Source: a bacterium (GTDB lineage: Bacteria; Bacteroidota; Ignavibacteria; SZUA-365). Taken from it: a stretch of DNA of 64,000 bases. Position numbers and translations under genes: made by a program. The DNA is taken from positions 186,001 through 250,000 of the forward strand of contig JAHLLD010000004.1 of NCBI GenBank assembly GCA_020444325.1. Direction: 5' to 3'. Each line of letters starts with the position of its first letter. The stretch's first letter is position 1. The notes below the pieces were generated by a model that searched no databases, had not been told where the DNA came from, and was given only the letters and a program-made list of their open reading frames with translations. Positions 1-64,000 of this stretch are shown piece after piece.

Positions 1-604
1 AGCGGAGGTGGCGCTCGGCGGAATCGACATGCTGCGGCTGCGTCATCAGTTCTGCTTTCCCCAGGTACAACGAGAGCAGGGGAAAGTCAGGATGACGGGT
101 CAGGACGCGTTGCATGACGTCAATCGCTTCATTGATGTAACTGTTGCCCACAAGTATTTCTGCTACACCCAGGGCGAGAGTTGGACTGCCGTAGATGCGG
201 TGTGCCGCGCTGCGAACAAGTTCGATCGGCAGGCTGTCATTACTGCCGGTCGATACCCGCAGCGACAGCAATTGGAACAGCGGATCATCCTCGACGAAAG
301 GCTGCAGCCATTTCAACTGATCATTGACGAGGGAGGCCGGAAATCCTGGTTGTCCGACACGAGAGCCGCTTTCAAGAATCAGGTCGTAGTAAATTTCGAG
401 AAATTCATCCCGGTGCCCGGCGTACACCGTGTCACGTCCCTGCGCTGTCATGTCTTCAATTCTCGGACGCAACGAACTGATCAGTTCATCCATTCCCTTG
501 CGAATACGATGTGAATCCTGCTGCTTGACAAGGATGTCACTGAAGTCGAGATAATCTCCGGGATATCCGACCATATCGATTTTTCTGCTGATCGCCCAGA
601 GCAT
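1..604 (-). CDS. Unrecognised protein, C-terminus beyond window edge
   Basis: A frame on the minus strand stays open from an ATG at 604 to the window edge, giving 201 complete codons and no stop. The start has a good ribosome binding site (GGAG five bases upstream) and lies 29 bases after the stop of the alkaline phosphatase gene, so the two are probably co-transcribed. The visible protein begins MLWAISRKIDMVGYPGDY and is mostly helical and charged. Its last 60 visible residues (around IDVMQRVLTRHPDFPLLSLYLGK read as helices) resemble TPR-like hairpins. I do not recognise a family and see no signal peptide. The frame is open for about 15 codons upstream of the ATG, but no better start codon is present there. 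A long open frame on the opposite strand is a shadow. Confidence 0.6.
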   Translation of the reverse strand, partial: MLWAISRKIDMVGYPGDYLDFSDILVKQQDSHRIRKGMDELISSLRPRIEDMTAQGRDTVYAGHRDEFLEIYYDLILESGSRVGQPGFPASLVNDQLKWLQPFVEDDPLFQLLSLRVSTGSNDSLPIELVRSAAHRIYGSPTLALGVAEILVGNSYINEAIDVMQRVLTRHPDFPLLSLYLGKAELMTQPQHVDSAERHLR

Positions 605-633
605 CCCTTCTCCATCATCAATGGAGCGGATGT

Positions 634-2082
634 TTACTTTCCTGTCGACACGCCGTTGCCGCGCCAGAGTTGCAGCATGACCTGTCCCACTTCCGCATTA
701 TGCAGGTAGCGTCCCCGCACTAAGTCACGCTCATCGGCGAAACGGGAAAACAGCTCACTCCCGGTGCCGCGCGCATAGAAGGGGATGAGCTGATTCGTGT
801 GTCCATCGCTGTTGAAGCGCATGCCGGGCATCCGGTGCTTGCCGTTATTGATGATCGGATTGGTAACCGGAGAGTTATCGGCTTCCTTCGGACCGGTGAG
901 GTAGCCTGTCTCGTGGTCCGCAGTGACAATGAGAAGGTTCTCCTCCCAACCGCCGTTAGCCTCAATCCATGTGATCACAGCTTTGACAGCGTTGTTGAAA
1001 TCGTGTTCCTCCTCGATCAGGCGGCCGGGTTGATTGTCGTGTGCTGCCCAATCGACTGCACCACCTTCCACCATGAGGAAAAATCCATTCGTGTTGTTGT
1101 CGAGCACATTCAACGCGCCGCGTGTCATTACCTCGAGAGTGGGAATCCCCTCATTGAACGGGACGACATACGCATCTTCTTTCCCATCACTCGTGCCACG
1201 TTTTTGCTGCAGGGTTTCGTGAACACGCGGGAGGCCGAGCACGCGCAAAGGGGTGTCGCCATGAGTCAGTTTGTGGAAATCCTCTTCCGACTCAATCAGC
1301 GTCCAGGCATCAGCCATCCCATCGCCGTCGATATCCTGCACACTGCTGTTTCCGGAATTGGCAGCAACGCCGAATGTCGTACTGCCATCCATAAGATGTT
1401 TCCATGCATCCTCACCCCCAACGTAGCGGTAATACGCATCAGTTCTTGCTCTGGCATTGTCGTCGAACAGCGGGTGGCCGGCGCCCATGATGACCGAAAG
1501 CCGGCTGTCGAGCAGCATCTCGCGAGCCAGTTCTTCGTAATTCTCACGGTGCCGATTGTGTGCGACGAAGGAAGCCGGTGTAGCATGCGTCCATGGCACG
1601 GAAGTAACCACTCCAGCGGACTTACCGAGCAGAATCGCACACTCCGTTATATTCTGCAGGGGCTTGAGATTGACATCGACACCGACACGCTTCTTGGCGG
1701 TTTCCTGTCCGGTCGCGAGTGCAGTTGCCGCCGCTGCAGATCCCGTCGCTCCATGCTTGACCCAGGTGAACGTCGCCCACGCGCTGTGTGAATTGTAGCC
1801 AGGCTGCCCGCTCCCCTTGTCAGATGCCTCCTCCGCCTTTGCGGGATATGTGCTCAGGAAGAATTTCTGTGGAAACTGTTCGTAAGGCTGTGATTCGAAT
1901 GCACCGTCATGCCAGGCGTTCGCTGCCTGGATGTGGTTGTAGCCGCAGCCATCGCTGATCATGACAATGATGTTCTTCGGCACCGTCCGTCCCTGCGATA
2001 CCTGCCCCACGCTCGTCGCAGGCAGGACAGTGCAGAGCATTGCAATCGCGAGTGCTGCCGGGAGGAGACTGCGTAGATTCAT
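634..2082 (-). CDS. Alkaline phosphatase, exported
   Basis: A 482-residue alkaline phosphatase of the PhoA superfamily, which hydrolyses phosphate monoesters outside the cytoplasm. Residues 1-27 form a signal peptide. The visible metal and active-site positions are ISDG (Asp44), the nucleophile Ser115 in GATGSAAAAT, a VEGG..D..AHDN stretch (Glu339, Asp344, His348), TADHETG (Asp389, His390) and DGHTN (His428). The residue before the nucleophile is Gly, where E. coli PhoA has Asp101. A calcium-loop-like DGDGMAD segment lies near residue 252. The frame continues upstream for 99 codons, but those residues look non-coding; the signal peptide decides the start at 2082. No T9SS tail is present, so the protein is probably periplasmic. 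It is transcribed away from the next gene, with a 510-base gap between them. Confidence 0.93.
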   Translation of the reverse strand: MNLRSLLPAALAIAMLCTVLPATSVGQVSQGRTVPKNIIVMISDGCGYNHIQAANAWHDGAFESQPYEQFPQKFFLSTYPAKAEEASDKGSGQPGYNSHSAWATFTWVKHGATGSAAAATALATGQETAKKRVGVDVNLKPLQNITECAILLGKSAGVVTSVPWTHATPASFVAHNRHRENYEELAREMLLDSRLSVIMGAGHPLFDDNARARTDAYYRYVGGEDAWKHLMDGSTTFGVAANSGNSSVQDIDGDGMADAWTLIESEEDFHKLTHGDTPLRVLGLPRVHETLQQKRGTSDGKEDAYVVPFNEGIPTLEVMTRGALNVLDNNTNGFFLMVEGGAVDWAAHDNQPGRLIEEEHDFNNAVKAVITWIEANGGWEENLLIVTADHETGYLTGPKEADNSPVTNPIINNGKHRMPGMRFNSDGHTNQLIPFYARGTGSELFSRFADERDLVRGRYLHNAEVGQVMLQLWRGNGVSTGK

Positions 2083-2592
2083 CTGATGGCTCGTGCTTCG
2101 ATACGGGATGTACTGAAAATCATGTGCGTTGTGGAAATTGGCTGATGACTCCTGCAATGAAAAATCCCGCTTTCGGGAGAATGATGATGCCTGCAGTTCC
2201 GAAAGCCGGATGGCTTTATCCAGTAAACAAATATAACCATCGTATGTCAGGCAATCATCGCATATGTGTGAGAAAGACGTGAGGTGAGCGGTTGGCTCCG
2301 CAGGTGACGACGGACACGGGCTAAGCGATGTCGAATGCACGGTGCGCTCGTGTGCGAGGCATGCTCGTGTGCGAGGCATGCAAGCGCTGCCGGGGCGACT
2401 GACGCTTGACTCTGGTCTGACTGATCCGTAGGTTCAGGAGCGAACTCAGCAATTCTTATCGCACTCCGAAACACGCCCTTTTCGCGTGCGGGTCGGCGAC
2501 TCCGGTCAAGTCCTGTACTTGAACCCGGGAGTATGCATCCCATGTCCAATCCTTTCCGCTTTGTTCACTGGTACAATAGCACAGGAGCAGTT
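2083..2592. other. Divergent intergenic region with a short tandem repeat
   Basis: 510 bases between the start codons of the alkaline phosphatase (minus) and the T9SS protein (plus). It must hold both promoters. The only structure I see is a two-unit tandem repeat at 2346-2379. Open frames here lack coding character and ribosome binding sites. I cannot place promoters with confidence. Confidence 0.6.
2346..2379. repeat. Two perfect 17-bp tandem repeats
   Basis: The unit GCTCGTGTGCGAGGCAT occurs at 2346-2362 and again, unchanged, at 2363-2379. It could be a replication-slippage product or a pair of protein-binding sites in the divergent promoter region. Nothing else in the window matches it that I could find. 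Confidence 0.8.
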
Positions 2593-5214
2593 ATGACCTC
2601 ACCGCAACTGCGTATCATCGCACTGATCCTCCTCTTCGCTCCCCATGCAATCGTGCAGGCGCAATGGAGTTCTGATCCATCCACGAACAACCCGATTTGC
2701 CGTGCAGGGAACAATCAGCTTGCCCCGCAGCTTATCAGCGATGGCAAGGGAGGGACTATTCTTTGCTGGTCCGATGAACGGGCCGGACAGAACCTCTTCA
2801 ATGTCACGGTCCAGCGTATCGACAGGGATGGAGTCTCGCGGTGGACGGAAAACGGCGTGGTCATCAGCTCGGTGAGCGTCTCACAGGCGAAACCGGAGAT
2901 CATCTCCGACGATGCGGGAGGCGCGATCGTTGTATGGGGCGCTACGAGGAGTGAGGGGATGGGGATATTCGCCCAGCGGATCGATTCACTGGGAAATGTG
3001 CTCTGGACAGAGGATGGCGTACCCGTATCCTCCATCAGCAAAGAGCATCTCAACCCGAAGCTTGCCAGTGACGGCCAGCATGGCGCCATCATTACGTGGA
3101 GTGCCCGTACCGAAGGAAATCAGGACGACCATATATACGCGCAGAGAATCACTGCAACCGGGAGCCTGGCATGGAACCAGGAGATTGTCCTGAGCAACTC
3201 CGACCAGTTTGAAAGCACACCGTGCATTGCACGTGACGGGAGTGGAGGTGCGTATGTCTCATGGGTGTTCTACAACAATGCGGAATACGATGTGATCGCA
3301 CAGCGGATTAGCTCCAGCGGTGCGCAGCTCTGGCAGGCCAATGGCATAGGGATTGCGACGGGTGGCGGAGCACAGGATACGCCCGCGCTCATCGCGGATA
3401 GTACCGGCAAGGCGTTTCTCACGTACTACGACTGGAGCTCCGGCTCCGTACCCACGCTGCATATTGTCATCCTGAATCCCGATGGATCTATCGAAGCCTC
3501 GCTCCCTGCAGCGTCGACTTCCGGGGGACAGATGAATCCACAGATGGCGCTCATCAGCGCAGGATCGCTCGGGCTTGTGTGGGAGGATGGCCGGGCTGGA
3601 TCGAAGTTTCGATCCTACGCACAGATCATCGACAATAGCGGACAGAAATCATGGGCTGCTGACGGTGTAGAGGTCTCCGGCCTTGCCGGCGCAGAAGCCA
3701 CACCGTCTCTCGCTTCTGACGGGAGTGGTGGAATGATCGTCGCCTGGGAGGACAAGACCAATGGTGTTCTTGAGAGCGACATTCTTGTTCAAAGGCTATC
3801 GGCTGCCGGTGCACTGCTCTGGTCGAGCAGTGGGGTCACGTTGTGCAATGCGGGACGCATGCAGCAGAATCCACAACTAATCGGTGATGGCGAAAACGGC
3901 GCCATCGTGGCGTGGGAGGACTACCGGTCGTCATTCTCCAATCCGGATATCTATGCTTCCAGGATTCTTGCCGACGGCACGATGCCATTGGAACCTCCTG
4001 TTCTGACATTTTCGACCAACACAGTCGATTTCGGGGTTGTGGATGTTGGTACACCCTCGACGAAAACCATCACCCTGAGTAACACGGGCGGAACGCCAGT
4101 GACGATCACTTCCGTTACCTCTGGTGATCCGCATTTCAGTCTGACATCTGACAGCAGTACGATTTCTCCAAAGAGCAGCGCCGCAGCCCAGGTGCGTTTT
4201 CAACCAACGTCCCTCGACTCACTCACCGCGTTTATCGTTCTCGAGAGCAATTCCATCATGGGACCCGACACGGTCTTTGTGACCGGTTCCGGAAAGGCGT
4301 CCCCCGCCATTGAACTCGACAGAACCTCGCTGGCTTTCGGGAGTGTGCAGACCGGATCGAGCAAATCCCTTGTACTCAACATCTCGAATCCCGGAAATGA
4401 TACACTCAGAATCTCGAGCATCACCAGCGACAACTCCGACTTCACGGTTGCGATCTCTGACAGAACCCTGCCGCCCGGTGAGGCTTTCGACGACACGGTG
4501 CGTTTTACACCGTCCGGTACAGGTTCCGTGACGGGTGAACTCACGCTGCTGAGTAACGCCCCGACTTCGCCCACCATTGTGCCGTTATCGGGAGAGGGAA
4601 CCGAGACTGTGGTCGTGACCCTGACTCTGGATCCTGCGGAGATTTCCTTCGGAGAAGTCGAAGTCGGTGCGCACAGGGATACCACGGTCACCATCACGAA
4701 CACCGGGAACGATACACTGCGCATCTCCTCGTTCACATCGGATGATTCCCATTTCACACTGGAGACGCCCCTCGAATCCATCGCACCGGCCGCGTCAGGA
4801 ACCTTCACCCTTCGATTCACACCAGAATCCACTGGTCCATTGGGAGCGATGTTCACGGTAACGAGTAATGCTGCGTCTTCACCGGATACCATCCTTGTCG
4901 ATGGAACGGGAATGGACGTCTCCGCAGTACACGGCACGCAACGTCTTCCGCAGGCGTTCACGCTTTACCAGAATTATCCAAATCCTTTCCACCCTTCCAC
5001 CACCATACGCTTCGAAATGCGGACCTCAGCTTCAGTGCGTCTGACCGTCTACAACGGGCTTGGACAACAGGTGGCAACCATCATAGATGGGATGCGATCC
5101 CCGGGCATTCATACCGTGCAGTGGCGGCCGGCTCATCAACCGCCGGGTGTGTATATACTGATGATGCGCGCCGGGACTCAGCAGAGTTGTGTGAGGATGG
5201 TGCTGGCGGAGTAG
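2593..5214 (+). CDS. T9SS-secreted protein with propeller-like repeats and three choice-of-anchor-D domains
   Basis: An 873-residue secreted protein. Residues 1-24 are a signal peptide ending VQAQ. Residues about 25-460 hold roughly 60-residue repeats of the form 'SDGxGGxIVxWxD....DIYAQRI...G...W..nG', which suggests a beta-propeller or similar all-beta fold. Three choice-of-anchor-D / ASH-type Ig-like domains follow (about 470-570, 575-680 and 690-780), each starting with a 'FGxVxVG' strand and containing 'NTGNDTLRISS'-type loops. The last 85 residues are a T9SS sorting domain (YQNYPNPFHPSTTIRF). The ATG at 2593 has AGGAG six bases upstream, and the 20 codons before it in frame are not signal-like. 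The function is probably at the cell surface or extracellular; no enzymatic motif is visible. Confidence 0.88.
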   Translation: MTSPQLRIIALILLFAPHAIVQAQWSSDPSTNNPICRAGNNQLAPQLISDGKGGTILCWSDERAGQNLFNVTVQRIDRDGVSRWTENGVVISSVSVSQAKPEIISDDAGGAIVVWGATRSEGMGIFAQRIDSLGNVLWTEDGVPVSSISKEHLNPKLASDGQHGAIITWSARTEGNQDDHIYAQRITATGSLAWNQEIVLSNSDQFESTPCIARDGSGGAYVSWVFYNNAEYDVIAQRISSSGAQLWQANGIGIATGGGAQDTPALIADSTGKAFLTYYDWSSGSVPTLHIVILNPDGSIEASLPAASTSGGQMNPQMALISAGSLGLVWEDGRAGSKFRSYAQIIDNSGQKSWAADGVEVSGLAGAEATPSLASDGSGGMIVAWEDKTNGVLESDILVQRLSAAGALLWSSSGVTLCNAGRMQQNPQLIGDGENGAIVAWEDYRSSFSNPDIYASRILADGTMPLEPPVLTFSTNTVDFGVVDVGTPSTKTITLSNTGGTPVTITSVTSGDPHFSLTSDSSTISPKSSAAAQVRFQPTSLDSLTAFIVLESNSIMGPDTVFVTGSGKASPAIELDRTSLAFGSVQTGSSKSLVLNISNPGNDTLRISSITSDNSDFTVAISDRTLPPGEAFDDTVRFTPSGTGSVTGELTLLSNAPTSPTIVPLSGEGTETVVVTLTLDPAEISFGEVEVGAHRDTTVTITNTGNDTLRISSFTSDDSHFTLETPLESIAPAASGTFTLRFTPESTGPLGAMFTVTSNAASSPDTILVDGTGMDVSAVHGTQRLPQAFTLYQNYPNPFHPSTTIRFEMRTSASVRLTVYNGLGQQVATIIDGMRSPGIHTVQWRPAHQPPGVYILMMRAGTQQSCVRMVLAE

Positions 5215-5285
5215 ATCAACTGGCAATTCCTGCGGGTGCATCCAGATCGAATGCGCAATCGTCGTGGGGAGGGAGGGAAGTTACG

Positions 5286-6449
5286 CTACTTGAGGTACTT
5301 CATGAATGGGAGTCGCTTGCGGATTACCGGGGCGTAAACCGCATAGGCGATGAAAACCGCAATCAGCAGAACGGCAAGTAGAATAGATTGATAAAATTCC
5401 AGGCTGTGCCCCCACCCGGTCTCCATAACGGGATTATACACAATGAGTGAGTGGAGGAAGTAGATTCCCAACGTCTCTTTTGCCGTTGCACGGATCGCAT
5501 GTGGCAGGCGGATCATTTTCGTGAGCAGTCCGATAATGCCGGCGATGATAAGCACTTCCCCGAGTCGATAGTATGTAAAGACGCCATAGCTCAGCCAGTC
5601 AGAATACTCGGTCCACCAATTACTGTAGATGCTGTGCAGAATGCGCCAGGAGTTGGATTTCAGCAGATATCCGGCAACTGGCAGGAGGAGGAACATCCAG
5701 CTGCGTTCATGGAGTCGAAGCTCGAGAACGAGAAATCCCAGTATGGCGCCAGCGAGTGGGAAGCCAAGCCATGTGAGTACAGGGAATGAGGCATGGGCTT
5801 TCAGGACAAAGGGGGAAAACAGCTGCAGCGCACCCGGGAGGCTCTCCTCGAGTGTGATGATGGGACCAAGCACAAAGGCTGCCTGCATCAGTATGAACGC
5901 GGCGACAGGAAATAGCCAGCGAAAATGACGGGTAATGTAGGCAAGTGCAGTGATAACGAATATCCCGACGCCGATGGTTTGCAGGACGTGTGTCCTGGCT
6001 GCCCAGCCCCACAGCCAGTCACTCCCTGTGTATAGATAATCAAACGTTTCAAGGATGAACTGCAGCAGGTAGCCGAGAATAATCAAGCGTCCCCCACGCC
6101 AGAGATTTTTCTTGAGACGTACAGTGTCGATCAAAGCCGGCGTGCGATACAGCAGGTATGCGACGATCAGTCCCGACGCGAAAAAAAATGCCGGAGCCGT
6201 TGCACCACGCATGTGACGCCACATGAAATAAACAGCGTTGCCCGAATCCCGCCAGCTATCCGCCAGTGTCAGTACGATGACATGTCCCTGTAGCATCATC
6301 AGGATCGCGTACGCGCGAATAGCGTCCACGAACTCCAGACGTTCACCCCCGGCGTCGAACTGCCTGTTCCGCCTCCCGTCACGGAGCGTTTTCCAGACAG
6401 CAGCGAGACTCAATCCCTGCAGGCGTACCGTGGTTCTGAGATTCAGCAT
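5286..6449 (-). CDS. Multi-pass membrane acyltransferase-like protein (HGSNAT/DUF1624 or acyltransferase-3 type)
   Basis: A 387-residue integral membrane protein with about ten hydrophobic segments. The segment near residues 41-58 (FVDAIRAYAILMMLQGHV) and the following 'R..GATAPAFFFASG' are typical of the acyltransferase-3 / DUF1624 (heparan-alpha-glucosaminide acetyltransferase-like) group, which moves acyl groups onto carbohydrates or envelope polymers. The last helix region contains LGIYFLHSLIVY, also typical. I infer a role in modifying a surface glycan, but no substrate can be read from the sequence. It converges on the preceding T9SS gene and lies 88 bases upstream of the stop of the sigma-54 activator. 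The ribosome binding site at this ATG is weak. Confidence 0.75.
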   Translation of the reverse strand: MLNLRTTVRLQGLSLAAVWKTLRDGRRNRQFDAGGERLEFVDAIRAYAILMMLQGHVIVLTLADSWRDSGNAVYFMWRHMRGATAPAFFFASGLIVAYLLYRTPALIDTVRLKKNLWRGGRLIILGYLLQFILETFDYLYTGSDWLWGWAARTHVLQTIGVGIFVITALAYITRHFRWLFPVAAFILMQAAFVLGPIITLEESLPGALQLFSPFVLKAHASFPVLTWLGFPLAGAILGFLVLELRLHERSWMFLLLPVAGYLLKSNSWRILHSIYSNWWTEYSDWLSYGVFTYYRLGEVLIIAGIIGLLTKMIRLPHAIRATAKETLGIYFLHSLIVYNPVMETGWGHSLEFYQSILLAVLLIAVFIAYAVYAPVIRKRLPFMKYLK

Positions 6450-6537
6450 TGATGCGGCGATCTCTCACTCAGTTGTCACACAGCGGCAGATACCGCTTAC
6501 CAGATACTACCACATCGGACAGGTGAATCCAAGACAT

Positions 6538-8091
6538 TCAATGAATCTGTTGGCGACCGTATGGGATTCCCAGTTTCTTCATGCGGTTGCGCAGTGTGCT
6601 TGGATTGATGCCGAGCAATTCCGCCGCGCCGCCTGGACCATGAATCTTGCCTTTCGTCCGCTGCAGGATGTGCTGGATATGGCCTGATACTACAGTGTCG
6701 AGATCTGTGACCGTTCCGGGTTGTGCAATGGGGGCAGGTATTGTCTGCGTCAGCGCTTCAGCGGGAAGCTGGTCAAACGTGATGGGACCCGCGGGATAAA
6801 GGATTAGAGCGCGCTCGACCAGGTTCTGCAGCTCCCGGATATTGCCCGGCCAGTGATACGCGTTAAGCTTTTCCATGGCACCGGGTGCGAGTGGTGGTAC
6901 TGCCGATAGCTTCAGCTCACGTGATTTCTGCTTCAGGAAATGATGGACGAGTTCGGGAATGTCGCTGCGCCTGTCCCGCAGCGGGGGGATCTCGATGGGG
7001 AAAACATTCAGACGGTACCACAGGTCTTCTCGAAATTCCCTGGCGCGGACCATCTCCTGCAGATCCCTGTTCGTTGCTGCAATGATACGGATATCCAGTT
7101 TGATTGTACTGCTTCCTCCGACACGTTCGATTTCCCGGTGCTGCAGTACCCGCAGCAGCCTTGATTGCGCCGCCAGCGGCAGTTCGCCGATCTCGTCAAG
7201 GAATATCGTCCCGTGGTTGGCTCGCTCAAACCGACCGCGTTTCTGCGAAAGTGCCCCCGTAAACGCACCCTTTTCATGACCGAAAAGCTCACTGTCAATC
7301 AGCGTATCGGGGATGGCGCCGCAGTTGACGCCAATGAACGGACCTTCGTTGCGGGAAGAGGAATAGTGGATGGCATTCGCGATCACATCCTTCCCGACAC
7401 CAGTCTCTCCGCTGAGTAGAACCGGGCTGTTGAGTGTGGAAACCTGCCGGACCTTCATCATCACATCGCGCAGACCGAAATTTGCACCGATTATCTCTTC
7501 ACCGGAAATGCGTCGCAGCTCGCCATGCAGATAGCGGTTGTCGTCTGCGAGCAATTCCTTGAGTTTCAGAATCTCCCGATGTTTTAGCGTGTTCGACATC
7601 GCAATGAAAAACGGATCCTTCAGAAGCGCGTAAAGCCGGGCGTGCTCATCCGTATATCTGTCATCTCCTTCGGCGAGAAGAGCGAGTGCACCGAGGACCT
7701 TGCCCTGTGAAATGAGTGGAAGACTCATCGCCGAGCTTATCGGCAGGTCCAGCGCCGAGAGCATGCTGCGAGTAACTGGTTCATCGGCAGGCCTATTCAC
7801 CACGAACACGGAAGGGAGTTCTCCGGCTCGCCAGGCCTCGGCCAGCGTACCAAGCGCCGCATTCGCCGCCTGCGTCACAGGTACAAGCACATCCATCAGC
7901 TCTCCACCTTCTTCAGTTGCACAGGCCACAACCCGCATGCTGCTCAATTCCGGTTCATATCTCTCGAGATAAATCCTCTCCGCTGGCATATGCTGTGCGA
8001 GATAGTGCATACATGAATGCAATCCTTCCTCAATCTCCAGGTGACTGCATATCCGCATCGTGATCTCTCGGAAAAAAACGTTCTCATCCAT
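6538..8091 (-). CDS. Sigma-54-dependent transcriptional activator with N-terminal GAF domain
   Basis: A 517-residue bacterial enhancer-binding protein. Residues about 10-170 form a GAF-like sensor domain. The AAA+ domain (about 205-430) has Walker A GETGVGKD, the sigma-54 contact loop GAFTGA, Walker [11 protein letters not shown] and the Arg finger region [15 protein letters not shown] Fis-type helix-turn-helix closes the protein ([23 protein letters not shown] split by its turn). The architecture matches FhlA/NorR-like activators that sense a small ligand. The start at ATG 8091 (MDENVFF) is preferred over an in-frame ATG 44 codons upstream, because the GAF domain begins directly after it. 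The gene is divergent from the operon at 8291-13036, which it probably controls. Confidence 0.93.
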
Positions 8092-8119
8092 GGTACATGT
8101 CCATGTTGCAATTATTGAT

Positions 8120-8138
8120 TTGTCGCATAAGGCAACAA
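8120..8138. promoter_or_regulatory. Candidate upstream activator site, near-perfect inverted repeat
   Basis: TTGTCGC-ATAAG-GCAACAA is an inverted repeat with 7-bp arms and one mismatch, close to the TGT-N-ACA form used by sigma-54 activators. It lies about 100 bases upstream of a sequence resembling a -24 element (8237-8243) and 29 bases upstream of the activator's own start codon. A second perfect palindrome, CCATATATGG, follows at 8151-8160. Inferred to bind the adjacent activator. Confidence 0.4.
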
Positions 8139-8236
8139 TAGCAATAAATACCATATATGGCAATCCTTTCGTCAAATATGGCAGTTTGCTGATCCATGTC
8201 CAGCCTAAGTTGTTTGTTCGCAAGGCTGAACCTTTC

Positions 8237-8252
8237 TGGCACGGGATTGGAA
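8237..8252 (+). promoter_or_regulatory. Possible sigma-54 promoter (-24 element good, -12 element weak)
   Basis: TGGCACG at 8237-8243 matches the sigma-54 -24 consensus exactly. The expected -12 TTGC is represented only by TTGG one base too close (8247-8250), or TGGA at canonical spacing. It is 39 bases upstream of the ATG at 8291 and about 100 bases downstream of the palindrome at 8120-8138. Location supports it; the -12 mismatch is a real weakness. Confidence 0.35.
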
Positions 8253-8290
8253 GCTATCTCTATCAGAGAGACAATTTGAAAGGATCGGTT

Positions 8291-8569
8291 ATGAGTTTCC
8301 TCGAAATCATTGAAATCAGGTCACACAATGCTGGACACGAGCGGCTGCGACAGACCTTGATCCAGTTTGCACAGGAGATCAATGCGATGATGGGGGATGT
8401 CTCCGTGCGCGTGTTTGCACGGAAGCAGGTGCCATCTGATTTCTCGGTGCATATCGAACATCCGCATGGAAGCAATGTGAATGGGAGTTCACATGTAGGA
8501 TCGCAGCTGCTGTCTGAACTCCGCGGCAAAGGTCTGATCAACCGGACGTTATGGATACAGGAAATCTGA
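8291..8569 (+). CDS. Small conserved-looking protein of unknown function, 92 aa
   Basis: A 92-residue soluble protein starting MSFLEIIEIRSHNAGHERL and ending LINRTLWIQEI. The alternation (strand, amphipathic helix, strands, helix, strand) suggests a small dimeric alpha/beta (ferredoxin-like) fold. I have an unverified impression that similar orphan proteins with an '..DLSIHL...G...S..G..L...L...GL..HT.W' ending occur next to sigma-54 activators, but I cannot name a family. It is the first gene downstream of the proposed sigma-54 promoter and is divergent from the activator, so it may be part of the sensing or the pathway. The ATG at 8291 follows an AAAGGAT box at 8279-8285. Confidence 0.7.
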   Translation: MSFLEIIEIRSHNAGHERLRQTLIQFAQEINAMMGDVSVRVFARKQVPSDFSVHIEHPHGSNVNGSSHVGSQLLSELRGKGLINRTLWIQEI

Positions 8570-8672
8570 ACGAAGCGAAGCTGCATTCGTGGAGCGTCCC
8601 CTTATGTGCGCGACGTCCCTGCATCGTGCAGGGTATCAAACTGAAATCAACGAACAAGGAAGGAATACAGTC

Positions 8673-9539
8673 ATGAAACAGGTTTTGGTTGCCGGAGCGA
8701 CAGGCTACCTTGGCCGCCACCTCGTCAGGGAACTGCATGCCCGGGGGTACAGGGTACGAGCCCTGGCGAGAAATGCGGACAGGCTGCGCAATCTTGAGAC
8801 TTCCATCGATGAAGTTTTTGTTGGTGAAGTCACCGATCCCGGGACGTTACGCGGTGTCTGCAATAATGCCGATGCCGTCATTTCTGCCGTTGGTATCACG
8901 AAGCAGAAGGATGGCCTCAGCTACATGGATGTCGATTACCAGGGGAACAGGAATCTCCTTTCCGAGGCGGAGGATGCAGGAGTAGGGCGGTTCGTCTACG
9001 TATCGGTGTTCACGGCCGGTGAGGCTATGCAGGATCTGGCGATCGTGAAAGCGAAGACGCGCTTTACGAGCTGTCTGAAGAAATCCCGACTCGCACATAC
9101 AATCATATATCCGAATGGATTCTTTTCCGACATGATGGAGTACCTGCACATGGCGGAGAAAGGGAGGGCGTATGTGCTCGGGGATGGAAATGCGAGGGCG
9201 AATCCCATCCATGGAGCGGACCTTGCCGCTGTGACCGTGGATGCGATGGAAAACGAAACGGAAGAAATATCGGTCGGTGGACCGGAGGTTTTCACGCATC
9301 GTGAAATTGCTGCATTGGCGTTCGAGGCGGTTGAGAAACCACCAAAGATCGTGAGGGTACCGACGTGGATTGCAGCGGCGTTGTTGTGGCTGCTGCGGTT
9401 GTGCACCCCCGCACGGATTTATGGACCGCTGGAATTCTTTGTGACGGTCTTATCCCAGGATATGATCGCTCCTGTAAAGGGTATCCGAAAACTATCCGCA
9501 TTCTTTCTGGAAAGTGCATTACTGCAGAGGAGGTCGTGA
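8673..9539 (+). CDS. NmrA-like SDR family NAD(P)-binding protein
   Basis: A 288-residue atypical short-chain dehydrogenase/reductase. The N-terminus has the Rossmann motif GATGYLGRHL (residues 8-17), followed by the basic stretch RVRALARN that favours NADP(H). Mid-protein features are 'ISAVGITKQK' and 'FVYVSVF', with no YxxxK in the usual place, as in NmrA-like members. A hydrophobic segment (WIAAALLWLLRL) lies near residue 235. The start at 8673 is chosen because it has an AAGGA box ten bases upstream and begins the Rossmann strand; the 28 upstream in-frame codons do not fit. It overlaps the next gene by one base (TGATG), so the two are translationally coupled. Likely an oxidoreductase or redox-sensing binding protein of the operon. 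Confidence 0.87.
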   Translation: MKQVLVAGATGYLGRHLVRELHARGYRVRALARNADRLRNLETSIDEVFVGEVTDPGTLRGVCNNADAVISAVGITKQKDGLSYMDVDYQGNRNLLSEAEDAGVGRFVYVSVFTAGEAMQDLAIVKAKTRFTSCLKKSRLAHTIIYPNGFFSDMMEYLHMAEKGRAYVLGDGNARANPIHGADLAAVTVDAMENETEEISVGGPEVFTHREIAALAFEAVEKPPKIVRVPTWIAAALLWLLRLCTPARIYGPLEFFVTVLSQDMIAPVKGIRKLSAFFLESALLQRRS

Positions 9540-10501
9540 TGGCGAACCGCATAGATATACACCACCATCTCATACCCGAGGAATATGTCTCACTGCTGGC
9601 AACTCTTGGAATCAAAGGGACGCCGGCAGTGGACTTTCCCGCCTGGTCACCGGAGAAAGCGCTCAGGGTGATGAAGCAAAACAAGATCGACATAGCCTTA
9701 CTTTCGCTATCCACCCCGGGAAGCTATTTCAAGGATGATGCTTTCTCCTGCAAGCTCACCAGGATGACCAACGAGTACAGTGCCGAGCTCATTGAACGGC
9801 ATCCCGAACGCTTCGGTGCTTTCGCGGCATTGCCCCTGCCGGATGTTGAGGGTGCGCTAGCAGAAATAAATTACGCCTTTGACACTCTCGGACTCGATGG
9901 TGTCGGACTCCTTACAAACTACGAAGGTCGCTATCTGGGGGACCCTCTTTTCGAGAAGGTCTTCGACGAGTTGAATCGCCGGAAGGCCGTGGTCTTTGTG
10001 CATCCCACCGATTACCTGGTCATGGAGGAGCGCTACGCCATGCTGACCCCGATTCTCGAACGGTTGCTGGAGACCACACGGGCGGTCACCAATCTGCTGA
10101 TGTCGGGTACACTGTCGCGGTATCCGGACATCCGCTTCATCCTTGCCCACGGTGGCGGATCGGTGCCTTACCTGGCCGAGCGTATCGCCGTTGGAATGGA
10201 CGATGCCGCGCACGCAGCACTCGACCGTGGAATGCGTGCACCTGTTGATATCGATGAAGGTCTCGAACTACTGAGACGTCTGTATTTCGACACGGCACAG
10301 CCCGGGGACGCACATCTCTGGACGGTGAAGGAGTTCGCAGGTGTTGAGCATATCCTCTTCGGTACCGACTCCGGCTGGGTGACTCCGATTGACTCGCGCC
10401 TCACAACCAAAGCAATTGCAACGTTCAGCGGATTCAGCAAATCCCAGCAGAAACTTGTCGACCGCGAAAACGCTCTCACTTTGTTTCCCCGCTTTGCGTA
10501 A
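9539..10501 (+). CDS. ACMSD-type metal-dependent amidohydrolase/decarboxylase (intact active site)
   Basis: A 320-residue member of the amidohydrolase_2 family, which includes aminocarboxymuconate-semialdehyde decarboxylase and 6-methylsalicylate-type decarboxylases. By alignment with the ACMSD pattern the metal and catalytic positions are all present: HxH (His8, His10), His155 in VFVHP, His204 in AHGGG and Asp277 in FGTDSG. The protein is probably cytoplasmic and acts on a small aromatic or unsaturated carboxylate, releasing CO2 or water; the substrate cannot be read. A GAGGAGG-like box precedes the ATG. It is the first of two tandem paralogues; the second begins 13 bases after this stop. 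Confidence 0.9.
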   Translation: MANRIDIHHHLIPEEYVSLLATLGIKGTPAVDFPAWSPEKALRVMKQNKIDIALLSLSTPGSYFKDDAFSCKLTRMTNEYSAELIERHPERFGAFAALPLPDVEGALAEINYAFDTLGLDGVGLLTNYEGRYLGDPLFEKVFDELNRRKAVVFVHPTDYLVMEERYAMLTPILERLLETTRAVTNLLMSGTLSRYPDIRFILAHGGGSVPYLAERIAVGMDDAAHAALDRGMRAPVDIDEGLELLRRLYFDTAQPGDAHLWTVKEFAGVEHILFGTDSGWVTPIDSRLTTKAIATFSGFSKSQQKLVDRENALTLFPRFA

Positions 10502-10514
10502 TTGGAGATTTATC

Positions 10515-11402
10515 ATGTCAGGAACTATCTCAAATATTGATATCCATCATCACATGCTGCCCCCGTTCTATATCGAAGCCTTGAAGCGAAATGGCATTGA
10601 TGTACGCACGCTGCCTGATTGGTCCCCCGAAGCCTCCGTCAGCATGATGGATGCGCTGGGTATTGAGAAGGCAATGCTGTCCGTGCCGTCTCCCGTGGGA
10701 TGTGACCGGGAGGTTACGCGTTCCATCAATGCATATGCCTCACAGATCAGACGTTCGCATCCGGCGAGATTCGGAGTATTTGCATCCATTCCTTTCCCGG
10801 ATGTTGATGCTTCAATCCGCGAAATTGGCTTCGCCCTGGATTCACTTTCACTCGATGGCGTTATCTGCTTTTCCAATGTTGATGGCGCATACCTCGGGGA
10901 TCCGGAATATGACGCTATCCTTGATGAACTCAATCATCGACATGCCATGGTTTTTGTCCACTCGAATGATCGTCCGGGAATAGAAGACCATACAGCGTCA
11001 GATCCTTTTGTGGAATATCCCATGGACGTATCCCGCGCATACGCTCGACTGGTTTACAGCCACGCCTTTGAGCGATTTCGCAACATCCGCTGGGTGTTCG
11101 CGGGTGCGGGGGGTGTCGTTCCTTTCCTGGCTGAAAGGATAGGGAAGCTTCACTACGTGAACGGAAAGAACCTTCGATGGGGACGCGTCATCGCCGACCT
11201 GGTGATGAAGCGAAACAGCGGACGGGATCTGGCCAAGACTGTTTCCTACGACACTGCCGATATCGGAATTCATTACACTCTGTACGGACTCGAACACCTG
11301 GTTGATCGCGACAGGATTCGCTTTGGCTCGAATTTCCCTTTCTCAGACAAAACAATATCTGGACAGATGCTTCATGTGCTCAACAGCAGAAGTCCGGTAT
11401 AA
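10515..11402 (+). CDS. ACMSD-family paralogue with altered active site
   Basis: A 295-residue paralogue of the preceding protein; both share the DIHHH start, the PDV...EI.FALD.L.LDG segment and the PFLAERI segment. It keeps HxH (His11, His13) and the VFVH histidine (His149). The AHGGG histidine is replaced by glycine (FAGAGG, residue 197), and the metal-binding aspartate of GTD is replaced by asparagine (FGSNFPF, residue 273). In the ACMSD family these correspond to the catalytic His and a metal ligand, so decarboxylase chemistry is unlikely. ACMSD-type enzymes act as dimers, so this could be a regulatory partner of the first copy. A GGAG box lies nine bases before the ATG. Confidence 0.85.
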   Translation: MSGTISNIDIHHHMLPPFYIEALKRNGIDVRTLPDWSPEASVSMMDALGIEKAMLSVPSPVGCDREVTRSINAYASQIRRSHPARFGVFASIPFPDVDASIREIGFALDSLSLDGVICFSNVDGAYLGDPEYDAILDELNHRHAMVFVHSNDRPGIEDHTASDPFVEYPMDVSRAYARLVYSHAFERFRNIRWVFAGAGGVVPFLAERIGKLHYVNGKNLRWGRVIADLVMKRNSGRDLAKTVSYDTADIGIHYTLYGLEHLVDRDRIRFGSNFPFSDKTISGQMLHVLNSRSPV

Positions 11403-11516
11403 GAATGCTTTTCCCAATCAGATCACTCGGGGTGCTGATATTCAGCTGTGGTTTGATTATATATGGAAACGTCTTGAGAAAGGTATGACAGTACAGGCAA
11501 CATGGAGAATTGAGCG

Positions 11517-12527
11517 ATGAGCACACAACGCAACTTTCAGGTCCGACTTGCCAGCCGTCCTGACGGGATTCCAGCTCGAGAGCATTGGGAACTGGGTTGG
11601 AGCGATATCGACAGTCCATCTGATGGCGAAGTCCTCATCGAAACAGCCTTCATTTCAATCGACCCATCAATGCGTGGGTGGTTGAGAGACACGGAATCAT
11701 ACCTTCCTCCAGTAGCGATCGGTGACGTGATGAGAGCGGGAGGAGTCGGTACTGTAATCGTCTCAAAGCACCCGGACTTCAAGGAAGGGGACCAGGTCGT
11801 CGGACATCCAGGCGTTCAGTCTTATGCTGTTGTGCCCGGGAGTACGCTGCGAAAAGCCAGTCAAGACGTTGCGCCACTGCACGCATTTCTGGGGCCACTG
11901 GGCATACCAGGACTGACGGCGTATTTCGGTATTACCGAAGTGGGTGCTGTTGGTGAAGGAGATACGGTTCTCGTTTCCGCTGCTGCTGGAGCCGTGGGAT
12001 CCATCGCTGGTCAGATTGCCCGAATGCGGGGTGCGGGACGCGTCATTGGCATAGCAGGAAGTGATGAAAAGTGCCGGCACATCGTCAAGGACCTTGGGTT
12101 TGACGCTGCGATCAACTACAGAACTCAAGCAGTGGGGAACAGGATCAGCGACCATGCTCCCGAAGGGATTGATGTTTATTTCGACAACGTCGGTGGGGAT
12201 ATTCTCGACGAAGCGCTCGCGCGCCTCCGTATTGGAGGAAGGGTCGTTCTCTGCGGTGCCATCTCCCAGTACAACGACCTGGAAAACGTGCGGGGACCGA
12301 GAAACTACCTGTCGCTCCTTGTCAAACGAGCACGAATGCAGGGATTTATCGTTACCGATTTTGCAAAACAATTCCAGAGTGCAATCGAAGAAATCTCGGG
12401 ATTGCTTGCAGCAGGTTCGCTCAGGTACCGGCATACCATCGTGCAGGGCCTCGAGACCTTTCCGGAGACTTTTCAAAGACTCTTTACCGGAGAAAAACTC
12501 GGCAAGCTTCTCATACAGGTTGATTGA
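11517..12527 (+). CDS. NADP-dependent medium-chain reductase, CurA / prostaglandin-reductase type
   Basis: A 336-residue zinc-independent MDR-family enzyme of the leukotriene B4 dehydrogenase / curcumin reductase group, which reduces the C=C bond of alpha,beta-unsaturated carbonyls with NADPH. Visible are the N-terminal 'ISIDPSMRGWL' strand typical of this group, the GVGTVIVSKHPDFKEGDQV region, the Rossmann motif AAAGAVGSIAGQIA (about 155-168), the YFDNVGG motif and the C-terminal GKLLIQV. The ATG at 11517 has GGAG ten bases upstream. It is the fifth gene of the apparent operon, 114 bases after the second amidohydrolase. Together with the SDR it points to reduction of reactive carbonyl intermediates. 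Confidence 0.92.
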   Translation: MSTQRNFQVRLASRPDGIPAREHWELGWSDIDSPSDGEVLIETAFISIDPSMRGWLRDTESYLPPVAIGDVMRAGGVGTVIVSKHPDFKEGDQVVGHPGVQSYAVVPGSTLRKASQDVAPLHAFLGPLGIPGLTAYFGITEVGAVGEGDTVLVSAAAGAVGSIAGQIARMRGAGRVIGIAGSDEKCRHIVKDLGFDAAINYRTQAVGNRISDHAPEGIDVYFDNVGGDILDEALARLRIGGRVVLCGAISQYNDLENVRGPRNYLSLLVKRARMQGFIVTDFAKQFQSAIEEISGLLAAGSLRYRHTIVQGLETFPETFQRLFTGEKLGKLLIQVD

Positions 12528-12559
12528 CCTCATCACCAGGAACAGCGCGTGTTAAATCA

Positions 12560-13036
12560 ATGAGTATCATTCTGGATGCACTGCTGGGCGGCGTTGCCGC
12601 AACTGTGACAATGGACCTGCTAACGGGCATCGCGAGGCGGTTCCGATTCGCCGAAGGTGCAAAGGGTGCATGGGTCGGCCGATGGTATCTGGGCATGCTT
12701 CATGGACGATGGGTGCATGCGGATATCAGTACATCTCCTGAATGCAGGGGGGAAAAGACCGCTTCACTGGCGGGGCATTATATGATTGGCACCGTACTTG
12801 CCGCCGTCTATGTGCACGGTGCCGGATGGCTGGGCCTGTCGCCGGAAAGCCTTCCGAATGCTGTCGGCTTCGGCATCGCCACAGTTATCTTCCCACTCTT
12901 CCTCGTGTATCCAGGATTGGGATTCGGCTGTTGTGGCCGCAGGGTATCGCAGTTGAAACCATTGCAGACCAGCTACCTGAGCCACATCTTCTACGGCATC
13001 GGGCTCTGGTGGAGTATGTTGGTGTTCATGAAATGA
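12560..13036 (+). CDS. DUF2938-like membrane protein
   Basis: A 158-residue protein with four predicted membrane segments. It begins MSIILDALLGGVAATVTMDL, carries a GRWYLGML...HADI loop, and ends in a 'SYLSHIFYGIGLWW' segment; these features fit the DUF2938 family of small membrane proteins of unknown function. A TTG start twelve codons upstream would overlap the preceding gene by four bases, but the ATG at 12560 begins the conserved part and is preferred. It is the last gene of the operon, 32 bases after the reductase. The role is unknown; a transport or export partner for the pathway is possible but not supported directly. Confidence 0.75.
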   Translation: MSIILDALLGGVAATVTMDLLTGIARRFRFAEGAKGAWVGRWYLGMLHGRWVHADISTSPECRGEKTASLAGHYMIGTVLAAVYVHGAGWLGLSPESLPNAVGFGIATVIFPLFLVYPGLGFGCCGRRVSQLKPLQTSYLSHIFYGIGLWWSMLVFMK

Positions 13037-13168
13037 GGTGTACATAGATGAGCGACACCAGGTGCGCACTACCCATGCGCAGCATTGTCTTTCTTGCCGT
13101 GCGGACCGTGACACTGGTCTGCATCAGGGATTGGGTTCACGGGAGAGGTCGAACGCACCACAACGTAA

Positions 13169-13408
13169 TCAGACTTCAAATACTCCGAGCACGCCAAGAA
13201 TCGCCACGACAATCCCGAGTGCTGCAAGTACAGACAGGTACTTGAGGTTATTCCATTTTCCCGGTGCGTTGCGGAACTCCATGAAGAAAGAGAAGAAGCT
13301 GAAAAAGAAAAGAAACCATGCATTGTGCATGGAGAAACCCAGTAAACCGATGCATCCGAGAAATCCGAGAAATCCGTTGTGATAGCCGGGATTTTGAGTC
13401 TGTGCCAT
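13169..13408 (-). CDS. Small membrane protein with Gly-Phe-Leu-Gly repeat
   Basis: A 79-residue protein with three hydrophobic stretches and a basic, aromatic loop (EFRNAPGKWNNLKY). Its start is supported by GCGGAG eight bases upstream. The N-terminal part has the repeated motif GFLGFLGCIGLLGF, encoded by a short direct repeat. It lies 43 bases downstream of the VIT-type T9SS gene on the same strand and may be its operon partner. DUF3796-like small membrane proteins look similar in length and pattern, but I am not certain of the family. Confidence 0.6.
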   Translation of the reverse strand: MAQTQNPGYHNGFLGFLGCIGLLGFSMHNAWFLFFFSFFSFFMEFRNAPGKWNNLKYLSVLAALGIVVAILGVLGVFEV

Positions 13409-13451
13409 TTTACACTCCGCTTAAGTTTTTTGGGATCGCTGCAGTCACACC

Positions 13452-16217
13452 TCAGTCGCGCAACGCCACGAGCCGGACGATCATCCGTGTCCCCGGTCCC
13501 GCGATCTCTCGCGCGGTGAGGCAGATGAAGTACGTTCCTGCCACAAGCCGGCGGCCTGCATCGTCAGTACCATCCCAGGTAAAGGATTTCGTTCCCGACA
13601 CCTCCTCGTCCCAGGTGATGCTGCGTACCCTGCGGCCCTGCATGTCGAACACGGCAACGCGCACACGAGCGGGCTTGGGCGCGCTGACGGAGATGGTGGC
13701 ACTGCCGGAAAAGGGATTCGGGTACACCGACATCGTGAGGGAATCCAGCGTCGGTGATGCGGGAAGGGGAGGCGCGTCCTTCGTACCTGGATCGTCTGGA
13801 TCATCCTTGTACTTGATCGTGTCGGCATCGAGCACAAGGAAAGCCGTATAGTCGCAGAGGAGGCGATATTTCATCGCAAGGTTGACGATGGCGGCGGTAT
13901 CCTCCGGTGCAGTACGGAAGAGCGTATTCAGGTTCTCGTTGGCAAGCATTGCGGGGATGATGCGGTCCATCAGCGTCGTGTCAAGGGGTACATCCACCGA
14001 TACCTTGACAGTCTGCATGTTGGCGCTCCCCTGGAATCGCGCATGCACGTCGAAGGTCAGGGTGCTTGCTGACGTAGTGGAGCCGATGAAGAAGCGTGGT
14101 TTGTTCCCGTCACCCGGTACGGGGTTCACCTCCATACCCTGATGCAGCTGTCCCGCGCCATCATCAACAGTCACGGCAACCGACAGCGAATCCATGACCG
14201 GGTAAGCGTAGCGATTCCTCGACGAGATGATGGAAATCCACGGATCCGTATCCAGCTTGTAATGCTCGCCGCCAAACACATCCGCCACCGTTTTCAGTAG
14301 ATACCCGCTTCCGAGGTACTCGACCATGTTGTCGAAGAGGGAGGCGGGTCTGTACAGGTTGCCATCGAGCAGGTTGACCGTGTGGATCACCGGTACCGCA
14401 CCCAGGTAGCGAGCAGCATAAAGCGCCGTCCATGCCTGCGCGTCCTGCTTTTCAAACAAGGTGTCCGTATTACTCAGTACAATCGCCTCATCGAACGTAT
14501 CCCTGTTATACGTCACCCTGACGCTGTCGAGGAGTGCGGTGAGAAGCTGTTCACCCGAGAACGAATTCAGTCCGAGCAACGGAACGTTGATGGCGGTCTT
14601 TTGCGCAGCGTCATCCCTGAATTCCCAGAGGGCGCTTATTATCAGCAGGCCATTGGCGATTTTCTTGGAGATGACATACGGCCGCCCCTGAGCGTCTGCT
14701 ACCTCGATGACAACAGAGGTATCCGGCGTATAGGTCAGGTAATTGAAATTGTAGTGCAGGAAAGTCTGTGGGAAGAATTTCCCTATGTTGCCCTGCCTGT
14801 TGCTGTGTAACAGCAGATTCTCTTCGGGGATCCTTTCTATCGACAATCCCGGGATGTAGTGCTTCCCGAGTCGCTCAGGTTTGACCCGATTGTAATCAAA
14901 GTAAGTGAGAAATCTTCCACCCTGGACGAAGAAGCTATCGAGTCGCACAATGATTTCCTCGAGATGCTCTGCTGTGTTCCCAGCGGCCTCACTGCCCTGC
15001 TCATAGGCCGCGATGACATCCGCGGAGCGGAAGTTCTGGAGGGCGGTGTGCAGATTTTCGTATTCGCTGTGCGTTGCGTAATTGTCCAGACCGGGAAACT
15101 GCCAGCATGTGACGGCGTGTTCGTCGCAATACAGGATGTGGGGAATAACCTCCGCTCTGATCTCCTGGCCCCAGTCGCTGTTTGCGAAGGATCCTATGAG
15201 GACGTCGATGCTGTCTTCATGTCCCGGCATCCACCCGGACCCAACAGGCTGCACCCTGTGTGCGCCGGCGACCAGGAGCTGGATGCTGTCCTGGGGTTTC
15301 GCAGCGTAATGCAGAAGCTGCTTCACCGAAGGGAGCAGTGTCGTAAAGTTTTTGCAATGTCCACCACTCAGATCGAGACCGACGAGAAGGCGTTTCGCTG
15401 TGGAATCGACAGTCAGGTTAAAGAGCGCTCCGGGATCGAAGCCGAACTGGAAGTATGTCCCGTCGTAGGGTGGACTGACCGCACCGAAGTTGTATCCTCC
15501 CGGAAATTCCATGCTGAAACCGAGAGTGAGTCCGGTCAATTCCGATATATCGACGAGTTTCATTGTTTTATAGGAGTAGCCCGCGGAATCGGTCCAGGCC
15601 CCGAACGACTGCATCGGGAGTTCGGTGATGGTCGGTTCCCCCCACACCTTGTCTGCCACCTTGAACATGATATTCAGCGGTTTCAGGTCGGCGTTGTTAT
15701 CCATGAGCATCTTCAGTGGCAATTCCGCCGCTGCGGATTTCCCCATCCACAGCGTTGGCGTGATAAACATGAGCTTGAGCTGCCGCGTCGAGCCCGAAGT
15801 GAGTGGATAGACATGCAGCTCGAAGATATTCCCCTCTTTCGCGAGGAAGGCCGGGTCGCGATGACTCTGTACAATGCTGTCATACACGGCGCGAGCGGAC
15901 CATGTACTCATGATCCTGCCGCGCACGCAAATGTTGCTGATCCACAACCAGAGATCATTGACTACGGCTTTTTGCGGCAGGCGGAAGCGGTGGTCGATTT
16001 CCACCTCCGGCGAATTGCCGAACTGCCCATGATCGCCATACGTCAGAATGAGCGTCTGCTGTACGTAGGCGCCATGCGGTTCGACGATGAGCGTCGCGTC
16101 GTCGATGTACCCCGGTTTTGTTCCGTACGCGCTGGTTCTCGTACTGAGCTGCGCCTGCAGCGTTGTCGCGAGGAGCAGTAGTAACGCAATCCCCAGAAAC
16201 GGCCGTAGTGCCTTCAT
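13452..16217 (-). CDS. T9SS-secreted VIT-domain protein with VWA-like region
   Basis: A 921-residue exported protein: signal peptide (1-24, ending LQAQ), then a VIT (vault / inter-alpha-trypsin) domain at about 30-175. The VIT evidence is the diagnostic ARAVYDSIVQSHRDPAFL and the later NIFELHVYPL...TRQLKL. A VWA-like region follows near 280-430 with LDLSGGH in place of the DxSxS metal site, so metal binding is doubtful. The MKYRLLCDYTAFLVLD segment near residue 800 also recurs in VIT-VWA proteins. The C-terminal 85 residues form a FlgD-like/T9SS tail (VYPNPFSGSATISV, then DGTDDAGRRLVAGTY). The ATG at 16217 has GGAGG five bases upstream; a GTG two codons earlier is less well placed. Inferred: a surface adhesion or matrix-binding protein. 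Confidence 0.85.
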   Translation of the reverse strand: MKALRPFLGIALLLLLATTLQAQLSTRTSAYGTKPGYIDDATLIVEPHGAYVQQTLILTYGDHGQFGNSPEVEIDHRFRLPQKAVVNDLWLWISNICVRGRIMSTWSARAVYDSIVQSHRDPAFLAKEGNIFELHVYPLTSGSTRQLKLMFITPTLWMGKSAAAELPLKMLMDNNADLKPLNIMFKVADKVWGEPTITELPMQSFGAWTDSAGYSYKTMKLVDISELTGLTLGFSMEFPGGYNFGAVSPPYDGTYFQFGFDPGALFNLTVDSTAKRLLVGLDLSGGHCKNFTTLLPSVKQLLHYAAKPQDSIQLLVAGAHRVQPVGSGWMPGHEDSIDVLIGSFANSDWGQEIRAEVIPHILYCDEHAVTCWQFPGLDNYATHSEYENLHTALQNFRSADVIAAYEQGSEAAGNTAEHLEEIIVRLDSFFVQGGRFLTYFDYNRVKPERLGKHYIPGLSIERIPEENLLLHSNRQGNIGKFFPQTFLHYNFNYLTYTPDTSVVIEVADAQGRPYVISKKIANGLLIISALWEFRDDAAQKTAINVPLLGLNSFSGEQLLTALLDSVRVTYNRDTFDEAIVLSNTDTLFEKQDAQAWTALYAARYLGAVPVIHTVNLLDGNLYRPASLFDNMVEYLGSGYLLKTVADVFGGEHYKLDTDPWISIISSRNRYAYPVMDSLSVAVTVDDGAGQLHQGMEVNPVPGDGNKPRFFIGSTTSASTLTFDVHARFQGSANMQTVKVSVDVPLDTTLMDRIIPAMLANENLNTLFRTAPEDTAAIVNLAMKYRLLCDYTAFLVLDADTIKYKDDPDDPGTKDAPPLPASPTLDSLTMSVYPNPFSGSATISVSAPKPARVRVAVFDMQGRRVRSITWDEEVSGTKSFTWDGTDDAGRRLVAGTYFICLTAREIAGPGTRMIVRLVALRD

Positions 16218-16490
16218 CTCCACCTCCAGATATTATGTATGAGCGATTCCTTCCGTCGATTCTCCGGCCCACCCGTCGGGGAAACCGACCCAGACCCGCG
16301 TGAGCAGCTGCTGCGCGGGAATTCAGTTTTGCAGACAAGAATATCCAAAACATACCGACTGGCATGGTCAATCGCAAGGGATGCCCGGAGGCGGGCATCT
16401 TCTTCAGGACTGCTGCACCGGATAAGGCGTTCACATCGTTTCTCTGCGGGAGTCACTTGCATGTGACCATCCCAGGATTGAAGTTTCTGT

Positions 16491-18647
16491 ATGCAGGTTC
16501 AAAAGGCATTTCAACTACATAGCATAGCAGGATTGAGAGCTCACCTGACCGTGGCCGTGCTCTTTGTCATGTTGTCGGCGTTGAGCGTCGGGCAGGCGAG
16601 AGCACAATCTCCATTTCAGGCCACGGTGTATCCGGGACGTCCACTGAATCACCCCGCAGATGCGTTCACGCCAGGACTGTTTTACTTCCAGTTCTGGGAT
16701 GCATCGGCGAACGGCATATTTCGCTACATCTCCACACCGAAGATGTACAACTGTCTGCGCGAAACGAAATTCTACGCCGACTGCTGGAGGTGGAGTACAA
16801 GTCGCGACGACTTACTGAAGAAGATGCAGGATACGGGGCTCCGTGGCTGGCTGCAGTCCCTCTACGAATGGACCGACCGGGTGGTTGTGAAAATCAACGG
16901 CATGCCGTACTGGCTGAGTTCGAGCAGCAGCACTGAAGTGCTTAATGATAAGAGCTGGCGAGAATTCATGGTACATCCACCGCGGGACTGGGGAGAATGG
17001 GAGGATGCGATCGAGTCCTCCGTCGCACTTGTCGCATCCTGGGGAATTCATCCGTATTACGAGATCTGGAACGAGCCAGACGGAGAATACTGGAAGGGCA
17101 GTGACGCGGAGTTTCTCGAACTGTACCGGCGAACAGCACTGGCTATCAAACGCACAGACCCGAAGGCGATCATCGGAGGTCCGGGTATGCATACCTGGTG
17201 GCGATCCGTAGACCCAGCCCTGGCCGCCGAGCAGCAGCCATATATGAACGCGCTCTATGGCCTGAAGTCCGACGCGCTCCCCGAGCGATACGCACTGCTG
17301 TATGCACTTCTGGACAGTGTGCAGAATGGGTGGAATGGACAGGATGTACCGCTGGATTTTATTTCCTACCACCACTTCAATCACAACCGCTACGAGATCA
17401 TTCGAACCGCGGAACAGGTGCGTGGCAAAATGCTGTCGCTCGGATTCTGCCCGCGCGGCACTCCCTGTCCATCGGGTCGTCCCTTCCCCGAACTCTACAT
17501 CTCTGAATGGCAGACCACCTACGGCGCCCAGGAGCAGGTGTTTCAGCCTTCGCTGTTCCTGGTTTTACTCGATGCAATGGGACAGGCGGGAATAGAGATG
17601 AACAGTATCGCCGCGCTTGCGGATTTTGATTCCGACCCGGATGATGAGTTCACGCACGGCTGGGGAATGATCAGCGGAAATCATCTCGTCAAACCGGTGT
17701 ACAAGGTGCTGCAGCTTCTGGACGCCGTGACAGGGCATGGAAACCTGGTCGAGGTCACATCGGAGGATCTTACAGGGTGGGCGAGTATGCGGTCCGATAC
17801 GCTGCGCGTACTGCTGGCGGAATACAGCATGCCGCCCATATGGTACTCTCAGTACCCGAAGGTGGGCTGGGACGCTTTCGAGGCGCTGCTGTACCACCCG
17901 GAGTCCACGCTCACGAAGGCGGATTTCCAGGCAGCCGGACATACATCACTCTACTGGGGGCACAACGACTGGGGCAGTATTGATCGCATCATTCGTGGGG
18001 AACTCGCACCGTTTCCATCTTCAAATCCAGAGATGATGAGCGCGCTTGTTCGTGCCCGGCATCAGTGGGTGAAAGACTCCATCGCGCTCAGTGAGAAGCA
18101 CACTCTGCAGTTGCACATCGCGGGAATGCAGGATACGTTGCACGGATTGCTTTATCGCATTGATTCGAGCAGAAACAACATCATCGCGCTGTATGACTCG
18201 CTGCGTGCGGCGGGTTATTCACATCTACAGGCTATCGATTCGTTGCAGTCCTGCTCGTTCCCGGGAGGCTGCTACGGCGTGGGCTGGGAAGTGGAGGAGG
18301 TCACAGCTGTTGCAGGGGATCTTGACATCGAGATAGATGCCAACAGTGTGTGCTATTTTCAGTTCGGAGGGATCTCTTCCACCACATCCGTGGAGAGATT
18401 TGATCGAGAGGTGGAGCAGTTCACGGTGTATCCGCAGCCAGCTCGTCAGATGTTGTCTTACGAACTGCCGCCGACCTGGAAACACGCACAGATCACCCTG
18501 CACAATCTCTATGGTCAGGTTCTGAGGCATGGAACAGGAGGTCGGGGAAGCATGAGCATTGAATCCCTGCACAGCGGCGTATATCTGCTGCGCGCAATCC
18601 GTAAGAATGGAAAAACTTACAGCAGGCCGGTGGTTGTACTGCACTGA
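16491..18647 (+). CDS. Secreted GH39-like glycoside hydrolase with T9SS tail
   Basis: A 718-residue exported protein with a 39-residue signal region ending ARAQ. Residues about 100-420 look like a (beta/alpha)8 glycosidase of clan GH-A, closest to family GH39 (beta-xylosidase, alpha-L-iduronidase). YEIWNEP places the acid/base glutamate at residue 195, and ELYISEW offers the nucleophile at residue 339. Catalysis would be retaining hydrolysis of a plant or matrix glycan; the substrate is unknown. The C-terminus is a divergent T9SS tail (FTVYPQPARQML, then GVYLLRAI). The ribosome binding site at the chosen ATG is weak. The gene is divergent from the VIT-type gene and is followed 45 bases later by an esterase-like gene, perhaps a carbohydrate-processing pair. 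Confidence 0.82.
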   Translation: MQVQKAFQLHSIAGLRAHLTVAVLFVMLSALSVGQARAQSPFQATVYPGRPLNHPADAFTPGLFYFQFWDASANGIFRYISTPKMYNCLRETKFYADCWRWSTSRDDLLKKMQDTGLRGWLQSLYEWTDRVVVKINGMPYWLSSSSSTEVLNDKSWREFMVHPPRDWGEWEDAIESSVALVASWGIHPYYEIWNEPDGEYWKGSDAEFLELYRRTALAIKRTDPKAIIGGPGMHTWWRSVDPALAAEQQPYMNALYGLKSDALPERYALLYALLDSVQNGWNGQDVPLDFISYHHFNHNRYEIIRTAEQVRGKMLSLGFCPRGTPCPSGRPFPELYISEWQTTYGAQEQVFQPSLFLVLLDAMGQAGIEMNSIAALADFDSDPDDEFTHGWGMISGNHLVKPVYKVLQLLDAVTGHGNLVEVTSEDLTGWASMRSDTLRVLLAEYSMPPIWYSQYPKVGWDAFEALLYHPESTLTKADFQAAGHTSLYWGHNDWGSIDRIIRGELAPFPSSNPEMMSALVRARHQWVKDSIALSEKHTLQLHIAGMQDTLHGLLYRIDSSRNNIIALYDSLRAAGYSHLQAIDSLQSCSFPGGCYGVGWEVEEVTAVAGDLDIEIDANSVCYFQFGGISSTTSVERFDREVEQFTVYPQPARQMLSYELPPTWKHAQITLHNLYGQVLRHGTGGRGSMSIESLHSGVYLLRAIRKNGKTYSRPVVVLH

Positions 18648-18692
18648 GAGACTACGCACCAATCACGACGAAAACCAGGAAGTGAGTGCATT

Positions 18693-19502
18693 ATGAAAGT
18701 ACTGATTACTAAGAGCGTTTTGACAATCGTGGCAACAGTTGGTATTGCAGTGTTCTCTACCGGCCATCCTGCAGACGCGCGTATGGATCCATCAAAAAAC
18801 GCGTCAAAGATTGATTCTTTTGTGTTCCTTTCCAATGGAATGGAGAGAAAAGCAAAGATATTTCTGCCTGCTCATTATGAAGAGCAATCAGATTTACCCG
18901 CTGTTTACCTGATTGATTTTACGGAGCAGCATTTCGCCCTGGCTACTGACGAATTTGATCAGGTCATCAATGGTGTACGACAGATTGAAGGACTCGATGC
19001 GCTGGTTGTATCTCTGGATGGTATCCCTGATATCGACGCTGAACCGGGAGCATTTCGTGAGCACTATGGGATATACAGGGACATGGCATCTTTCGTTGAC
19101 GGCAAGTACACCAATAATCCCTCGAGGACATTTATTGGAAAAGGCAGTGAAGCAGGCGTCGTGCTGATGGCACTATTTCAAGGCTCTGAAGAATCAGCCG
19201 TGTTTGATAATTTCATTGCGACAGATCCCTCTCCTCACTACAGTGCCGCCCTTATTCAGTTGCTTGAGTCTGGGGATATCCCAGCCTACAAAACACCGAA
19301 GAAACTTCATATTTCATTTTCAAAGAGTAATGATCGGACTCTATGCACGAATCTCATTACCCAGATTGAAAAGGCAGATTGCCCCTGGCTGCAAGTTGAA
19401 TCCGTCGAGTACACAGATAGTGATTACGAGCATACGTATCCGACATCGTATGCTGCCGGGATAAGGTATCTTTTCGGCAATACCACGACCAATCCTGATT
19501 GA
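18693..19502 (+). CDS. Exported esterase-like alpha/beta hydrolase with altered nucleophile elbow
   Basis: A 269-residue protein with a signal peptide (about 1-29) and the layout of the PF00756 esterase family: a 'AKIFLPAHYEEQSDLPAVYLID' strand-turn-strand region (spread over residues 50-75), a 'REHYGIYRD' segment and 'NNPSRTFIGKGSEAG'. The nucleophile elbow is unusual. The family normally has GxSxG, whereas here the order is GKGSEAG, which either moves the serine by one or removes it. A YEHTYP motif near the C-terminus could supply the histidine. It follows the GH39-like gene by 45 bases. It could be a carbohydrate esterase or a catalytically inactive relative. Confidence 0.65.
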   Translation: MKVLITKSVLTIVATVGIAVFSTGHPADARMDPSKNASKIDSFVFLSNGMERKAKIFLPAHYEEQSDLPAVYLIDFTEQHFALATDEFDQVINGVRQIEGLDALVVSLDGIPDIDAEPGAFREHYGIYRDMASFVDGKYTNNPSRTFIGKGSEAGVVLMALFQGSEESAVFDNFIATDPSPHYSAALIQLLESGDIPAYKTPKKLHISFSKSNDRTLCTNLITQIEKADCPWLQVESVEYTDSDYEHTYPTSYAAGIRYLFGNTTTNPD

Positions 19503-19750
19503 ATCGCGCAGCGCAGATGAGGATTATTACATTACTCCTCTGAATTATTGACTATTGATACCCCACTGACTATCTTATCCCGTATCATCTCAAGTCGCGA
19601 ACAAAACTCCTTTCTCCTGGCAGGTCCTGGGTCATAATACCCATCCGGAGTCATCTGACCCGTGCTCATTCAACAGCTTGACGGGCCTGCTCCCATATGG
19701 CGGCTCCAGTAATACTGTGAGCCACCATGTTCTCGATCTGAGGCGATACA

Positions 19751-22531
19751 ATGAAGCGGATACCTCCAGCGGTGGTGAAATCAAGTCATTTCCTGCCGGT
19801 GATCTATGTTATAATTCCCATCCTGCTGACAACTATTCCCAGTCGCGCCCAGCAAGCCAAAATCGACAGCCTGCAGGGTGTCCTCAAGATGTCCCGATCC
19901 GATACCGCGAAGGTGGATGTTCTCAATGCCATCGCGTTGGAATACTATCGTCAGAAAGATTCTCAGAAATCGGTTGATTACGCGAACGAAGCCTTGAAAC
20001 TCGGTATGTCGTCCGGCTACAGGAAAGGCATGCTTCTCGCACTGATCAGGATCGGCAGGATTCACATCGATCGGAAATCCTTCGCAAAGGCAATAGAGTA
20101 TTATCAGAAAGCCAGCAAGATCAGCGAGGAAATTGATGATAGAATGGAGTGCGCGAAATGCCTCTTCAATATCAGCTACGCATATCTGCGACAGGACTCG
20201 TATCCTCCCGCCGTAAAGTATCTTCGTGCAAGTATGGAGATTGGGGAAGAACTGGGAGACAAAGGTTTTGTCGCCAGATGCCACCAGAATTTTGGCATCC
20301 TGCTTACGAAACAGTACTCCTACACTGAAGCATTGCGGCATTTTCAGAAATGCCTGGAGCTTGATGAGGAGCTTGGTAATAAAGCTCTGATGATGTTTTC
20401 CCTGCGGGAAATCGGCAAGATATACTGGCATCAGGGTTCCTACCAGGAAGCTCTTGCATGTCAACGGAAACGTATGAAAATAGGTGAGGAACTGGGAAAT
20501 AGACGTGTGATCGCTCGATGCAAAGCGGAAATCGGGAGCGTTTACTATGCGCAAGGCGCGTATTCGGATGCGCTGAAAGAAAAGAACGAAAGCATGAAGA
20601 TTTACGAAGAGCTTGGGGACAAGCGAAAGGTCGCGGTCTGTCTCATAAACATCGGAAGCATATACCAGGAGCAAGCATCCACCACCAAGGCGATGGAATG
20701 TTATCAGGGAAGCATGCGCAACTTCGAGGAAATTGGGAATGAGAGAGGTGTCGCGGCCTGTCTCAGGAGAATTGGGCTCCTCTACTCGTACAGGCATGCA
20801 TATCCTGAAGCACGGGATCATATACACAGAAGCCTGAAAATTTTCGAGGAGCTTGGAGTCAAGAAGGAAATAGCATTCTGTTTCGGTGACCTGGGGCAAA
20901 TATTCGTACGTCAGAGCGATCACACGGGGGAGAGCTTTTATCCAGAGGCACTGGAGAATTACCAGAAGAGTTTGAAAATTAACGAGGAGATAGGCTATAC
21001 ACGAGGGATCTCGTTTACGACGGGGAAAATCGGTGGGGTGCTATTACAGCTGGAACGGTATTCAGACGCCCTGTCATGCTTTAACAGAATGCTTGACCTG
21101 TCAGGTGAACTGGGTGAACGACCACGGGTCGCGATGGCCTGGAGCCATATTGGATGGTGCCTTTACAAGATGGGTCTTCCGGATTCTGCCCTTATCTACC
21201 TGCACCGCAGCCTTGATCTTGCTGAGGAACTCGACGCGGCAGATCCCATTGGAAAGTCGCTGGCACGCCTTCATACCGTGTACGCGGCTCACGGCGATTA
21301 TGAGAAGGCCTACGTGTATCACCAGCGCTCGACTGCGCATATCGGCAGCGTCGAAGACGAAAAGAGCCGGAAGCAAATGAACATGCTTCTGGCCGAGCAC
21401 GAGGTCGAGCAGCGGGAGAAAGAGATCGCGCTGCTGGAAAAAGACAAGCGGCTTCTGGAAAAAGATAAGAAGCTTCAGGCCGTGGAACTTGATCGCAGAC
21501 AGGATGCACTGGAACGACAACGCCTCGAATCGTTGCATCGAAACCAGGAAGTCGAGCTCCTGGAACGTGAGCAGGAGGTCCGGCAGTTGGAATTCGAAAG
21601 GGCCACACTGGATCTCGCGCGGCATGAGCGTAACGTCGCGTTCCTGAAAAAGGAACGTGAACTGCATGCAAGCAAGCTCGAGCAGGAGCAGCTCATCCGT
21701 AACGGAGCGATTGCCGCGCTCATCCTGCTTCTGCTCTACGCGATGCTAGTCTACCGGCGAATTCGCGAGCGTCGACGCAGCAGCGAATTGCGTGCAGAAA
21801 CGGCCGAGTACAAAGCTCGTGCAGCGGCAGCGCAATCTCTCGCCACCGCTGTTGAATCGGAACGGCGTGAGCGTCAGATGCAGCAGCAATATTCCCGCCG
21901 GCTGCTCGACGCACAGGAAATGGAACGGAAGCGCATGGCCGGGGAGTTGCACGACAGCATCGGCCAGGAAGCGCTCGTGATCAAGAACCGGATCCGGCGG
22001 GCAATGAACAGACATGATCCCGATCCCGAGCTCAGGTCGGACCTGGAGAAAACCGTCGAGACATCGACAGTTCTGCTCGAGGATATCCGCCGCATCACGC
22101 GCAATTTGCGACCCATGCAGCTCGAGCGCACCGGACTCACGGAAACATTGCGGGACCTCATGCAGCAGCTTAAAGAGAGTACGCCGCTCGCGGTTGATGC
22201 TGACATCGACGACATTGACGGCGTGTTCAGCAAAGAGCGGGAGATGGATGTCTATCGCATCGTACAGGAAGGACTGAACAACACGATCAGACATGCGGAC
22301 GCAAGCGCCGTCACCGTTCGCATTCAGAAGAGCAACGGGACCGTGAGGATCCTTGTCGCCGACGACGGAAAGGGATTTGACCTTACAAACGTCACACGGG
22401 AATCCAGTGGACTGGGATTGCAGGGCATCTCCGAGCGCGTGCAGATGCTCGGAGGAACCCTGCGGTTCGAAACGGCTCCGGGAAAGGGAACAAAGATGGA
22501 CGCATCCCTCCCTCGCATGACGGAACCATAG
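19751..22531 (+). CDS. TPR-containing sensor histidine kinase (NarX/DegS-like HisKA_3 type)
   Basis: A 926-residue kinase. It has an N-terminal signal or membrane segment (about 10-33, ending PSRAQQ), then about ten TPR units of 40 residues (about 45-530) with the recurring 'EELG(D/N)K....ARC..NIG.IY..Q..Y.EAL'. A long coiled coil follows (about 540-650, rich in LLEKDKR/LEREQ), then one transmembrane helix (IAALILLLLYAMLVY, about 655) and a second coiled coil. The kinase core has HisKA_3 phosphoacceptor AGELHDSIGQE, N box EGLNNTIRHA, G1 DDGKGF and G2 GLGLQGI. The TPR part is predicted to be periplasmic. GAGG lies eight bases before the ATG. The partner is the NarL-type regulator 94 bases downstream. 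Confidence 0.92.
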   Translation: MKRIPPAVVKSSHFLPVIYVIIPILLTTIPSRAQQAKIDSLQGVLKMSRSDTAKVDVLNAIALEYYRQKDSQKSVDYANEALKLGMSSGYRKGMLLALIRIGRIHIDRKSFAKAIEYYQKASKISEEIDDRMECAKCLFNISYAYLRQDSYPPAVKYLRASMEIGEELGDKGFVARCHQNFGILLTKQYSYTEALRHFQKCLELDEELGNKALMMFSLREIGKIYWHQGSYQEALACQRKRMKIGEELGNRRVIARCKAEIGSVYYAQGAYSDALKEKNESMKIYEELGDKRKVAVCLINIGSIYQEQASTTKAMECYQGSMRNFEEIGNERGVAACLRRIGLLYSYRHAYPEARDHIHRSLKIFEELGVKKEIAFCFGDLGQIFVRQSDHTGESFYPEALENYQKSLKINEEIGYTRGISFTTGKIGGVLLQLERYSDALSCFNRMLDLSGELGERPRVAMAWSHIGWCLYKMGLPDSALIYLHRSLDLAEELDAADPIGKSLARLHTVYAAHGDYEKAYVYHQRSTAHIGSVEDEKSRKQMNMLLAEHEVEQREKEIALLEKDKRLLEKDKKLQAVELDRRQDALERQRLESLHRNQEVELLEREQEVRQLEFERATLDLARHERNVAFLKKERELHASKLEQEQLIRNGAIAALILLLLYAMLVYRRIRERRRSSELRAETAEYKARAAAAQSLATAVESERRERQMQQQYSRRLLDAQEMERKRMAGELHDSIGQEALVIKNRIRRAMNRHDPDPELRSDLEKTVETSTVLLEDIRRITRNLRPMQLERTGLTETLRDLMQQLKESTPLAVDADIDDIDGVFSKEREMDVYRIVQEGLNNTIRHADASAVTVRIQKSNGTVRILVADDGKGFDLTNVTRESSGLGLQGISERVQMLGGTLRFETAPGKGTKMDASLPRMTEP

Positions 22532-22625
22532 TGGATTCGAATCAGGTGGAAGGAACCGGTATGCTGATATCGCATCGGGCAGTCACAGAACGTTTCATAT
22601 AATAAACACTTTCAATCGATGAAAC

Positions 22626-23294
22626 ATGCATAAACATATAAACATCATCATAGCCGACGACCATCCCGCGTTACGCGCCGGGCTGCGCGAGATCATCGAA
22701 TCGGACCAGAATTTTCGCATTGCGGCAACTGCGGGCGACGGGGAGGAAGCCCTCCACGAGGTGCGATCCCGGAAACCGGATGTCCTCCTGCTGGATATCG
22801 AGATGCCGAAACTTGATGGATTGGAGGTTGCCAGGGAGTTGCACAAGGAGAACTCCACAGTGGCGATACTCGTGCTCACCATGCACCATGAGGATTCCAT
22901 CTTTAACCGGGCGATGGATTTCGGTGTGGCGGGGTATCTGCTGAAAGACAGCGCCGAGGACGATATTCTCAAAGCCATCAGGACGGTGCTGGATGGACGC
23001 TGCTTTGTCAGTCCTGCACTGACCGCGCAGGCTCTGGATTTCGTACGGAGGCAGCGGTCTGTGGACGAAGAGTTTCGTGAACTCTCAAGCGTTGAATTCA
23101 GTATCCTCGTTCGAATTGCGGAATCGAGGACCTCCGGGCAGATAGCGGAAGAACTCAACATGAGTCCCCGCACTGTAGAAAAACACCGTTTGCACATCGG
23201 GCAGAAGCTCGGCCTGCGTGGCAGTTACTCGCTGCTCCGATACGCACTTGAAAACAGGGAGAAAATTCTGCATGTCGGAAACGACGTAGCGTGA
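22626..23294 (+). CDS. NarL/FixJ-family response regulator
   Basis: A 222-residue two-domain regulator. The receiver domain (1-120) has the acidic pair Asp11/Asp12, phosphoacceptor Asp57 in LLLDIEMP, TM in VLTM and Lys in LLKDS. The LuxR-type helix-turn-helix (about 155-215) contains ISVEFSIL-like spacing and the recognition segment MSPRTVEKHR. The first helix reads LSSVEFSIL, where the usual 'LTxRExEVL' has a conserved Arg-Glu, so this helix is divergent. It is the likely partner of the kinase at 19751-22531 and acts as a DNA-binding output. The ribosome binding site is weak, so coupling to the kinase gene is possible. Confidence 0.92.
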   Translation: MHKHINIIIADDHPALRAGLREIIESDQNFRIAATAGDGEEALHEVRSRKPDVLLLDIEMPKLDGLEVARELHKENSTVAILVLTMHHEDSIFNRAMDFGVAGYLLKDSAEDDILKAIRTVLDGRCFVSPALTAQALDFVRRQRSVDEEFRELSSVEFSILVRIAESRTSGQIAEELNMSPRTVEKHRLHIGQKLGLRGSYSLLRYALENREKILHVGNDVA

Positions 23295-23360
23295 GATAAC
23301 GACGACATAGCCCCCGTCATCGTTTTTCAGAGTACGGTGTGAATGGCGTATACCTACTCC

Positions 23361-23379
23361 CAAAATAGAGTAGAACTAC
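23361..23379. promoter_or_regulatory. Candidate shared operator (copy 1), CAAAATAGAGTAGAACTAC
   Basis: The 19-base sequence contains the palindrome GTAG-AA-CTAC and lies 50 bases upstream of the lone receiver's start. A near copy occurs at 47351-47368 upstream of the paralogous lone receiver. Just upstream here, CTACTCC and GAGTAG form a second inverted repeat around AAAATA. Inferred to be a binding site for a NarL-type regulator from one of the two loci. Confidence 0.45.
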
Positions 23380-23428
23380 GCCCAAGAAGGCGCAGGACTA
23401 CGCATTGCGACAGGGAATCCGCTTGATC

Positions 23429-23824
23429 ATGTTTCAGTCAAACAATCAAACAATGGTTCTCACGCAGATGAACATCCTGATCGCGGACGATAATTCCGAG
23501 ATGCGAAGCTTCATTGCCGAAGCACTCACCGAAATTTCTGCAACCGTGTACGAGGCGACAGACGGTCCTGAGGCTGTGGCATCCGCGAGATGGTGCAAAC
23601 CGGATCTGATTCTCATGGACATCAGGATGCCTGGCTTCGATGGTATCGAAGCAACACGCAGGATTATGAAGGAGAATCCTGGATCGAAGGTGGTGATCGT
23701 CACGGAATGTGACAGCTGCGAATACCGCCGCAACGCGAGGGAATCCGGATGTCTTGCGTATGTGCTGAAAGACGACCTGAACGATTTGCCGGAAACGGTG
23801 ACCGGACTTCTCCATCTGAACTGA
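23429..23824 (+). CDS. Stand-alone receiver-domain protein (CheY-like)
   Basis: A 131-residue receiver without an output domain. It has the Asp pair in IADDN, phosphoacceptor Asp64 in LMDIRMP, the switch threonine in VIVTE and the lysine in VLKDD. It is paralogous to the lone receiver at 47442-47792: both share MDIRMP..DG.EATxRIMxENP and a distinctive 'IVTxxDxxEYR' stretch. The start is uncertain. ATG 23429 has an AGGGAA box 12 bases upstream; ATG 23453 or 23468 (MNILIADDN) would fit the domain boundary better but lack any Shine-Dalgarno sequence. Probable role: phosphate sink, relay or protein-binding switch in the adjacent kinase/regulator pathway. Confidence 0.85.
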   Translation: MFQSNNQTMVLTQMNILIADDNSEMRSFIAEALTEISATVYEATDGPEAVASARWCKPDLILMDIRMPGFDGIEATRRIMKENPGSKVVIVTECDSCEYRRNARESGCLAYVLKDDLNDLPETVTGLLHLN

Positions 23825-23885
23825 ACATGCGCGTACACGAAAATGTCATTCGACGCTCACCCCACTTCACTACTCGGAGGATACA

Positions 23886-26063
23886 ATGAAACAGCCGGCG
23901 AGAACACCAACCCATAAAGCGAAAGGACTCAGTCAACATACATTTCTCAGGTACAGCGTATTAATCACTCTTCTCGTCTTTGCAGCGTGCAGCGATGATC
24001 CCGAAGAACCGATAACCCCATCAGCACCGGGGATCAGTTCTGAAACTGCTCTTTTGAATGGTGAGAGTCAGATCGACGTGACGGATCGATACATCGTCGT
24101 ATTCAAAAATGTTGTCGAAAACCCGGTAGCAATTACCAACCAACTGGCAAAGGCCAATGGGGTGAATGTGCATCATCGCTATCGCTACGCCATCAAGGGA
24201 TTTGCCGCTACGATCCCGGAGAAGGCACTCGAAGGAATTCGGCATAATCCGAATGTCGATTACATCGAGCCTGACGGTATCGCCACGATCAACGGCTATC
24301 AGAATAATCTTCAGAGCTGGGGCCTCGATCGCATCGATCAGACAGGCCCTCTGTACGGCATTCTCTATAACGACCTCTATATCTATCCGAATGATGGGAG
24401 CGGCGTTACCGTGTATATCATTGATTCGGGTATCCTGTTCGGCCATCAGGAATTCGGCAACCGGGCGTCTTCCGGCTATGACTTCGTTGATCGCGACAAC
24501 GATGCCTCTGAATATTGTAACGGACATGGAACGCATGTCGCGGGAATTGTCGGTGGAGCAACGACTGGTGTTGCCAAGAATGTCAACCTCGTTGCGGTTC
24601 GCGTGCTAGACTGCTCGGGTTCCGGGCGATGGAGCCAGATACTTGCCGGCATCGACTGGGTGAAAAACAATCATTCCGGGCCCTCCGTCGCTAACCTGTC
24701 ACTCGGAGGGGCCTACAGAAAATCGGTGAATTCCGCCGTGGAGAATTCCATTGCCGCCGGAATCGTATACTGTGTTTCCGCCGGGAACAACAATAATGAT
24801 GCATGTAACTATTCTCCCGGGAGCACTGCGGCAGCCATCACCGTAGCGTCGTCGATGTCAGGTGATTACCGGGCCCCCAGTTCCAATTATGGCACATGCG
24901 TGGATATTTTCGCGCCGGGTGAATACATCTATTCAGCGACGGCGGCGTCGACGAGTTCTTACGCAAACTGGAGCGGTACATCCATGGCTTCCCCACATGT
25001 CGCCGGTGTTGCCGCACTGTACCTGAGCGCCAATTCTTCCGCGACGCCCGCCCAGACCAGCGCCGCAATTATTGCCGGTGCGACGCAAGGCGTCATGCAG
25101 GACGAGGGTGCCGGTTCACCGGATCTACTTCTCTATACCGGGTTCATTGCTCCAACCCTGAACCCGCCGTCCGCACCGACGAACATGAGTGCGACGAGTA
25201 CCACACCGGGTCAGGTGGATCTATCCTGGACAGACAATGCGACGAATGAGGTTGGATATATTGTTCATCGTCGGAGACATTCCCAGCCATGGAGATACAT
25301 TACAACGCTGGGCGCAAATGTGACAAGCTGGTCAAGCACGGGACTCGTGGGGGGCACTTTTTACTATTACCGTGTGCATGCCTATAATGGCGGCGGCTAT
25401 TCCGACTATAGTGATCTGGACAGCGTTACAGTGGCCTATCCACAACAGACGTCTCCGCCTGCAGCGCCGTCGAATCTCCATACAGTCGTAGTAAATCCTC
25501 ACTATATCAGTATCTGGTGGGACGATAATTCAGATAATGAGGACGGATTCAGGATAGAGCGATCCCTCAACGGCGGCTCCAGCTGGACGGAAATTGCGAC
25601 TGCAGATGCGAACTGGACCAATTTTGGGAACTCCGGACTCACGCCTCAAACACAGTACTGGTACCGTGTGCGGGCATATAATTCGGTGGGCGCCTCGGGC
25701 TACAGCAACACTATTTCGGCGACGACGCCAGCGCCGCCACCGGGGATTGACGTCTTTGCTGTGTCCGGATCCACAACGACACAGGGGAAGAATAGCTGGT
25801 ACGGCCATCTGACAGTCACCGTGTACGATGAAAACAACCAACCTGCTGACGGAGTCACCGTATCGGTATCCTGGAGCGGGGGCGCAACTGGCAGCGGAAC
25901 AGCTCAGACGAACAGCAGCGGTGAATGCACAGTAAGCACCGACCGACTCGGAAAGAATGTCTCCAGCGTCATCATGAGTGTAACCGATCTCACCAAGAGT
26001 GGATATAACTACAAGCAGGGTCTTTTCTCGGCCGCGACTTCTGCGACAGTGAATCAACCTTAA
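23886..26063 (+). CDS. Subtilisin-family serine protease lipoprotein with FN3 domains
   Basis: A 725-residue S8 protease. A lipobox-like LLVFAAC ends the signal sequence near residue 38, so the protein is probably lipid-anchored. It has an I9-type propeptide ([11 protein letters not shown]... to about 145). The catalytic domain is of the aqualysin/proteinase K type, with Asp180 (IIDSGI), His214 (GHGTHVAG) and Ser366 ([11 protein letters not shown]). Two fibronectin type III domains follow (about 425-515 and 525-615), and then an Ig-like strand domain with [13 protein letters not shown]. No T9SS tail is present, unlike most secreted proteins here. GGAGG lies six bases upstream of the ATG. It follows the kinase/regulator/receiver genes and may be their output or simply a neighbour. 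Confidence 0.93.
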
Positions 26064-26479
26064 GGAGTACCGTCTATTTCCTCACGCTGGGTTATTCGGA
26101 CTTGCTCTGATTGAACACAGCCGGTTCACGGGATCCCAACCGGGATCCCGTGTTCTGCAGAATGGGATGCAGTATAATCAGAGCGATAAATTAGAGACAA
26201 CACAATGCGTTTTTGAACCGGGAATTGCTTTCACGCGGACAATTTGATACGTTCTTGGGAATCATCGTTCAGAATACGTCTTCCATCCGCACAGCGCCGG
26301 ATATCGTCGCTCTCCTGCGATTCCCGTGAGTGCTCGGTTTGAGGAGTTCTCGACAGCATGTTTGCGGTAGACCAGTCCTAGGATAATAATCGCCAACAAT
26401 GCAAACGTTTGGTGCAGAGCATAGATTGAATGTCGACGCGATCCTGCACAACAAATGGAATAATCACCTGGAGGACAGT
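26064..26479. other. Intergenic region holding a strong hairpin
   Basis: 416 bases between the subtilase and the aquaporin. It contains a strong inverted repeat at 26127-26152 and presumably the aquaporin promoter further downstream. Short open frames on both strands have no ribosome binding sites or recognisable products. Confidence 0.6.
26127..26152. terminator. Perfect 11-bp hairpin downstream of the subtilase
   Basis: CACGGGATCCC (26127-26137) pairs perfectly with GGGATCCCGTG (26142-26152) around a four-base loop. Only TTCT follows, not a full T-tract, so it is a likely transcription terminator or 3'-end stabiliser rather than a textbook one. It begins 64 bases after the subtilase stop. 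Confidence 0.6.
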
Positions 26480-27169
26480 ATGAGAAAATACGGAGCCGAA
26501 TTTTTCGGGACATTCTGGTTAGTTCTTGGCGGTTGCGGCAGTGCTGTGCTGGCGGCTACGTTTCCGGAACTCGGAATCGGGTTTGTTGGAGTCGCACTCG
26601 CATTCGGGCTGACGGTCCTTACCATGGCCTTCGCGATTGGTCACATTTCTGGCTGCCACCTCAATCCAGCCGTGTCGGTGGGATTGTGGGCAGGCGGGCG
26701 CTTCCCGGCGAGGGAATTGTTGCCGTATATCGCTGCGCAGGTGTTAGGTGGTATTTTCGCCGGTGCTGTGCTTTACGTGATCGCCAGCGGCCAGGCGGGC
26801 TTCGATGCATCAGCAGGATTTGCGTCCAACGGCTTTGGAGAGCATTCACCCGGTGGGTACAGCATGTTTGCGGCGATAGTCACTGAAATCGTTATGACGG
26901 CGATGTTTATCCTTGTCATCCTCGGTTCAACCGATAAAAGGGCTCCACAGCAGCTTGCCCCTATCGCCATTGGCCTGTGTCTAACTCTCATCCATCTGAT
27001 CAGCATCCCAGTGACGAACACTTCGGTGAATCCTGCACGCAGTACTGGAGTTGCACTATTTGCCGGGGGCTGGGCTATCGCACAACTATGGCTCTTCTGG
27101 ATTGCTCCGATCGCCGGTGGCGCGCTCGGCGCATTGATCTATCGTTTCATCGGTAGTGAAAAACAATAA
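26480..27169 (+). CDS. aqpZ: Aquaporin Z
   Basis: A 229-residue major intrinsic protein with six membrane helices and two re-entrant NPA loops (Asn62-Ala64 in HLNPAV; Asn184-Ala186 in SVNPAR). The selectivity filter residues are Phe42, His172, Thr181 and Arg187, which match the water-specific AqpZ filter rather than the glycerol-facilitator one. It conducts water across the inner membrane in response to osmotic gradients. The ATG at 26480 has GGAGGA eight bases upstream; 27 codons of open frame before it are not used. It is monocistronic and converges on the beta-barrel gene. Confidence 0.96.
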
Positions 27170-27367
27170 TGAGAAGAACGGCAACCTTCTTCCGGAAAAC
27201 TGAGCCAGCGATGATGTGGGTACTTCATCGACAGGAAGGTACCTGGCGCTACAGAATCGCCAGTGCGTTTATACTCCACCAGTGGCCGAGGCCGTGGAAG
27301 ATGTGATTGAGCAGGCTGGTTTGCAGGGGATTGAGTCCCGGTGCCCTGTATCCGCATCCGCCGAAGT

Positions 27368-28033
27368 CTAGAAGCGATAGCCCAAACCAAGGTTGACATG
27401 CATGGGTGAACCGCCATATGCCTTGAACTTCTCTGTAAATGGAAGCTTGGCCTCCAGATGCAGGTCGTAGTTATCGAACAGACGAACGCCGGTTTCAAAG
27501 CCGAATTGAAACATGCCACCGGCGCCGGAATACCACCCATCCCTGGCATCCGCATAGAAGGTTGTACGGTAGAAATCAGAGTGTTCGATCTTATTCAAAA
27601 AGACCGTTTCGTACTCTGCCGTTGCAGCGAGGAACCAGCCGCCAGGGTAGTAGCCGACGGCGAGTTCATCACCTACTGCGAATTTCTTTGAATCGAAGTT
27701 ACGGGTTTCCAGGCTCCCGGCGGAAAGATGCAGATCGTTGAAAACCTTGAGTGCGCCTGTGCCGTAGATTGGAACGATACCTCCAATTCTCAGTTCTGAA
27801 TTGTCCACGCCGAAGCGGACCATGGAAGTATTCCATTCGGCATATGCCGTGACCGTGCGATTGATGATGCCCGCTGGGACATTCCGTTGATAGCCGAAGG
27901 CGATCATTGTTGTTGGCTCAATACCGCTGCGCAGGTAGATGCGATTGTTCTCGGAAGCATCAATGGGGATAGTCTGAGCTGATGCGTATTGCGCGGATCC
28001 TGCGATAAAGATCGCGATGAGAAAATATTTCAT
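27368..28033 (-). CDS. Predicted outer-membrane beta-barrel protein
   Basis: A 221-residue exported protein. MKYFLIAIFIAGSAQYASAQ is a clear signal peptide. The rest alternates aromatic and polar residues in strands (for example FLAATAEYETVFL and FGFETGVRLF) and ends with HVNLGLGYRF, a terminal aromatic typical of outer-membrane barrels. No family is recognised. An in-frame ATG at 28087 overlaps the stop of the upstream hydrolase gene (ATGA) and would add 18 residues before the signal peptide; I prefer 28033 because the signal peptide would otherwise be internal. Co-transcription with the hydrolase is likely. Confidence 0.72.
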   Translation of the reverse strand: MKYFLIAIFIAGSAQYASAQTIPIDASENNRIYLRSGIEPTTMIAFGYQRNVPAGIINRTVTAYAEWNTSMVRFGVDNSELRIGGIVPIYGTGALKVFNDLHLSAGSLETRNFDSKKFAVGDELAVGYYPGGWFLAATAEYETVFLNKIEHSDFYRTTFYADARDGWYSGAGGMFQFGFETGVRLFDNYDLHLEAKLPFTEKFKAYGGSPMHVNLGLGYRF

Positions 28034-28083
28034 TCCTGAGTTATATCCTTTTATGAATTTATCGTTGGAGATGGGGATGATTT

Positions 28084-29160
28084 TCATCGTGCGAAAAAGC
28101 TCCGAATCTCGTCAGCAATTTCGTCAGGTTTCTCCCAGACACCGGTATGGCCAACACCAGCTATCGTTACAAACTCACTCCTTGGGTAGAATGATCGCTG
28201 CATCTCCGGGAACTGCGGGTAGCTTTTCAGTGTCAACGCTCCCACGATCAGCAGCATGTTGCCTTGAAACATATTGTCTATGTTGGAAGTGATGTCATAC
28301 GAATCCGATTCGATGAAGTCTACATTATCTCCACCAACCACGGCCCCGGTCCTCCACATGGGAGTATCGGGATGTTCGTGGAACTCCGGCTGACTTCTGT
28401 TCGCACCCAGCAGCGCCTGGTAATCTGCACGTTCGTGTGCGTCTGATGTAATATGATCGTGGGAGAGCAGGTACTCATCCATCCAATCTTCACCGATTTG
28501 CGTAAACGGATTTTCGGAATTCTCCTTTAGATAATCCCAAACATCGCTGGCGAGTGGGGCCGGTTCGTACAGGACGACATCTCTCACGCGTTCGGGGTGA
28601 CTGTTGATGTAGCCGGTGGCAAGCATACCTCCGTAGGACCAGCCCATCAGGTAGACCTGCGAGTCTTCGACACCGGTCTCATCAAGCTTCTCGCCGATGT
28701 AGTGACTGATCACAGCATCGAGATCGCTCACGAGCAAGTCAAAGTCGACCTCCCCCTGGTCGAAGCGGGGAGAGAGTCCCCCACCTCTCTGATCGAAAAA
28801 CACGCAGTAAAATGAAGCTTTAAGCTGGCTCAGTCCGCCCGTGACCGTTCGCTCCTCAGGATAGCGGGAGGCCGGGGTATTCCCGAACTGGCTGATGAAC
28901 GCGCGGTAATCACTGCCTGGTCCCCCGTGCAGAAAGACCAGGATGGGATCGTGGATGTCGCCGAAGGCCTCGGCATGCAGCGAAGTGCCATTGATGAGTA
29001 TTCGGGGTAGTCTGGGGTCTTCGCTGACAGTCCTGGGCACCAGATTGCCCGCCTCGTCGGGATCAAGTAACCCGTCGCACCCAGCCAGAGCAAAAATCAT
29101 TGCAGCGGTGAGCAGTGACAGGTTGATCAGCATTCGGTTGGTCGCGGTTATCCTACTCAT
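28084..29160 (-). CDS. Alpha/beta hydrolase lipoprotein, proline-iminopeptidase-like
   Basis: A 358-residue lipoprotein with a lipobox ending at Cys28 (IFALAGC). The hydrolase domain has the oxyanion motif FLHGGPG (about 77-82), DQRGGG, the nucleophile elbow GWSYGG (Ser175) and a late GVGHTG histidine. The HGGPG and DQRG motifs are typical of prolyl iminopeptidase-type members of the S33 family, which release N-terminal residues or hydrolyse small amides and esters. It should face the periplasm or the outer membrane. The start at 29160 begins the lipoprotein signal; 55 upstream in-frame codons are not coding-like. It overlaps the possible upstream start of the barrel gene. Confidence 0.87.
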   Translation of the reverse strand: MSRITATNRMLINLSLLTAAMIFALAGCDGLLDPDEAGNLVPRTVSEDPRLPRILINGTSLHAEAFGDIHDPILVFLHGGPGSDYRAFISQFGNTPASRYPEERTVTGGLSQLKASFYCVFFDQRGGGLSPRFDQGEVDFDLLVSDLDAVISHYIGEKLDETGVEDSQVYLMGWSYGGMLATGYINSHPERVRDVVLYEPAPLASDVWDYLKENSENPFTQIGEDWMDEYLLSHDHITSDAHERADYQALLGANRSQPEFHEHPDTPMWRTGAVVGGDNVDFIESDSYDITSNIDNMFQGNMLLIVGALTLKSYPQFPEMQRSFYPRSEFVTIAGVGHTGVWEKPDEIADEIRSFFAR

Positions 29161-29541
29161 GTGCGTTCCGTTTCGTACCACGTACGTTTCCTTTTCATTC
29201 GTTTCACGAGATGTCTGCCAAATGGATCGTCCTTTCGACAGCCACGACCGCAAGATGCAGCCGTGTTCAAGGGAATACGATATGTTTATCCGGAAGTTGC
29301 GAGGCCTTGTCGAAGTGCCAGGCAATTGATGCGGGAACCAATGCCCATGTGTGTGCGTGAAGGGGAAGCGTACTGATTGAGGGGCATGAGGCGAGTCTGC
29401 GGAGGGCGTTTAGTCCGGCATGCCTGGTCATAGCCTCATTTCGTAGCTTATGCCCCGATCCGCCGGGGGGATGATGCGCATCTTGAACGCATTTGCATCA
29501 ACTGGAACGGCTGGCGGCACCAGAAGTGTGCGCCAGCATGG
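29161..29541. other. Intergenic region with a degenerate repeat copy
   Basis: 381 bases between two minus-strand genes. It holds the degenerate copy of the dispersed repeat described at 29422-29497. The rest has no recognisable gene; the promoter of the hydrolase lipoprotein should lie near 29161-29300. Confidence 0.55.
29422..29497 (+). repeat. Dispersed peptide-coding repeat, copy D (degenerate)
   Basis: This copy shares CATAGCCTCATTTCG-AGCTTATG-CCCCGATCCGCC with the other copies (35602, 54132, 56602) and, in the same frame, reads LVIASFRSLCPDPPGG before a stop. It lacks the palindrome present in copies A to C and diverges after the Pro-Pro codons, although MRILN-like codons remain in another frame. 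It lies between two minus-strand genes. Confidence 0.6.
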
Positions 29542-30096
29542 TCATCGTTCAGGAAAGATGATGGCCACAGGAGCCCACGTCTTCGAATCATTCAACAGGC
29601 CATGCGCCCAGCTTACGACCTCAATGCGGCGAGGTTCAATGCGTATGAGCAGATAATCGCTTCCGCGGTAATCATCCGAATAGAACGAACTCCATGACTC
29701 TTTCCAGTGCGTTGCCTTCTGCTTCTCCGCATCGACTAATGTTGCCCGCCCCAGTACTGTGACATAGGCGCCGCTCTCGGAATCGAGATAGGAGAGTGTC
29801 ACCCGTGGATCCTTCCGTATCTGCTCGACTTTACGAGTGACCGCGTTCGTCCCGATCCAGACGGCAAAGCTGCTATCTGGTGGAAAGGGATCGACCATGC
29901 GCGCTTGTGGTGTGCCATCGCTGTCAAGCGTGACGAGGGTGCAGAAGTGCGCGTTGTTCATGATTTCCCGTGCGGAGCTGATAACCTCCGACCTGTCGTG
30001 CGAGGATGCCAAATCCCCCTGCGCATGAACCAGGACCGATGCGAGCAGCCACCCCATAAAGCCGACGGAGAATACCAGTTTTCTCGAAGCTATCAT
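29542..30096 (-). CDS. Exported pyridoxamine 5'-phosphate oxidase-fold protein
   Basis: A 184-residue protein with an FMN-binding split-barrel domain of the general stress protein 26 / PNPOx-like type. Evidence is ...FCTLVTLDSDGTPQARMV, 'VWIGTN..TRKVEQIRKDPRVTLSYLD' (in parts) and 'YVTVLGRATLV'. Unusually, a signal peptide precedes it (MIASRKLVFSVGFMGWLLAS, ending VHAQ), so it should be periplasmic. Members usually bind FMN, F420 or haem in the cytoplasm; the ligand here is unknown. The start at 30096 is set by the signal peptide; a frame open for 34 more codons upstream has no support. It lies 56 bases after the CHAT gene on the same strand. Confidence 0.85.
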   Translation of the reverse strand: MIASRKLVFSVGFMGWLLASVLVHAQGDLASSHDRSEVISSAREIMNNAHFCTLVTLDSDGTPQARMVDPFPPDSSFAVWIGTNAVTRKVEQIRKDPRVTLSYLDSESGAYVTVLGRATLVDAEKQKATHWKESWSSFYSDDYRGSDYLLIRIEPRRIEVVSWAHGLLNDSKTWAPVAIIFPER

Positions 30097-30152
30097 ACTT
30101 TTCCTCACCAATAATTGTGTATGTCGTTCCAGGAATAATAGCACCGAGGCAC

Positions 30153-32879
30153 TCATCGGACGAGAACGAAGGCGCCCCAGATGCTGGGCGTATCCCACCG
30201 TTTCCGAATCTGCTGCTGTGCCGAGCGGTACGCGGCGTTCACATCCCCGGATTCGAGATACCGTGCGTAAAACGCCGTCATGAGCACGGTTGTCGCCTCA
30301 TCGCTGACCGGCCAGAGGCTCATCAGCACTGCCTGCGCTCCGGCAACGAGCATGGCACGCTGCAGGCCGTAAACACCTTCTCCGATGCGCACCGTGCCGA
30401 GTCCGGTATTGCATGCCGACAGCACAACAAGTCTTGTTGACTGCAAATCCAGATGCATGGCCTCGTATGCGGTCAGGATCCCGTCGGAGCCAGAGGATGC
30501 CGAAAGCTGCGGCGTGGATGCCGTGGTGGCGCCCGCCAGCAACAGTCCGCTGCGCAGCAGGGGAAAGCGCTGCACATCGTCATCGGAATAGCCGCCGGGA
30601 ATGATGCTGGCGACATTGGAACCGCGAAGGTTGCCATCGATAAAATATCCGTGTGTCGCAAGATGCAGGATGCCCGGGTGAGCCGTCTTCAGAAGCGTGT
30701 CTTCCGATGCATCGCGTCCAAGCAGTTCACGACAGTGGTAGCCATGCGCGCGTAGCAGCATTGTGATCGCTTGAACCTCATCCTTCGTTCCCGGCAGCGG
30801 TGGAATCGTGCCACCATTCCCGTACGCGGGATAGCCGAGGAGCAACGCGTTTTTTTCGCTCCCTCTATTACTCTGCTGCGATGCGATATCCGCGGTAGAG
30901 GTGACGAGGCGGATGTCGAGTGAATCGAGAAGGAAGCCACCTCCCGGATGGGGAAACGTCAACGGATTGATGAGATTGTACACGCCGTCACCTGAAAGAT
31001 AGACCCTGTCAATTCCCTTCAATGCTTGGTCCATGGGTGCCCAGAAACGCTGGTATAACACGACGTCCCGTTCGTCCTTGCGCATGCAGCTCCGGTAGTA
31101 GGAGAGCAGATAATCCTCCAGCTTCTCTGCATCGGGGATATGCACCAGCTTGGGAGCGTCCCTGCAGTCCGGAGTACAGATCAGTGCAGCATATGCCACC
31201 TCTTCCGTCCACGACGTATCATACACCTCATAACGCAGAATCTCGATTGCTGCCTCTCCGGGGCGCAGACGGTCGCGAATCCGGGTCCAGTCCGGTCGAT
31301 CCTGTCCGTAGACATCCTTGAATTCTTCCGAGGCCAGACAGAGCGCCCGTTCTGCCCTGTTGCATGCCTGCAGAATGGAATCGATGTCGAGGCCAAGCTG
31401 TTCACGCGCACGCTGTCGCAGGCGAAGCAGTCCTACGGTCCGCAGCTTCATCTGCTCCCAGCGGTGGAACGAAGCAATCAGCGCTGTATCGGAAGAAGCA
31501 AGAATGCGTTCCCGCACGCGCCGTGTGTTTCGAAAAAGGATACCCTTGATCGCCAGCTGCAGGTCATACATGTCCGCTGCGATACCGGGCCGTGTCGCGA
31601 TCCGGCGTACTGCAAATGCGTTGAAGCTGTTCAGATTGTGCCGGAGCCTCGCGGCGTAGTCCGTCTTTTCCTTTTCGCTGAGCGCCGGAAAATTCATCTC
31701 AAGAAACTCCAGCAGAGTGCGGACCATGCGGAGATGCAGCGGTTCTGCGTCCTCGAGGCGATTCAGGGCCGTGTACAGCATCGCGAGGTTGCCGAGATAG
31801 GTCACGAAATCCGGGTTCTTATCGCCGAGGATCTCTCTCCGAATGTTCATTGCCTCAATATACAGGCGCTCCGCCTCGGTCGTGTTTCCCATGCGCCAAT
31901 TCCACGAACCGAGATTATTCAGATCATTCGCGTAGGAGGGATGCCTTGGTCCAAGCAATGCCTGATCAATGTCGCGGCCTCTGGTGAACAGAGGCTCCGC
32001 GTCACGGTAGCGCCCGGCTTCCATATACAGCATGGCGAGGTTGTTCATTACCGTTGCTGCGCTCTTCGAGCTGTCCGTTCCCTGTATTCGATGAAGATCC
32101 AGCGCATGCATATAATAGCGCTCCGCATCTTTCCAGCGACCAGTTTTCTTGTACAGGTGGGCAAGATTGTTCACGAGAACAATATTACGACTGGAGTCGC
32201 TGGTCGCCGTGACACTGTCGGCACGGAGAGCCTCCAGATAGCGGCCTTCCGCCTCCTCGTAGCGCCCCATGCTCATGTACAGACCGGCGAGATTGTTCAG
32301 GGCCAGGATATACGGTGGTTCCGTCGTGCCGAACAGGGGACCGCTGCGGCGCATGACCTCCAGCAGGGTGATTTCAGCTTCCCCGTATTTACCGTTTTTA
32401 TACTGCAGCATCCCCAGGTTTCCGAGCCATGTAAGCGTATTCTCTCCCCCCTCGCCTTCACTCACGCGAAGTTCATGGAGCAGCTGCGGGATAAGTGATT
32501 CCGCCTCCACGTAGCGTCCCATGGTATAAAGCAGATTCCCCTCGTCCATCAATACGCCGCCGCGTTCCGGATGGCCGGCGGGAAACAACCTGGTCCGCAA
32601 ATTGATACAACGCTTATAATCTGCAAGAGCCTCGTCTCGTCGCCCCATATCCTCCGCACACCAGCCGCGCAGCTGCAGCGTGACGGCGCGCAGGGAGTCC
32701 GCCTCCGGGGAATCGGTTAGAAGCTCCTGAAGCACTTCTGATAGCAGGCGCGATGCTTCCGCGGGATGTCCGCTCTGATAGGCTGCACGTGCCGTATCAA
32801 GCATGTCCGCCGGAACCTGCGCTACGCACGGCATGGCTGCGAGGAGGAACAGCACCATTCGCTGAAGGAAAAGCTTCAT
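30153..32879 (-). CDS. Exported TPR-CHAT domain protein (caspase-like protease family)
   Basis: A 908-residue protein with a signal peptide (1-20, ending CVAQ). About ten TPR units follow (about 25-400) with 'YxEAExLxxxALxxxxxxxG....AxxxNNLAxLYxxxGRYxEAE'. A helical linker leads to a C-terminal CHAT domain (about 610-908). The catalytic pair of the caspase/separase clan is visible: His743 in LATHGYF and Cys823 in VLSACNTGLG, followed by the typical 'EGVYGLQRAML.AGA..VLMSLW.V.DEAT' block. CHAT proteins are proteases, several of them activated by partner binding; TPRs probably serve as the partner-binding part. Export is stated on the signal peptide alone. It faces the DinB/hydrolase region across a 456-base gap. 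Confidence 0.93.
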   Translation of the reverse strand: MKLFLQRMVLFLLAAMPCVAQVPADMLDTARAAYQSGHPAEASRLLSEVLQELLTDSPEADSLRAVTLQLRGWCAEDMGRRDEALADYKRCINLRTRLFPAGHPERGGVLMDEGNLLYTMGRYVEAESLIPQLLHELRVSEGEGGENTLTWLGNLGMLQYKNGKYGEAEITLLEVMRRSGPLFGTTEPPYILALNNLAGLYMSMGRYEEAEGRYLEALRADSVTATSDSSRNIVLVNNLAHLYKKTGRWKDAERYYMHALDLHRIQGTDSSKSAATVMNNLAMLYMEAGRYRDAEPLFTRGRDIDQALLGPRHPSYANDLNNLGSWNWRMGNTTEAERLYIEAMNIRREILGDKNPDFVTYLGNLAMLYTALNRLEDAEPLHLRMVRTLLEFLEMNFPALSEKEKTDYAARLRHNLNSFNAFAVRRIATRPGIAADMYDLQLAIKGILFRNTRRVRERILASSDTALIASFHRWEQMKLRTVGLLRLRQRAREQLGLDIDSILQACNRAERALCLASEEFKDVYGQDRPDWTRIRDRLRPGEAAIEILRYEVYDTSWTEEVAYAALICTPDCRDAPKLVHIPDAEKLEDYLLSYYRSCMRKDERDVVLYQRFWAPMDQALKGIDRVYLSGDGVYNLINPLTFPHPGGGFLLDSLDIRLVTSTADIASQQSNRGSEKNALLLGYPAYGNGGTIPPLPGTKDEVQAITMLLRAHGYHCRELLGRDASEDTLLKTAHPGILHLATHGYFIDGNLRGSNVASIIPGGYSDDDVQRFPLLRSGLLLAGATTASTPQLSASSGSDGILTAYEAMHLDLQSTRLVVLSACNTGLGTVRIGEGVYGLQRAMLVAGAQAVLMSLWPVSDEATTVLMTAFYARYLESGDVNAAYRSAQQQIRKRWDTPSIWGAFVLVR

Positions 32880-33335
32880 CGCGTGCTACCAGAATTACGG
32901 ATGGATGGGTATGGAACTTCCCCCCAACATACCATGTCCGCGCCGCAGTGTCAACCACGACCGGGCCCATCTCGCAGCTTGCTTCCGAATCGTTGTTCAA
33001 GCCTCACCTACTGGCATCGGACGGAGACAGCATGGCCCGGAGATCGGCGAGATCCTGCACGGCGTGCAACGATTGATATTATTGCGCACCATGAATAAGA
33101 GACAGGAAACGAAACAAGCTGTCTCAATGGTAACGGGCAATTGGCCGCCGCTGCTGTCGACAATTTGTTACGAGCTTTCTTACGGCATCGATCCTGACAT
33201 GAGAGAATCTCACGACATTTCCGGATACATCGGGTACAGGTACTCTAGAGGAAACCCATGGTGGATTTAAATTCTCGTGTTTGTCGGGTCTTGAAAACCT
33301 GTATTTTCGATATGAACATCAGAAGGAGTCAAACC
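32880..33335. other. Divergent intergenic region, no gene seen
   Basis: 456 bases between the CHAT gene (minus) and the DinB-like gene (plus), which must contain both promoters. Open frames of about 110-120 codons exist on the plus strand but have no ribosome binding site and read as low-quality protein. I see no repeat or RNA structure. Confidence 0.5.
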
Positions 33336-33833
33336 TTGGAATCGATTGACCTCATACGTGATAATCTGCTGAGAAGCGAAAGGATTACGCTTGCACGTAT
33401 CGATGACATGCGAGCACACGGAATGGTTCCGTCAACCCAAACAGGCGGTTGTCACACACTGTGGATACTCGGCCACCTCGCCTTCATTGAAACACTTGTG
33501 ATCCGCACGTATATGCTGGGTGAAGCGAATCCGCTGACGGCATGGGAAACGATCTTTGATGGCAGCAGCATTTCACAATCCAGCGATGATTTCCCGGTTT
33601 TCGAAACAGTCCTTCATCAGTGCAGAGCTGCCCGAGCTGCGACGAATTCCCTGCTTGCCTCGCTTGCCGAAGAAAATTTGGATACGGTGAGTGCTGCCTG
33701 TCCACCTGGTGCTGAAGAGTTGTTCGGTACCTGGCGGCTGTGCTTCCAGTATGCTGCAGATCACTGGCTCATGCATCGTGGGCAGCTTGCCGATGCCCGC
33801 CATATGGCCGGGATCACACGCATGTGGTATTGA
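33336..33833 (+). CDS. DinB-family protein
   Basis: A 165-residue four-helix-bundle protein of the DinB/DUF664 type, a family of metal-binding proteins that includes thiol-dependent transferases. The usual triad of histidines is suggested by His in CHTLWILGH and by the C-terminal ADHWLMHRGQLADARH. The start is probably TTG 33336: AAGGAG lies nine bases upstream, whereas the in-frame ATGs at 33312 and 33258 have no Shine-Dalgarno sequence and would place AAGGAG inside the gene. The function is unknown; it is followed 40 bases later by the T9SS serine hydrolase. Confidence 0.8.
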   Translation: MESIDLIRDNLLRSERITLARIDDMRAHGMVPSTQTGGCHTLWILGHLAFIETLVIRTYMLGEANPLTAWETIFDGSSISQSSDDFPVFETVLHQCRAARAATNSLLASLAEENLDTVSAACPPGAEELFGTWRLCFQYAADHWLMHRGQLADARHMAGITRMWY

Positions 33834-33873
33834 ATCCTCAACGACTGTACCTGTCTGGAAGGAGCATCTCAGC

Positions 33874-35592
33874 ATGAAATCCAATTCAAACCTTCGCTCC
33901 ATTGCACTTCGGCGGCTTGTCCTCCTGTGCATCGTGATGTGCTGTGTCATACCGCCGGCATCGGCGCAGTTCAGCCGGCTCGATCCGTCATCTGCAGCGA
34001 ATGTGGATGCCTGGGTGGAGGCCGGCATGCGGGGCAAGGGAATCGTGGGATGCTCGGTTGGCCTGATGCGCGGAGGGGAGATCGCCTGGCTGAAGGGTTA
34101 TGGACTGCGGGACCGCGAGAACGGCATTCCTGCGACGGAACATACCATCTACCGCACGGGCAGTATCGCCAAGACTTTCACAGCCATCCTCGCCATGCAG
34201 CTCTGGGAGCAGGGCAGGCTCGATCTGCAGGAGGACGTGCGCGCCTACGTGCCGGAGTACCCGGAGAAACCGCAGGGAACGATCACTCCCTACCGCCTGC
34301 TTTGCCACCGCAGTGGCATCCGCCACTATGAAGAATACGACACCGCTTCCGCGGTGAATTACGAACGCGATCACCTTTTCTATGACCCCATCGCCGCGCT
34401 CGACGTTTTCAAAAACGGATCCCTGTTGTTTACACCCGGGACGGCGTTTTCCTACACCACCTTCGGCTACAATCTCCTGGGAGCGGTGATCGAACGGGCA
34501 GGGGAACAGCCATTTGAAAAGCAGCTGCGTGCGCGCATCAACACCGTCCTTGACCTTCCCTACGTTCAGGCGGAGTACCAGCGACTGCGTCCTTATCCCG
34601 AAGAGACGAAGGGATACCACAGCGAGGGTGGGGTCATTGTTGAGACGCCGGAAGACATCGGCATTCTCTTCAAGGTGCCGGGAGGCGGACTGGTCTGCAC
34701 GGCGGTGGACCTCACGCTTCTGATACAGGGCCTTGCCCGGTACAGATTGCTTGCAGACTCTGCGACACAGAAGTGGATGTCCATCGACCACTCAGGGGGA
34801 CACGGGTTCGGACTCGGCATCATGGTCGGATTGCACAACGGAAGAACATACGTTTATCATCTCGGCGGACAGCAGCGCACCTCCACCATCTGGCTTTACG
34901 ATCCGGAAACGCTCAATGGTGTCGTGATCACTTCGAACACTTTCGTCGGACTCGAGTCGTTTGCACTCAATCTGCTGGACGTCATAAAAGAGTCGCAGCT
35001 GCAGGGAGCTCCTTATGAACACATCCCGCATACATTGGAAGCGCCTCGTCCACTTTTTCCCCCGGACGATGCTGTTGTCGATAATGGGGACATCACCCTT
35101 CGATGGACATCAGTGCCCCACGCATTCTCCTATATCTGCGAGCATGCGACGGACAGTGCCTTCGCCGATGCCCGCCGCGATACCGTGCATTCCACCACGA
35201 TTACCCTGTCGGATTTGAACAACGGGGAGGAGATTCACTGGCGCGTCCGCGCCAGGAATGATTTTCTGTATGGGGGTACCGTCGGTCCCTTCAGCGCGGT
35301 ATCAACATTCAAAACCGCCTCCACCAGTGATATTGCAGCGATGCAGATGCCTGGGGACATAACGATATACCCCAACCCCGCGAATGAAACCGTATCCATT
35401 TCCGCAGCTGGCAGGCATCGCATAACGGCGGTGTACGTGCATTCCCTGTCAGGCCGTTTGCTCTCATGGTGGAGCATCGATTCACAGCACAGTATCTCGC
35501 TTCCTCTGGGTGATATCGGGTTTGGAAATTTTCTCCTCTCGATACGCACCAACGACGGCCGCTCGCACTCGCATCTACTGCTGCGAAGGTGA
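33874..35592 (+). CDS. T9SS-secreted beta-lactamase-family serine hydrolase
   Basis: A 572-residue exported protein with a signal peptide (1-32, ending ASAQ). A class C beta-lactamase / LACTB-like domain (about 40-385) has the SxxK motif at Ser97-Lys100 (GSIAK) and a YTTFGYNLLG segment in place of the YxN motif, as in LACTB-type proteins. A late HLGG stretch (VYHLGGQQR) probably plays the KTG-box role. An FN3-like domain follows (about 400-480, PDDAVVDNGDITLRW then IHWRVRARN), and the protein ends in a T9SS tail (ITIYPNPANETV). It is likely an extracellular peptidase or esterase acting on D-amino-acid or peptidoglycan-like substrates; it need not be a beta-lactamase. GGAAGGAG precedes the ATG by nine bases. 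Confidence 0.88.
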   Translation: MKSNSNLRSIALRRLVLLCIVMCCVIPPASAQFSRLDPSSAANVDAWVEAGMRGKGIVGCSVGLMRGGEIAWLKGYGLRDRENGIPATEHTIYRTGSIAKTFTAILAMQLWEQGRLDLQEDVRAYVPEYPEKPQGTITPYRLLCHRSGIRHYEEYDTASAVNYERDHLFYDPIAALDVFKNGSLLFTPGTAFSYTTFGYNLLGAVIERAGEQPFEKQLRARINTVLDLPYVQAEYQRLRPYPEETKGYHSEGGVIVETPEDIGILFKVPGGGLVCTAVDLTLLIQGLARYRLLADSATQKWMSIDHSGGHGFGLGIMVGLHNGRTYVYHLGGQQRTSTIWLYDPETLNGVVITSNTFVGLESFALNLLDVIKESQLQGAPYEHIPHTLEAPRPLFPPDDAVVDNGDITLRWTSVPHAFSYICEHATDSAFADARRDTVHSTTITLSDLNNGEEIHWRVRARNDFLYGGTVGPFSAVSTFKTASTSDIAAMQMPGDITIYPNPANETVSISAAGRHRITAVYVHSLSGRLLSWWSIDSQHSISLPLGDIGFGNFLLSIRTNDGRSHSHLLLRR

Positions 35593-35601
35593 TGTAACAG
35601 A

Positions 35602-35630
35602 AAAGCCCCTCATCTGAGGGGCTTTGTTTT
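35602..35630 (+). terminator. Rho-independent terminator after the T9SS serine hydrolase
   Basis: AAAGCCCCTCA (35602-35612) pairs perfectly with TGAGGGGCTTT (35615-35625) around a two-base loop, followed by GTTTT. It starts ten bases after the stop of the preceding gene. The same hairpin sequence is the left part of the dispersed repeat, also seen at 54132. Confidence 0.8.
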
Positions 35631-35733
35631 GCGGGGCTTCATAGCCTCATTCAGCTACTTGTGTTGTTGTCCGACGTTCGATGCGATTTTAATGTTCAAC
35701 GAGTTGTAGCAGCTGCGAAAATTACTCGCAGCA
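35602..35733 (+). repeat. Dispersed peptide-coding repeat, copy A
   Basis: Hairpin plus tail. Read in the frame shared by all copies it encodes KAPHLRGFVLRGFIASF, then a variable stretch, then LMFNEL, a TAG stop and QLRKLLAA. It matches copies B (54132) and C (56602) at DNA and peptide level. The internal stop shows that this copy is not an intact coding sequence. It sits directly downstream of a T9SS gene, as do copies B and C. Confidence 0.75.
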
Positions 35734-35863
35734 CGAAAGTCATTATCGGTAGATACCTCATTCCGGGTGGCGTAATGTCGACTGCGTGAGAACGATCCCC
35801 GACTTCTCGAGGATCGCTCTTACCTTACCAGATTGGTTTGTGTACTCGACCTCCGTTTCCAGA

Positions 35864-36910
35864 TTAGGAATCTTTGATCACGCGGACAGAGAAGAAATTG
35901 GTTTTCTTTCCGTAGGTCCTGAGGATGCGGGCTTCATCCTTGTATAGTAACCTGAGCCACGCCTGTGTCAGATCTGTTTCATGGACCGTCGATGACCAGT
36001 ACGCCGCGTACAGACCGAATGGCGTATTGTCATAGAACACAAAGCCGATAAAATTGCCTAGATACGACAGATATCCCCCGGGCAGCGCGGTGAAGCCGGA
36101 GCTGTTGGTGGCTCCTTCGTTCGGCACACTCCACGAGCTGTTGCCGACCTCCCTGAGCTTGCCGCCTTCATCCGTACCGAAATACCCGACAGCATTATAC
36201 GGTGAGCTGGCGCCCAGATTATCGGCGAGTACCGACCATTCATAATCGGAAGGGATATGATATCCGGACGGAGCCAGTCCCTTCGAATCCATAACCGCAT
36301 ACCAATTGTAGAGCTTGCCGTAACGCTTACCCATGTTTTCATCGAAATTGTACCAGCACCACGCGGGTGTTTTGGCGCCGTCGTCTACCCAGGCTTCATA
36401 CTCTTCCCAGCTGTTGATCTGCGGGATTGTCGTCTGTGCTGCGTCACTGAAGTGATCGACGTTCAGGTTCGTCCCGTACCAGGTCTGGGTGCCGATAGTG
36501 ACGTCGCCCGGCCACAGGATCTCGAACGGGACCCCTTCGCTGGTGACGTCATTGACTGTTACCGTAAGCTCACCGTCAGGATCGATGGAGCCGGAGGGCA
36601 CCGTCACGTGGATCTCTGTCTTGCTCCACAGCGAGTATACGCGTGCCTTGACGCCGCAGATTCTGACGTAGTTCGTTGCGTACTTGTACCGGGGACCGAA
36701 ATCTACTCCGGTGATAACAATCTCTGCGCCGATGATTGCCGATGACGCGCTTATGGTTGTGATCTCCGGTCCGTTGGTCGTGGTCGTTGGTTTTTTCTGC
36801 ATTGATGCATTGTCTGCCGCTGTCGGGTTCATCGTGTCGTCCTGTTCGTTGCAGCCGATGAGTATAAGCATCAGAACAAGTGCCATGACAATGCGCATAA
36901 TCGAATTCAT
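35864..36910 (-). CDS. FISUMP-domain lipoprotein with IPT/TIG domain
   Basis: A 348-residue lipoprotein: the signal sequence ends at a lipobox LILIGC (about residue 20). An IPT/TIG Ig-like domain follows (about 48-135, 'GPEITTISASSAIIGAEIVITG' in parts, with 'VRICGVKARVYSLWSKTEIHV'). The FISUMP (Fibrobacter succinogenes major paralogous) domain (about 140-348) is shown by GTQTWYGTNLNVD, RYGKLYNWYAV, LAPSGYHIPSDYEWSVL and GGKLREVG. The function is unknown; FISUMP lipoproteins are surface-associated in several FCB bacteria. The start at 36910 has GGAGG nine bases upstream, better than a GTG five codons earlier. It lies 170 bases downstream of the S41 peptidase on the same strand. Confidence 0.9.
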   Translation of the reverse strand: MNSIMRIVMALVLMLILIGCNEQDDTMNPTAADNASMQKKPTTTTNGPEITTISASSAIIGAEIVITGVDFGPRYKYATNYVRICGVKARVYSLWSKTEIHVTVPSGSIDPDGELTVTVNDVTSEGVPFEILWPGDVTIGTQTWYGTNLNVDHFSDAAQTTIPQINSWEEYEAWVDDGAKTPAWCWYNFDENMGKRYGKLYNWYAVMDSKGLAPSGYHIPSDYEWSVLADNLGASSPYNAVGYFGTDEGGKLREVGNSSWSVPNEGATNSSGFTALPGGYLSYLGNFIGFVFYDNTPFGLYAAYWSSTVHETDLTQAWLRLLYKDEARILRTYGKKTNFFSVRVIKDS

Positions 36911-37080
36911 CTGTTGTACCTCCACCTTGGTAGAATATTGTGCCGCGTCATCGCGGCGGGATTGCGTTTGCTATGTCTACAAAAAGCGGAATCCCTTTCT
37001 CATACGCATCGGTAGAGGTACTGATTTTTCCTTACGATTTTGGAAACATCTTGCAGTAGATAGGAAGGGGACTTGACTTA

Positions 37081-39030
37081 TTACTTAAGCAGAAACATCA
37101 TCCTGCTCTGCGTCTGTCCTCCCGCCTCGAGGGTGTACGCATAACAGCCTGAGGGAAGTCCAACGGCCTCCCATGTGAACTCTGAAGTACCTGCGGACCT
37201 GTGCTCATCAATTAGGGTTTCCACGCGGCGACTGAACATGTCGGTGACGTACAGGAGTACATGCCCAGCATGTGGAAAAGTGAAACGAATGGTGGTTGAA
37301 GGGTTAAAGGGATTCGGATAGTTCTGTTCCAGCTTGATGTTCTTCACCATAGGCGGGTGTTCGACGGTGACCGGGACGCCAGCGATCTCGAGAGCTTTCT
37401 CCAACACCGGATCGCGTCCGGCGATGATGTCATCCCGCGTAGGTATGACGATGGAATCAGGGATGATGCCGATACGTTGCGTACTTCCGCCAGCTGGCCA
37501 TTCTACACCAAGTGAAGTGAAGCCGGCTGCGATATCCTGTGTCAGCATCCAATAGGAAACGTTTCCGTCCGCACCGGCTGTCTGGCTGCCGACGATCACA
37601 GTATTTGGCATGGCTCGCAATATCATACAGGTCCACTCGGCATGGCTTTGTGTGGATGAGTTGCAGAGAATGATGACTTTACCTTTGTATGCCAGTTGGT
37701 TCCGGTCCCTGCCGAACTCCGACATCACACCAATGTATGTTCCGGGAAACGTCACATCCGGAACCATGTACCAGACACACTGGCGCTCGTTAGGGAACAT
37801 CAATTCCGCGAGATCTGTGGCGGTGTCCTGTGGATAATTGCGCACATCGAAGATGATGGCAGGTTGACTACGAAGCTCTTTGTACATGGGCCAAACACCA
37901 TCCCTGGTGAGATTACCCATGTGAACGTATCCGACACTGCCGCCAAGAATTTTCCATGTAGCCCTGGCGAGAGAGTCACAGGGATAATAACTGTTGTGCC
38001 AGGAGGAATTCATCGCGTGCTTGCGCAATCCTGTGTAAGTATAGTCACTGCCATCCCTTTTTCTCAACGTCAACTCGATCGGTGTGTAATATTCCCCTCT
38101 GAGCACGTTCCGGCAAAAATCCCTGCGGAAGACTGCGGGATTTCCGTATGACATGACAGTGCGCCATCGTGTCTCTGCATCCCCGATAGATTCACCATCC
38201 ACACCGGTGAGGAGATCACCTGCAGAAATTTCAGGGACATCCGACATGACGACGGTATACCCGTCCACGGTCCAACCCAGAACGATATTCAGACCATAAA
38301 TCTTGAACTTCTCTTTCGTCCATGTGGTGTGACCTTCCACATGTGCATCGTTGAGCCCAGCAGCAAAGTGCTGATAGCTGAGGTAGAATGCCTCCGGATC
38401 GTTGGCTTCAGCAACATCCAGGATGTTCCGGTGCAAAGTGCTGTCCCATGGTACGTCGAGGATGCCCACATTGGGATTGAACCATGACAGGATATTCCAG
38501 TAGGTGAACATGCAGAGCAGTCTGCCGCCTTCATCAGGGACAGTGTCCTGCAGTGCGATATCAAGGTTTGGATTGTCACCTGGAAATACGAGCCACCCTC
38601 CACTGCCGGTATTATCCCGAACATGACATATCTCGTGAGGTCGGAAGTTGTCGAGAACTTCCTGCAAAGATTCCCGTAGGTCGCGGCGCAGCACTGGATC
38701 CTGTAACCAGCGAAAATCCCTGTTCACCCTCAGCTCTTCAGGCACATACGGAATTTGCCCCGCCGCTGGTTCCATCCGGCCCGCCGCTTCAAGCATTGTA
38801 ATAAGGACATCATTGAATGCTTCGAAGCTCTCGGCCATTTTTACCGCGGGGAGAGTATTGAGCAGTGTTGCATCCCAGTCCACCTTGCACGTGGATACTT
38901 CGGAATGATTATATTTCAGCAACCCCCAAACCTTGCAGGTGTAATACAGCCTGTCCTGATAGCTGACGGACTGCGCCTGCAGGGACGCCGCCATCAGTAA
39001 CGCCGTGATGATCACTGTAACGTATTTCAT
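37081..39030 (-). CDS. T9SS-secreted S41-family peptidase
   Basis: A 649-residue exported protein with a signal peptide (1-20, ending SLQAQ). The central region resembles tricorn/CtpA-like S41 peptidases: a PDZ-like segment (EISAGDLLTGVDGESIGDA), a 'SVGYVHMGNL' strand, 'AIIFDVRNYPQD', and the catalytic region VIILCNSSTQSHAEW, where the serine of STxSxAE supplies the nucleophile. The C-terminal 85 residues are a T9SS tail (LEQNYPNPFNPSTTIRF). It probably degrades or processes extracellular proteins. Two adjacent ATGs exist; the second (39030) has better spacing from AAGGAGG. It lies 72 bases downstream of the Asp-box gene and is probably in the same transcription unit. Confidence 0.88.
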   Translation of the reverse strand: MKYVTVIITALLMAASLQAQSVSYQDRLYYTCKVWGLLKYNHSEVSTCKVDWDATLLNTLPAVKMAESFEAFNDVLITMLEAAGRMEPAAGQIPYVPEELRVNRDFRWLQDPVLRRDLRESLQEVLDNFRPHEICHVRDNTGSGGWLVFPGDNPNLDIALQDTVPDEGGRLLCMFTYWNILSWFNPNVGILDVPWDSTLHRNILDVAEANDPEAFYLSYQHFAAGLNDAHVEGHTTWTKEKFKIYGLNIVLGWTVDGYTVVMSDVPEISAGDLLTGVDGESIGDAETRWRTVMSYGNPAVFRRDFCRNVLRGEYYTPIELTLRKRDGSDYTYTGLRKHAMNSSWHNSYYPCDSLARATWKILGGSVGYVHMGNLTRDGVWPMYKELRSQPAIIFDVRNYPQDTATDLAELMFPNERQCVWYMVPDVTFPGTYIGVMSEFGRDRNQLAYKGKVIILCNSSTQSHAEWTCMILRAMPNTVIVGSQTAGADGNVSYWMLTQDIAAGFTSLGVEWPAGGSTQRIGIIPDSIVIPTRDDIIAGRDPVLEKALEIAGVPVTVEHPPMVKNIKLEQNYPNPFNPSTTIRFTFPHAGHVLLYVTDMFSRRVETLIDEHRSAGTSEFTWEAVGLPSGCYAYTLEAGGQTQSRMMFLLK

Positions 39031-39102
39031 CATTCCTCCTTACTATTCAATCTCAGCTGCGCCACGTGATTTTGCGTCGGCGTTGTTCTGTCAATCCATT
39101 GT

Positions 39103-40596
39103 TCATTGTTCCAGGACTGTCACGATCCTGCTGAGCACAGCATCAGCTGTCTGCATTCGGCAGAGATAGCTTCCTGCGGACAGCTGCGAGCCATTGATCC
39201 GCAGGGTGTAGGTACCCTGGTCTCGCGTTTCATCAAGCAGAGTAAGTAATTCGCGTCCCAGTATGTCATGCAGACTGATGCGAACGCGTGACATGATAGG
39301 TACGCTGAATTGTACATTGCTCCATTCTGTGAAGGGATTTGGAAAATTTTGGTCGAGTGCAAATGAAAGCAACCCGGTTGACTCTTCTACAACATGGGTT
39401 CTGGTCGCATTGCCTGTGGGATCCCACTTGTGTCGGATTTCCTTATAATCATCTTCCCAGAGGAGATGCAGGGCCTCATCAGCTACTGCCAGGTGAGGAA
39501 ACCGGGATCTCGTCGGTGAAGAAACAATTGCTTCTGCCTGTCCCCATGACAGTCCAGCGTCCTCGGAGCGGCAGTAGTAAATATCCCCAGCATCATTTCG
39601 CAAATCCACCCATGCTAAATGTAATCGCTCTCCAGAAATCGCTAAAGTTGGAAGCAGACAATCGTACGGGGTCACCATGATCGGCGTGTCCTCTCCCCAA
39701 TGCGCTCCTCCATCCCGTGAAGACACGTAATGAATATCCCAGGCGCCGGTACGCTTGTCGTGCCAGACAACATGTACATCATCTCCCGAGGCAGTGATAC
39801 CACATCCGGTCGACCACCCGGGATCATTTGAGAGATCAACGCTCTCTTCCCATGTGATGCCTCCATCTGACGATCTCCGGTACACGATATCCCAATTGCC
39901 CAGATACTCGGGGCCGTAGTTGAAGGACCAGCAAGTATGAATCACCGGACCGACGACCGCAATTGCGACATTTATAAGATTGGACCCAGCTGCTAACGTC
40001 ACACTCTCCATCCAGTGCCTACCTTCGTCGGTGGACCGGATATATTTGATGTAGGAGAGATCACGAAGAGTTTCGGTGTAGACAACATGCACATTCTTTC
40101 CGTCAGTGGCGATTGATGGGGAAGAACACTCGCTGCTATCAGGTGTGATGCAGCGGTCCTCTGCCCAGCTTGCACCGTTGTCGGTTGAGGTTCGCAGATA
40201 CACCTGCTCACTCCCGTTTCGCTGGTCCGACCAAATTACATGCACCGTGGTCTCATGCGCCGCACAGCTGCCATGCGAGCTGAAGTGGCTCGTATTGGGT
40301 TCGGCAAGATGCACGACATCCTCCCAGGTACTCCCCCCATCGGTAGAGCGCCGATACGCTGGGCGCCATTTCCCGTTTTTCTTGTCCATCCAGATCGTGT
40401 GGACCAGATTACCCTGCGCGACAACGTTTTTGACATTGGTGTAGCCGGTGCGGGCACTGTCAGCGGTTGTGAATAGAGTGCTTTCCGCCTGCCACTGTGC
40501 CGTTGCTATAGTGATCTTGCAGAGCAATACGGGTAAGAAAAGGATCAGAATTTGTTGAACAAATCTACGATTGCAGCCAAGCATCGATGTTGTCAT
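39103..40596 (-). CDS. T9SS-secreted Asp-box (BNR) repeat protein, second of two
   Basis: A 497-residue exported protein with a signal anchor (about 12-34, ending TATAQ). Six Asp-box motifs of the sialidase type are visible (STDGGSTW, STDNGASW, STDEGRHW, SSDGGITW, SRDGGAHW, SEDAGLSW), each followed by a strand with 'VHVVW' or 'IHYV', which gives a six-bladed propeller (about 35-400). No sialidase catalytic residues (Arg triad, Tyr/Glu pair) can be assigned, so it may be a binding protein. The C-terminus is a T9SS tail (LDQNFPNPFTEWSNVQF). AGGAGG precedes the ATG. It starts nine bases after the stop of its paralogue. Confidence 0.9.
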   Translation of the reverse strand: MTTSMLGCNRRFVQQILILFLPVLLCKITIATAQWQAESTLFTTADSARTGYTNVKNVVAQGNLVHTIWMDKKNGKWRPAYRRSTDGGSTWEDVVHLAEPNTSHFSSHGSCAAHETTVHVIWSDQRNGSEQVYLRTSTDNGASWAEDRCITPDSSECSSPSIATDGKNVHVVYTETLRDLSYIKYIRSTDEGRHWMESVTLAAGSNLINVAIAVVGPVIHTCWSFNYGPEYLGNWDIVYRRSSDGGITWEESVDLSNDPGWSTGCGITASGDDVHVVWHDKRTGAWDIHYVSSRDGGAHWGEDTPIMVTPYDCLLPTLAISGERLHLAWVDLRNDAGDIYYCRSEDAGLSWGQAEAIVSSPTRSRFPHLAVADEALHLLWEDDYKEIRHKWDPTGNATRTHVVEESTGLLSFALDQNFPNPFTEWSNVQFSVPIMSRVRISLHDILGRELLTLLDETRDQGTYTLRINGSQLSAGSYLCRMQTADAVLSRIVTVLEQ

Positions 40597-40605
40597 GGCG
40601 TCCTC

Positions 40606-42084
40606 CTAGTGCTGCGTGACAGTAAGAAGACGACTTGCGCTTTCTCCGTTCGCCACGATGCGGCAGAGATAGCTGCCTGTGGGGAACTGCGATCCGTCGA
40701 CCTGAATGCTATGTGTACCGGGGGCTCGCGCATCATCAAGCAGGGTGCGCCGTTCCCGTCCCAGCATGTCATACAGAGTGATGCGTACGTGTGCCATGAC
40801 AGGGAGGTGATACTGCATGGTCGAGTGTGCTCTGAAGGGATTCGGGTAATTCTGGTCGAGGGCGAGATCGACCTGATAGTCGGTGCTACCCATCGTATGA
40901 GTACCGGTTTCATTCCCGGTAGGATTGCTCGCATAGTGAATCTCTTTGTGATTATCCGTCCAGAGAAGGTGTAGTGCGCTGCCGGATACGGCGAGGAAAG
41001 GGTAGCGGGATCTTCGCTCGGAGGAGATGATGTGTTCTTCGGGTCCCCATGTCCGCCCCGCGTCATCAGAGCGACAGTAGTAGATATCTCCCGGGTCATT
41101 CCGGGTGTCGATCCAGGCGAGATGTACTGTTTCAGCTGATACAGCCAGCGTCGGGAAATAACAGTTGTGCGGCGTTACCATTATTGGTCCCTCTTCTCCC
41201 CAATGCGCGCCCCCATCCAGGGAATGCACATAATGTATATCGAAGACTCCTGTACGATAATCATGCCAGGCAACATGCACGTCTTCTCCCGATGCGACAA
41301 CCGTGCACCCATTCTGCACCCCCGGGTCTTCGGTGAGCCGTACCTTATTCTCCCATGTCTCGCCGTCATCAGTTGATCTACGATAGATGATTTCAGAATT
41401 ACCATAATTGTGATCATACCAGCACGTATGAATAACCGGCTCCACGACGGCCATCGCGACAACTTCCATGAAACCCGCCTCAGCAAAGGTCGTGCCCTCC
41501 GTCCAGTGTTCACCTCCGTCTGTGGAGCGAATGTACCTTGCTTGAGAGGCATAGGACAGCTTTTCCTTGTAGATGACATGAATACTCGAAGCACCACAGG
41601 TGATTCCCGGGGAAGTGCAGTTGAGTCCAGCTGGCGTGATGCATCTGTCCGCTTTCCAGCTTTCACCTGCGTCTGTCGATCTGCGCAGGTAAATCTTTGA
41701 ATTCCCGCTCCGCTCGTCCGACCACACGACATAGACCGCGCTCTGCTGCACTGCCAGGCTGACGTGATATTGTGGACACCGCGTATTCGGATCGGCAAGA
41801 TGCACGACGTTCTCCCAGGTGTTTCCCCCATCAGTCGATCGCCGATACGAGGGGCGCCATTTCCCGTTTTCCGAGTCCATCCATACGGTATGGACAAGCT
41901 GTCCTTCAACAGCAATATTTCTGTTGTGCGTGTAGCCTGTTTTGGCGCTGTCCGTAGCAGTGAATAGTAGGCTTTCATCCTGCCATTGTGCAGACAGTTG
42001 GTGATGGGTTGCACTCAGAAATAGCAACACCAGTAGACACCAAGCTGATCTCCTCTCCTTGTGCGTGCCTGTTGCAATTGACAT
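40606..42084 (-). CDS. T9SS-secreted Asp-box (BNR) repeat protein, first of two
   Basis: A 492-residue paralogue of the next gene, with the same order of parts: signal region (ending HQLSAQ), six Asp boxes (STDGGNTW, STDAGESW, STDGGEHW, STDDGETW, SLDGGAHW, SDDAGRTW) and a T9SS tail (LDQNYPNPFRAHSTMQY). Shared stretches such as 'WMD..NGKWRP.YRRSTDGG' and 'GAHWGE..PIMVTP.DC..PTLA' show a tandem duplication with later divergence. No catalytic site is assignable. It begins 24 bases after the stop of the NarL-type regulator gene on the same strand, so it is in the same apparent operon as the two-component genes. A GAGGAG box lies six bases before the ATG. Confidence 0.9.
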   Translation of the reverse strand: MSIATGTHKERRSAWCLLVLLFLSATHHQLSAQWQDESLLFTATDSAKTGYTHNRNIAVEGQLVHTVWMDSENGKWRPSYRRSTDGGNTWENVVHLADPNTRCPQYHVSLAVQQSAVYVVWSDERSGNSKIYLRRSTDAGESWKADRCITPAGLNCTSPGITCGASSIHVIYKEKLSYASQARYIRSTDGGEHWTEGTTFAEAGFMEVVAMAVVEPVIHTCWYDHNYGNSEIIYRRSTDDGETWENKVRLTEDPGVQNGCTVVASGEDVHVAWHDYRTGVFDIHYVHSLDGGAHWGEEGPIMVTPHNCYFPTLAVSAETVHLAWIDTRNDPGDIYYCRSDDAGRTWGPEEHIISSERRSRYPFLAVSGSALHLLWTDNHKEIHYASNPTGNETGTHTMGSTDYQVDLALDQNYPNPFRAHSTMQYHLPVMAHVRITLYDMLGRERRTLLDDARAPGTHSIQVDGSQFPTGSYLCRIVANGESASRLLTVTQH

Positions 42085-42108
42085 GGTTCTCCTCAGTGTC
42101 GATTCTTT

Positions 42109-42768
42109 TCAGAGATACATACGGTGTTCGATAGCGAAACGGATGAGCCCGTAACTGCCATGTTCGCCGACTTTCGCGCAGATGTTGGCGCGATGGCTGT
42201 CGACGGTACGGGGACTGATACAGAGTTCGTCTGCGATTTCACGGGTGGACTTGTTTTCCGCGATCAGGTGCAGCACCCGCCGCTCGCTGGGCGTGAGTGA
42301 GTCGACCGCGAGAAGCTCAGTGGCTCGAGGATGCGCGTCCTTTCGCTCACACGCGGTTTCCGGCAGACCGAGATAAAACTCCCCGGCAGCGACGCGTCGG
42401 ATGCCGAGGAGTATATCACACGGAGCGCTGTCCTTGAGCATGTACCCCATGGTGCCGTACTCCGCGGCGCGGCGGTAAATGACCGGATCGTCATACAGGG
42501 TCAGGATGATGCAGCGTGTTGCAGATCGCCGCATGTGCAGTTCGCGCAGAATGTCGAGTCCCGTCAGGCCCGGCATTTCAATGTCAATCAGCGCGATGTC
42601 CGGACGTGTTTCCTGTATGGCAGCGAGGGCCTGCACACCGTCGGCGGCCTCGCCGATGAGGTTCAGATCCTTTTCGCGATCAATCATCATGCGGAGGCCG
42701 TTGCGCACCACCGGATGATCGTCTGCGACGACGATGCGTATTTGTGTCGCACCGTTGTTCCGTGTCAC
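42109..42768 (-). CDS. NarL/FixJ-family response regulator
   Basis: A 219-residue regulator. The receiver domain has Asp16/Asp17 (VADDH), phosphoacceptor Asp62 (LIDIEMPG), the TLYDD switch and Lys in MLKDS. The LuxR-type HTH (about 150-215) has LTPSERRVLHLIAENKSTR and the recognition segment ISPRTVDSHR. It starts with GTG overlapping the kinase stop as GTGA (42765-42768), with GGAGGGG five bases upstream of the overlap, so it is translationally coupled to the TPR kinase. Its downstream neighbours are the two Asp-box genes, which could be its regulatory targets as well as operon members. Confidence 0.95.
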   Translation of the reverse strand: MTRNNGATQIRIVVADDHPVVRNGLRMMIDREKDLNLIGEAADGVQALAAIQETRPDIALIDIEMPGLTGLDILRELHMRRSATRCIILTLYDDPVIYRRAAEYGTMGYMLKDSAPCDILLGIRRVAAGEFYLGLPETACERKDAHPRATELLAVDSLTPSERRVLHLIAENKSTREIADELCISPRTVDSHRANICAKVGEHGSYGLIRFAIEHRMYL

Positions 42769-45053
42769 GCTGACCCCTCCTGTTGCTGTATCGCATCAGC
42801 TGGCAACGGTATCAAAGCTTCGATCAGTGTGCCGTTGCCCGTACCGCTTTCGAATTTGATTTCTCCGTCGAGCAGATGCATGCGCTCGGCCATGCTCTGC
42901 ATACCCAGTCCCGCATGTGCGGCAGGATCACTCCGTTTCTCAAGCTCGAAGCCTTTGCCATCGTCATGGATGCGCAGACGGAGACTGCCGTTGACACGCT
43001 GAAGCGTGACGTCCACTTTGCGCGCCTCGGCATGCTTGACGATGTTGTTCATCCCTTCCTGCACCACGCGGTAGAGATCGATTTCTCGTTCATTAGGGAT
43101 CAGTCCGTCGACCTCTCCGATATCGATATGCATCGTGATCGCCGTGCTTTTTTCAACGGACGTCAGCATATCGCGCAGCGTGCTGGTCAGTCCCACGCGT
43201 TCAAGCTGATAAGGACTGAGGTCTCGGCACAGCCGGCGTACGTCCTCCACAGCCTCGACAGCGATATGCGTGATATCGCCAAGATGCTGCTTGCGCTGTT
43301 CTGCATCGTCAAGCGCCATCAACGCGCGGTGCTTGATGATGAGCAGGTCCTGCCCGACACCGTCGTGCAGGGCGCCGGCGATGCGCTTGCGTTCCTGTTC
43401 CTGAGATGCGATGAGGCGAGTAGTGAAACGTCTCTGCATTTCATGCTCCCGATGCGCGATCTCCACCAGCTGCTTCGCCGCCATGGCTTCCACGGCGCTC
43501 ACGCGCAGCTCGGTTGCCTCCGTACGTAATTCCGCAGTGATGCGTCTGTTGCGGAGAATGCGGAGGAACAGGAGCGTAAGCAGGAGTGCGACGACGAACC
43601 CGCCCAGCAGGGTGTTGCGGTGCAGTGCGCCTCTCGCGAGTGAAGCCTCCTGCAGTGCTAGCTTGCGTCGCTGCGCTGCGTTTTCTGCGTGACCCAGTGC
43701 AATTGCTTCCGCACGCATATTGAGGGTGTCTGCCGCTCGTGCGAGCTGTAACTGCTGCAATGCGCGATCCTGCTCGAGCAGTTTTTTCCCCTGCTGTCGC
43801 TGAAGCAGCTTCATGCGCTGCCATGTCAGTGCCTGATTTCTCTGTAGTAGTTCGAGCGAATCGATACGTTGTTCCGCCGCGAGAAGTGCGATGATGCGCT
43901 CTCTGCGCTCCGCCTCGTACACCGCTGTCAGTTCGTTGATCCTACGTATGGATTTTTCGTCGTCCCTCGAATCGAATAGTGCCATGCGTTTGCGTTGGAA
44001 GGCGATAGCCTCTTTGTAGTTCCCCATCCTCACATGATGCTTTGCAAGTTCTCTGTAATGGTGACGCAAATATCCCTTTGTACCGAGCCGTTGCGACACC
44101 TCAAGGGCGGCATTGAAGTGATGCATGGAACTGTCAGCTTTTCCAAGACGACTGTACAGGTTGGCAAGGAGATATTGAGTGAAGCTCATCTGCCTCATCT
44201 CATTGATTTCTTTATAAACCTTCAATGCCCGCTGCTCATAGTCGATGGCGGTTACCAGGTCACCCTGATCCCTGTAGATTCTGCCGACACTGTGAATGTT
44301 CTGGGCGATGCGTTTTTTATCTCCCAGTGAATCGGCGATCGCACCGCTGCGGGCGAGATACGACAGTGACTCGTTAAAATGGCCCCCATTGGTGCAGATA
44401 GCCGCAAGGATGACCAGGGTAAACTGTATCGATCGCGGATTGCCGATCTTCTCCTGCAGCTCCAGGCAGCGGCGGAGGTACGTGATCCCTTCCTCCTTCT
44501 CGCCCATGAAGTCGTACGCCACGCCGATGTGCCAGAGTGCGGTCGCCATCATGTTAATATTTCCGGCAGCGTCGGCGAGATCGTACGCACGTTGATAGTA
44601 TCGCAAGGGCTGTTCGAACTCCCCCGTGCTGCTCATGTACAACTGCCCGATGTTGCAGTGCAGCCATACCAATCCCGTTGTATCGTTGATCTCCTCATAG
44701 AGGCGCAGACTGCGGTCGTAATGCTCCATCGCCCGGATGCGGTTGTCCATCAGCATCCACCATTGTCCTCCGAGTACGCGCATGGTGTGCGCTGCTTTTT
44801 TCTTCTGCCCGGATGCAAGTTCGAATTCCGCACGGCGCTCGTTCCAGGAGATGGTTTCCATGTTCCTGTGATCCGCCTGGTATGCCTGCGAAATGAGGCT
44901 GCACAGTGCGGCGCGGGTGCTGTCGGTTTCAGCCTCGGCGAATTTCTGCTTAAGACTGTCGATGAGGGACTGGGCATTGACGGGCAAAGTCCCGCCAAGA
45001 AACAGCGCCAGAATGACCGGAAGGAGGATTCTCTGTGTCGTGCGCCGCCTCAC
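42765..45053 (-). CDS. TPR-containing sensor histidine kinase (HisKA_3 type)
   Basis: A 762-residue kinase. It has a signal or membrane segment (about 8-28, ending PVNAQ) and about seven TPR-like repeats (about 30-370) including 'LVWLHCNIGQLYMSS' and 'SIGRIYRDQGDLVTAIDYEQRALKVY'-type units. A coiled coil follows (about 375-475), then a transmembrane helix (GGFVVALLLTLLFLRIL, about 480). The kinase core has phosphoacceptor AGALHDGVGQD, N box EGMNNIVKHA, G1 DDGKGF and G2 GLGMQSM. It starts with GTG overlapping the preceding kinase stop (GTGA) and ends overlapping the regulator start. The fold order matches the kinase at 19751-22531, so the two are paralogous sensors. Confidence 0.93.
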   Translation of the reverse strand: MRRRTTQRILLPVILALFLGGTLPVNAQSLIDSLKQKFAEAETDSTRAALCSLISQAYQADHRNMETISWNERRAEFELASGQKKKAAHTMRVLGGQWWMLMDNRIRAMEHYDRSLRLYEEINDTTGLVWLHCNIGQLYMSSTGEFEQPLRYYQRAYDLADAAGNINMMATALWHIGVAYDFMGEKEEGITYLRRCLELQEKIGNPRSIQFTLVILAAICTNGGHFNESLSYLARSGAIADSLGDKKRIAQNIHSVGRIYRDQGDLVTAIDYEQRALKVYKEINEMRQMSFTQYLLANLYSRLGKADSSMHHFNAALEVSQRLGTKGYLRHHYRELAKHHVRMGNYKEAIAFQRKRMALFDSRDDEKSIRRINELTAVYEAERRERIIALLAAEQRIDSLELLQRNQALTWQRMKLLQRQQGKKLLEQDRALQQLQLARAADTLNMRAEAIALGHAENAAQRRKLALQEASLARGALHRNTLLGGFVVALLLTLLFLRILRNRRITAELRTEATELRVSAVEAMAAKQLVEIAHREHEMQRRFTTRLIASQEQERKRIAGALHDGVGQDLLIIKHRALMALDDAEQRKQHLGDITHIAVEAVEDVRRLCRDLSPYQLERVGLTSTLRDMLTSVEKSTAITMHIDIGEVDGLIPNEREIDLYRVVQEGMNNIVKHAEARKVDVTLQRVNGSLRLRIHDDGKGFELEKRSDPAAHAGLGMQSMAERMHLLDGEIKFESGTGNGTLIEALIPLPADAIQQQEGSA

Positions 45054-46366
45054 GTCGCATCTCCCGCAGGAATGGACTTCAGGGGAAATTCCCCGTGCAA
45101 TGTCGTGCCCGCGCTCGGCGCACTCTCCGTGCGCAGCGCGCCGCCCAGCATGTAGGCGCGCTCCTGCATGCCGTGCAGGCCGAGTCCCACGCCTGCACGT
45201 TTCTTCGGATCAAAGCCGGCACCGTCGTCGCGGATCAGCAGTCGCAGCAGATCATCGTCTTTCTGTAGCCGCACCTCCACGCGCTGCGCCCCTGCGTGCT
45301 TGAGTATGTTGTTTATCGCTTCCTGCACGATGCGGTACAGCCCGATTTCCTCATCTGGGGAGAACAGTCCGTCCACAGCGGCAATCTCGGACTCGACGTG
45401 CAGGGCCGTACTATCGCGAACTTTGTCGAGCATTGCTTGGAGTGTTGACGTGAGTCCGACGCGCTCAATCTGCGCGGGACGCAGATCGCGCGACATGCGG
45501 CGGACTTCCTCGATGCTTTCAGTAGCGGCGTCGGCAATCTCTTCGAGATGTTCCTGAGCGTTGTCGTCGTCCTCCTGCGCCATCGCGGCACGGAACTTCA
45601 TGATGATGAGATCCTGCGATACCCCGTCGTGCAGGGCCCCGGCAATGCGTTTTCTTTCCTCTTCCTGCATTACGATGAAGCCCGCGGTGAATTCCTGTTG
45701 CGCCGCTTTCTGCCGCTGTTCCGCTGCGGCCGCGTCTGCGAAAGCCTGTGCCTCTATCTTGTTGGCTCGGCTCGCAGCTGCCTCTTCACGTAGATGCGCT
45801 GCTGTACGACGGTTGCGGAAATTCCAGTATCCGCCGCCCAGAAAAAGCAGTACCGCGAATATTCCCGCTCCCGTGATTCCGCGCAGTATTGACTCGCGTT
45901 CGATGCGCAACTCCTGCATGCGCAGTGTGTCCTGTTGCCTGAGGCGTTCTTCACTCTGGCGCAGCATTAACACCTGCTGTCGGCGAAGTTCCGCTTCGTT
46001 TTTTTCCAGTTCGAGCTTTCGGATGTCTTTCTCTCGTGCGAGAAGGAGCAGATTGCGCTCCTGTTCCTCCCGTTGCAGGTTTTGGCGCTTCAACTCTTCG
46101 TTCTGTTGTGCCAGTTGAAGTTCCCGCTGACGCTTTTCCTGTTCGAGCAGCGTGATCATCTGCTCCTTGCGTTCCGCTTCATAGCGTTCGGTCAGCTCCC
46201 TGACCTGTTCGCGATTCAGTGCCGAGAGCAGGGAGTCTTTTCTCCCGAATTCCTGCACCAACCTTTGGTATTCCTGCGCCAGGGTGTCCCTGGCGCTGTC
46301 TGTTTGCGCTGCACATGGCAACGCAATCAGCATGAAGAACAGCATGGAGGGCACAAGCTTCATCAT
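45050..46366 (-). CDS. Sensor histidine kinase with a coiled coil but no TPR sensor domain
   Basis: A 438-residue kinase from ATG 46366. It has a signal or membrane segment (MMKLVPSMLFFMLIALPCAAQ region), then an uninterrupted coiled coil (about 35-165, rich in EQEKRQRELQLAQQ-type heptads). A transmembrane helix (GITGAGIFAVLLFLGGGYW) and the kinase core follow: AGALHDGVSQD, N box EAINNILKHA, G1 DDGAGF and G2 GLGLHGM. Compared with the other two kinases, the TPR array is absent and only the linker coiled coil remains. A GTG 11 codons upstream is a weaker start; the ribosome binding site is poor at both. It overlaps the next kinase by GTGA, and a mixed kinase dimer is conceivable. Confidence 0.9.
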   Translation of the reverse strand: MMKLVPSMLFFMLIALPCAAQTDSARDTLAQEYQRLVQEFGRKDSLLSALNREQVRELTERYEAERKEQMITLLEQEKRQRELQLAQQNEELKRQNLQREEQERNLLLLAREKDIRKLELEKNEAELRRQQVLMLRQSEERLRQQDTLRMQELRIERESILRGITGAGIFAVLLFLGGGYWNFRNRRTAAHLREEAAASRANKIEAQAFADAAAAEQRQKAAQQEFTAGFIVMQEEERKRIAGALHDGVSQDLIIMKFRAAMAQEDDDNAQEHLEEIADAATESIEEVRRMSRDLRPAQIERVGLTSTLQAMLDKVRDSTALHVESEIAAVDGLFSPDEEIGLYRIVQEAINNILKHAGAQRVEVRLQKDDDLLRLLIRDDGAGFDPKKRAGVGLGLHGMQERAYMLGGALRTESAPSAGTTLHGEFPLKSIPAGDAT

Positions 46367-46455
46367 TCTCAGGGTCCGTGGGTAAGAAGAAAACCGCACT
46401 GCGGCCTGGCTGAAACGGCTATATATAATCTATTATTACGGTGAGTTTCTCTCAA

Positions 46456-46470
46456 TCACGGGAACCGTGA
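46456..46470. promoter_or_regulatory. Short perfect inverted repeat between regulator and kinase genes
   Basis: TCACGG-GAA-CCGTGA lies in the 132-base gap between the regulator gene (stop at 46499) and the kinase start (46366). A partial copy, CCGTGAG, follows at 46484-46490. It could be an operator for the kinase-led part of the operon, or a small transcript structure. There is no T-tract. Confidence 0.35.
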
Positions 46471-46498
46471 ATTCGTCCTGTGAAATCCGTGAGAGACC

Positions 46499-47146
46499 TC
46501 AGATCTGCGTTAGCCCCATGCGAATAGCGTGTTTTGTCAAATCGGCGACGGAGTGGGTTTCAAGCTTGCCCATGAGATGCCGGCGGTGGGTTTCCACTGT
46601 GCCTACGGAGACGGACAGGATATCGGCAATCTCTTTGGTCGAATATCCCTCCGAGATAAGCTGTAGCACCTGGCGTTCCTTCGCCGTGAGACTGTCGCCC
46701 GGGGTCTGCGTGTCGGAGGCGAGATGCCGCACATAGTCGTCAATGACCACATTGGTGATCTCTCTGCTGACATATCGACGGCCGGTGACGACCGTCCTGA
46801 TCGCGCTTTCCAGTTCCTCGAGGGCCGCATGTTTGATGACGTACCCGTGAGCTCCCTCGCGGAACATCTTCCCTATGTAGCTGCTGTCGTTGGACATCGA
46901 AAGGGCGATGATGTGCGTGTCAGGCGAGGTAGCCGCGATTTCACGTGTTGCGTCGATGCCGTTCAGTACGGGCATGTGCACGTCCATCACCACAACGTCC
47001 GGTGCCAGCTGCCCGGTCATGTCCACCGCCTCACGTCCGTTTCCCGCTAGACCGACGACCTGGATGTACGGTTTCTTCTCGAGCACGCTTTGCAGCGCCT
47101 CGCGCATCAAGCGATGATCGTCAGCAAGCAGTACACGTATACTCAT
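46499..47146 (-). CDS. NarL/FixJ-family response regulator
   Basis: A 215-residue regulator. The receiver domain has Asp9/Asp10 (LADDH), phosphoacceptor Asp55 (VVMDVHMP), the ALSMS switch and Lys in VIKHA. The HTH region has LTAKERQVLQLISEGYSTK and the recognition segment VSVGTVETHR, close to the family consensus. The ATG at 47146 (MSIRVLLADD) is preceded by CAGGAG and begins the first receiver strand; 44 upstream in-frame codons are ignored. It is the first gene of the minus-strand run of two regulators and two kinases, and is divergent from the lone receiver at 47442. Confidence 0.95.
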   Translation of the reverse strand: MSIRVLLADDHRLMREALQSVLEKKPYIQVVGLAGNGREAVDMTGQLAPDVVVMDVHMPVLNGIDATREIAATSPDTHIIALSMSNDSSYIGKMFREGAHGYVIKHAALEELESAIRTVVTGRRYVSREITNVVIDDYVRHLASDTQTPGDSLTAKERQVLQLISEGYSTKEIADILSVSVGTVETHRRHLMGKLETHSVADLTKHAIRMGLTQI

Positions 47147-47350
47147 GCGCTCTCCTGAGCAAGCGGCTGATATCCCGTACCTTCCTTTAGCATCAACCGA
47201 CCCATGCCGGATGACGGAAGAGCAGGACAAATGGATAGGGGAGAGAATACTCCTATGATGATATGATGAATAGTACATTCCCCCCGGGACAGAAGCAAGG
47301 ACTCACAGCCATCGCGATACGTCGATATTCCACGCGAATATCCGGTCCTT

Positions 47351-47368
47351 CAAAATAGGTAGGTCTAC
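47351..47368. promoter_or_regulatory. Candidate shared operator (copy 2), CAAAATAGGTAGGTCTAC
   Basis: This copy contains the palindrome GTAG-GT-CTAC and matches the motif at 23361-23379 except for one missing A and two spacer bases. It lies 74 bases upstream of the lone receiver start at 47442 and 205 bases upstream of the divergent regulator start at 47146, so either gene or both could be controlled from it. Confidence 0.45.
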
Positions 47369-47441
47369 TGATGTGCTTCTCTAAAAAATTGCTGTTGTTG
47401 TATTCAGGCTGTATTTCACAGTATGCACGAATGAGTCCGTC

Positions 47442-47792
47442 ATGCGCCTGCTCTTTGTTGACGATAATGCCCGAATGCGTCGTTTCCTGATGTCGCTGGT
47501 TGGGAACCTGCTGACTGACGCCCGGGAGGCGGCAAACGGTCTGGAGGCGGTGGAAGAGTACAAGAGTTTTCATCCCGATGCGGTACTTATGGACATCCGC
47601 ATGCCGCTGCTCGACGGCTTCGAAGCGACGACACGCATCATGCACGAAAATCCAGATGCGCGGATTCTCATTGTCACGGACTTCGACACGCCGGAATACC
47701 GCCTACTGGCGAAACGGGCCGGAGCATCCGGGTACATCGTGAAAGACCATCTCTTTGACCTGCCTTCCGCGTTGAAGGCGCTGGCATCGTAG
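47442..47792 (+). CDS. Stand-alone receiver-domain protein (CheY-like)
   Basis: A 116-residue receiver with no output domain. It has Asp7/Asp8 (FVDDN), phosphoacceptor Asp51 (VLMDIRMP), the IVTD switch threonine and Lys in IVKDH. It is the paralogue of the receiver at 23429-23824; both sit beside HisKA_3 kinases and NarL-type regulators and share the 'DTPEYR / DSCEYR' stretch after the fourth strand. Only a weak ribosome binding site is visible. Probable role: a phosphorylation-controlled adaptor, or a phosphate sink for the kinases encoded divergently. Confidence 0.9.
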   Translation: MRLLFVDDNARMRRFLMSLVGNLLTDAREAANGLEAVEEYKSFHPDAVLMDIRMPLLDGFEATTRIMHENPDARILIVTDFDTPEYRLLAKRAGASGYIVKDHLFDLPSALKALAS

Positions 47793-47967
47793 ATTTTTTT
47801 ACGTCCCGGATTTTGAGGTATTGGTTTTCATTCCTGTGGTGACTAATGATTATCAGATATTTAGTTCGTACACTCTTGATACACGATTCCCATGTCGCTG
47901 ATCACCCGAGCTTGACGTCTCATCCCGATTGCTTATTCCATGAAGTTCCGTTCTGGAGGAGAATCCC

Positions 47968-50900
47968 ATGCTATCCAACCCTTCTACCCGTGACATCAGC
48001 TGTACCACAATCACGACCTGTCTCGTTTTTATCGGAATGTTCTGTCTGTTGCCCCTGACCGCTGTTCAGGCCGGATCCCCGCTGCCCGATGGTCCTGATG
48101 AAACATCGTCTCTCACGGACCGGCATGCTGACCGCTTACCGGTCTGTTTTACTGAAAACCGCGGACAGATCGTGGATACCGATGGAAGGCTCCGCCCCGA
48201 AATTCTGTACAGCGCTGATGCGGGCACGGCTCGATTGTATTTCACGTCCGCAGGTGTGAGTTACGTGTTTCAGGAATCGGCAACGGAAGCTGAAGGGCAG
48301 TTCGGACCTGTCGTTAACGCCGTGTCCGCTCTGAATCGACCCACTGTACCGCATGCGCCCGAACTCTCCGCTTACCGTATGGACATGAAGCTCGTCGGGA
48401 GCAACCCCCTTGTGCGTATTCGTGCGGAACAGGCGCTTCCCGCGTATAGCAATTACTATTATCCTCATTGTCCGCAGGGCATCACGCATGTGCGCAGTTT
48501 CGCGCGCATTGTGTACGAAAACGTGTATGACAATATCGACATGGTGTTCGCTGCGGCGCAGGGAAAGACGAAGTATGAATTCATTGTTCGGCCCGGGGGC
48601 GATCCCGCACAGATCCGTCTCCGCTACGATGGTGCTGTGTCGATGCGTCATGCCGAGAACGGCCGGCTTTCCATCGCCACCCCGGTCGGCGAGATCGACG
48701 AGCAGTCCCCGTATTCCTATCAGCTCACGGGAAAGGACGTCCCCACGGCATTCGTTCTCCGCGGGGAAGAGGTGACGTTCGACGTTGGAGCATATGACGC
48801 CTCGAAGACCCTGGTCATCGATCCGTGGGCGACGTATTACGGGGGACATGGCACAGACCAAGCAAGCGGCGTCGCTATCGATGCGTCCGGGAACGTCATC
48901 GTGTGCGGCACTACCGCCAGTACGGATTTCCCGGTTATCGGAGCTGCCCAGGGCACACACGCCGGATCAAACGATATCGCCATCGTGAAATTCAGCGATG
49001 CGGGGACGCCCGTCTGGGCGACATATTACGGGGGGACCCAGGACGACTGGGGACTCGATGTCGCCGTGGATGCGAGCGGAAATATCGCCGTCACCGGATC
49101 GGTAACGAGCTGGGATTTTCCCGTGAAGAATGCGATGCAGCAGACGATCGGCTCACAGGGCACCGACGACGCTTTTGTCCTCTTACTCGACGGTGGCGGT
49201 TCCTGCCAGTGGGCGACGTATCACGGTGGGGCACTCAGCGATTACAGCCAAGGCATCGCATTCGACGGAAGCGGGAATGTCGTGCTTACCGGCACCACGG
49301 AGAGCGACAATTTCCCCGTGCAGAACGCGTGGCAGTCGACAAAACAGCAGATGGAAGAGGCCTTCCTCTCCAAGCTCAGCTTCAATGGTACGCTGCTCTG
49401 GTCCACTTTCGTCGGCGGGGAACGGGACGACAGGGGGAGGGATGTGACCGTCGATGCCTCCGGGAATATCTATCTCGTCGGCGCGACCGGGAGCCAGTAT
49501 TTCCCTGTCCTCAATCCGTTCCAGTCTGCCATAGGCGGCGTGGGAGCGGACGACGCATTCATCGCCAGATTCAGCGGGGCGGGAGTTCCGGACTGGTTGA
49601 CGTATTACGGCGGCACCAGCGGGGACGGAGCTTTCACGGTGACCTCGGACGGAAGCGGAAACGTGATCGTGGCCGGCCTGACCACCAGCTCCGATTTCCC
49701 TGTGAGCGGTGCCGAGCAGCCGTATATCAGCGGGGGAGGGGATGTGTTCATTCTGAAACTCACGTCGGGAGGCAGCAGGACGTGGGCGACGTACTTTGGC
49801 GGCAGCGGTGCCGAAGGCATCGGCGGCATCGCAACGGATGGGAACGACAACATCCTTTTCACGGGCTTTACACTCAGCGGGAATCTACCGGTTGCCAATC
49901 CGTGGCAGTCCAACTACGGCGGCTCTGGCGACGGATTCGTCGTCAAGTTCGATGCGCTCGGGCGGAAGCAGTGGGCGACGTATCTCGGGGGGGACCGCTA
50001 CGACATGGGCAAGAGCATCGACACTGACGGAAGCGGGAACGTCATCCTCTGCGGTCAGACAGCAAGCCTGGATTTCCCCGTGTACAAGGCGCATCAGCCG
50101 GCGCTGAGTGCCGTGCAGTCGGGCGACGACTGGACGGGCTACGACATGTTCATCGCCTCGATGTCGCCGGACGGCATCATCATCCCGCTATACAAACCCG
50201 CGACACCGACGAGTCTGACGGCCTCCACCCTGTCGCCGACGAAAGTCATGCTGCGCTGGACGGACAATGCCGACAACGAATCGGAGTACATCATCGAACG
50301 GCAGAAGGACGCGAGTCCCTGGGAGGAAGCCGCGGCCGACACGATGAACGCCACACAGCACACACTCATCGGGCTGCAGCCGGAGGCGCTGTACACGTTC
50401 CGGGTCAAGGCGGTCAACTGGGTGTTTGAATCCGACTATTCCGATGAGGTACAGATCACGATGCCGGAATTCAAGGCCCCCACGGAACTGAAAGTGGCGG
50501 ATATCTCTTCCAGCGAAATCGGCCTTGTATGGGTGGATCACGCCGACAACGAAACCGATTATGTCGTGGAATTGAAAAACGGAGGAGACTGGCGTCCTGT
50601 GGACACCCTGCGGGAAAATACCACGGCAGCGACGGTGACAGAGCTGACACCGCAAACTCCGTATTCCTTCCGGGTGCTGGCGATGGACGGCGCGATCGCA
50701 TCAGCGTACTCGAACGAGGTGCAGGCGACAACGCTTCGCTTCCTTGATGCTCCGGCGGCACTCACCGCCTCGCTCCTGACCGAGAATTCCGCTCATCTCG
50801 AGTGGACGGATCATTCCACCGAAGAAACAGGCTATGAAGTTGAACAGCGCATCAAATATGGTAGCTGGACTCTCATAACCACCACCGCAGCGGACGTAAC

Positions 50901-53900
50901 GACGTTTGACGTAGTGGGGTTGATCGCGGACACGACATACGCGTTTCGTGTCAGGGCCGTTGGCCAGGACGCCACATCATCCTATTCAAACGAGGTGTCC
51001 ATTTTCACCAGCCTTGCGCCCGCTACGCCCATTAATCTCATCGCGGATGCACGGGACCTCTTCACCGTGCAGGTGACCTGGGAGCGTGCTTCGACGAACG
51101 AAGACTACTTTGAAATTGAACGCAGCGAGGACGGCGCGACGTGGACACCCGTTCATACGACCACCGCCGGCATTACCGTGCTGAACGACGAGCACTTGGA
51201 GCCGAGTACAGTGTACTGGTACCGCGTTCGCGCAGTAAATGCTACCGGAGTATCGGGCTGGTCCGCTGCCGACAGCGCCCGAACGTACGCGCGTCCCGCT
51301 CCCGGCCGACCGTTTTTCCCTGCCGCCACAACGCTGGATGCGCACGCCATCGAAATCACCTGGGTACTGCCGCATCCCTCGTACGAGGACGGGTGCGAGA
51401 TCCAGGAATCGACCACTGGCGATGACGCGGATTTTACGACCATCGAACCGGCGATCGCACCTGGCAAGCGCAGTTACGAGCGCACGGGGTTGAATCCGCT
51501 GACGACGTATTATTACCGCATCCGTGCTTACAACGGCAGCGGGACATCCGAGTGGTCGGATGTCGTCAGTGCGATGACGCTCGAGGAGAATCTTGATCTT
51601 CCTCCGGTCCCAACGAATGTGCATGCACGTACCCTGGGCACGAGCGAGATCCGGATTACCTGGGAGATGCCGTCACCATCGAACGAGGACAGCTTCGAGA
51701 TCGAGCGTTCAGAGACCGCGGACGTCGCTGACTTCCATTTGCTTACATCGAATCTCGCGGCAGGCGACAGCAGTTATACCGACAGCGGTCTTCCGTCGGA
51801 GAGCGAGTACTGGTATCGCGTTCGCGCGCGCAACGTTGACGGGACATCCCGCTGGTCCACCGTCGTGAGCGCAAAAACCGATCGTGCGCCGATGGGGCAG
51901 GAACTGAGGGATGCCATTGCCGCCAAGGAGGCGATGTTCCCCGCTTGCGAAGAACTTATCTCGAACGGGAGTCCAGAACTGGCGATCCTGCGGCAGGTGT
52001 TCACGGACTATCAGCGAGGATACGATGAGGCCGCGGCGCGCAGCCTGATTGCGAAATGGCAGACCGGTTATCCCGCGGACCAGAGTGCTGCGGCAGAAGC
52101 GTTTACGCGGTTTGCCTTCCTCGAGCGTGTGCTGTCTGGCGGCTTTGAGGATCTGAGTTATTCGCCCCCCATCGAAGGGGCGGTGGCGACGGCGAAACAG
52201 GCGGCAACGCCGATCGGGATGATGCTGAAGAACGTCTGCGCACTCGGTTTTGCATGGCAGGATCAGCGCACCTACCTCGGCGCCGAAGACCAGGTTGTGG
52301 ATGCCGTTCTTGTCGACATGATCAACCCCGTTTACGACGGCGCCTTTCTGATGATGCAGCTCATGGGTATGACCCCCGACGCCGCAGTGCCGGAGTTCTA
52401 CACAACACTGCTTCGGGAGCGCGGAGAAATCCCGGATCTCACGAAGCCGGCGCTGACGTCGATGGTGGATTACTGGGGGGAATGCATACTCGGGTCGTGC
52501 TATCTCCCTGTTACACAGCCATTCATCCCGCTGTTCGCGGACAGAACGGAGCAGCTGGATTTTACCGGAAACACGCAGTCGGCCATTGCGAAACGCGACA
52601 TCGCTTTGCAGTCCGTTCGCACTGAGACGGAGTCGCTGCAAACAGATTTCACATCCTACGGCAGTGTCTGTACCGGAATGGATGCCGCATACGCACTCGG
52701 TCAGGCGTCCGGGACACCCCTCGAGGCATTCTTCCTCAAGCTGCGGGATCTGCGTCCCCGGATGGTGGACAGGCTGTATGATGCGATCGCGGCAGCCGCC
52801 ACGCCCGTGGCGCGCATGTTGTATCTCGCTTCCACGGAGAAGGTCCCAGGGCTGGGTTCCCTTCCTTCACTAATACGCGAGGCAGGGAACGCAATTTTCG
52901 ATCCTGTGAACAACAGCGTTCAAAGCGCGAACGGATCCGTCCCAGGCGGAAGGAGCAGGAATGATGTCGGCTTCCCGCTGTCTGCTCACGGCATCTCCAA
53001 GACAGGCAGGTTGTTGATGAGCGGGGCAGTCTCGTCGGACCGTGCTTCGCTCAGCGAATTACGCGGCAGGGTGGCGGACGAAGACACGGCGTTCATCAAC
53101 GAGCATTTCGATGCCCTGCGGCACAGCGGGATGGACATGATAGCGGAGACATCGTTGCTGCAGCGGCCGCTGCTCGGAATCGCTCCCGCGGATCTGTACG
53201 TCCAGCAAGATCTCCGTGACGATTATTACGTCGTCCTTGCACGCATGCAGCTGCTCGCGATGCGGCGCGCCGTCCTGTCGGTTTCCCTGATGGATTATTT
53301 TCATTCTCCCACTGCGGATCGGAAGGCCAATCTTCTTGCGGAAATCGATTCCATTCTCATTCCGCTCGAGGGCTCCGTGGATGCGATCACTGATTTGACC
53401 ACCGATGTCGGGAGTCTGATCACATTGCCCGCGCTCGGGGTGGTGGAAACGGAGATCGTTCGCGCGCCGTCGAGCGGTGAGAACAGCTGTAATCTCCGTC
53501 TCACAACGGAGAACATGGGTGGGGCGGCTGCTCAGGATGTCGCGGCAACTGTCGCGATTCTCAGCAGCGGTGTCACCATGAAGACAGGGAACATCCTTCC
53601 ACTTGGGTTGCTACCGCCTGACGGCTCCGCTCAGGGCAGCCTGGAAATCGATGTTCTTCCTACGACGAAGCATGTGACCATTTTTGTTGTCCTCGAGGCG
53701 GGGAAGCGACGATTCATCGACCGGCGTACACTGCCGGTACCAGCGTCCACCACGGCAGTGGAGGAACCTGCTGCAATGCCAACTTCGCACCAGCTGCATC
53801 AGAACTACCCAAATCCATTCAATCCGACAACTACGATCAGCTACACGTTGTCGCGTCCGGTGGAAGTGTCGCTGATCGTGACGGATGCGCTTGGACGGGA

Positions 53901-54048
53901 GGTTACGCGATTGATTGATGAGGAAAAACGGCGGAGCGGATTGCATACCACGCGATTTAACGCACGGGATCTTCCGTCAGGGGTGTATTTCTACCGTCTC
54001 GAGACGCCTGATGGGGTGTTTGTCCGGAAAATGCAGTTTGTGAGATGA
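47968..54048 (+). CDS. Giant T9SS-secreted protein: DUF7948-like, SBBP repeats, six FN3 domains, helical domain
   Basis: A 2026-residue exported protein. It has a signal peptide (about 1-36) and an N-terminal domain (about 50-285) of the type that precedes SBBP repeats (FTENRGQIVD..., 'YENVYDNIDMVF', 'VIDPWATYYGG'). About eight SBBP beta-propeller repeats follow (about 287-740, 'WATYYGG...D....VAVDASGNI.VTG.T.S.DFPV'). Six FN3 domains follow (about 740-1307) with 'IRITWEMPSPSNEDSFEIERS'-type strands. Next comes a roughly 500-residue mostly helical region (about 1310-1820) that I do not recognise, a CARDB-like segment and a T9SS tail (about 1937-2026, HQNYPNPFNPTTTISY). GGAGGAG precedes the ATG. 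Likely a surface-displayed adhesion or matrix protein. Confidence 0.9.
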   Translation: MLSNPSTRDISCTTITTCLVFIGMFCLLPLTAVQAGSPLPDGPDETSSLTDRHADRLPVCFTENRGQIVDTDGRLRPEILYSADAGTARLYFTSAGVSYVFQESATEAEGQFGPVVNAVSALNRPTVPHAPELSAYRMDMKLVGSNPLVRIRAEQALPAYSNYYYPHCPQGITHVRSFARIVYENVYDNIDMVFAAAQGKTKYEFIVRPGGDPAQIRLRYDGAVSMRHAENGRLSIATPVGEIDEQSPYSYQLTGKDVPTAFVLRGEEVTFDVGAYDASKTLVIDPWATYYGGHGTDQASGVAIDASGNVIVCGTTASTDFPVIGAAQGTHAGSNDIAIVKFSDAGTPVWATYYGGTQDDWGLDVAVDASGNIAVTGSVTSWDFPVKNAMQQTIGSQGTDDAFVLLLDGGGSCQWATYHGGALSDYSQGIAFDGSGNVVLTGTTESDNFPVQNAWQSTKQQMEEAFLSKLSFNGTLLWSTFVGGERDDRGRDVTVDASGNIYLVGATGSQYFPVLNPFQSAIGGVGADDAFIARFSGAGVPDWLTYYGGTSGDGAFTVTSDGSGNVIVAGLTTSSDFPVSGAEQPYISGGGDVFILKLTSGGSRTWATYFGGSGAEGIGGIATDGNDNILFTGFTLSGNLPVANPWQSNYGGSGDGFVVKFDALGRKQWATYLGGDRYDMGKSIDTDGSGNVILCGQTASLDFPVYKAHQPALSAVQSGDDWTGYDMFIASMSPDGIIIPLYKPATPTSLTASTLSPTKVMLRWTDNADNESEYIIERQKDASPWEEAAADTMNATQHTLIGLQPEALYTFRVKAVNWVFESDYSDEVQITMPEFKAPTELKVADISSSEIGLVWVDHADNETDYVVELKNGGDWRPVDTLRENTTAATVTELTPQTPYSFRVLAMDGAIASAYSNEVQATTLRFLDAPAALTASLLTENSAHLEWTDHSTEETGYEVEQRIKYGSWTLITTTAADVTTFDVVGLIADTTYAFRVRAVGQDATSSYSNEVSIFTSLAPATPINLIADARDLFTVQVTWERASTNEDYFEIERSEDGATWTPVHTTTAGITVLNDEHLEPSTVYWYRVRAVNATGVSGWSAADSARTYARPAPGRPFFPAATTLDAHAIEITWVLPHPSYEDGCEIQESTTGDDADFTTIEPAIAPGKRSYERTGLNPLTTYYYRIRAYNGSGTSEWSDVVSAMTLEENLDLPPVPTNVHARTLGTSEIRITWEMPSPSNEDSFEIERSETADVADFHLLTSNLAAGDSSYTDSGLPSESEYWYRVRARNVDGTSRWSTVVSAKTDRAPMGQELRDAIAAKEAMFPACEELISNGSPELAILRQVFTDYQRGYDEAAARSLIAKWQTGYPADQSAAAEAFTRFAFLERVLSGGFEDLSYSPPIEGAVATAKQAATPIGMMLKNVCALGFAWQDQRTYLGAEDQVVDAVLVDMINPVYDGAFLMMQLMGMTPDAAVPEFYTTLLRERGEIPDLTKPALTSMVDYWGECILGSCYLPVTQPFIPLFADRTEQLDFTGNTQSAIAKRDIALQSVRTETESLQTDFTSYGSVCTGMDAAYALGQASGTPLEAFFLKLRDLRPRMVDRLYDAIAAAATPVARMLYLASTEKVPGLGSLPSLIREAGNAIFDPVNNSVQSANGSVPGGRSRNDVGFPLSAHGISKTGRLLMSGAVSSDRASLSELRGRVADEDTAFINEHFDALRHSGMDMIAETSLLQRPLLGIAPADLYVQQDLRDDYYVVLARMQLLAMRRAVLSVSLMDYFHSPTADRKANLLAEIDSILIPLEGSVDAITDLTTDVGSLITLPALGVVETEIVRAPSSGENSCNLRLTTENMGGAAAQDVAATVAILSSGVTMKTGNILPLGLLPPDGSAQGSLEIDVLPTTKHVTIFVVLEAGKRRFIDRRTLPVPASTTAVEEPAAMPTSHQLHQNYPNPFNPTTTISYTLSRPVEVSLIVTDALGREVTRLIDEEKRRSGLHTTRFNARDLPSGVYFYRLETPDGVFVRKMQFVR

Positions 54049-54072
54049 CGATAGGAACGTGGAACACGAATG

Positions 54073-54097
54073 AAGGGCGAGTTGATCTCGCCCTTTT
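54073..54097 (+). terminator. Rho-independent terminator after the giant T9SS gene
   Basis: AAGGGCGAG (54073-54081) pairs perfectly with CTCGCCCTT (54087-54095) around a five-base loop, followed by TTGATTTT. It begins 25 bases after the stop. Confidence 0.85.
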
Positions 54098-54131
54098 GAT
54101 TTTCACAAAGTCAATTATCTCAGCCAACAAC

Positions 54132-54269
54132 AAAGCCCCTCATCTGAGCGGCTTTGTTTTGCGGGACTTCATAGCCTCATTCCGCAACTTGTGTTTCGAT
54201 CCGCCTGCGGAGATGCGGCAGATTTTCAATGAGCTGGAGCAGCTTCGGTTGCTTCTGCTCGCGGGTTGA
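54132..54269 (+). repeat. Dispersed peptide-coding repeat, copy B (best preserved)
   Basis: It begins with the AAAGCCCCTCATCTGAG-type palindrome (one mismatch here) and continues without a stop to TGA at 54269. The frame reads KAPHLSGFVLRDFIASFRNL, then CFDPPAEMRQIFNELEQLRL and a short leucine-rich end. The frame is open from 54045, overlapping the stop of the preceding gene, but I see no ribosome binding site. Peptide positions shared with copies A and C are kept despite synonymous base changes. Confidence 0.75.
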
Positions 54270-54396
54270 TATTCAACCAACGAATTCTCGACTCTCAGGG
54301 GGACTTGATTTTGGTACTGATCTCGTTAGTTTGGTGCAATTGATGCAAGACAAGATTATCCTTTACCTCGCCACGTTTTGAAGACGCGGAGGAGTG

Positions 54397-56517
54397 ATGA
54401 AATTCCCGTACCTGATTCTGTTTCTCGTTACTGCGTGCCTGCCTCTGGTCGTACGCGGGCAGTCTGCGACGTTTGAACTGGTGGCACAGAATGACGATTT
54501 CGGCTTTGCCGAAGCGATCGCAGAGCTGCCGGATTCGTCCATCTGTCTCGCCACAGACAGAGGTCTTCATATCTATGCGCTCACGGACAGCGGCTTTGTT
54601 CTGCGTCACCTCCAGAGGAGTGGGAGCGCGTACGGCCTTGCGGTTACACTGGATGGGATGGTGTTTGCTGCTCGGGGCGGGGATGGTTTATATGCGTATA
54701 GCTACGATGGGAGCACCCTTCAACCGGCAGACTCTTTACAGAGCGGAAACAACTACGTGAATGTGGCGGTCGCCGGGTCAGATACGCTCGTTGCGACAGG
54801 GACAAGAGCCCTGTACGCGCTTCACTGGGACGGGAATTCCATCGCCGTACTCGACAGTGTCTCATTTCCACGACCCATCGACGGATTGGCGATCGCACCG
54901 GGAGGCGATGTCATCCTGGCGGGCGCATATCTCGATACAGTACGCGCTTTCCGTGTGCTCGCTGGCCTCTTGATTGAAACGGCATCTCTGTATCTCGGGA
55001 AAGGTGTTGTCGCTGTCACAGCCGATGCAGCGGGGAATGTCTATTTCGGGGACAGGACGGAAGGTTTCCGTGTTTGTCGCTATGACGGTGCTTCCTTCAT
55101 CCCCGGAAAGCAGGTATCGCATGGATTCATACGTTGCCTGGCCGCGAAGGACAGCCTGCTGTTTGTTGGTGGCGACGGTAGGCTTGGTGCGTATCGCGTT
55201 CGTGGTGATACCTGCGAAGCGGTCGCGTCCGCGCTGCAATTCAGTGGACGCGGACCGGGCCGAATATTTGTTGGCTCAGGAAATCGGGTGTATACCTCCT
55301 GGTATCATAGTGGCATGGAGGCGCACGGTATTTCACATGACAGCCTGGTCTTCGTGGACCGTGTCAACGATGGTGGATATGCTTCGGCGGTCGTCGAAGG
55401 GGAAGGAGGGGTGTTCTTTCTGGCGAACGGCGGTGGCGGACTGCGCGCATATAGGCGAAATGGCAGCAAACTCACATCTGTCGCACACATCAATGACGGC
55501 GGCAGCGGGAACGACCTCGCGGTCGGCGATGACGGGACCCTGTATCTCGCAAATGACCGGGATGGCATCCGCGCCTATACGTTTGACGCGAACGGTTTCT
55601 CCTGCACAGGGCATTATCGTGATTCGATCGGTTCATGCGACCATATCCTGTGGGAGCCGGGTGGGACAATATTCACATGCGATGCCATGCAGGGGTTTCG
55701 CGCGTTCGCACGTGCTGGGGAGCAGTTTATTCAACGTGCCGCTGCCCATTCACTGGATATAGGAGTAGAAGACATGGCAGTATCGGGAGGCGGTACCATT
55801 TTTCTCGCGGACGGTGGGCGCGGTTTGCTAGCGTATGACTTCGAAGGCGACAGCCTGGTCAACCAGGCAACTGAGGCGGTCCAGTATGCGATGGGCGTGG
55901 CAGTAGGTCTTGAGAACACCTCGTATGCGGATGTGACTGTGTTCGCAGCAGACCGGATGGGCCTTTCCGCATATGATTACGACGGGAAGGGATTCACCCT
56001 TCTGGCGCATGACGAAGACATCCACGCGTCCAAGGTGCGCGTCGACACGCAGGGAACTGTGTTCGTCTCTGCAGACGGACAGGTGCGTGCATACGGTTTT
56101 GATGGAAATACCTTTCGCCTGCTTGCCGCGTACGATTTGCCGTGCTGGAATATCGCACTGGGCGATTCCGGCATCGTGTACGCGATGCATACGCAGTTGA
56201 CCGTTCTCAGGTACCGCCAATCTACGACTGGTACCTATAACGCGATTCCTGAACGTGCATATCTGCTGAAGAATTATCCCAATCCGTTCAGTACATCGAC
56301 GAGCATCAGCTTTACTCTTGCGAAAGCGCAGCGTGTCACACTCGTGGTAAACGACCTTTACGGTCGTGAAGTCCGGCGTCTGCTGGATGGCTGCGTTCAG
56401 GAAGCAGGCCATCATCAGGTTCCGTTCCGTGCAATGGACTTACCCGCAGGATTCTATTTCTACAGACTGACAAGCGAAGGGCGGGATTACCTGGGCAGAA
56501 TGGTACTACTGAGGTAG
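54397..56517 (+). CDS. T9SS-secreted beta-propeller protein
   Basis: A 706-residue exported protein with a signal peptide (1-22, ending VRGQ). The body (about 25-610) is built of roughly 40-45-residue repeats of the form 'V.....G..(F/Y)(L/V)A.G..GLRAY.YDG..F', similar to LVIVD-type propeller repeats, probably two propellers. The T9SS tail (about 625-706) contains LKNYPNPFSTSTSISF and ends GRMVLLR. No catalytic motif is seen; surface binding is the likely role. GGAGGAG lies two to eight bases before the ATG at 54397; a GTG one codon earlier is not needed. It is followed by two hairpins and repeat copy C. Confidence 0.87.
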   Translation: MKFPYLILFLVTACLPLVVRGQSATFELVAQNDDFGFAEAIAELPDSSICLATDRGLHIYALTDSGFVLRHLQRSGSAYGLAVTLDGMVFAARGGDGLYAYSYDGSTLQPADSLQSGNNYVNVAVAGSDTLVATGTRALYALHWDGNSIAVLDSVSFPRPIDGLAIAPGGDVILAGAYLDTVRAFRVLAGLLIETASLYLGKGVVAVTADAAGNVYFGDRTEGFRVCRYDGASFIPGKQVSHGFIRCLAAKDSLLFVGGDGRLGAYRVRGDTCEAVASALQFSGRGPGRIFVGSGNRVYTSWYHSGMEAHGISHDSLVFVDRVNDGGYASAVVEGEGGVFFLANGGGGLRAYRRNGSKLTSVAHINDGGSGNDLAVGDDGTLYLANDRDGIRAYTFDANGFSCTGHYRDSIGSCDHILWEPGGTIFTCDAMQGFRAFARAGEQFIQRAAAHSLDIGVEDMAVSGGGTIFLADGGRGLLAYDFEGDSLVNQATEAVQYAMGVAVGLENTSYADVTVFAADRMGLSAYDYDGKGFTLLAHDEDIHASKVRVDTQGTVFVSADGQVRAYGFDGNTFRLLAAYDLPCWNIALGDSGIVYAMHTQLTVLRYRQSTTGTYNAIPERAYLLKNYPNPFSTSTSISFTLAKAQRVTLVVNDLYGREVRRLLDGCVQEAGHHQVPFRAMDLPAGFYFYRLTSEGRDYLGRMVLLR

Positions 56518-56533
56518 AAGCAAAATGGAAAAT

Positions 56534-56553
56534 CCCCTCAGATGAGGGGCTTT
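56534..56553 (+). terminator. Hairpin after the propeller gene
   Basis: CCCCTCA (56534-56540) pairs with TGAGGGG (56543-56549) around GA, followed by CTTT. It resembles the palindrome at the start of repeat copies A and B, with the loop inverted, and starts 16 bases after the stop. Confidence 0.6.
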
Positions 56554-56601
56554 GGAAAGCCTGGCCCGCCTTCGTTTCGCTTCGCTCAACTTCGGCGTGG
56601 C

Positions 56602-56640
56602 GCAAAAAGAGAGTCCCGCATTGCGGGACTCTCTTTTTGC
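56602..56640. terminator. Perfect 18-bp hairpin with A- and T-tracts, bidirectional terminator
   Basis: GCAAAAAGAGAGTCCCGC (56602-56619) is exactly complementary to GCGGGACTCTCTTTTTGC (56623-56640) around ATT. With A and T tracts on both sides it could terminate the propeller gene (plus) and the GH130 gene (minus), which converge here. It is the longest perfect inverted repeat I noticed in the window and forms the left part of repeat copy C. Confidence 0.8.
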
Positions 56641-56747
56641 GGGGCTTCATAGCCTCATTCCGCAACTTGTGCTTCGATCCGCCTATCGACATGATTATCA
56701 TCTTCAATGAACTGGTTCAGCTGAAAAGACTGGTGGCGGCTGTTTGA
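56602..56747 (+). repeat. Dispersed peptide-coding repeat, copy C
   Basis: The long palindrome is followed by GGGGCTTCATAGCCTCATTC and the repeat tail. In the shared frame it reads RVPHCGTLFLRGFIASFRNL, then CFDPPIDMIIIFNELVQLKR and LVAAV before TGA at 56747. The upstream palindrome differs from copies A and B, yet still encodes the PH..G..LRG pattern. It lies between convergent genes. Confidence 0.75.
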
Positions 56748-56760
56748 AAGCGTAGTACTC

Positions 56761-57720
56761 TCACCGATCATCGTTTTGCTGTTGATGCTGCTCCAGCCAC
56801 TGCAAAATAGCCTGGATACTGCCGGTGGCGAGGGCGATACTCGTATCCGCAGCGCCATAATAGAGGTTGATCGTATCGCCGTCTGGAGCGACCGTATAGC
56901 CGCATGGAAACACTACGTTTTCTACATCGCCGAATTGTTCATAGGATTCATCCGGACCGAACACCCACTCGTCGCTGCGCTGCATACAAAGCTCAGGCGA
57001 TTGGAGATCAAACAGTGCCAGACCGAGTCGATATATCGCACCGCTCGCCGTTTGCCGCACGCCGTGGTAAATCACAAGCCAGCCGTCAGGAGTCTCGATC
57101 GGCGGTGCCGTAAGGCCGATTTTATTGGCATCCCACCAACTGCCTCTTCGGGCCGCCAGCATCAGCTTGTGGCTTCCCCAGTGCCGCAGGTCGGGGGAGT
57201 ACGACATCCACATATGTGCACCGGTCGCGCTGACAGGGCGGTGAATCATCGCCCAGTGTCCGCCGATTCTGTGGGGAAAAAGCGCTGCGTCTTTATCCTC
57301 CGGGGGCATGATCATTCCCAGGCGCTCGAAGGCATGGAAATCCTCCGTCAGCGCCAGCGCCACCCCGGGACCGCTGCTGGAAAAAGCGGTGTACACGACC
57401 GCATATTTTTGCAGTTCGGGAACATAGGTGATGCGGGGATCTTCAATTCCCCAGAGCTCTTCAGGGAAATTCTCCGGATCGGCAGGGAGAGTAGGTTGGG
57501 GATCAATGTTCCACCCATCCACACCATTTACAGAGCGAGCCACAGTGAGATGGGAGTGTCCACGCCGATCTTCTACGCGGCATAACAGCAGTGTCGTGCC
57601 GTCACGCAGTATTGTTGCGCCCGGATTGAACACGGTGTGCACCGGATATGGCCAGTCGGTGCCAGTGAGGATGGGGTTGTGTCGATGTCGGAGAAATAAC
57701 TGAGGATGCTGATTGTTCAT
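56761..57720 (-). CDS. GH130-family glycoside phosphorylase/hydrolase (beta-mannoside type)
   Basis: A 319-residue enzyme with a five-bladed propeller. GH130 hallmarks are visible: FNPGA (31-35), CRVEDR (Arg48, Glu50), GIEDPRIT with the candidate catalytic Asp94, and a late LYYGAADT. The family phosphorolyses or hydrolyses beta-1,4- or beta-1,2-mannosides, and the enzyme is normally cytoplasmic; there is no signal peptide here. It overlaps the stop of the glycosyltransferase gene by four bases (ATGA), so the two are coupled. The pair suggests synthesis and turnover of a mannose-containing glycan, possibly a storage or compatible-solute glycan. Whether this member is a phosphorylase or a hydrolase cannot be decided from the sequence alone. 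Confidence 0.92.
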   Translation of the reverse strand: MNNQHPQLFLRHRHNPILTGTDWPYPVHTVFNPGATILRDGTTLLLCRVEDRRGHSHLTVARSVNGVDGWNIDPQPTLPADPENFPEELWGIEDPRITYVPELQKYAVVYTAFSSSGPGVALALTEDFHAFERLGMIMPPEDKDAALFPHRIGGHWAMIHRPVSATGAHMWMSYSPDLRHWGSHKLMLAARRGSWWDANKIGLTAPPIETPDGWLVIYHGVRQTASGAIYRLGLALFDLQSPELCMQRSDEWVFGPDESYEQFGDVENVVFPCGYTVAPDGDTINLYYGAADTSIALATGSIQAILQWLEQHQQQNDDR

Positions 57721-59999
57721 TGCTTTCGATCTTCGATGGAGAGGGGGGTGTTTTCTGCCAGTCGCAGTTCCAGCAGGGCCTGGAGGAATGCTAGTGTTGA
57801 TTCAGCTCCCTGGTTTTCATTCGGGCGGTCCGGGTGGAGGCCGTCGCGACAACCGCCGGTCGTCGGATCGTAAACAGGCATATTCAGGTCGTTGCGTCCC
57901 AGGAACCAGTCGAAGGCGCGACGGGCTTCCTTGGGCCAGCGCTTTTCGTGCGTGATGCGGTACGCTTCCAGGCAGGCAGAGACTGTCACCTGCGCTTCGA
58001 CCGGCTGCTGATCGAACCGTGCCCGCTCACCACCTTGCCGATAGAATCCATTGGATCCTATGGGAACGAAATGCCCCGCGTCGCTGCGCTGCATTTGCGT
58101 CAGCCATGTGAGGGATTCCAGTCCGGCGTCAGTCATCTTGGCATTTGAGATCGCTGCACCGCAGAGCAGCAGGGCATGCGGCAGCGCGGCGTTGCAGTAG
58201 GTCAGACGGTTTTCGAACCAGCGCCAATCATCAGAACGATGGGTTTGATACAGTGTCAGCAGTCTTTCAGACAATTCCTCGCGGACCTGATTGGCCCGGC
58301 GGTCACCACCGAATCGTTGCAGGTATTCCTGAATACCCATGATAGAGAAGGCCCAGGCGCGGGGGCTGGTTGTATCGAGGATTGCGGGAAGCGCCTGCTC
58401 GAACACCCATCCTGCCATACTGTGTATCGCCGATGTGTGTGAGCGGCCCAAAACGGTGCCCAGCGCCCTCAGCGTGCGGCCGTGGCTGTCGTCGGAGCCG
58501 CTTTCTTCCATCCAGCGGCGTTGATAATCCATGAAGTTTCGAAAACGCCCGGTTTCAGTGTTAAAGGCATACCAGATAAAGGCAAGATACCGTGAGCCAA
58601 GTTCCATGGCGCGCTCGTTGCCGAGGGCTTCCAGGAGAGCACTTACCATGAGCGCGCGGGCATTGTCGTCGACGCAATAGCCCTCGTTATAGTTGGGTAC
58701 GGTGAAAATGGCATGCTGCAGCATGCCGGTCTCATCCGTCATGGTTTTCAGGTGGTCCAGTTTGAGAGGAGGTAATTCTCCCGGACGTCGGTCCAGGGGT
58801 TTCACCGCGAACTCTGCGTGAGCAAAATGGCGATGTTCCGACCGCGCGCTGAGGAAACTTTCCATATAGCGGTCGGCCACGCGGGGCCAGGTCATTTCTC
58901 TACCGAAGATATAGGCTTTCTTGCGCATGGCATGACGCTCGGAATCCTTTTCCAGGAGGTGATTCACTTGCTCCGCAATCGCTGCCGGATCCCGGAACGG
59001 AACCAGCACGCCGCGTCCCTGGGCGAGCATCTCTTCCGCATACCAGTACGGGGTCGAAATCACTGCCTTGCCAGCGCCGAGCGTATATGCAAGCGTACCG
59101 GAAGTGATTTGTGCTTCATTCAGATATGGTGTGATGTAAATGTCGGCCACACTGATGAACTCGACGAGCTCTTCCAGGCTTACGAAGCGGTTGTAGAAAA
59201 TCACCTGACCTTCCACGCCGTGTTCCTGCGCAAGCCACTGCAGGGATATCCGGTACGCTTCGCCTTCATGTTTCATGACATGCGGGTGGGTGGCACCGAG
59301 CACGATATACACTACGTTCGGGTGCCGGGCGAGAATTGCGGGGAGGGCGGAGATGACATTCTCGATGCCCTTGCTGGCTGAAAGCAGGCCAAAGCTGAGC
59401 AGTACTATTTTCCCTTCGACGCCAAACACATCTTTGTTGAAACTCGGATCCACAAACGATACGTCCGGGATGCCGTGGGGGATCAGATCGATCTTTTCCG
59501 GTGATACGCCATAGATTTCCCGCAGGAAGTCCACGCCGCGTGTGCTCATGACAACGAGTCGGTCGGAGAGGGCGGCGATTTCTTCCAGTACGCGTTTCTG
59601 GTCGGGATTCGGATCGCGTAAAATGGTGTGGAGTGTTGTGACAACGGGCATCCTCAGTTCGCGCAATAGCGTCAGAATATGGCTCCCCGCGCGTCCGCCG
59701 AAAATGCCGTACTCGTGCTGCAGCGATACGAGGTCGACGTTGTTGATATTCAGAAAGTCCGCAGCGCGGCGATACGATTCAATATCCTTTTCTGCGAGTT
59801 CAAATCGCACGCGTGAAGGATACGGGTAACCGATCTCGACGTCGTTGACAGGTAGCGCGATACACGTGGTCTCGCGATACCTGTCAGCAACAGCTTCACA
59901 CAGATCGGTCATGAAGGTGGCGATACCGCAGAGACGCGGCAGGTAATTTCCGATAAAGGCCAGACGGTTGACTGATGGATCGATGGGGGGCTGGTTCAT
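57717..59999 (-). CDS. GT4 glycosyltransferase fused to an alpha-helical barrel-like domain
   Basis: A 760-residue cytoplasmic protein. Residues about 10-390 are a GT-B glycosyltransferase of family 4: 'FIGNYLPRLCGIATF', the 'LQHEYGIFGG' acceptor-side motif, 'SFGLLSASKGIENVI', and the nucleotide-sugar region with 'SGTLAYTLGAGKAVISTPYW'. Residues about 400-760 are helical, with conserved aromatic motifs (NYNEGYCVDDNARAL, DWRWFENRLTYCNAALP, ENQGAESTLAFLQALL) that recall (alpha/alpha)6 sugar-acting barrels. The fusion suggests one enzyme that both transfers and handles or trims the product. ATG 59999 has AAGG eight bases upstream; an in-frame ATG at 60041 would add 14 residues. Confidence 0.9.
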   Translation of the reverse strand: MNQPPIDPSVNRLAFIGNYLPRLCGIATFMTDLCEAVADRYRETTCIALPVNDVEIGYPYPSRVRFELAEKDIESYRRAADFLNINNVDLVSLQHEYGIFGGRAGSHILTLLRELRMPVVTTLHTILRDPNPDQKRVLEEIAALSDRLVVMSTRGVDFLREIYGVSPEKIDLIPHGIPDVSFVDPSFNKDVFGVEGKIVLLSFGLLSASKGIENVISALPAILARHPNVVYIVLGATHPHVMKHEGEAYRISLQWLAQEHGVEGQVIFYNRFVSLEELVEFISVADIYITPYLNEAQITSGTLAYTLGAGKAVISTPYWYAEEMLAQGRGVLVPFRDPAAIAEQVNHLLEKDSERHAMRKKAYIFGREMTWPRVADRYMESFLSARSEHRHFAHAEFAVKPLDRRPGELPPLKLDHLKTMTDETGMLQHAIFTVPNYNEGYCVDDNARALMVSALLEALGNERAMELGSRYLAFIWYAFNTETGRFRNFMDYQRRWMEESGSDDSHGRTLRALGTVLGRSHTSAIHSMAGWVFEQALPAILDTTSPRAWAFSIMGIQEYLQRFGGDRRANQVREELSERLLTLYQTHRSDDWRWFENRLTYCNAALPHALLLCGAAISNAKMTDAGLESLTWLTQMQRSDAGHFVPIGSNGFYRQGGERARFDQQPVEAQVTVSACLEAYRITHEKRWPKEARRAFDWFLGRNDLNMPVYDPTTGGCRDGLHPDRPNENQGAESTLAFLQALLELRLAENTPLSIEDRKQ

Positions 60000-60071
60000 G
60001 TTTATGACCTTGGCGACGGTGTAATCGGAAACTGCGTGCATGCATACGTGGATCGGGAGCCATGCGGCGTA

Positions 60072-60206
60072 TCAGGGCCCTGTGTTGCCGGACCGTTTTT
60101 CGATCTGCGCGTTGATTTTCTTGTCTCTTTTGGATGCCTTCTTCTCTTTCATCGTCTTTGCTGCTTCCTTCTTCACCTTTTTTTTCGAACTCTGACTTTT
60201 ACTCAT
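60072..60206 (-). CDS. Lysine-rich 44-residue protein
   Basis: A 44-residue, very basic peptide starting MSKSQSSKKKVKKEAAK and ending SGNTGP, with a GAGG box nine bases before the ATG. Short Lys-rich proteins of this type are common in FCB bacteria, sometimes near cold-shock genes; a nucleic-acid-binding role is a guess. It lies 72 bases upstream of the glycosyltransferase on the same strand. Confidence 0.6.
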   Translation of the reverse strand: MSKSQSSKKKVKKEAAKTMKEKKASKRDKKINAQIEKRSGNTGP

Positions 60207-60440
60207 GGCGATACCTCGCAATTAGTTGTGTTGCTAGCCTCTGCGCATATTTTCCGGATTTCCACGGAGGCCTTCTACCCACACGGTCAGTCGATGACCG
60301 GGTGGTACAGATTACAGAACAGGGTGTGGTGCTAAACTTGCACGATGTCGCGGGTGCATCTTTGCACGCATGGTCCCCTCCACTCATGGCAGGATGCATA
60401 CCTCTACTTCTTCCCCGGCGGGAGATGATCGTCCTGTGAT

Positions 60441-61085
60441 TCAACGCTTCTGTGCCATTTCATTTTTTGCTGTTTCGATCGCTGACTGGACAGTTTTGAT
60501 TGCACTCTTGAGCTCGGAACCGTCGCGAACGACCGCTCTGGAGACCTCTGCGATTGCGTCGATGCCTTTCGACGTCAGATCAGTTGAGAGGTACGTGCGG
60601 ATCTCCTGTACGTCGGAGACGTAAGTTTTAAACGCTTTCTTCACGCCGATGCTGTTGTGAGCGATGTGTCCATACACCGTACCGAGTTCGCTGCGACGCT
60701 GGTCACTCAGCGCCTGTATTTCAGGATTGCTGTAGGTCTGGCCTTCCTTCTTCCACTCCGCGAAATAGTCCTTGCCCCGTGCCTTCATCTCGTCCGCGTG
60801 TGCAGAGAACGAATTCTCCATTTTTTCGATTTTCTCGACATTGACGGTAAACGCGTCAAACGCCTTTTTGACATCTGATTGTCCGGGGGCGATCAGGTCG
60901 TCGAGCGATATTCCAGTAGCGTCGAGTTGCGCGGCAATATGCTGAATGTCGTTTTCAACGGTTTGCATGGTCGTCGTTGCTTCATCGGAGCGTTCCATGC
61001 CGGTGGAAGTGCAACCTGCCAGGATGACGAACATCGTCAGAAGTAAAACAGAACTCCGTACGTTCCATCTTGTAATCGGTTTCAT
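60441..61085 (-). CDS. DUF2959-type lipoprotein
   Basis: A 214-residue lipoprotein: the signal sequence ends at ILAGC (about residue 24). The mature part is helical and coiled-coil-like and matches the DUF2959 pattern: 'VENDIQHIAAQLDATGISLDDL' in parts, 'VNVEKIEKMENSF', the 'EMKARGKDYFAEWKKEG' block and 'DVQEIRTYLSTDLTSKGI'. The function is unknown; such proteins are thought to sit in the cell envelope. The ATG at 61085 follows AGGA. Its neighbours are the basic mini-protein and the AraC-type regulator. Confidence 0.85.
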   Translation of the reverse strand: MKPITRWNVRSSVLLLTMFVILAGCTSTGMERSDEATTTMQTVENDIQHIAAQLDATGISLDDLIAPGQSDVKKAFDAFTVNVEKIEKMENSFSAHADEMKARGKDYFAEWKKEGQTYSNPEIQALSDQRRSELGTVYGHIAHNSIGVKKAFKTYVSDVQEIRTYLSTDLTSKGIDAIAEVSRAVVRDGSELKSAIKTVQSAIETAKNEMAQKR

Positions 61086-61494
61086 GATCAATCCTATCTA
61101 TTTGTTTATGTAAAGGGGGGCTTTCGCCACAGTAGCAATATCGCCGTTTGACAGTGCGTACGCATTACAGAATACCGGGAATTTGTTACATCATTCACGT
61201 TTTCCCGCGTACTTCCGTTGAGGGGTATTGTGGCTTTTTCGGGGATATTCTGAATTCGGGTCCAGGTACCTTCGGCTGCGGGGCCTGCGAATTTCCATGT
61301 TTCGGGCGCTGGATGAGGTATACCCCGAAGCTGCGAAGACGAGGAAACGGTGGATTTTCATTCGTGCGCCGAGGATTTGCATATCCGTTTCTTTCACCTA
61401 TATTCGTGAAGAATCACTACTCCACAGGGCATTAAGAGGTGCATACGGACAGTAGATCCCGATAATCTCGGGTCGTTCTGTCAAAAAGGGAACG
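61086..61494. other. Divergent intergenic region, no gene seen
   Basis: 409 bases between the DUF2959 lipoprotein (minus) and the AraC-type regulator (plus). Open frames up to about 95 codons on both strands have no ribosome binding site and unconvincing composition. A weak 5-bp hairpin (CCCGA-TAATC-TCGGG) lies near 61458-61472, about 25 bases before the regulator start. Confidence 0.5.
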
Positions 61495-62055
61495 ATGAAG
61501 CTTTACATCAAATATATGGTAAGTCTCCGCTGTAAGATGGTGGTGAAGGCGGAACTCGATAAGCTTGGGCTCCACTACGGTGTGGTGGATCTCGGAGAAG
61601 TGAACATCAGGGGAAACATCACTGCGGCACAGCGCGACCAATTGAAAATCGAGCTGGCGAAATCCGGACTCGAGCTGATGGAGGACAGGAAGGCGATGCT
61701 GATTGAAAAAATCAAAAATGTCATCATCGAAATGGTGCACTATCGCGAAGAACTTCCAAGGATTAAAAACTCCGAGTACATCAGCAGCAAACTTGACTAC
61801 GACTACACCTATCTCGCCAACATGTTCTCGGAGGCTACAGGGACGACGATCGAGCACTTCATCATCGCTCATAAAATTGAACGTGTCAAGGAACTGCTCC
61901 TGTACGATGAACTCAATCTGACGGAGATTTCGTACAAATTGAATTACAGCAGCGTCGCGCATTTGTCGACCCAGTTCAAGAGGGTCACGGGTTTGACACC
62001 GACGTTCTACAAACAACTCAAACACAAACGACGGCGGCCGCTGGAAGATCTTTGA
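61495..62055 (+). CDS. AraC-type regulator with degenerate HMA-like N-terminus
   Basis: A 186-residue protein. The C-terminal half (about 85-180) is an AraC/XylS DNA-binding domain with two helix-turn-helix units: 'YTYLANMFSEATGTTIEHFIIAHKIERVKELL' in parts, then 'LNLTEISYKLNYSSVAHLSTQFKRVTGLTP'. The N-terminal 70 residues (MKLYIKYMVSLRCKMVVK...) look like a ferredoxin-fold, heavy-metal-associated-like domain seen in short AraC proteins of FCB bacteria. Where those are expected to carry CxxC, this protein has SLRC, so only one cysteine is left. AAGGG lies six bases before the ATG. It could sense metal or redox state, less plausibly here because of the missing cysteine. Confidence 0.85.
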   Translation: MKLYIKYMVSLRCKMVVKAELDKLGLHYGVVDLGEVNIRGNITAAQRDQLKIELAKSGLELMEDRKAMLIEKIKNVIIEMVHYREELPRIKNSEYISSKLDYDYTYLANMFSEATGTTIEHFIIAHKIERVKELLLYDELNLTEISYKLNYSSVAHLSTQFKRVTGLTPTFYKQLKHKRRRPLEDL

Positions 62056-62371
62056 GGGAGCCATCGACGGCGTGACAATAGTGGAGACGGGGAATGGGGA
62101 TTCCAGGGATGTCAGCGCTGCACCGCACACAACAACCGAAGATCGACGAAGGGAGTCCGCGTTGAGGGATGCGTAACGTGACTCCGGGAGATGTGTGAAT
62201 ACTGCAACGTAATCTCAATGTTATGTAATGCTATTCCCCTTCCGATTCGCCACCTTGCTATCGTCAATAATCCCATGTCGACTTCACCGCTGATCAGACC
62301 GTGATCCGCGAACGTGATGTGCCATCAGAAACGATCTTCTCAATGCACATAGCTGTACGGAGGTACGCGTT
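62056..62371. other. Intergenic region, no gene seen
   Basis: 316 bases between the AraC-type regulator and the cupin gene on the same strand. It probably holds the cupin promoter. I see no coding sequence, repeat or clear terminator. Confidence 0.5.
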
Positions 62372-62710
62372 GTGAGTACCAGTGAAATAGACAAAGCAAA
62401 GCCCGTCATTATGGTGGAAATAATTGAATATGAGCCGCATGCAGTGGTGAGCAAAACCATTATCAACAAGAACACCGGACACGTGAGCGTCATGTCCTTC
62501 GATCACGGTGAGGCGCTGGTCGAGAAGACCGTGCCGTTCGAATCGTTCGCACAGATCATCGACGGTCGGGCGGAAATCGTCATCGACGGCATCTCGCACC
62601 TGCTCGAAACGGGACAGTCCATCATCATCCCGGCGCACGCGTCGAACATCGTACGAGCGAACGAGAGGTTCAAAATGGTTCTCACCGTCATCAAAAGCGG
62701 GTATGAATAG
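62372..62710 (+). CDS. Small cupin-fold protein
   Basis: A 112-residue single-domain cupin starting at GTG with CGGAGG twelve bases upstream. Strand pattern and motifs fit: 'VSVMSFDHGEALVEKTVPFE', 'AQIIDGRAEIVIDGISHLLETGQ', then 'IIIPAHASNIVRA' (each seen in separate strands). The usual HxH...E metal motif is incomplete: SFDHGE supplies only His and Glu, and PAHASN a late His. The function is unknown; it may be a sugar or metabolite-binding cupin. It lies 65 bases before the outer-membrane gene and may be co-transcribed. Confidence 0.85.
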   Translation: MSTSEIDKAKPVIMVEIIEYEPHAVVSKTIINKNTGHVSVMSFDHGEALVEKTVPFESFAQIIDGRAEIVIDGISHLLETGQSIIIPAHASNIVRANERFKMVLTVIKSGYE

Positions 62711-62775
62711 CAGAGCCGCATACGAGCAGTACATACAAACCATCCGCTGTTACAGATATCAACAAGGTGCTATTA

Positions 62776-64000
62776 TGACATTACGTTCGTTACTCTTTTT
62801 TCTTCTGCTGTGTCTTTCCGTCCCATTCACGCAGGCGCACGCCCAGTCGACAGGAAATCAGCTTTCCTTCGGCTTCGACGCGGGCGGTGTGAAATACTGG
62901 GGGGAATTCACGGATAATCAGTTCTGGCTCGCAGGCGACGCCTTCGCGCGATACAATATCATTCCGTATGTGTCCATCCATGCGATGGTGTCCTTCGGAC
63001 AGGCACGATACAAAGTCGACCAAATGATCATCGATAATTTCCCGGAGTACTTCGGAGCAGACAGCCGTATCGGTGATTTTTATCCGGGATCGGGAACACG
63101 GATCGAGGAAAAAAACGCGGTGCGATTCTCCGCGTACGACCTGGTGGTCTCGGTGAATTTCTTCCCGGATCAACGCGTCGTCCCCTTCCTGTTTGCCGGT
63201 GTGGGACTCCTGGAATGGAATCCCGCAGTACTCACGAAAAATGAAGCGCTGCCCAACAAGGGAAAGAACGTGTACGATGGAACCCAGGTGACCGTCCCGT
63301 TCGGCCTGGGATTTGAATCGTACATCACCTCGAACCTTGTCATCAACGGCAGAGCGACCATGCGCGTCGCGGGAACAGATTACTTCGACGACCTGAAAGT
63401 GGAAGGGAGCGGCGATGACGCGCTGCTGACATTCGGACTCGGGCTCTCCTACTATCTCTTCGGTGCACGCGATACCGACGGCGATGGCCTTACCGACGAC
63501 GAGGAGGAGGAGCAATTCAAGACCGACCCGAAGAATCCGGACACGGACGGCGACGGCCTGAATGATTATGAAGAAGTCCGCGTATACTCGACGGATCCGC
63601 TGGAATCCGATTCGGACGGCGACAACCTCACGGATTATGATGAAATATTCAAGCACGGAACCGCCCCGAATAAAACGGACACCGACAGCGACGGATTGGA
63701 TGACGGGAAGGAAATTGCCCGGAGCACGAATCCGATGGTCCCCGATACGGACGGCGACGGCTTGATAGACGGAGACGAAGTCACGCAATTCAAAACCGAT
63801 CCCGGCAAGGCGGATACCGATGCAGACGGTCTCAGCGATGGCGAGGAAATCCAGAAGTACACAACCGACCCGTTGGCCAACGACACGGATGCCGACGGCC
63901 TGCTCGACGGAGATGAGCTCAATACGTACAAGACGAAACCGACGGTCGCGGATTCCGACGATGACGGCCTTACCGATGGTGATGAGGTGCATCGATATAA
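62776..64000 (+). CDS. Outer-membrane barrel protein with thrombospondin type 3 repeats, truncated by window
   Basis: The frame opens at ATG 62776 and is still open at the window end (408 complete codons). Residues 1-24 are a signal peptide ending AHAQ. Residues about 25-235 form an OmpA-like eight-strand beta-barrel (alternating aromatics, 'FAGVGLLEWNP', 'FGLGLSYYLFGA'). From about 237 a run of thrombospondin type 3 calcium-binding repeats follows, each about 21-24 residues with DTDGDGLxDxxE. At least seven full units are visible. In related proteins such a linker leads to a C-terminal OmpA peptidoglycan-binding domain, which would lie beyond the edge; that is inference. AAGG lies about eight bases before the ATG. 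An open frame on the opposite strand is a shadow of the repeats. Confidence 0.9.

Follow-up and report, generated by a model that had tools for sequence, protein, structure and literature searches.

ACMSD binds its metal through His9, His11, His177 and Asp294, with His228 activating the metal-bound water (PMC11650718). The enzyme works as a dimer and the monomer is inactive; Arg239/Arg235 reaches the active site of the neighbouring subunit, the R239A substitution abolishes activity, and half-of-sites reactivity has been reported (PMC11650718, PMC9021598, PMC10143591). As far as we have found, the ACMSD family is so far known only as homo-oligomers, and our literature search returned no report of a pseudoenzyme partner within it. 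Pseudoenzyme partners of active enzymes are themselves of an already known kind: the trypanosome AdoMetDC-prozyme heterodimer activates (PMC5201418), and in Pseudomonas an inactive dihydroorotase (pDHO), a pseudo-subunit from the amidohydrolase superfamily, is needed for ATCase activity (PMC7053772).

We describe here two neighbouring genes, c1 and c2, that encode an intact and a degenerate Amidohydro_2 protein respectively. The pair is similar to AdoMetDC-prozyme in that an apparently dead paralogue is conserved together with an active partner, although AdoMetDC-prozyme has another fold, is eukaryotic and is a proven heterodimer, whereas a c1-c2 heterodimer is put forward here on comparative grounds. 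With ATCase-pDHO it shares a bacterial setting and a putative pseudo-subunit from the amidohydrolase superfamily, although the partner of pDHO is an unrelated transcarbamoylase and the putative partner of c2 is its paralogue c1. The genes lie 13 bases apart on the + strand of a 64,000-nucleotide stretch of DNA (the window) from an uncultured Ignavibacteria-type bacterium. The same operon is held by a congener, G001 (an uncultured Ignavibacteria MAG contig), and two further genomes of the genus are referred to as G002 and G003. The features of the window are:

6538-8223, - strand: divergent regulator with GAF, sigma-54-activator and HTH_8 domains (PF00158, PF13185, PF02954)
8291-8569, + strand: 92-aa ORF without a Pfam match; in the same place in G001, 61.5% identical over 91 aa
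8670-9539, + strand: NmrA-like NAD(P)-binding SDR (Pfam PF13460/PF05368); orthologues in G001 and G003
9539-10501, + strand: c1, 320 aa, intact Amidohydro_2 protein (Pfam PF04909, E=1.5e-32, and alignment of the catalytic columns)
10515-11402, + strand: c2, 295 aa, degenerate Amidohydro_2 protein (Pfam PF04909, E=1.7e-12, and column alignment)
11049-11168, + strand: c2 residues 179-218, the stretch of this protein with the highest conservation, helix and loop with G197 and R208; 38/40 identical between species
11517-12527, + strand: CurA-like NADPH-dependent medium-chain reductase (PF16884; NF058644 at 352 bits, under its cut-off of 440)
12563-13036, + strand: DUF2938 protein (PF11158, E=2.1e-26); orthologue in G001

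These boundaries agree with the original prediction, which had placed the pair at 9539-11402: c1 runs from an ATG at 9539 through a stop to 10501, and c2 from an ATG at 10515 through a stop to 11402. The stop of the NmrA-like SDR overlaps the start of c1 at position 9539, c2 is preceded by the ribosome-binding site GGAG, and the 92-aa ORF is probably the real first gene of the operon. The order in G001 is regulator, small ORF, NmrA SDR, c1, c2, CurA-like reductase and DUF2938.

Both proteins pass the Pfam gathering cut-off for Amidohydro_2 (26.4 bits), c1 with 114 bits and c2 with 48.1 bits, and the NCBIfam models matched neither. The motifs of c1 are IDIHHH, VFVHP, AHGGG and FGTDS, and those of c2 are IDIHHH, VFVHS, AGAGG and FGSNF. 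In the alignment, the ACMSD columns His9, His11, His177, His228 and Asp294 are occupied in c1 by H8, H10, H155, H204 and D277, the whole metal-ligand set together with the catalytic His, and in c2 by H11, H13, H149, G197 and N273, so that the three metal histidines are retained but the catalytic position is Gly and the metal Asp position is Asn. It had been read from the translations that c1 is intact and that c2 has exchanged its catalytic His for Gly and its metal Asp for Asn, and the substitutions do fall exactly on the His228 and Asp294 columns, which are H and D in all 44 relatives except c2 and its G001 orthologue. A further change converts VFVHP to VFVHS (c1 P156, c2 S150), both c2 proteins have VS in place of TT, and the c2 C-terminus is shorter by about 20-25 residues. 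Overall, 24 intact subfamily members share 54 conserved columns, of which c2 keeps 42; among the strictly invariant columns it departs only at P156, H204 and D277 (c1 numbering), all of them in active-site motifs; three random changes among the 22 invariant columns would all fall in the seven that we ourselves class as active-site motif in ~2% of draws, a post hoc figure. The trans-arginine column contains R215 in c1 and R208 in c2, and is Arg in every aligned sequence. We also note that a near-invariant family Gly (c1 G190) is replaced by His183 (window 11061-11063) in both c2 proteins; this His is conserved and is a possible new functional residue.

The two positions that have changed naturally in c2 have been changed singly in the laboratory mutants PfACMSD H228G (4EPK) and isoorotate decarboxylase (IDCase) D323N (4LAK/4LAM), whereas c2 has both changes. 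The H228G crystals contain a dimer with metal still bound (PMC9021598), and isoorotate decarboxylase D323N (4LAM) and D323A (4LAL) are mutant forms solved with 5-carboxyl-uracil; the 4EPK structure and that of 4LAM, which was solved with substrate, show that the relevant mutants stay folded. An AlphaFold model of c2, built from a four-sequence alignment, is a low-confidence barrel (pLDDT 55.1, pTM 0.60) with pLDDT below 50 after residue 197, and was therefore not used for geometry; viral contigs searched for a deeper alignment encoded no relative. The best PDB matches of the model are 2f6k, 5-carboxyvanillate decarboxylase and ACMSD, and the prediction confirms the fold class of c2, and the fold class only. 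Among solved structures, 2f6k of the LP_2961-like Amidohydro_2 subfamily, which has no assigned function, is the closest to both proteins in sequence and to c2 in fold.

The pair had been described as ACMSD-type, which holds for the catalytic positions of c1 but not for its identity as ACMSD. Both proteins resemble ACMSD: c1 has the fold, the HxH/His/Asp metal site, the catalytic His and an Arg at the trans-arginine column, and c2 has the metal histidines and likewise an Arg at that column. They differ from it in that both are gapped where the genome's own ACMSD has a ~20-residue loop containing R48, which the numbering offset equates with Arg51, and in that c2 has no His228 or Asp294 equivalent. 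Both lie outside the ACMSD clade with tree support of 100/100 and belong to a different subfamily of Amidohydro_2; the canonical ACMSD of this genome is encoded on another contig (C10; L023 9705-16748) in a kynurenine operon. We therefore reject the assignment of c1 as ACMSD, since it has no Arg51 loop, falls outside the clade and coexists with a true ACMSD elsewhere. The genes beside the canonical ACMSD look like kynurenine 3-monooxygenase and tryptophan 2,3-dioxygenase. The clusters that contain relatives of c1 resemble those for aromatic degradation and also encode hydroxylases, VOC and FAH proteins. This context suggests that c1 decarboxylates or cleaves an acid derived from an aromatic compound; the substrate is probably an acidic aromatic or enoic molecule that would undergo decarboxylation or C-C/C-O cleavage. 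The fungal 6-methylsalicylate decarboxylase presumably resembles the c1/c2 subfamily. The single-copy relatives examined in these clusters are intact and unpaired, in contrast to the intact/degenerate pair formed by c1 and c2.

The conservation of the pair in relatives bears directly on whether c2 is functional. The c2 protein of G001 is 73% identical to that of the window and has identical His to Gly and Asp to Asn changes, so that both the pair and the two substitutions are conserved in this congener, and since G001 is an independently assembled second species, sequencing error is ruled out as their source. Between the window species and G001 the c2 dN/dS is 0.13-0.16 (NG86 or YN00); c1 gives 0.09, the SDR about 0.14 and the reductase about 0.12-0.15, and c2 is thus under purifying selection like that of its operon neighbours, as an earlier hint of selection had indicated. 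The dS between the two species exceeds 1, a long period for a non-functional gene to remain undamaged. That c2 is a gene in the early stages of loss, hitch-hiking in the operon, might be suggested by its presence in two species only, the length of its stem branch (2.27 changes per column) and its lost C-terminus, although with an open frame, a ribosome-binding site, dN/dS of about 0.13-0.16 at dS > 1 and identical substitutions in two species this reading is largely refuted and we consider it very improbable; recent decay in particular is rejected by the conserved substitutions and the dN/dS. Conserved catalytic residues have been lost from c2 in both species while selection and the fold are retained, as in a pseudoenzyme, and c1 adjoins c2 in both genomes that have c2, a co-occurrence of the prozyme type. 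We conclude that c2 is kept by selection: instead of decaying, the gene probably encodes a functional helper subunit.

The distribution of the pair is narrow. Orthologues of c2 were found in two species only, among 16 genomes of the order, 391 of the class and 395 of the phylum together with a scan of 85,000 species genomes, which used two N-terminal peptide patterns and was not exhaustive. An intact second copy, which would have indicated recent decay, was looked for across the same order, class, phylum and 85,000-genome sets and not found; the other relatives that we checked are all intact, with no intact/degenerate pair among those examined. In the tree c1 clusters with G002 and G278 proteins (91/88), and c2 is a long branch that does not place with any one group. 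The identity between c1 and c2 is 35%, that between c2 and other relatives is 35-38%, and that between c1 and its plasmid and G002 relatives is 40-44%. Thus the description of the genes as a tandem pair is correct as to their adjacency but not as to their grouping as recent duplicates: a recent duplication of c1 to give c2 is unsupported, as c1-c2 identity is not above that of c2 with the others and the tree groups c1 elsewhere.

The preferred model is that c2 is a selected pseudoenzyme and that c1 and c2 form a heterodimer in which c1 provides the metal site and c2 the trans-arginine and interface, a reading to which we assign a probability of about one half. The two chains would assemble as an ACMSD-type heterodimer, and an active site would be composed of the metal site of one chain and the arginine of the other, with c1 supplying the complete metal/His site and c2 supplying R208 and the interface. 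The c2 pocket would itself be inactive for canonical metal-hydroxide chemistry and could act as a scaffold or effector pocket. The role of the arginine in the c1/c2 subfamily is transferred by analogy with ACMSD. The sequences, their conservation, the selection on them and their operon linkage are shown directly; the function of R208, the physical association, the inactivity of c2 and the nature of the reaction are inferred. A more demanding version, in which c1 by itself has little or no activity and c2 completes its site by the trans-arginine as a bacterial 'prozyme', we advance tentatively.

The pattern of conservation is consistent with a division of this kind. Identity between the two species was compared in 40-residue stretches with permutation p values, a post hoc test on one species pair. 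The best stretch of c2 is 179-218 (38/40, p=0.014; c1 counterpart 28/38), which covers the Gly-rich loop that contains G197 and the R208 helix, and the best of c1 is 251-290, the loop of the metal Asp D277 (38/40, not significant as a maximum at p=0.23; c2 counterpart 26/37); the N273 loop of c2 is conserved no more than the c2 average. It is suggestive, from these alignments, that each chain appears to keep the half that one composite site would need. Shared rare residues gave no excess that would indicate interface co-adaptation (13 for c1-c2 versus 18 for c2-G002). Counting against the heterodimer, the single intact copy of G002 has no partner, and a partner is thus not required by the family. 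The Glu preceding the trans-arginine is rare and is common to c1 and c2.

Two other readings also make c2 a functional protein. In one, c2 is a homo-oligomeric enzyme of altered chemistry with a three-His metal site and no acid/base His, for example a tautomerase or isomerase acting on the substrate or product of c1. All three metal histidines are kept, the pocket region is strongly conserved, His183 and the VS for TT change are conserved in both c2 proteins, and H228A ACMSD retains oxaloacetate tautomerase activity (kcat 2.98 versus 6.51 per s) while its decarboxylation falls about 142-fold (PMC11650718). We nonetheless consider this reading possible but rather doubtful, as c2 has lost both its catalytic His and its metal Asp, the N273 loop is not conserved above average, and the D323N and D323A forms of isoorotate decarboxylase are ligand-bound mutants. 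In the other, which we think unlikely, c2 does not associate with c1 and serves the operon as a non-catalytic, ligand-binding sensor or carrier: the pocket is conserved despite loss of the catalytic residues and c2 is linked to a GAF-type sigma-54 regulator, but it is the trans-arginine helix, and not only the pocket, that is the most conserved part of c2, and the regulator also occurs without c2 (G002 and G003).

The c1-c2 heterodimer would be informative because sites in the ACMSD family are shared between subunits, and a natural intact/dead pair would show which chain supplies what; the pair would also offer a test of how half-of-sites enzymes can evolve into catalytic and helper subunits. 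If c2 is instead active, the chemistry of a well-studied fold would be extended. A database annotating c1 and c2 alike as 'amidohydrolase' would misassign c2.

The divergent regulator likely controls the c1/c2 operon. Its orthologues lie beside the operon in G001 and, in G002, with 72% identity, beside the single intact, partnerless relative; G003 has the regulator and the NmrA SDR without c1 or c2. The search for a sigma-54 -24/-12 site upstream of the operon gave a sole, poor candidate at 8237 with two mismatches, at chance level. The genes adjacent to the regulator are one intact amidohydrolase in G002 (L022 1148-3899) and a ketopantoate-reductase-like protein with two SDRs in G003 (L066 575-5432). 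As these congener loci differ, the regulator locus carries a varying enzyme cargo, with the c1/c2 pair belonging to one lineage. An Acyl_transf_3 membrane protein (5286-6449, - strand) adjoins the regulator in the window, and G003 encodes a close relative (L067 4632-5774) on a contig where a second, partial copy of the regulator is also found.
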